Shown here one piece after another: positions 1 to 15,279 of a stretch of DNA of 15,279 nt. Both the position numbers and the translations under genes were made by a program. Under the pieces are notes generated by a model. It worked only from the letters and a program-made list of their open reading frames with translations, was not told where the DNA came from and made no database searches. The DNA is from Desulfuromonas sp. (GTDB lineage Bacteria; Desulfobacterota; Desulfuromonadia; Desulfuromonadales; SZUA-401): positions 1 to 15,279 of the forward strand of contig PKUI01000105.1 of the NCBI GenBank assembly GCA_002869605.1, given 5' to 3'. Within the stretch, counting starts at the first letter, position 1, and each line of letters begins with the position of its first letter.

Positions 1-40
1 AAAGATCGAATGATTTTCAAGGTGGATTACAAAAACAAAA

Positions 41-76
41 AAGGCACTTAGCATATCTCGCTAAGTGCCTTTTTTT
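41..76. terminator. Bidirectional rho-independent terminator
   Basis: A 12-bp perfect stem (41-52 with 60-71) closes a 7-nt loop. It is followed by a run of T on the plus strand and, read on the minus strand, by a T-rich tract opposite 31-40. On the minus strand it lies just past the 3' end of the tRNA gene and should end that transcript. It could also stop plus-strand transcription arriving from outside the window. Confidence 0.85.
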
Positions 77-80
77 ATTA

Positions 81-155
81 TGGTGGGCGATACTGGGATC
101 GAACCAGTGACATCTCGCGTGTGAGGCGAGCGCTCTCCCGCTGAGCTAATCGCCC
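81..155 (-). tRNA. tRNA-Val (anticodon CAC)
   Basis: Read on the minus strand this folds as a complete 75-nt cloverleaf. It has a 7-bp acceptor stem (GGGCGAT/ATCGCCC), a 4-bp D stem (GCTC/GAGC), an anticodon stem CTCGC/GCGAG around the loop CTCACAC, a T arm ACTGG-TTCGATC-CCAGT, and a genome-encoded 3' CCA. The anticodon is CAC, which reads the valine codon GUG. It stands alone, with its own promoter upstream and a strong hairpin terminator directly downstream, so it is probably a single-gene transcript. Confidence 0.95.
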
Positions 156-177
156 GAAGTCTCTTCGGTGGATGGAG

Positions 178-207
178 GTTATAGCAATTTCCACGAGTTA
201 GTGTCAA
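178..207 (-). promoter_or_regulatory. Sigma-70 promoter of tRNA-Val
   Basis: On the minus strand a perfect TTGACA (-35, 202-207) is separated by 18 bp from TATAAC (-10, 178-183). The -10 is preceded by an extended TGC element. The predicted start near 171 lies about 16 nt before the mature tRNA 5' end at 155, a normal leader length. Confidence 0.75.
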
Positions 208-248
208 CGCTTTTATGCGGCATTTCAGCAACATGGACTATCCTATGA

Positions 249-641
249 TCATGGCATCATCTTGGCAACCCATTCCGTCGGCAGGTTACAGGGCCGTCTG
301 TCAGCACCGATTACGACATGGCGAGTCTCTCCTGCACATAGCAGGGTCCCGTCGCTGCGCGTGGCGGTATAGCTAAAGGTCAGCACCTTTCCTCTGGCGC
401 GTTCGAGGGTGGATGTAATAACCACCCGATCCTCGTAAAAGGCAGGAGCCTTGTACTTAATCTTGGCCTCGGCTACCACGACGAAGAACCCTAGCTGCTC
501 CATCTCAGAATAGTTGAGACCACGTTGACGTAAAAAGTCTGAACGCCCCTCCTCAAACCAGGTCAGGTAATTGCGATGGTGCACTACACCCTGTGCATCG
601 GTCTCTGCATAGCGCACCGTAAGTTCGAAGCTACTGGTCAT
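249..641 (-). CDS. YbgC/FadM-family acyl-CoA thioesterase
   Basis: The 130-residue protein has the size of a single hotdog-fold acyl-CoA thioesterase of the 4-hydroxybenzoyl-CoA thioesterase/YbgC group. The N-terminal signature is clear: an R-Y-A-E-T-D-A-Q-G-V-V-H-H segment (residues 10-22), in which Asp15 matches the family's catalytic aspartate and the following G-V-V-H-H-x-N-Y is the usual substrate-binding helix start. Such enzymes hydrolyse cytosolic acyl-CoA or acyl-ACP thioesters and are usually tetrameric; the actual acyl substrate cannot be told from sequence. The start has an AGGGGAG ribosome-binding site about 12 nt upstream. The gene stands alone, with a strong promoter at 679-708 and no clear terminator before the tRNA promoter, so some read-through into the tRNA is possible. 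Confidence 0.85.
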   Translation of the reverse strand: MTSSFELTVRYAETDAQGVVHHRNYLTWFEEGRSDFLRQRGLNYSEMEQLGFFVVVAEAKIKYKAPAFYEDRVVITSTLERARGKVLTFSYTATRSDGTLLCAGETRHVVIGADRRPCNLPTEWVAKMMP

Positions 642-678
642 CTAGACGACATCTCCCCTGAATCGCTAAAGCTCTGGC

Positions 679-708
679 ACTATATCGACCATTCTGAACG
701 GTGGTCAA
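679..708 (-). promoter_or_regulatory. Thioesterase promoter with palindromic operator candidate in the spacer
   Basis: On the minus strand TTGACC (703-708) is followed after 18 bp by TATAGT (679-684), each matching consensus at 5 of 6 positions. The spacer contains the hyphenated palindrome ACC-n-TTC-n-GAA-n-GGT at 688-702. A second inverted repeat, GACCA/TGGTC (687-691 and 702-706), overlaps it. A repressor dimer bound here would block polymerase, so regulation by an acyl-CoA-responsive or similar dimeric regulator is plausible. The regulator is not identified. Confidence 0.55.
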
Positions 709-771
709 GATGCTAATAGATATATGTGCCCTGCCGCCTTGCAATTTTTGCGTGAGTTGTTTTGATTATAG

Positions 772-2196
<1,425 letters not shown>

Positions 2197-2214
2197 CCTT
2201 GCACCTGTAAAACG

Positions 2215-2243
2215 AAAAGGCGGGCCTAAGGCCCGCCTTTTTT
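2215..2243 (+). terminator. Rho-independent terminator of metY
   Basis: A GC-rich 9-bp core stem (2218-2226 with 2230-2238, AGGCGGGCC/GGCCCGCCT) closes a TAA loop and is followed by six T residues. It begins 19 bp after the metY stop codon. A short A run on the left side means it may also work in the other orientation for trmL. Confidence 0.9.
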
Positions 2244-2307
2244 GCATCTCTGATACTAAATGCCCCATCATAACCGCGAGAGTACTGCCCACAGCTGACC
2301 GCTACAC

Positions 2308-2817
2308 CTAGACAAGTCTGCCGGTCTGACGCAAAGCCTCATAAAGAACCACACCTGCAGAGGTTGAAAGGTTCAAACTGCGAACTCGCTCATCAAAAAT
2401 AGGTATCCGGATCGCCTGCTCGGCTTGGGTCTCGAGCAGCGACTCCGGCAACCCCTTGGTCTCTTTACCGAAGACCAGCATGTCACCAGCAGTGTAGTCG
2501 ACCTCACTATAGACCCTTTGAGCCTTCTTTGACGCATACCAGTAACGAGCCTTTGGGTAGGCGGTCTGCAGTTCCTCCAGCGAATCCCAGCGCTTGAGCT
2601 GCACGGCCTCCCAATAGTCGAGTCCGGCCCGCTTGAGGTACTTATCATCGAGAGAAAAACCGAGTTTGCCGACAAGGTGCAAAATGGTGCCCGTTGCGGC
2701 ACACAGCCGCGCAATGTTGCCGGTATTGGGTGGAATCTCTGGTTCAATAAGAACGATATGAAATGAATCTTGTGTCGGCACGGTTACACTCGCCAGCGTT
2801 TGTGAAGCCAGAACCAT
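2308..2817 (-). CDS. trmL: tRNA (cytidine(34)-2'-O)-methyltransferase TrmL
   Basis: This SPOUT-class (SpoU) methyltransferase 2'-O-methylates the wobble nucleotide (C34/cmnm5U34) of tRNA-Leu isoacceptors, using SAM bound in a trefoil knot; it acts in the cytosol as a dimer. All three family blocks are present: motif 1 around E-P-E-I-P-P-N-T-G-N-I-A-R (residues 25-37), motif 2 M-L-V-F-G-K-E-T-K-G-L-P (113-124), and motif 3 from I-P-I-F-D-E-R-V-R-S-L-N-L-S-T-S-A-G-V (138-156). The length of 150-170 residues is normal. The start is uncertain: the ATG at 2817 overlaps the upstream acyltransferase by 34 bp and has a weak ribosome-binding site, and homologous length would be better matched by a GTG at 2781, 2 nt after the acyltransferase stop. 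It is co-transcribed with that gene. Confidence 0.9.
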   Translation of the reverse strand: MVLASQTLASVTVPTQDSFHIVLIEPEIPPNTGNIARLCAATGTILHLVGKLGFSLDDKYLKRAGLDYWEAVQLKRWDSLEELQTAYPKARYWYASKKAQRVYSEVDYTAGDMLVFGKETKGLPESLLETQAEQAIRIPIFDERVRSLNLSTSAGVVLYEALRQTGRLV

Positions 2818-3665
2818 TGCGAAGGCTCGCGCCGAATCGCCTTCTCCAGTACCTGGTTGACCAGCAGTGTGTTTTCATGCTGGTTATCGGGTCCGTCTGT
2901 TACGGGAAAATCGAGGGGCGGTTCGAATATGGAAAGGTATCGGTTGTCTTGGGTGCGCAACGTGAACCCCGGCACCACGGCGGCACCGGTCTTAAGCGCC
3001 AATTGCGCAACCATGGTCGTGGTGCGCGCCGGGCGACCGAAAAATTCCACCGCCTCGCCGTCGCGATTATCCTGATCCGGCAGGATGCAAACCACCTTCC
3101 CCTCCCCGAGGGCCTTGAGGATACGGCGGGCGCCACGCTTGGCATCGATCACTTCCCCGCCGCTCAACTCGCGGTTACGGGTAATAAACGCATCCATGCG
3201 GGGGTTCCGCATCTTCTTGGCAATAAACGCGGTAGGGAACCCAAGTTTAGGCAGGAAAAAGGTGCCGGCCTCCCAGAAGCCAAGATGCCCGGTCAGCAGC
3301 AAGACCCCCTTACCGCGAGCGTGGGCTTCACGGAGGTTGTCGAGCCCTTCAAAATCAAAATATTTAGACAGGTCCGGTTCGTCATGGAAACGCTTGAGCA
3401 TCAACAGTTCCATGGCAACAATGCCAAGATGAATGAACATCTTACGGACTTCGCTGCGCACCTCGGTGGGGGACAATTCGCTCAGAGCGTGCCGCATGTT
3501 CTCTTCGGCCATGCGCCGCCGCTTCCCGAACAGCGCGTGGCAACAGCGCCCCAACCAGGCCCCGAGAGACAAAGCCAGAGTGCGGGGCAACTGCGCTATG
3601 GTCGTTGAAAACAGGCGGAAAAAGATAAGTTCGATAAAAAATCGGATACTGCGGTTACGTGCCAT
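2784..3665 (-). CDS. Lysophospholipid/lipid A acyltransferase (LpxL/HtrB family)
   Basis: The 293-residue protein belongs to the Kdo2-lipid A secondary acyltransferase family (LpxL/LpxM/HtrB). A hydrophobic N-terminal segment (about residues 7-45) anchors it at the inner face of the cytoplasmic membrane. The catalytic HX4E motif is H127-L-G-F-W-E132 within L-L-T-G-H-L-G-F-W-E. Downstream blocks L-P-D-Q-D and F-F-G-R-P-A-R-T-T-T match the substrate-binding parts of the family. It transfers a fatty acyl chain from acyl-ACP to lipid A or a related lipid. The exact acceptor (lauroyl versus myristoyl position, or an unrelated lipid) cannot be decided. An AGGGAA ribosome-binding site lies about 6 nt before the ATG, a good promoter lies directly upstream, and trmL follows with overlapping or abutting ends. 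Confidence 0.87.
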   Translation of the reverse strand: MARNRSIRFFIELIFFRLFSTTIAQLPRTLALSLGAWLGRCCHALFGKRRRMAEENMRHALSELSPTEVRSEVRKMFIHLGIVAMELLMLKRFHDEPDLSKYFDFEGLDNLREAHARGKGVLLLTGHLGFWEAGTFFLPKLGFPTAFIAKKMRNPRMDAFITRNRELSGGEVIDAKRGARRILKALGEGKVVCILPDQDNRDGEAVEFFGRPARTTTMVAQLALKTGAAVVPGFTLRTQDNRYLSIFEPPLDFPVTDGPDNQHENTLLVNQVLEKAIRREPSQWFWLHKRWRV

Positions 3666-3698
3666 GACAATTTCCCTGGCCTGAAAAAAGGCGCGCGG

Positions 3699-3727
3699 AT
3701 ACTAGCATGCTTAAAACGGCAGGACAA
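3699..3727 (-). promoter_or_regulatory. Promoter of the acyltransferase-trmL unit
   Basis: On the minus strand TTGTCC (3722-3727) is separated by 17 bp from TAGTAT (3699-3704), which carries an extended TGC element directly upstream. The predicted start is near 3692, about 27 nt before the acyltransferase ATG. Confidence 0.6.
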
Positions 3728-3763
3728 GAATACATCCGGCCAAAAGGACACAACGGTAAGGAC

Positions 3764-3790
3764 AAAAAAAGGCGGCCCATGGCCGCCCCT
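3764..3790 (-). terminator. Rho-independent terminator of the receiver gene
   Basis: On the minus strand GGCGGCC (3781-3787) pairs with GGCCGCC (3771-3777) around a 3-nt loop and is followed by seven T residues (opposite 3764-3770). It lies about 20 bp after the receiver gene stop and separates that gene from the acyltransferase promoter. Confidence 0.85.
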
Positions 3791-3810
3791 AAAACCTATG
3801 TTGTGGCCCC

Positions 3811-4179
3811 CTAGTTCACCAAAACCATTTTCACAACGGAAAGAATCTGTTCAGCCTTAAACGGCTTAACCAGCCAACCGGAAGCCCCTGCGGCCCGCCC
3901 TTCCTGTTTCTTGGCGTCTTGGGATTCAGTGGTCAACATGATAATCGGCAGAAACCGCTGCCCCGGCAGCGCACGCAGCTGCTTGACCAATTCTATGCCG
4001 TCCATAATCGGCATATTCAGGTCGCTGATCACCAGGTCTGTCGGGGTTATCTGAAACTTATCCAAAGCATCTTGTCCATCTACGGCCTCAACCACTTCGT
4101 AACCACCATCGAGAAGGGTTGAAGAGACCAGTTGACGCACAGAAGCTGAATCGTCAACGATCATGATCTTTTTCTTCAT
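3811..4179 (-). CDS. CheY-like single-domain response regulator
   Basis: The 122-residue protein is one receiver domain with no output domain. The acidic pair is Asp9-Asp10, the phosphoacceptor is Asp53 in D-L-V-I-S-D-L-N-M-P, the switch threonine is Thr83 in M-L-T-T-E, and the conserved lysine is Lys105 in V-K-P-F. It should be phosphorylated by a histidine kinase and act by protein contact, as in chemotaxis or motility control. The S-D-L-N-M-P-I-M-D-G pattern is common in chemotaxis-type CheY proteins of this group. No kinase or che gene is next to it. The start at 4179 is preferred over 4203 because AAGGAG lies 9 nt upstream and the protein then opens with M-K-K-K-I-M-I-V-D-D. It follows the permease gene by 103 bp, has a candidate promoter of its own, and ends in a terminator. 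Confidence 0.93.
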   Translation of the reverse strand: MKKKIMIVDDSASVRQLVSSTLLDGGYEVVEAVDGQDALDKFQITPTDLVISDLNMPIMDGIELVKQLRALPGQRFLPIIMLTTESQDAKKQEGRAAGASGWLVKPFKAEQILSVVKMVLVN

Positions 4180-4188
4180 AGCAGTGTT

Positions 4189-4194
4189 CTCCTT
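4189..4194 (-). promoter_or_regulatory. Ribosome-binding site of the receiver gene
   Basis: AAGGAG on the minus strand ends 9 nt before the ATG at 4179. It lies inside the longer in-frame extension to 4203 and so rules in favour of the shorter protein. Confidence 0.75.
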
Positions 4195-4244
4195 GTGGGA
4201 CACAGATTACCATGCGTCCACACTCACATCACAGTTGTTTCAGA

Positions 4245-4273
4245 AAGATATAGGATTTTACCTAAAGGCTCAA
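4245..4273 (-). promoter_or_regulatory. Candidate promoter of the receiver gene
   Basis: On the minus strand TTGAGC (4268-4273) is separated by 17 bp from TATCTT (4245-4250), each matching consensus at 4 positions. It sits just after the permease stop, so the receiver may be transcribed independently. No terminator is visible between the two genes, so read-through is equally possible. Confidence 0.35.
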
Positions 4274-4282
4274 GTACGTAAA

Positions 4283-5263
4283 TCATTTTCCTTCGTGGCG
4301 GATGCGTGGATCCGCCAGGGCATAACTTAAGTCGGCCAGAAGATTGCCGAGCAAGGTAAGAACCGCGCCGATCACCAGAACTCCCATAATCAGAGGATAG
4401 TCACGCATCATCACCCCATCGTAAAACAGTTTACCCATCCCTGGGATGGCGAAAATCGTCTCGAAGATAACGCTGCCTCCGATAAGACCGGGTACCGACA
4501 GACCAAGAAGGGTAATCACCGGTAACAGTGCATTGCGCAAGGCATGCTTGTAGATAACCAGATGTTCCGGCAGCCCCTTGGCACGCGCCGTGAGAATGTA
4601 ATCCTGGCGAATCACCTCTAGCATATTGGAACGCATGTAGCGTGAAAAACCGGCGAGCCCGCCGAAGGCTGAGATGAACACCGGCAACATCAGATGGTGA
4701 ATAACATCCCAGACTTGACGTGGTGTACTCAGATAATCCCAGCCAAGCGACTTGATCCCCGAGATAGGAAACAGGCCGAGACGCACACCGAACCAGTCCA
4801 TCAGGAGCAGCGCAAGCCAGAAGGACGGCGTAGCAAAACCGATAAATACCAGCAGCGTTGTGCCGTGGTCGAACAACGAACCCTGATGCGTTGCGGAGTA
4901 GATACCAATCGGCACCGCCAGGGCAAGAATCAAACCGATGGAAAGGACATTCACCAGGATTGTAATCGGAAGATGCTCGAGAATCTTGTCGAGAACCGGG
5001 CGTTGATCCGTGGCGAAGGAGGTTCCGAAATCAAGCTGCAGCAGGTGACCCAACCAGGTGAGATACTGCTGGTAAAGCGGTTGATCGAGACCATACTGCT
5101 GGCGCAAGCGTTCCTGCAGGTCGGCACTCGCCTTGGGGTTGAGCTGGGTCTGCAGATCGGTCGGCTCCCCCGGAGCCAGGTGAATCACTACGAATGAGAT
5201 CAGGGTGATGCCGAGTAGAAGCGGAACCATCATCACCAAACGTCGTGCCAGGTAGCTCAGCAT
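4283..5263 (-). CDS. Oligopeptide/dipeptide-type ABC transporter permease (OppB/DppB family)
   Basis: The 326-residue protein has the normal length for an OppB/DppB permease and looks intact. It opens with the family's first membrane helix and periplasmic stretch (M-L-S-Y-L-A-R-R-L, then H-L-A-P-G-E-P-T-D), and has roughly six hydrophobic segments. The cytoplasmic EAA loop that contacts the ATPase is at residues 225-254 (T-A-R-A-K-G-L ... H-A-L-R-N-A-L-L-P). The late [18 protein letters not shown] segment is diagnostic of the family. It starts 15 bp after the solute-binding protein stop, with GGAG about 10 nt before the ATG. The expected next gene, the OppC/DppC permease, and the ATPases are absent: a CheY-like gene follows. 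Partners must be elsewhere, or the protein pairs with another Opp/Dpp system. Confidence 0.93.
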
Positions 5264-5278
5264 TGGTACACCACTCCA

Positions 5279-6928
5279 TCAACGATCATACTTCTGCTCC
5301 TGCTTCGGCACATACCAGTCAATGAAATTGTAGCGGATGCCCGCCGGGGCCTCCTCAACACCGTGAAATCTTCGAGCCACAACCGGCAACGCTTCGCTGA
5401 CATAGAGAAAGGTATAAGGTTGTTCTTCGGCAAGAATCTCCTGGAAACGATCGTATATTCGCTTCCTCTTTGTTTGATCGAAAATGCGCCGCCCCTTCTC
5501 CAGAAGGGTGTCCACCTCGCTGTTCTTGAAAGCAATGAAGTTGAGTTGGCGAGGTTCCGTCTTGCTCGAGTGCCAGATATCATATTGGTCAGGTTCTGGC
5601 CCTCCGGTCCATCCAAGGATCAGGGCATCGAAGTCTCCCGGGAAAACAAATTCATTGAGAAACGATGCCCACTCAATGACCCGCAGTTTGACATCGATGC
5701 CGATCTCTTTCAGCCGCCGTTGAATGATCTCTCCGGTTTTACTGCGCAAATCATTACCCTGGTTGGTGATAATCGTAAAAGAGAACGGTCTGCCGTCCTT
5801 ATCGAGCAGGCCGTCGTCATCACGGTCGCGCCAACCGGCCTCCGCCAGCAAGTCGCGCGCCTTCTCCGGGCTATAGTCGTAGTGGTGAACGTTAGGGTTA
5901 TAAACCCAAGTGTCGGGTTTGTAGGGTCCGGTTGCCTTCTGACCGTAGCCGAGCAACACGCCATCGACAATCTCGTCCTTGTTGATGGCATAAGCCAGTG
6001 CCTGACGAATTTTCTTGTCCTGGAACAACGGCCGGCGCAGGTTGTAGCCGAGAAAGGTATATCCGAAAGCGAGGTAGCGGTACTTGTTGTAACGGCGCTT
6101 GAAGGCAAGGGTTTCGGTCTGTCGATCATACTGCAACGGGGTCAGTCCCATGAAGTCGAGGCTTCCGGACTTCAGCTCGAGAAACATCGTCGACTGGTCA
6201 GGGATGATGCGATAAACCACCCTCTTGATATGGGGTGCCCCCTCAAAGTAGTTGGGGTTGGCCTCGAGCACCAGTTTTTCGCGTGCATCCCAACGTTTAA
6301 AGATATAGGGTCCGGTCCCGATGGGGGCTCGTGCCAGCGAACTTTCCGTGAGTTTATGCCCCTCCAGGAGATGCTTGGGATGAATCGAAACGCCCCAGCT
6401 CAGCAACGCGGGCGCATACGGCTCAGCGTAGGTCACCTGGAAGGTATAGTCGTCAGGGGCCTCGGCCTTGACGACCTGCAGGTAGTCCTCGGCGTAGGCG
6501 GTCGGCGTTTCGGGGTCGACATAGAGCTGGTAAGTGAACATCACGTCGGCCGAGGTAAACGGGGCACCGTCGTGCCAGGTGACTCCCTTGCGCAGCTTGA
6601 AGGTAATGGTCAGGTTATCCGGTGAAATCTGCCACGACTCTGCCAGCTCTCCCTCGGGGACAAAGTTTTTATCGTAACGGACCAGACCGTTATAAACCAG
6701 GCTGTTGATTTCCGACGAGGCCGAATCAGAAGCGAGAACCGGCAACAGCGTATTCGGTTCACCAATCGACCCTTCAATGAAGGTATCCCCACTGACAGGC
6801 GATGTTTCCTGCGAGGTATTCGATACCGGCTCCTGGCGGCAGGCGCTGGTTAGCACCAACCACATTACCAGGAGTCCGCACAAACCGGGACGCCACACCC
6901 CGCCGCACGGGCTAGCCAGCCCCGGCAT
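5279..6928 (-). CDS. Family 5 extracellular solute-binding lipoprotein (peptide-type)
   Basis: The 549-residue protein is an SBP_bac_5 (OppA/DppA/NikA-type) binding protein. A hydrophobic signal (about residues 16-29) ends in T-S-A-C with Cys30 as the lipidation site; the residue at -3 is Thr, slightly off consensus. Family landmarks include G-S-I-G-E-P-N-T-L-L-P-V near the mature N-terminus, L-A-E-S-W-Q-I-S-P-D, the W-H-D-G-A-P-F-T-S-A-D-V segment that identifies the family, G-T-G-P-Y, N-P-N-Y-F and R-Q-A-L-A-Y-A-I-N. It should capture a peptide or other small solute in the periplasm for the permease encoded next. The chosen ATG overlaps the upstream stop as TGATG; a GTG at 6931 is an equal alternative. 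Coupling to two other lipoprotein genes is unusual for an OppA homologue. The ligand is unknown. Confidence 0.9.
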   Translation of the reverse strand: MPGLASPCGGVWRPGLCGLLVMWLVLTSACRQEPVSNTSQETSPVSGDTFIEGSIGEPNTLLPVLASDSASSEINSLVYNGLVRYDKNFVPEGELAESWQISPDNLTITFKLRKGVTWHDGAPFTSADVMFTYQLYVDPETPTAYAEDYLQVVKAEAPDDYTFQVTYAEPYAPALLSWGVSIHPKHLLEGHKLTESSLARAPIGTGPYIFKRWDAREKLVLEANPNYFEGAPHIKRVVYRIIPDQSTMFLELKSGSLDFMGLTPLQYDRQTETLAFKRRYNKYRYLAFGYTFLGYNLRRPLFQDKKIRQALAYAINKDEIVDGVLLGYGQKATGPYKPDTWVYNPNVHHYDYSPEKARDLLAEAGWRDRDDDGLLDKDGRPFSFTIITNQGNDLRSKTGEIIQRRLKEIGIDVKLRVIEWASFLNEFVFPGDFDALILGWTGGPEPDQYDIWHSSKTEPRQLNFIAFKNSEVDTLLEKGRRIFDQTKRKRIYDRFQEILAEEQPYTFLYVSEALPVVARRFHGVEEAPAGIRYNFIDWYVPKQEQKYDR

Positions 6929-7713
6929 CACTGCTTCGCCCCTGTCGCCGGACCCCGGGGAAACGGCTCGGCCAATACGCCTGCTGGCGGAGTAAGGGAA
7001 AACAACCTGGGATCAATGACGACGTTTGTTTCGGGATCCTCGAAAGAAGTTTGCAACAGCGCCTCGAGGCGGGGCTGCTCCAGTCGGATCTTGGCCGGGA
7101 AGTTACTTCCGTAGACAAAGTCAGCGTAGGTAATCTCAATATCGAGGAGATCACCCCGATACCAATAGCTGCCAACCAGACGCTTCGCACGATCAAACTG
7201 GAGCTGCTGACGCCGGTCGCCCTGCTGCAGGGTTAATACGTACCCTTCCTGGCCACGCGCTTCTACAGCAACCACCGGCCCGGAGAGTAGTGGCACCTCG
7301 TAAAGCAGCAGGGAAATCATCTGCTCAAGCTCAATCGGCATCTGCGTGAGCAACTGCAGATTCTCAGAACTTGGGGGGCCCGTATAGAAGCGTCCCTTGG
7401 TCGGGACATAAAGGCTCAATCGTTCGCCGTCACTGCTGGCCTGCAGGTAAGAAGCGCCAAAAGGGGAGAGAATTTCAAGACGCAACCTGTCCGGTTTCTG
7501 TAGCACCAGGGCATTGCTGAAATTCATGCTCCGCGTACCATAGCGCAACTTAATGCTCGCCATCCCCTTTAGGGTCTGAAAACGTGCATTCTGCTGCTTA
7601 ACCTTAAGCAAGAGCTCTTCGCCCAGGCCAGGGTAGAGCTCAAGCGGCTCGAGCACCGGCTTAGCGCAGCCCCCCGCCAGAGACAACAACAGCAATAACA
7701 GGATGACCCTCAC
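6928..7713 (-). CDS. LolB/DUF4292-like outer-membrane lipoprotein
   Basis: The 261-residue protein begins with a short signal peptide (R2 followed by a leucine-rich helix) and the lipobox L-A-G-G-C with Cys16 as the lipidated residue. The mature part fits the LolB-like/DUF4292 half-barrel fold: V-K-Q-Q-N-A-R-F-Q-T-L-K-G-M-A-S-I-K-L (about residues 38-56), then P-D-R-L-R-L-E-I-L-S-P-F-G, S-D-G-E-R-L-S-L-Y-V-P, and late L-x-I-T-Y-A-D-F strands. LolB accepts lipoproteins from LolA and inserts them in the outer membrane; whether this divergent protein does so is inference. The GTG start overlaps the TPR gene stop (GTGA), with GAGGAG just upstream, and its own stop overlaps the next start, so the three lipoprotein genes are translationally coupled. 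The canonical lolB neighbour ispE is not present here. Confidence 0.7.
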   Translation of the reverse strand: MRVILLLLLLSLAGGCAKPVLEPLELYPGLGEELLLKVKQQNARFQTLKGMASIKLRYGTRSMNFSNALVLQKPDRLRLEILSPFGASYLQASSDGERLSLYVPTKGRFYTGPPSSENLQLLTQMPIELEQMISLLLYEVPLLSGPVVAVEARGQEGYVLTLQQGDRRQQLQFDRAKRLVGSYWYRGDLLDIEITYADFVYGSNFPAKIRLEQPRLEALLQTSFEDPETNVVIDPRLFSLTPPAGVLAEPFPRGPATGAKQ

Positions 7714-9431
7714 GGTAGCTCCTCGATCTTTTGTTGCAGGGGGACGTTCTCAGGGTCGAGTGCCAGTGACTTCTGGAAGTAATAGCGGGCTTTTTCGAAT
7801 TCGTTCAGGGTCCGATAAACATCCCCGATATGTTCAAAAGATATCGGGTCATCGGGGACATCTTTCAGAGCGAACTTTAACTTTTCAAGCGCCTCGGGAT
7901 AGCGCCCCAAACGGTATAGCACCCACCCGAGCGTATCATAAATATGACCAGCCTCGTTCAACTCAAGGGCACGCAGCGCCAGCGTTAAAGCTTCATCGAG
8001 ATGGATGCCGTCTTCAGCATACTGGTAGGCGATAAAATTCATCGCATCGGCGTGATAAGGGTCGAGCTCGAGAATTTCCTGCATAGCCTTGCGGGCAGCC
8101 TCACGCATACCGATTTTCTGCAGCAACACGCCCTTTTGGTAGAGAATGCGCGTATTCCCCTGGAAGCGTTGTTCACCCTGTTGGAAAAGCTGCAAAGCCT
8201 CATTCGTATAGCCACCGTCACCGGCAAGTGAGGTCATTAACAGGAACTGGTCTACGGTAAGACGAGGATCGTCAAGAAGGAGCGTCAGGACCTTGAATGA
8301 CTGCTCTGTCTCATCGAGCATGCTATAGAGATAGGACGCGTGCACGCATGCGTCAGGGAAAAGTTCGGAGGTTTTGGGTATTTGCAGAAATTCGCGCAGC
8401 GCCTCATAGGGCTGGGCGGTATTTTCATAGACGTTACCCAGATAATAACGGATTTTATCACGTTCTTCCGTAAGGCTCAGCAGATGCTCAAAACTGCGCG
8501 CAGCCGAAGACCATTGCTCCCGTTCCATCTGCAGCAAACCGTACTTTCGCAGGGCTTCCTGGTCGTCCGGATTGTCGGCTAACAAACTTTCAAGTTCGCG
8601 CAGAGCTTCTGTATAACGCTCAAGACTCAGTAAAACCTGAACCACACGGTGCCTAAGCCCTGGTTCGTCAGGACGCTGTTGCAGCCCCGCCCTGTAAACT
8701 GCAAGCGCCTTTTCCTGATCTCCTTCTTGCTGGCGTTTTTCGTAAAGTCTTCCCCACTCGAAATAAACCGCCAACAACGAGGGTTGCAAATCGACAACCT
8801 TGCGATAAGCCTGCTCGGCGGATACGCTCAGATCGATCTGGGCATACAACCGCGCAAGTGCATAATAGGCACGAAAAGAGTCATCATGCTTGGCGATGTA
8901 CCCCTTTATCGTTTCGATCCCCTCGATGTTTTCACCCTGGCGAGCCAGGGCCTGAACCAACAACAGGACCGGGTCGACATCCTCCGGGAGCAATTGCACC
9001 AGTATGCGAAAATGTTTAATCGCTTCTACATTGCGTTTCTTCTCGAAGAGCACTTCTCCGAGCAATCTACGCGCTTGGACTGACCCCGGATCATCGATCA
9101 AAACATCTTCCAGGGCTCGTATCGCCTCTTCATCCCGCTGCAGCTGCAAATAGATTTCCGCCAGGTAAAGGCGCAAGAGAGGCGTTTCGGCGTCATAGCT
9201 CAGGGCTTTCTGTAACGCCTCCTCGACCCCCTTGAGATCTCCATAGTTATGCCGTAAAACAGCCAGGCTGAAATAGTAGTAGGCCTTGGCGTTGGCGTCG
9301 TCAAGGCGACTTTCGTACTCAAGGAGTGATGGTTTCTGGTGCTCACCAACGGGCGAAGCAGACATGAGTACACACCCGCCACACAGCAGAAGCATCATCA
9401 CAGCAAAGCAGAATCGAAGCGTCCTCTTCAC
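7710..9431 (-). CDS. TPR-repeat lipoprotein
   Basis: Starting from the GTG at 9431 the protein has 573 residues: a signal peptide (M-K-R-T-L-R-F then a hydrophobic run) with lipobox C-G-G-C and lipidated Cys20, followed by tetratricopeptide repeats along almost the whole chain. Clear repeat units carry the A-x-x-x-L-x-K-A-L and D-P pattern, for example G-V-E-E-A-L-Q-K-A-L, E-A-I-K-H-F-R-I-L-V-Q-L-L-P-E-D, E-A-R-K-A-M-Q-E-I-L-E-L-D-P and K-A-R-Y-Y-F-Q-K-S-L-A-L-D-P near the end; about a dozen or more repeats are likely. It is a scaffold for protein-protein contacts at the periplasmic side of the inner or outer membrane. The upstream in-frame extension to 9512 is rejected because the signal peptide and AAAGGA place the start at 9431. 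It heads the four-gene minus-strand unit. Its partner is unknown. Confidence 0.85.
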   Translation of the reverse strand: MKRTLRFCFAVMMLLLCGGCVLMSASPVGEHQKPSLLEYESRLDDANAKAYYYFSLAVLRHNYGDLKGVEEALQKALSYDAETPLLRLYLAEIYLQLQRDEEAIRALEDVLIDDPGSVQARRLLGEVLFEKKRNVEAIKHFRILVQLLPEDVDPVLLLVQALARQGENIEGIETIKGYIAKHDDSFRAYYALARLYAQIDLSVSAEQAYRKVVDLQPSLLAVYFEWGRLYEKRQQEGDQEKALAVYRAGLQQRPDEPGLRHRVVQVLLSLERYTEALRELESLLADNPDDQEALRKYGLLQMEREQWSSAARSFEHLLSLTEERDKIRYYLGNVYENTAQPYEALREFLQIPKTSELFPDACVHASYLYSMLDETEQSFKVLTLLLDDPRLTVDQFLLMTSLAGDGGYTNEALQLFQQGEQRFQGNTRILYQKGVLLQKIGMREAARKAMQEILELDPYHADAMNFIAYQYAEDGIHLDEALTLALRALELNEAGHIYDTLGWVLYRLGRYPEALEKLKFALKDVPDDPISFEHIGDVYRTLNEFEKARYYFQKSLALDPENVPLQQKIEELP

Positions 9432-9439
9432 ACCCTTAA

Positions 9440-9445
9440 TCCTTT
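9440..9445 (-). promoter_or_regulatory. Ribosome-binding site of the TPR lipoprotein gene
   Basis: AAAGGA on the minus strand ends 8 nt before the GTG at 9431 and supports that start, which puts the signal peptide at the very N-terminus. Confidence 0.6.
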
Positions 9446-9483
9446 GTAAGGTCTTGATAAGACATGCATTAAACAGGCTTCGC

Positions 9484-9512
9484 AAGCTATCACAGCACTG
9501 CAATGGGGTCAA
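9484..9512 (-). promoter_or_regulatory. Candidate promoter of the TPR-LolB-SBP-permease unit
   Basis: On the minus strand TTGACC (9507-9512) is followed after 17 bp by TAGCTT (9484-9489). The -35 is good and the -10 poor (3 of 6). The predicted start would be about 46 nt before the GTG. It lies back-to-back with the plus-strand promoter at 9536-9563. Confidence 0.35.
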
Positions 9513-9535
9513 ACGCTTTGTGTTTCAACGTGCGC

Positions 9536-9563
9536 TTTACACTGCTGGATTGTCTGATAAAAT
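9536..9563 (+). promoter_or_regulatory. Promoter of the kinase-SLC5 phosphatase operon
   Basis: TTTACA (9536-9541) and TAAAAT (9558-9563), each 5 of 6 to consensus, are 16 bp apart, and the -10 has an extended TGA element directly upstream. Transcription would start near 9570, leaving about 25 nt before the kinase ATG, which includes the GGAGGT ribosome-binding site. Confidence 0.65.
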
Positions 9564-9584
9564 TCACAATAATATTAGCATGTT

Positions 9585-9590
9585 GGAGGT
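9585..9590 (+). promoter_or_regulatory. Ribosome-binding site of the kinase fusion gene
   Basis: GGAGGT lies 4 nt before the ATG at 9595 and falls inside the longer open frame to 9286. It therefore selects 9595 and removes an apparent overlap with the TPR gene. Confidence 0.7.
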
Positions 9591-9594
9591 TCAC

Positions 9595-11169
9595 ATGCCG
9601 TCTAAAGGACTCTACCAAGCCCTTCTCGACCCCACATGTTATCCAGAACGACCAAGACGTGTGTTTGCACGTGACACGCACATATCGCGTCTCTACTTTA
9701 CCCCACGCCACGTCTACAAGCTGAAAAAACCCGTCGATTTTGGTTTCCTTGACTTTACGTCTCTTGATCGACGACGTTTTTTCTGCGATGAAGAAAACCG
9801 ACTCAACAGCCATTTTGCTCCGGACACCTACCTCGGCACTGTCCCCGTACGCGTTATGGATAAACACGTTGCCGTCGGAGGCGAGCATGGCAAGATCGTT
9901 GATTATGCCGTCAAGATGCGCAGACTCCCCCAAGCGCAAATGCTTGATCGGAAAATCCGCAGGCATTCACCAGAACTTAGACATGATATTGAGCGTCTGG
10001 TGCCAACGCTCAATAGAATGTTCGGAACGTTTTCGGAAGTCACCGTCAGCGAGGAGGAGCTCTTTCACCGTCTTGCGTACAATTGCGAAGAGAACCTCTC
10101 ACAGACCCGTGAATTCATCCCTACCCTGCTCGCAGAAAGGGCCTGGCAGCAACTTGAAAGCTATACACACAATACACTCTCTCCAGATGGGCTAAAAAAT
10201 CGGTTTTTAGCTCGAGCCAAGGCCGGATATTTCAGAGAAGGCCATGGTGATCTGCACAGCGAACACATCTGTATTACCTCACCGATCCGCATCTACGACT
10301 GCATCGAGTTCAACCTTCGCTTCAGAATAAACGATCTACTCTCGGAACTCGCATTCCTGTTGATGGACCTCGATTTTCGTTGCCGGCGCGATCTATCCCA
10401 ACAGCTATTAAACGGTTGCAGTGAGCAGTTCGAGGTGTTCAACGACGGGGAAACCCTAAATTTCTACCGCATCTACCGTGCCTGGGTACGCGGTAAGGTC
10501 GCAGCCCTGACCTCCAAAGATCTGCACACGGATGAGCAAAAACGTGCCGCTGCTTCCGTTACGGCACAGCAATATTTTGCCCTGGCGTTAGGCTATCTGT
10601 GCAGGCCATTTCTGACGATCACCTGTGGATTGATGGGCAGCGGAAAATCACTGTTTGCACAATCCCTGGCAAGAGTCACCAACGCAACTGTTATCCGCTC
10701 TGACGAAGTCAGAAAAGTCATTCACGGGCGGCCCTTGGACGAGCATGATCACTCCGACTACGGTGAAGGACTCTATGCGGCAAACTTTACTGATCGGACT
10801 TATATGTCAATGTTGGAGCAAGCAGAGGAGGCTCTCAGACAAGGGAACAGCGTCATCGTCGATGCCTCCTTTGGACACAGACAGTACCGTGAACAATTTG
10901 CACTGCTGTCGAAAAGGCTTGGAACCCCATTTCTCAAAGTATGGTTTGACGCACCACACACAACGCTGCACAAACGCCTCGAGTTACGTTCTCGAATCAA
11001 CGCAGATGTATCAGACGGTCGAGGAGAGCTTTTGGATGCCCAGAAAAACAGCTTCGATTACCCCAAAGACGATGATATCATTGAAAAGATCGACAGTGAG
11101 AAAGAAGTCGACTATAATGTACAACTCGTTCTAAGCCGCATTCTCACCGACCACGGATGGCAGCCATGA
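9595..11169 (+). CDS. APH-like phosphotransferase fused to a P-loop kinase domain
   Basis: The 524-residue protein joins two nucleotide-using domains. The N-terminal part (about 30-330) resembles aminoglycoside-phosphotransferase/COG2187 proteins: the Brenner-type motif H217-G-D-L-H-S-E-H replaces the usual HGDLHxxN, and D235-C-I-E-F-N follows where the metal-binding D lies. The C-terminal part (about 340-520) is a COG0645-type P-loop kinase with Walker A G345-L-M-G-S-G-K-S352, R-S-D-E-V-R-K after the next strand, V-I-V-D-A-S-F as the Walker B-like strand, and an arginine-rich lid (H-K-R-L-E-L-R-S-R). The fusion is recurrent and usually called a bifunctional APH/ATP-binding protein; its substrate is unknown and it should not be read as a resistance gene. 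The stop overlaps the next ATG (ATGA), so it is translationally coupled to the membrane sensor genes. Confidence 0.85.
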   Translation: MPSKGLYQALLDPTCYPERPRRVFARDTHISRLYFTPRHVYKLKKPVDFGFLDFTSLDRRRFFCDEENRLNSHFAPDTYLGTVPVRVMDKHVAVGGEHGKIVDYAVKMRRLPQAQMLDRKIRRHSPELRHDIERLVPTLNRMFGTFSEVTVSEEELFHRLAYNCEENLSQTREFIPTLLAERAWQQLESYTHNTLSPDGLKNRFLARAKAGYFREGHGDLHSEHICITSPIRIYDCIEFNLRFRINDLLSELAFLLMDLDFRCRRDLSQQLLNGCSEQFEVFNDGETLNFYRIYRAWVRGKVAALTSKDLHTDEQKRAAASVTAQQYFALALGYLCRPFLTITCGLMGSGKSLFAQSLARVTNATVIRSDEVRKVIHGRPLDEHDHSDYGEGLYAANFTDRTYMSMLEQAEEALRQGNSVIVDASFGHRQYREQFALLSKRLGTPFLKVWFDAPHTTLHKRLELRSRINADVSDGRGELLDAQKNSFDYPKDDDIIEKIDSEKEVDYNVQLVLSRILTDHGWQP

Positions 11170-11405
11170 AAACGAGTCGTATTTTTAAAATGCGTGAAGC
11201 CTGGGTTGCATGTTTCCTGCTCGGTGTGGTCATGCTCAATTATCCCTTCTTGGAGATTTTCAACAAGAATATTCTGTTGTTTAGCATTCCCTTGCCGGTT
11301 CTCTACCTGATGATCGGCTGGCCCATCTCCATCGGTGTCATCTACCTGTTTACTCGACACTTCAAATTCAAAGACGAAATTAGCACGACAGGGGAGCAAG
11401 ACTAG
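11166..11405 (+). CDS. Small two-helix membrane protein preceding an SLC5-type sensor
   Basis: The 79-residue protein has a short basic N-terminus and two hydrophobic segments, about residues 12-33 (A-W-V-A-C-F-L-L-G-V-V-M-L-N-Y-P) and 42-64 (I-P-L-P-V-L-Y-L-M-I-G-W-P), then a charged tail. The W-P pair in the second helix and the position directly before a sodium:solute-symporter-type gene recall the small DUF-class proteins next to SSS transporters and the small CbrX protein encoded before CbrA in pseudomonads. It probably assembles with or assists insertion of the sensor, which is inference. The start at 11166 makes an ATGA overlap with the kinase gene; its stop TAG is directly followed by the next ATG at 11406 with no gap. 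This is strong evidence for coupled, stoichiometric synthesis. Confidence 0.75.
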   Translation: MKTSRIFKMREAWVACFLLGVVMLNYPFLEIFNKNILLFSIPLPVLYLMIGWPISIGVIYLFTRHFKFKDEISTTGEQD

Positions 11406-14400
11406 ATGATCCCTGTCAGCCAGCTTGCCCTGATCACGCTTCTCTACTTTGCACTTTTGTTTGCCGTGGCCTACTGGGCGGACAGAAGACGTGCCGCCGG
11501 TCGAAGCCTGACACAGAATTCATCGATCTACACCCTCTCTCTAGCCGTTTACATGACCTCCTGGACGTTCTACGGCAGCGTAGGACGCGCGGCAACGAGC
11601 GGTCTCGACTTCCTGCCGGTGTACCTGGGACCAACCCTGATTATATTTACATGGGGATTTTTATTACGCAAAATCGTACGTGTTACGAGAGAGCAGAACA
11701 TCGTCAGCATCGCCGACTTTATCTCCAGCCGTTACGGCAAATCAACGTCTCTCGGTGCCATTGTAACGATCTTCGCCGTATTCGGAATCATGCCCTACAT
11801 TGCCCTGCAGTTAAAGGCAGTATCCCAGACCTTTGACCTGCTATCCGGGAACTCCCTACTCCAACGGACCGAAGAGTTTACTGCGGTGACCCATCTCCCC
11901 TTCTCTCTCGACACGGCCCTGCTGAGCGCATTAACCCTTGGCATTTTCGGCGTTCTCTTCGGAGCGCGCCATCTCGACACCAGCGAACGACACGAAGGGC
12001 TGGTCGCCGCGATCGCCTTCGAATCTCTGGTCAAGCTGTGTGCCTTCGTCGTCGCCGGTATCTTTGTGACCTATGGCCTTTATGACGGCTTCGGAGACAT
12101 CTTCACCCGCTTCAACGAAACGTTTCCCGACCGCAGTTCGCTACTACTCTTCAATACCCAACATACCCCCTATACAGAGTGGTTTACCCTGACATTTATC
12201 TCCATGATGGCGTTTATGCTTTTGCCCCGCCAGTTCCATATCATGGTGATCGAAAACAGCGATGAAAGCCATATCCGTAAAGCTATGTGGCAATTTCCAA
12301 GCTACATGTTTCTGATCAACCTGTTTGTCATCCCAATTGCCCTGGGGGGACTAATTTATTACAACGGCGACACAAGCTCGGCCGATTATTTCATGCTGCA
12401 ACTCCCCCTCGAAACGGGTCATCCCTGGTTAAGCATCCTGGTATTTATCGGCGGTTTCTCGGCTTCTGCCGGCATGGTCATGGTCTCTTCGGTGGCGTTG
12501 GCCACCATGATCCTCAACCACCTGTTTATCCCTTTGATGCTGCGTTTCTGGCAGGAATTACCGAACATCTCAGGGCTACTGATCAACATCAAGCGTGCCT
12601 CGATCATGGCCGTCATACTGCTCGGTTATTTTTACTTTCGCGTCATCGGCGACTCCTATGCACTGGTCAATATCGGATTGATTTCGTTCATCGCCGCGAC
12701 ACAGTTCGCCACGGCGATGATCGGCGGGCTTTACTGGCGCAAAGCCAATCGCATCGGCGCCACGGTCGGCCTGCTGTTTGGCTTTATCATCTGGGCCATC
12801 ACCCTGCTGATCCCTTCTTTTGTGCGCTCGGGGTGGATGTCAGAACGCATCCTGGATGAGGGTCTATTTGGGATCACGCTGCTACGCCCACTGGAGCTTT
12901 TCGGACTCAGTGGCTTCGACATCTGGACCCATGCCCTGTTCTGGACCTTGTTCTTCAACATCGGTGCATTCATAGCCATATCCATCGTTACCCTCGGTGA
13001 CGAAATTGAAAAAGAACAAGCGCGAAAATTTGTCGACGTCTTTGAACCCTTCAGCCGCGCCGAAAGTCGTAAACGTATCAGCAAGGCTCCAACAATCATC
13101 GAATTCGTTGAACTGATGGCCAAGTTCATCGGCGACAAACAGGCACACGCGGCAATCTCAGGGTACCTCAAAGACAGCGAGATAGATGAACGCGGAAGTC
13201 TCTCGGAATATGAGCTTCCCAGTCTCAAGCGTTTTACGGAACGGACCCTTGCCGGCTCCGTCGGTGCCGCACCGGCCAGGATCATTATCGAAAATTATCT
13301 GGCGGCACGTGGTAGCGAAATGGAGGATGTCTTCGACATTTTCGGTTCAGTGACCATCAGCCGCACCTCAAGTCGCGAACAACTCGGCGTTCTTTTTGAA
13401 GCGGCCCATACTATCGCCAGCACCTCAAACTGCCAGCAAGCCTTTGACAAAATACTTGAGCTGATGCAACGCCAATTCAAATTCGATCTGTGTGTCATCC
13501 GTATGCTCGACGAACAGAGCAACACCCTCACCGTACGCAGTCGCAAAGGGATTGTCTCACAACATTTCGGCAACGCTGAACGAGACCTCGACATGGATAC
13601 CTATATCGGGGAGTGTTTCCTGACGGTCACCTCTAAAGTGGTGAACGACACCGAATTCATGGACCGCCCGAAACTGATCGAGGTCATCCAGCACGAAGGC
13701 ATCAAGTCCTTCGCCCATGCCCCAATAGTCATTGAGGGTGAAGCCATCGGCGTCCTGAGTGCCTTTTCAAGGTCTGTCAGAGGGATATTCACCAAGGAGT
13801 TCGTCGAACTCTTACAGAGCCTCGCTGGCCAGATAGGCGTGGCCTGGCGGAACGAACAACAGACCCAACAGTTAATTGATGTGCGCAGCCGTGAACGTGA
13901 GCTAGAGATTGCCCAGAACATTCAGAAGAGCCTATTGCCAGAGCACTTCCCGCTGATCCCCGGCGTTACCTTGGCAGGACGCTGCATGACCGCCAAACAG
14001 GTGGGGGGCGACTATTACGACTTTCTGCCACGCGAAGGGGACCACTTTGACCTGTTCATTGCCGACGTTTCCGGACATGACATTGGAGCAGCTCTGCTAA
14101 TGGCAGAGACGCGAACGTTTATCCGTTCACAGGCCCATCGCAAAATCGACCCCAACGACATGATGGACGAGGTCAACCACTTCTTCCTGCACGACCTGTC
14201 ACAGTCCGAACTGTTTATCACCATGTTCTACGTTAACTACAACTACGGCACCAAACTTCTCAAATATTCAAGCGCCGGGCATAACCGTCCGCTGCTCTGG
14301 GACAACAAATACCGCGTTGTTGTCTCCCTTGACGCGGAAGGTTTGATTTTCGGCGTCAAGAAAAACGTCAACTTTGAAATGAAACAGCGCCACCTGAACC

Positions 14401-14624
14401 CCGGAGATGTTCTTCTACTCTATACCGATGGGGTTACTGAAGCCGAAAACTCCAACGGGGAATTCTTCGGTGAAGAACGCTTGATGTCACTCCTACAAGA
14501 AAATCACCTGCTCAGTGTCGATGAACTGGTAGAGATGCTTTTCCATCAACTGCGAATCTTTACGGGATCATCAAATTTCAACGACGATGTCACCGTGTTG
14601 ATTCTTAAGACAGACATAGAGTGA
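11406..14624 (+). CDS. SLC5-STAC-GAF-PP2C sensor phosphatase (CbrA-like transporter domain with SpoIIE/RsbU output)
   Basis: The 1072-residue protein has four parts. Residues 1 to about 530 form a sodium:solute symporter (SLC5) module with about 12-13 hydrophobic helices. It carries the Y-M-T-S-W-T-F-Y-G-S-V-G segment and the S-S-V-A-L-A-T-M-I-L-N-H helix seen in CbrA-type sensors. Residues about 560-655 resemble the STAC linker (A616-G-S-V-G-A-A-P-A-R). Residues about 660-820 look like a GAF domain. After a helical linker ending in E-L-E-I-A-Q-N-I-Q-K-S-L-L-P comes a SpoIIE/RsbU-type PP2C phosphatase. Its metal-site residues are Asp869 (G-G-D-Y-Y-D-F), Asp887 (D-V-S-G-H-D), Asp1008 (T-D-G-V-T-E) and Asp1060/Asp1061 (N-D-D-V-T-V). 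It should sense or transport a solute at the inner membrane and dephosphorylate the STAS protein encoded next. GGGGAG lies 9 nt before the ATG. There is no histidine kinase domain. The ligand is unknown. Confidence 0.92.
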   Translation: MIPVSQLALITLLYFALLFAVAYWADRRRAAGRSLTQNSSIYTLSLAVYMTSWTFYGSVGRAATSGLDFLPVYLGPTLIIFTWGFLLRKIVRVTREQNIVSIADFISSRYGKSTSLGAIVTIFAVFGIMPYIALQLKAVSQTFDLLSGNSLLQRTEEFTAVTHLPFSLDTALLSALTLGIFGVLFGARHLDTSERHEGLVAAIAFESLVKLCAFVVAGIFVTYGLYDGFGDIFTRFNETFPDRSSLLLFNTQHTPYTEWFTLTFISMMAFMLLPRQFHIMVIENSDESHIRKAMWQFPSYMFLINLFVIPIALGGLIYYNGDTSSADYFMLQLPLETGHPWLSILVFIGGFSASAGMVMVSSVALATMILNHLFIPLMLRFWQELPNISGLLINIKRASIMAVILLGYFYFRVIGDSYALVNIGLISFIAATQFATAMIGGLYWRKANRIGATVGLLFGFIIWAITLLIPSFVRSGWMSERILDEGLFGITLLRPLELFGLSGFDIWTHALFWTLFFNIGAFIAISIVTLGDEIEKEQARKFVDVFEPFSRAESRKRISKAPTIIEFVELMAKFIGDKQAHAAISGYLKDSEIDERGSLSEYELPSLKRFTERTLAGSVGAAPARIIIENYLAARGSEMEDVFDIFGSVTISRTSSREQLGVLFEAAHTIASTSNCQQAFDKILELMQRQFKFDLCVIRMLDEQSNTLTVRSRKGIVSQHFGNAERDLDMDTYIGECFLTVTSKVVNDTEFMDRPKLIEVIQHEGIKSFAHAPIVIEGEAIGVLSAFSRSVRGIFTKEFVELLQSLAGQIGVAWRNEQQTQQLIDVRSRERELEIAQNIQKSLLPEHFPLIPGVTLAGRCMTAKQVGGDYYDFLPREGDHFDLFIADVSGHDIGAALLMAETRTFIRSQAHRKIDPNDMMDEVNHFFLHDLSQSELFITMFYVNYNYGTKLLKYSSAGHNRPLLWDNKYRVVVSLDAEGLIFGVKKNVNFEMKQRHLNPGDVLLLYTDGVTEAENSNGEFFGEERLMSLLQENHLLSVDELVEMLFHQLRIFTGSSNFNDDVTVLILKTDIE

Positions 14625-14731
14625 GCCCAAAATGACGTAGAAAGGTCAGGAAAAGTAACCTGGGTATGCTATTCTATTCAGGCATCCATTAAAGGCACAA
14701 ACATCAACATATACGCACCAATTTGCGATCG

Positions 14732-14737
14732 AGGAGG
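14732..14737 (+). promoter_or_regulatory. Ribosome-binding site selecting the GTG start of the STAS gene
   Basis: A perfect AGGAGG lies 9 nt before GTG 14747. A longer in-frame opening at 14723 would start with TTG upstream of this site and is therefore rejected. Confidence 0.85.
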
Positions 14738-14746
14738 AACTTTACA

Positions 14747-15082
14747 GTGGTTATCCATATTCATGAAAAACCCGGGGCGACACTGCTGGAAATTGGCGAA
14801 GAGAGACTTGATGCCCACAACAGCGGCGACTTGAAAAATGAGATGTTATCCCTTTTTGAAGACGGCAAAAACCAATTGGTAATTGACCTAAAGGAAGTTC
14901 GTTTCATCGACTCCTCAGGCCTCGGAGCACTGGTCTCCGGCTACAAGAACGCCAGTGCCCGCAATGGCAACCTCAAGCTCTGTGCACTCCAACCACAGGT
15001 TAAATCAATGTTCGAGCTCACCCGATTACACCGAGTCTTTGAAATTTATCCGGGAGCAGATGAAGCACTGGCAAGTTTTTAA
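14747..15082 (+). CDS. STAS-domain anti-sigma factor antagonist (SpoIIAA/RsbV type)
   Basis: The 111-residue protein is a single STAS domain of normal length. It has the paired-strand opening (T-L-L-E-I-G-E-E-R-L-D-A) and the signature F-I-D-S-S-G-L-G-A-L-V, in which Ser57 is the position phosphorylated in SpoIIAA/RsbV. The later L-K-L-C-A-L-Q-P-Q-V-K-S-M-F-E-L-T-R-L segment is also typical. In the known pathway the unphosphorylated form binds the anti-sigma kinase and frees its target, the kinase inactivates it by serine phosphorylation, and a PP2C phosphatase restores it. Both partner enzymes are encoded on either side (PP2C 122 bp upstream, kinase 24 bp downstream). The GTG start is chosen for the ribosome-binding site. 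Confidence 0.93.
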   Translation: MVIHIHEKPGATLLEIGEERLDAHNSGDLKNEMLSLFEDGKNQLVIDLKEVRFIDSSGLGALVSGYKNASARNGNLKLCALQPQVKSMFELTRLHRVFEIYPGADEALASF

Positions 15083-15106
15083 TATTGAAAGCCACCAGGA
15101 CCCGGA

Positions 15107-15279
15107 ATGAAAAACGTTGAAGTTGAAATCAAGGTTCCCTACGAAACCCGCTATCTCTCCCTGATCGGAAAGATTGGTGAGGATGTGGTGCGCACGCTCA
15201 GGCGTCTGAGGGGGGATCGGGAAGAACTGGCCTACCAGGTGAATCTGGTTTTAACCGAGGCGATTGCCAACGTGATTCA
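15107..15279 (+). CDS. Anti-sigma-factor-type serine kinase (RsbW/SpoIIAB-like), 5' part only
   Basis: Only the first 57 codons are inside the window and the frame is still open at the edge. The opening (M-K-N-V-E-V-E-I-K-V-P ... Y-L-S-L-I-G-K-I-G-E) and the helix V-N-L-V-L-T-E-A-I-A-N-V-I match the start of GHKL-type serine kinases. The Glu and Asn of E-A-I-A-N would be the N-box that holds the metal and ATP. AGGA lies 6 nt before the ATG, and the gene follows the STAS gene by 24 bp. It should phosphorylate the STAS protein and hold an unknown target. The G1/G2 ATP boxes lie outside the window, so activity cannot be judged. Confidence 0.85.
   Translation, partial: MKNVEVEIKVPYETRYLSLIGKIGEDVVRTLRRLRGDREELAYQVNLVLTEAIANVI

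Follow-up and report, generated by a model that had tools for sequence, protein, structure and literature searches.

A three-gene module, in which a transporter-fold receptor ending in a protein phosphatase is followed by a STAS antagonist-type protein and an RsbW-like kinase, belongs to the core repertoire of one class of sediment bacteria (the Geobacter/Desulfuromonas group) and is kept across most of its genomes. A protein containing both SLC5 and PP2C domains was found in 166 of the 194 class genomes, and the STAS protein in 180. When SLC5-SpoIIE proteins with adjacent STAS and kinase genes were counted, a check suggested by an earlier sequence-only reading, the three genes stood in order in 103 of the 109 genomes that could be checked. 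The characterised transporter-fused receptors named in the literature consulted are histidine kinases (CbrA, CrbS, and RpuS), and the well-studied partner switches have soluble or simpler sensors; the two kinds of signalling meet in the module of these 166 genomes. The class includes the tractable Geobacter, and the entry 2qyb suggests that the module may occur in Geobacter sulfurreducens. The features of the window (the whole analysed stretch of Desulfuromonas sp. DNA, 15,279 nucleotides) are listed in Table 1.

Table 1. Coordinates of the module and its upstream neighbours in the window.
Feature	Position	Strand	Basis
Fused kinase gene, AAA_33 half C-terminal	9286..11169	+	PF13671, E 4.5e-27
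Sigma-70-like promoter match TCGACA-17-TATAAT (11/12) before the small gene	11090..11118	+	scan, weak
Small membrane protein, 79 aa, two predicted helices	11166..11405	+	sequence, model
SLC5-STAC-GAF-PP2C transceptor phosphatase, 1072 aa, one chain	11406..14624	+	ORF, domain searches, model
SLC5/LeuT-fold transporter domain, ~residues 1-530	11406..12995	+	
Lys210 codon, aligned with CbrA K196 (Na2 site)	12033..12035	+	alignment
STAC domain, ~residues 562-634, four predicted helices	13089..13307	+	CbrA alignment and model
GAF domain, ~residues 671-817	13416..13856	+	
GAF-to-PP2C connector, single long helix 797-843	13794..13934	+	DSSP of model
SpoIIE/RsbU-type PP2C domain, ~residues 854-1069	13965..14612	+	
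STAS protein of the anti-sigma-antagonist type (GTG start; 111 aa)	14747..15082	+	ORF, domain search
Ser56, predicted phosphoacceptor, DSSG motif	14912..14914	+	homology
RsbW-like GHKL kinase, first 57 codons, truncated by the window end	15107..15279	+	similarity to L023 RsbW

Domain searches, alignment, and the predicted model agreed in placing a transporter fold, a STAC domain, and a SpoIIE phosphatase in one chain, as the sequence-only reading had it; the case named there against it, SLC5 or PP2C missing from that chain, did not occur. The STAC helices were assigned to residues 564-575, 577-588, 601-619, and 621-633 (DSSP of the predicted model), and the alignment with CbrA extends to residue 635, the end of this domain. 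An SLC5 fold followed by a four-helix STAC domain, together with a lysine in the Na2 site equivalent to CbrA K196, is characteristic of SLC5-STAC transceptors; the HisKA/HATPase output of the SLC5-STAC histidine kinases is absent, and the same chain ends in a SpoIIE PP2C. The latter contains the aspartates of the predicted metal site (Asp869, Asp887, Asp1008, Asp1060, and Asp1061) that had been listed as in place, as is typical of an RsbU/V/W-type system. The GAF domain has a relative of solved structure with 43% identity (structure search). The full-chain model had a pTM of 0.52; therefore, the placement of the domains in it is unsure.

The closest solved relative of the SLC5 fold is CbrA of Pseudomonas, an SLC5-STAC-PAS-histidine kinase, whose front end aligned over residues 4-635 (E 1.3e-74); its output is a histidine kinase with PAS, whereas that of the transceptor phosphatase is a PP2C with GAF. 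The CbrA entry (10ed) was absent from the 50 matches listed in either structure search, the relation being evident from the alignment. The CbrA pocket residues Y51, W55, F71, Y75, and F406 are kept, while S53, A56, C74, F248, S251, and H257 are replaced by T, T, V, S, A, and R, respectively, and these six differences make histidine unlikely as the ligand. Residues T51, W53, F69, K210, R275, and F428 were invariant in 48 of 48 alignment rows, and the counterpart of K210 was lysine in all 11 proteins of a wider SLC5-STAC set. K196 is reported to fill the Na2 site of CbrA (PMC13022988). With the corresponding lysine, K210, in that site, proton coupling is likelier than sodium coupling judging from the sequence, and the sodium gating assumed in the sequence-only reading was not upheld. 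The position of R275 is occupied by arginine in eight of the 11 SLC5-STAC proteins compared, some with other outputs among them (His or Gln in the other three), so this residue names no ligand.

The gene encoding the small membrane protein begins with an ATG overlapping the stop of the upstream gene, and its own stop abuts the SLC5 ATG. The protein was modeled (AF2) as a hairpin of helices 3-32 and 43-74, with a mean pLDDT of 68 and a pTM of 0.38, and its homologue was present upstream in 21 of the 22 loci having upstream DNA. CbrX (about 58 aa) is likewise a small two-helix membrane protein, and its gene lies just upstream of the receptor gene and overlaps it. By position and predicted shape, the 79-aa protein may be considered CbrX-like; sequence homology to CbrX was not detected, and no recognisable CbrX was found among PDB sequences using phmmer and a 19-sequence profile. 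The Pfam search gave no match and the fold search found nothing. A profile match to human MCT8 (E 0.0013) was taken as a chance membrane match.

In sequence comparison, the front end of the transceptor phosphatase bears other outputs elsewhere in the phylum sample, with divergence at the GAF-PP2C helix. Three SLC5-STAC-GAF-histidine kinases of other Desulfobacterota (L025-L027) are 48-49% identical over residues 7-838, having the GAF domain and the start of the linker in common and then HisKA/HATPase instead of PP2C. An SLC5-GGDEF-EAL protein of Azoarcus (L108; 44% identity over residues 26-630) has GGDEF-EAL in place of PP2C. Of the 66 phylum matches listed, 25 end at residues 819-842, and among the matches listed, the PP2C output was found only in genomes of the Geobacter/Desulfuromonas class. 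Sensors and outputs have been proposed to be swapped at coiled-coil linkers (PMC12143880); the module presents a natural test of this proposal, its relatives agreeing through SLC5-STAC-GAF and parting at the helix, and a bare PP2C can fill the sensor slot too. SSS proteins with GAF and PP2C_SIG are already mentioned in Actinobacteria (2021 review PMC7918813, section 14). Compared by their description there, the Actinobacterial SSS-GAF-PP2C_SIG-HATPase proteins carry HATPase_c in the same protein, while here the kinase and STAS are encoded by separate genes. The earlier remark that control by a full transporter fold is much less described is fair, with that mention as a qualification: among the top matches of the open-licence PMC literature, no bench study of such a transporter-PP2C regulator was found, and a search of open-licence PMC for SLC5 with SpoIIE gave no paper at all.

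The gene following the phosphatase encodes, in agreement with the sequence-only reading, a putative STAS antagonist, whose Ser56, assigned by homology, is presumably the phosphoacceptor in SpoIIAA/RsbV numbering; a separate STAS protein with this serine is a feature of RsbU/V/W-type systems. The next gene, read before as an anti-sigma-type kinase, is indeed RsbW-like: its visible part is 52% identical to the RsbW of a relative (L023; E 9e-15). The kinase domain matched this 57-codon fragment with an E of 0.052, and the full-length orthologues are HATPase_c_2 proteins. The RsbU/RsbP-RsbV-RsbW and SpoIIE-SpoIIAA-SpoIIAB switches also comprise a PP2C phosphatase, a DSSG STAS antagonist, an RsbW-like kinase, and a pre-PP2C helix; they differ in that only the present module has a transporter-fold sensor, and here no sigma gene lies beside it in the 50 loci searched.

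The distribution was estimated from matches at E 1e-100, which were obtained in 172 of the 194 class genomes, not all of them SLC5-PP2C. The 142 genomes listed count toward the 166 (the match in G041 reaches only residue 944, and that in G189 begins at residue 240). The remaining 30 matching genomes were re-searched: the match was in one piece through PP2C in 15, in two pieces on one contig in four, and in pieces on different contigs in five; two (G085 and G158) were undecided. In G151, G174, G182, and G188, the matches end at residues 818-819, indicating another output. At least seven of the 142 genomes listed have additional full-length SLC5-PP2C paralogues at a distance from the STAS-RsbW pair, and the pair is absent downstream in loci L010 and L028.

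SLC5-PP2C was lost in one clade, the sensor-less genomes forming one branch (support 98/97). The STAS-RsbW pair stays at the same site in all nine of these loci with enough DNA, and each of the nine genomes has two to five other SpoIIE-domain proteins. In two further loci (L113 and L114), a short PP2C without a transporter occupies the slot of SLC5-PP2C. A monocarboxylate ligand, namely acetate, was considered and found unsupported; it had been suggested by a low-scoring MctP match (E 3.6e-14, well short of the cut-off) and by the pocket R275. In a crude test of that idea, TIGR03458 (succinate/acetate CoA-transferase-type) exceeded its curated cut-off in none of the 194 genomes; at E 1e-100 it was present in 177 of them, including eight of the nine sensor-less ones (all except G055), and no loss in step with that of the sensor was found across the 194 genomes.

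We consider it fairly probable that the module works as a class-wide partner switch with SLC5-STAC-GAF-PP2C as its usual input arm. The SLC5-STAC part, probably dimeric and accompanied by the CbrX-like hairpin protein, would bind a solute and might also transport it along with protons. The conformation of this part, in combination with any GAF ligand, would set the geometry of the long pre-PP2C helix and through it the phosphatase activity, by analogy with what has been proposed for RsbU-type phosphatases. The active phosphatase would dephosphorylate the STAS protein encoded next to it at Ser56; the unphosphorylated STAS would bind the RsbW-like kinase, which would free its target, and rephosphorylation by RsbW would reset the switch. 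The module would then be a regulator with a wide distribution among bacteria that respire metals and sulfur. It is a more speculative and rather doubtful extension that the proton-coupled phosphatase is the ancestral environmental input of one class-wide switch, reading a central carbon solute and controlling, via RsbW, a major non-SigB target (RpoS, the housekeeping sigma factor, or a regulator of another kind); if true, one transporter-shaped protein would set a global physiological state.

The retention of the pair and of other SpoIIE proteins in the sensor-less genomes means that SLC5-PP2C is not the sole phosphatase able to serve the pair. STAS-RsbW may thus be a shared hub for several PP2C proteins, with SLC5-PP2C as one input and not a dedicated one, and we give this even chances: more than one SpoIIE protein was found in 14 of the 15 genomes tested, and the paralogues point the same way, while the tight linkage and conserved order argue for SLC5-PP2C as the main partner. 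Such a hub is compatible with the proposed class-wide switch rather than opposed to it. Another reading, an otherwise conventional general stress system of the SigB type that is fed by an unusual membrane sensor and has a sigma factor bound by RsbW, agrees with the matches of the RsbW orthologues to the anti-sigma B models TIGR01924/PRK04069, all below the equivalog cut-offs. It is nevertheless improbable, as same-group sigma queries found no sigma gene in 50 module loci (control 8/8), and TIGR02980 (SigB/F/G sigma) exceeded its cut-off, a strict one passed in one of 14 control genomes, in none of five relatives' genomes. The weaker TIGR02980 matches had the sizes of RpoD-, RpoS-, RpoH-, and FliA-like proteins by our reading. 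The cognate sigma factor of SigB/SigF-type regulation was thus found neither beside the module in those loci nor in those five genomes. In the proposed class-wide switch, the target would lie elsewhere in the genome and would probably be something other than a SigB-type sigma factor. Of the complete circuit proposed in the sequence-only reading, the linked phosphatase, STAS protein, and kinase stand, and the sigma searches, the sensor-less clade, and the short PP2C of two genomes count against its completeness.

The transporter half might serve as a membrane anchor only, the GAF domain being the real sensor and SLC5 having no gating role. CbrA without SLC5 is reported to still activate its target, SLC5 not being essential for signalling (PMC7096432), and stimulus sensing in the family is described as probably cytoplasmic (PMC9100948); the solved relative of the GAF domain and the transporter-free short PP2C of two genomes also fit. 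However, residues of the pocket and of the Na2 site show more conservation than an anchor would require, the CbrX-like partner is retained, the CbrA structure is described with STAC inserted into the transporter base (PMC13022988), and SLC5 is reported to alter the kinase kinetics of CbrA (PMC7096432). We regard a pure anchor as unlikely, and the claimed control by the transporter fold is favoured by the conserved pocket and weakened by the GAF domain and the short PP2C. A decayed or chimeric assembly product is refuted. One internal stop occurred in five of the 150 listed places, and the four matches split on one contig could be taken in the same sense; the other 145 places had none, and GAF and SpoIIE were both present (precomputed Pfam) in every one of the best 120 of 4832 database proteins.

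The promoter scan gave three matches against 3.6 expected from shuffles, and neither promoter nor terminator counts were above chance. The front half of the upstream fused kinase is aminoglycoside-phosphotransferase-like by eye, and its true start is probably near 9595. Its homologue is located upstream of the module in L004, L014, and L021 and is kept in five of the nine sensor-less loci; the fused kinase is thus often found next to the module but is no fixed component of it.

The class survey covered 194 genomes from the class to which Geothermobacter (G001) belongs. RsbW was matched in 184 of them at E 1e-3 (179 at 1e-20 or better), STAS in 180 at E 1e-20, and SLC5-PP2C in 172 at E 1e-100. 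The transporter front end and PP2C were both present in 166 genomes, in one piece in 157 and in several pieces in 9; of the 172 matching genomes, four carried another output and two could not be assigned to either group, a split resting partly on a second search of 30 genomes. The sequence-only reading had proposed counting SLC5-PP2C genes with adjacent STAS and kinase genes; among the 109 genomes with matches listed for all three genes, SLC5-PP2C, STAS, and RsbW lay in this order on one strand in 103 (median gaps of 125 and 43 bp), and in the other six at least one match was on a different contig. The STAS-RsbW pair was located downstream in 18 of the 20 relative loci having downstream DNA (all except L010 and L028), a count excluding eight loci that are cut short or lack PP2C. 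Locus L010 has SLC5-PP2C and its small upstream partner without STAS-RsbW, and the next ORF is universal-stress-protein-like by eye. Of the 142 genomes listed, at least 7 (G113, G116, G039, G033, G171, G121, and G052) carry additional full-length SLC5-PP2C paralogues, a second or a third copy, at sites distant from STAS-RsbW.

The module is a real, well-conserved variant uniting two known kinds, with a function predicted from sequence. In public databases, family members are annotated, for example, as SpoIIE family protein phosphatase or Na+/proline symporter, and SSS proteins that also carry GAF, PP2C_SIG, and HATPase_c are mentioned for Actinobacteria (PMC7918813); no study on this module was found in the open PMC literature. 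The PP2C catalytic aspartates had been correctly assigned from the sequence and are invariant in 48/48 aligned rows (the window protein, 40 of 120 listed proteins, and 7 loci). The window kinase fragment was identified as RsbW because it is 52% identical to a full-length orthologue, a HATPase_c_2 protein with RsbW-like scores, all below equivalog cut-offs. The fused kinase gene is a frequent, not constant, next gene upstream of the module.

Coordinates of the module genes and related features
Feature	Location	Strand	Description
Fused kinase gene	window 9286-11169	+	overlaps small gene by 4 bp; AAA_33 and aminoglycoside-phosphotransferase-like front (by eye)
Small protein gene	window 11166-11405	+	79 aa; ATG overlaps preceding gene's stop; own stop abuts SLC5 ATG
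STAS protein	window 14747 (GTG)-15082	+	111 aa; TIGR00377 match over its cut-off
RsbW-like kinase	window from ATG 15107	+	first 57 codons; gene cut by window end
Bare PP2C	L113:3388-4191	-	no transporter, STAC, or GAF; directly before STAS-RsbW
Bare PP2C	L114:8500-9219	+	as in L113
Universal-stress-protein-like ORF	L010:9268-9747		
SLC5-STAC-GGDEF-EAL	L108:4730-8120		Azoarcus plasmid
SpoIIE-HATPase frames	G141:C1:817203-818198; G143:C185:76483-77505; G156:C46:20685-21704		~800 aa

The small gene directly 5' of SLC5-PP2C was absent from the sequence-only reading. Its product was predicted to form a two-helix hairpin (mean pLDDT 68), and a homologue occupied the upstream site in 21 of the 22 relative loci having upstream DNA (L012 being the exception); three of these 22 loci (L018, L019, and L021) end before the output domain. 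In gene position and predicted two-helix structure it resembles CbrX, a Pseudomonas protein of about 58 aa whose gene immediately precedes cbrA and which was found bound to the transporter domain (PMC13022988); no sequence homology between the two was detected. A homologue also precedes the SLC5 histidine kinase gene of L026 (none was found in L025), and small ORFs, alike by eye, precede the Paracoccus L110 histidine kinase and the Azoarcus L108 GGDEF-EAL protein. The small partner therefore seems tied to the SLC5-STAC front end rather than to a particular output.

In the phylum survey (247 genomes, E 1e-60, at most three candidates scored per genome), 48 genomes matched the SLC5-PP2C query. 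Of the 66 matches listed, 11 cover the phosphatase as well and fall in ten genomes, every one of which is also in the class set; 25 end at residues 819-842, and 30 end at or before residue 709. Three relatives with such shorter matches, L025-L027, keep SLC5-STAC-GAF at 48-49% identity followed by a histidine kinase (Pfam domains for L025), and their alignment to SLC5-PP2C diverges in the helix preceding PP2C. A coiled coil at this helix is described as allowing sensors and outputs to be swapped (eLife 2025, PMC12143880). In L108, the SLC5-STAC front end is joined to a GGDEF-EAL output, giving a transporter-fused cyclic-di-GMP enzyme, with a hairpin-like small ORF just upstream.

Of the solute or ion flux originally suggested as the signal, sodium is disfavored by comparison with CbrA. 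The side chain of CbrA K196 sits in the Na2 site, where it is believed to couple transport to protons (PMC13022988), a proton dependence also described in PMC7096432. It aligns to K210 of the window protein, which is invariant in 48/48 rows, and a lysine is also present in 11/11 SLC5-STAC proteins compared; sodium flux is therefore not a likely driver. CbrA still signals without its SLC5 domain, which modulates its kinetics (PMC7096432), and this counts against gating by transport. The pocket positions Y51, W55, F71, Y75, and F406 are kept, whereas S53, A56, C74, F248, S251, and H257 are replaced by T, T, V, S, A, and R; judging from these residues, histidine is an improbable ligand.

The proposal of a complete circuit held only in part. 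Thirteen class genomes contained STAS and RsbW with no SLC5-PP2C match at 1e-100. In nine of them (L087-L095), both flanks were intact and STAS-RsbW was kept, while the small gene and SLC5-PP2C were absent; five retained the fused kinase gene. In the STAS+RsbW tree (54 rows), these loci formed one branch (support 98/97) with L096, a 3-kb contig of G191 called sensor-less from the SLC5-PP2C search only, so a single loss is enough to explain the branch. In two others (L113 and L114), a short PP2C separates the fused kinase gene from STAS and shares 40-42% identity with residues 831-1070. The PP2C slot can therefore be filled without a transporter; this arrangement is a bare version of the module. 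In G194, the last of the thirteen, the contig ends just before STAS. The nine genomes of L087-L095 retain 2-5 other SpoIIE-domain proteins. Together with the sensor-less clade and the bare PP2C loci, these indicate that STAS-RsbW is usable without this sensor, and SLC5-PP2C fits better as the customary input of a core switch than as part of a closed circuit.

No sigma gene was found in 50 module loci using eight query frames from the same group, chosen by sequence motif, which recovered their own loci in 8/8 cases. Matches to SigB/F/G over the cut-off numbered 0/5 genomes (1/14 in control genomes), and the matches below it in the five genomes had the sizes of RpoD-, RpoS-, RpoH-, and FliA-like proteins. 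A precedent for an Rsb network acting on the primary sigma factor is described in Chlamydia (PMC4552016). The class also contains a putative second, fused partner-switch protein combining SpoIIE and an RsbW-type HATPase; GSU1427, a frameshifted anti-anti-sigma gene with phosphatase and kinase domains (PMC2700814), is perhaps of the same type.
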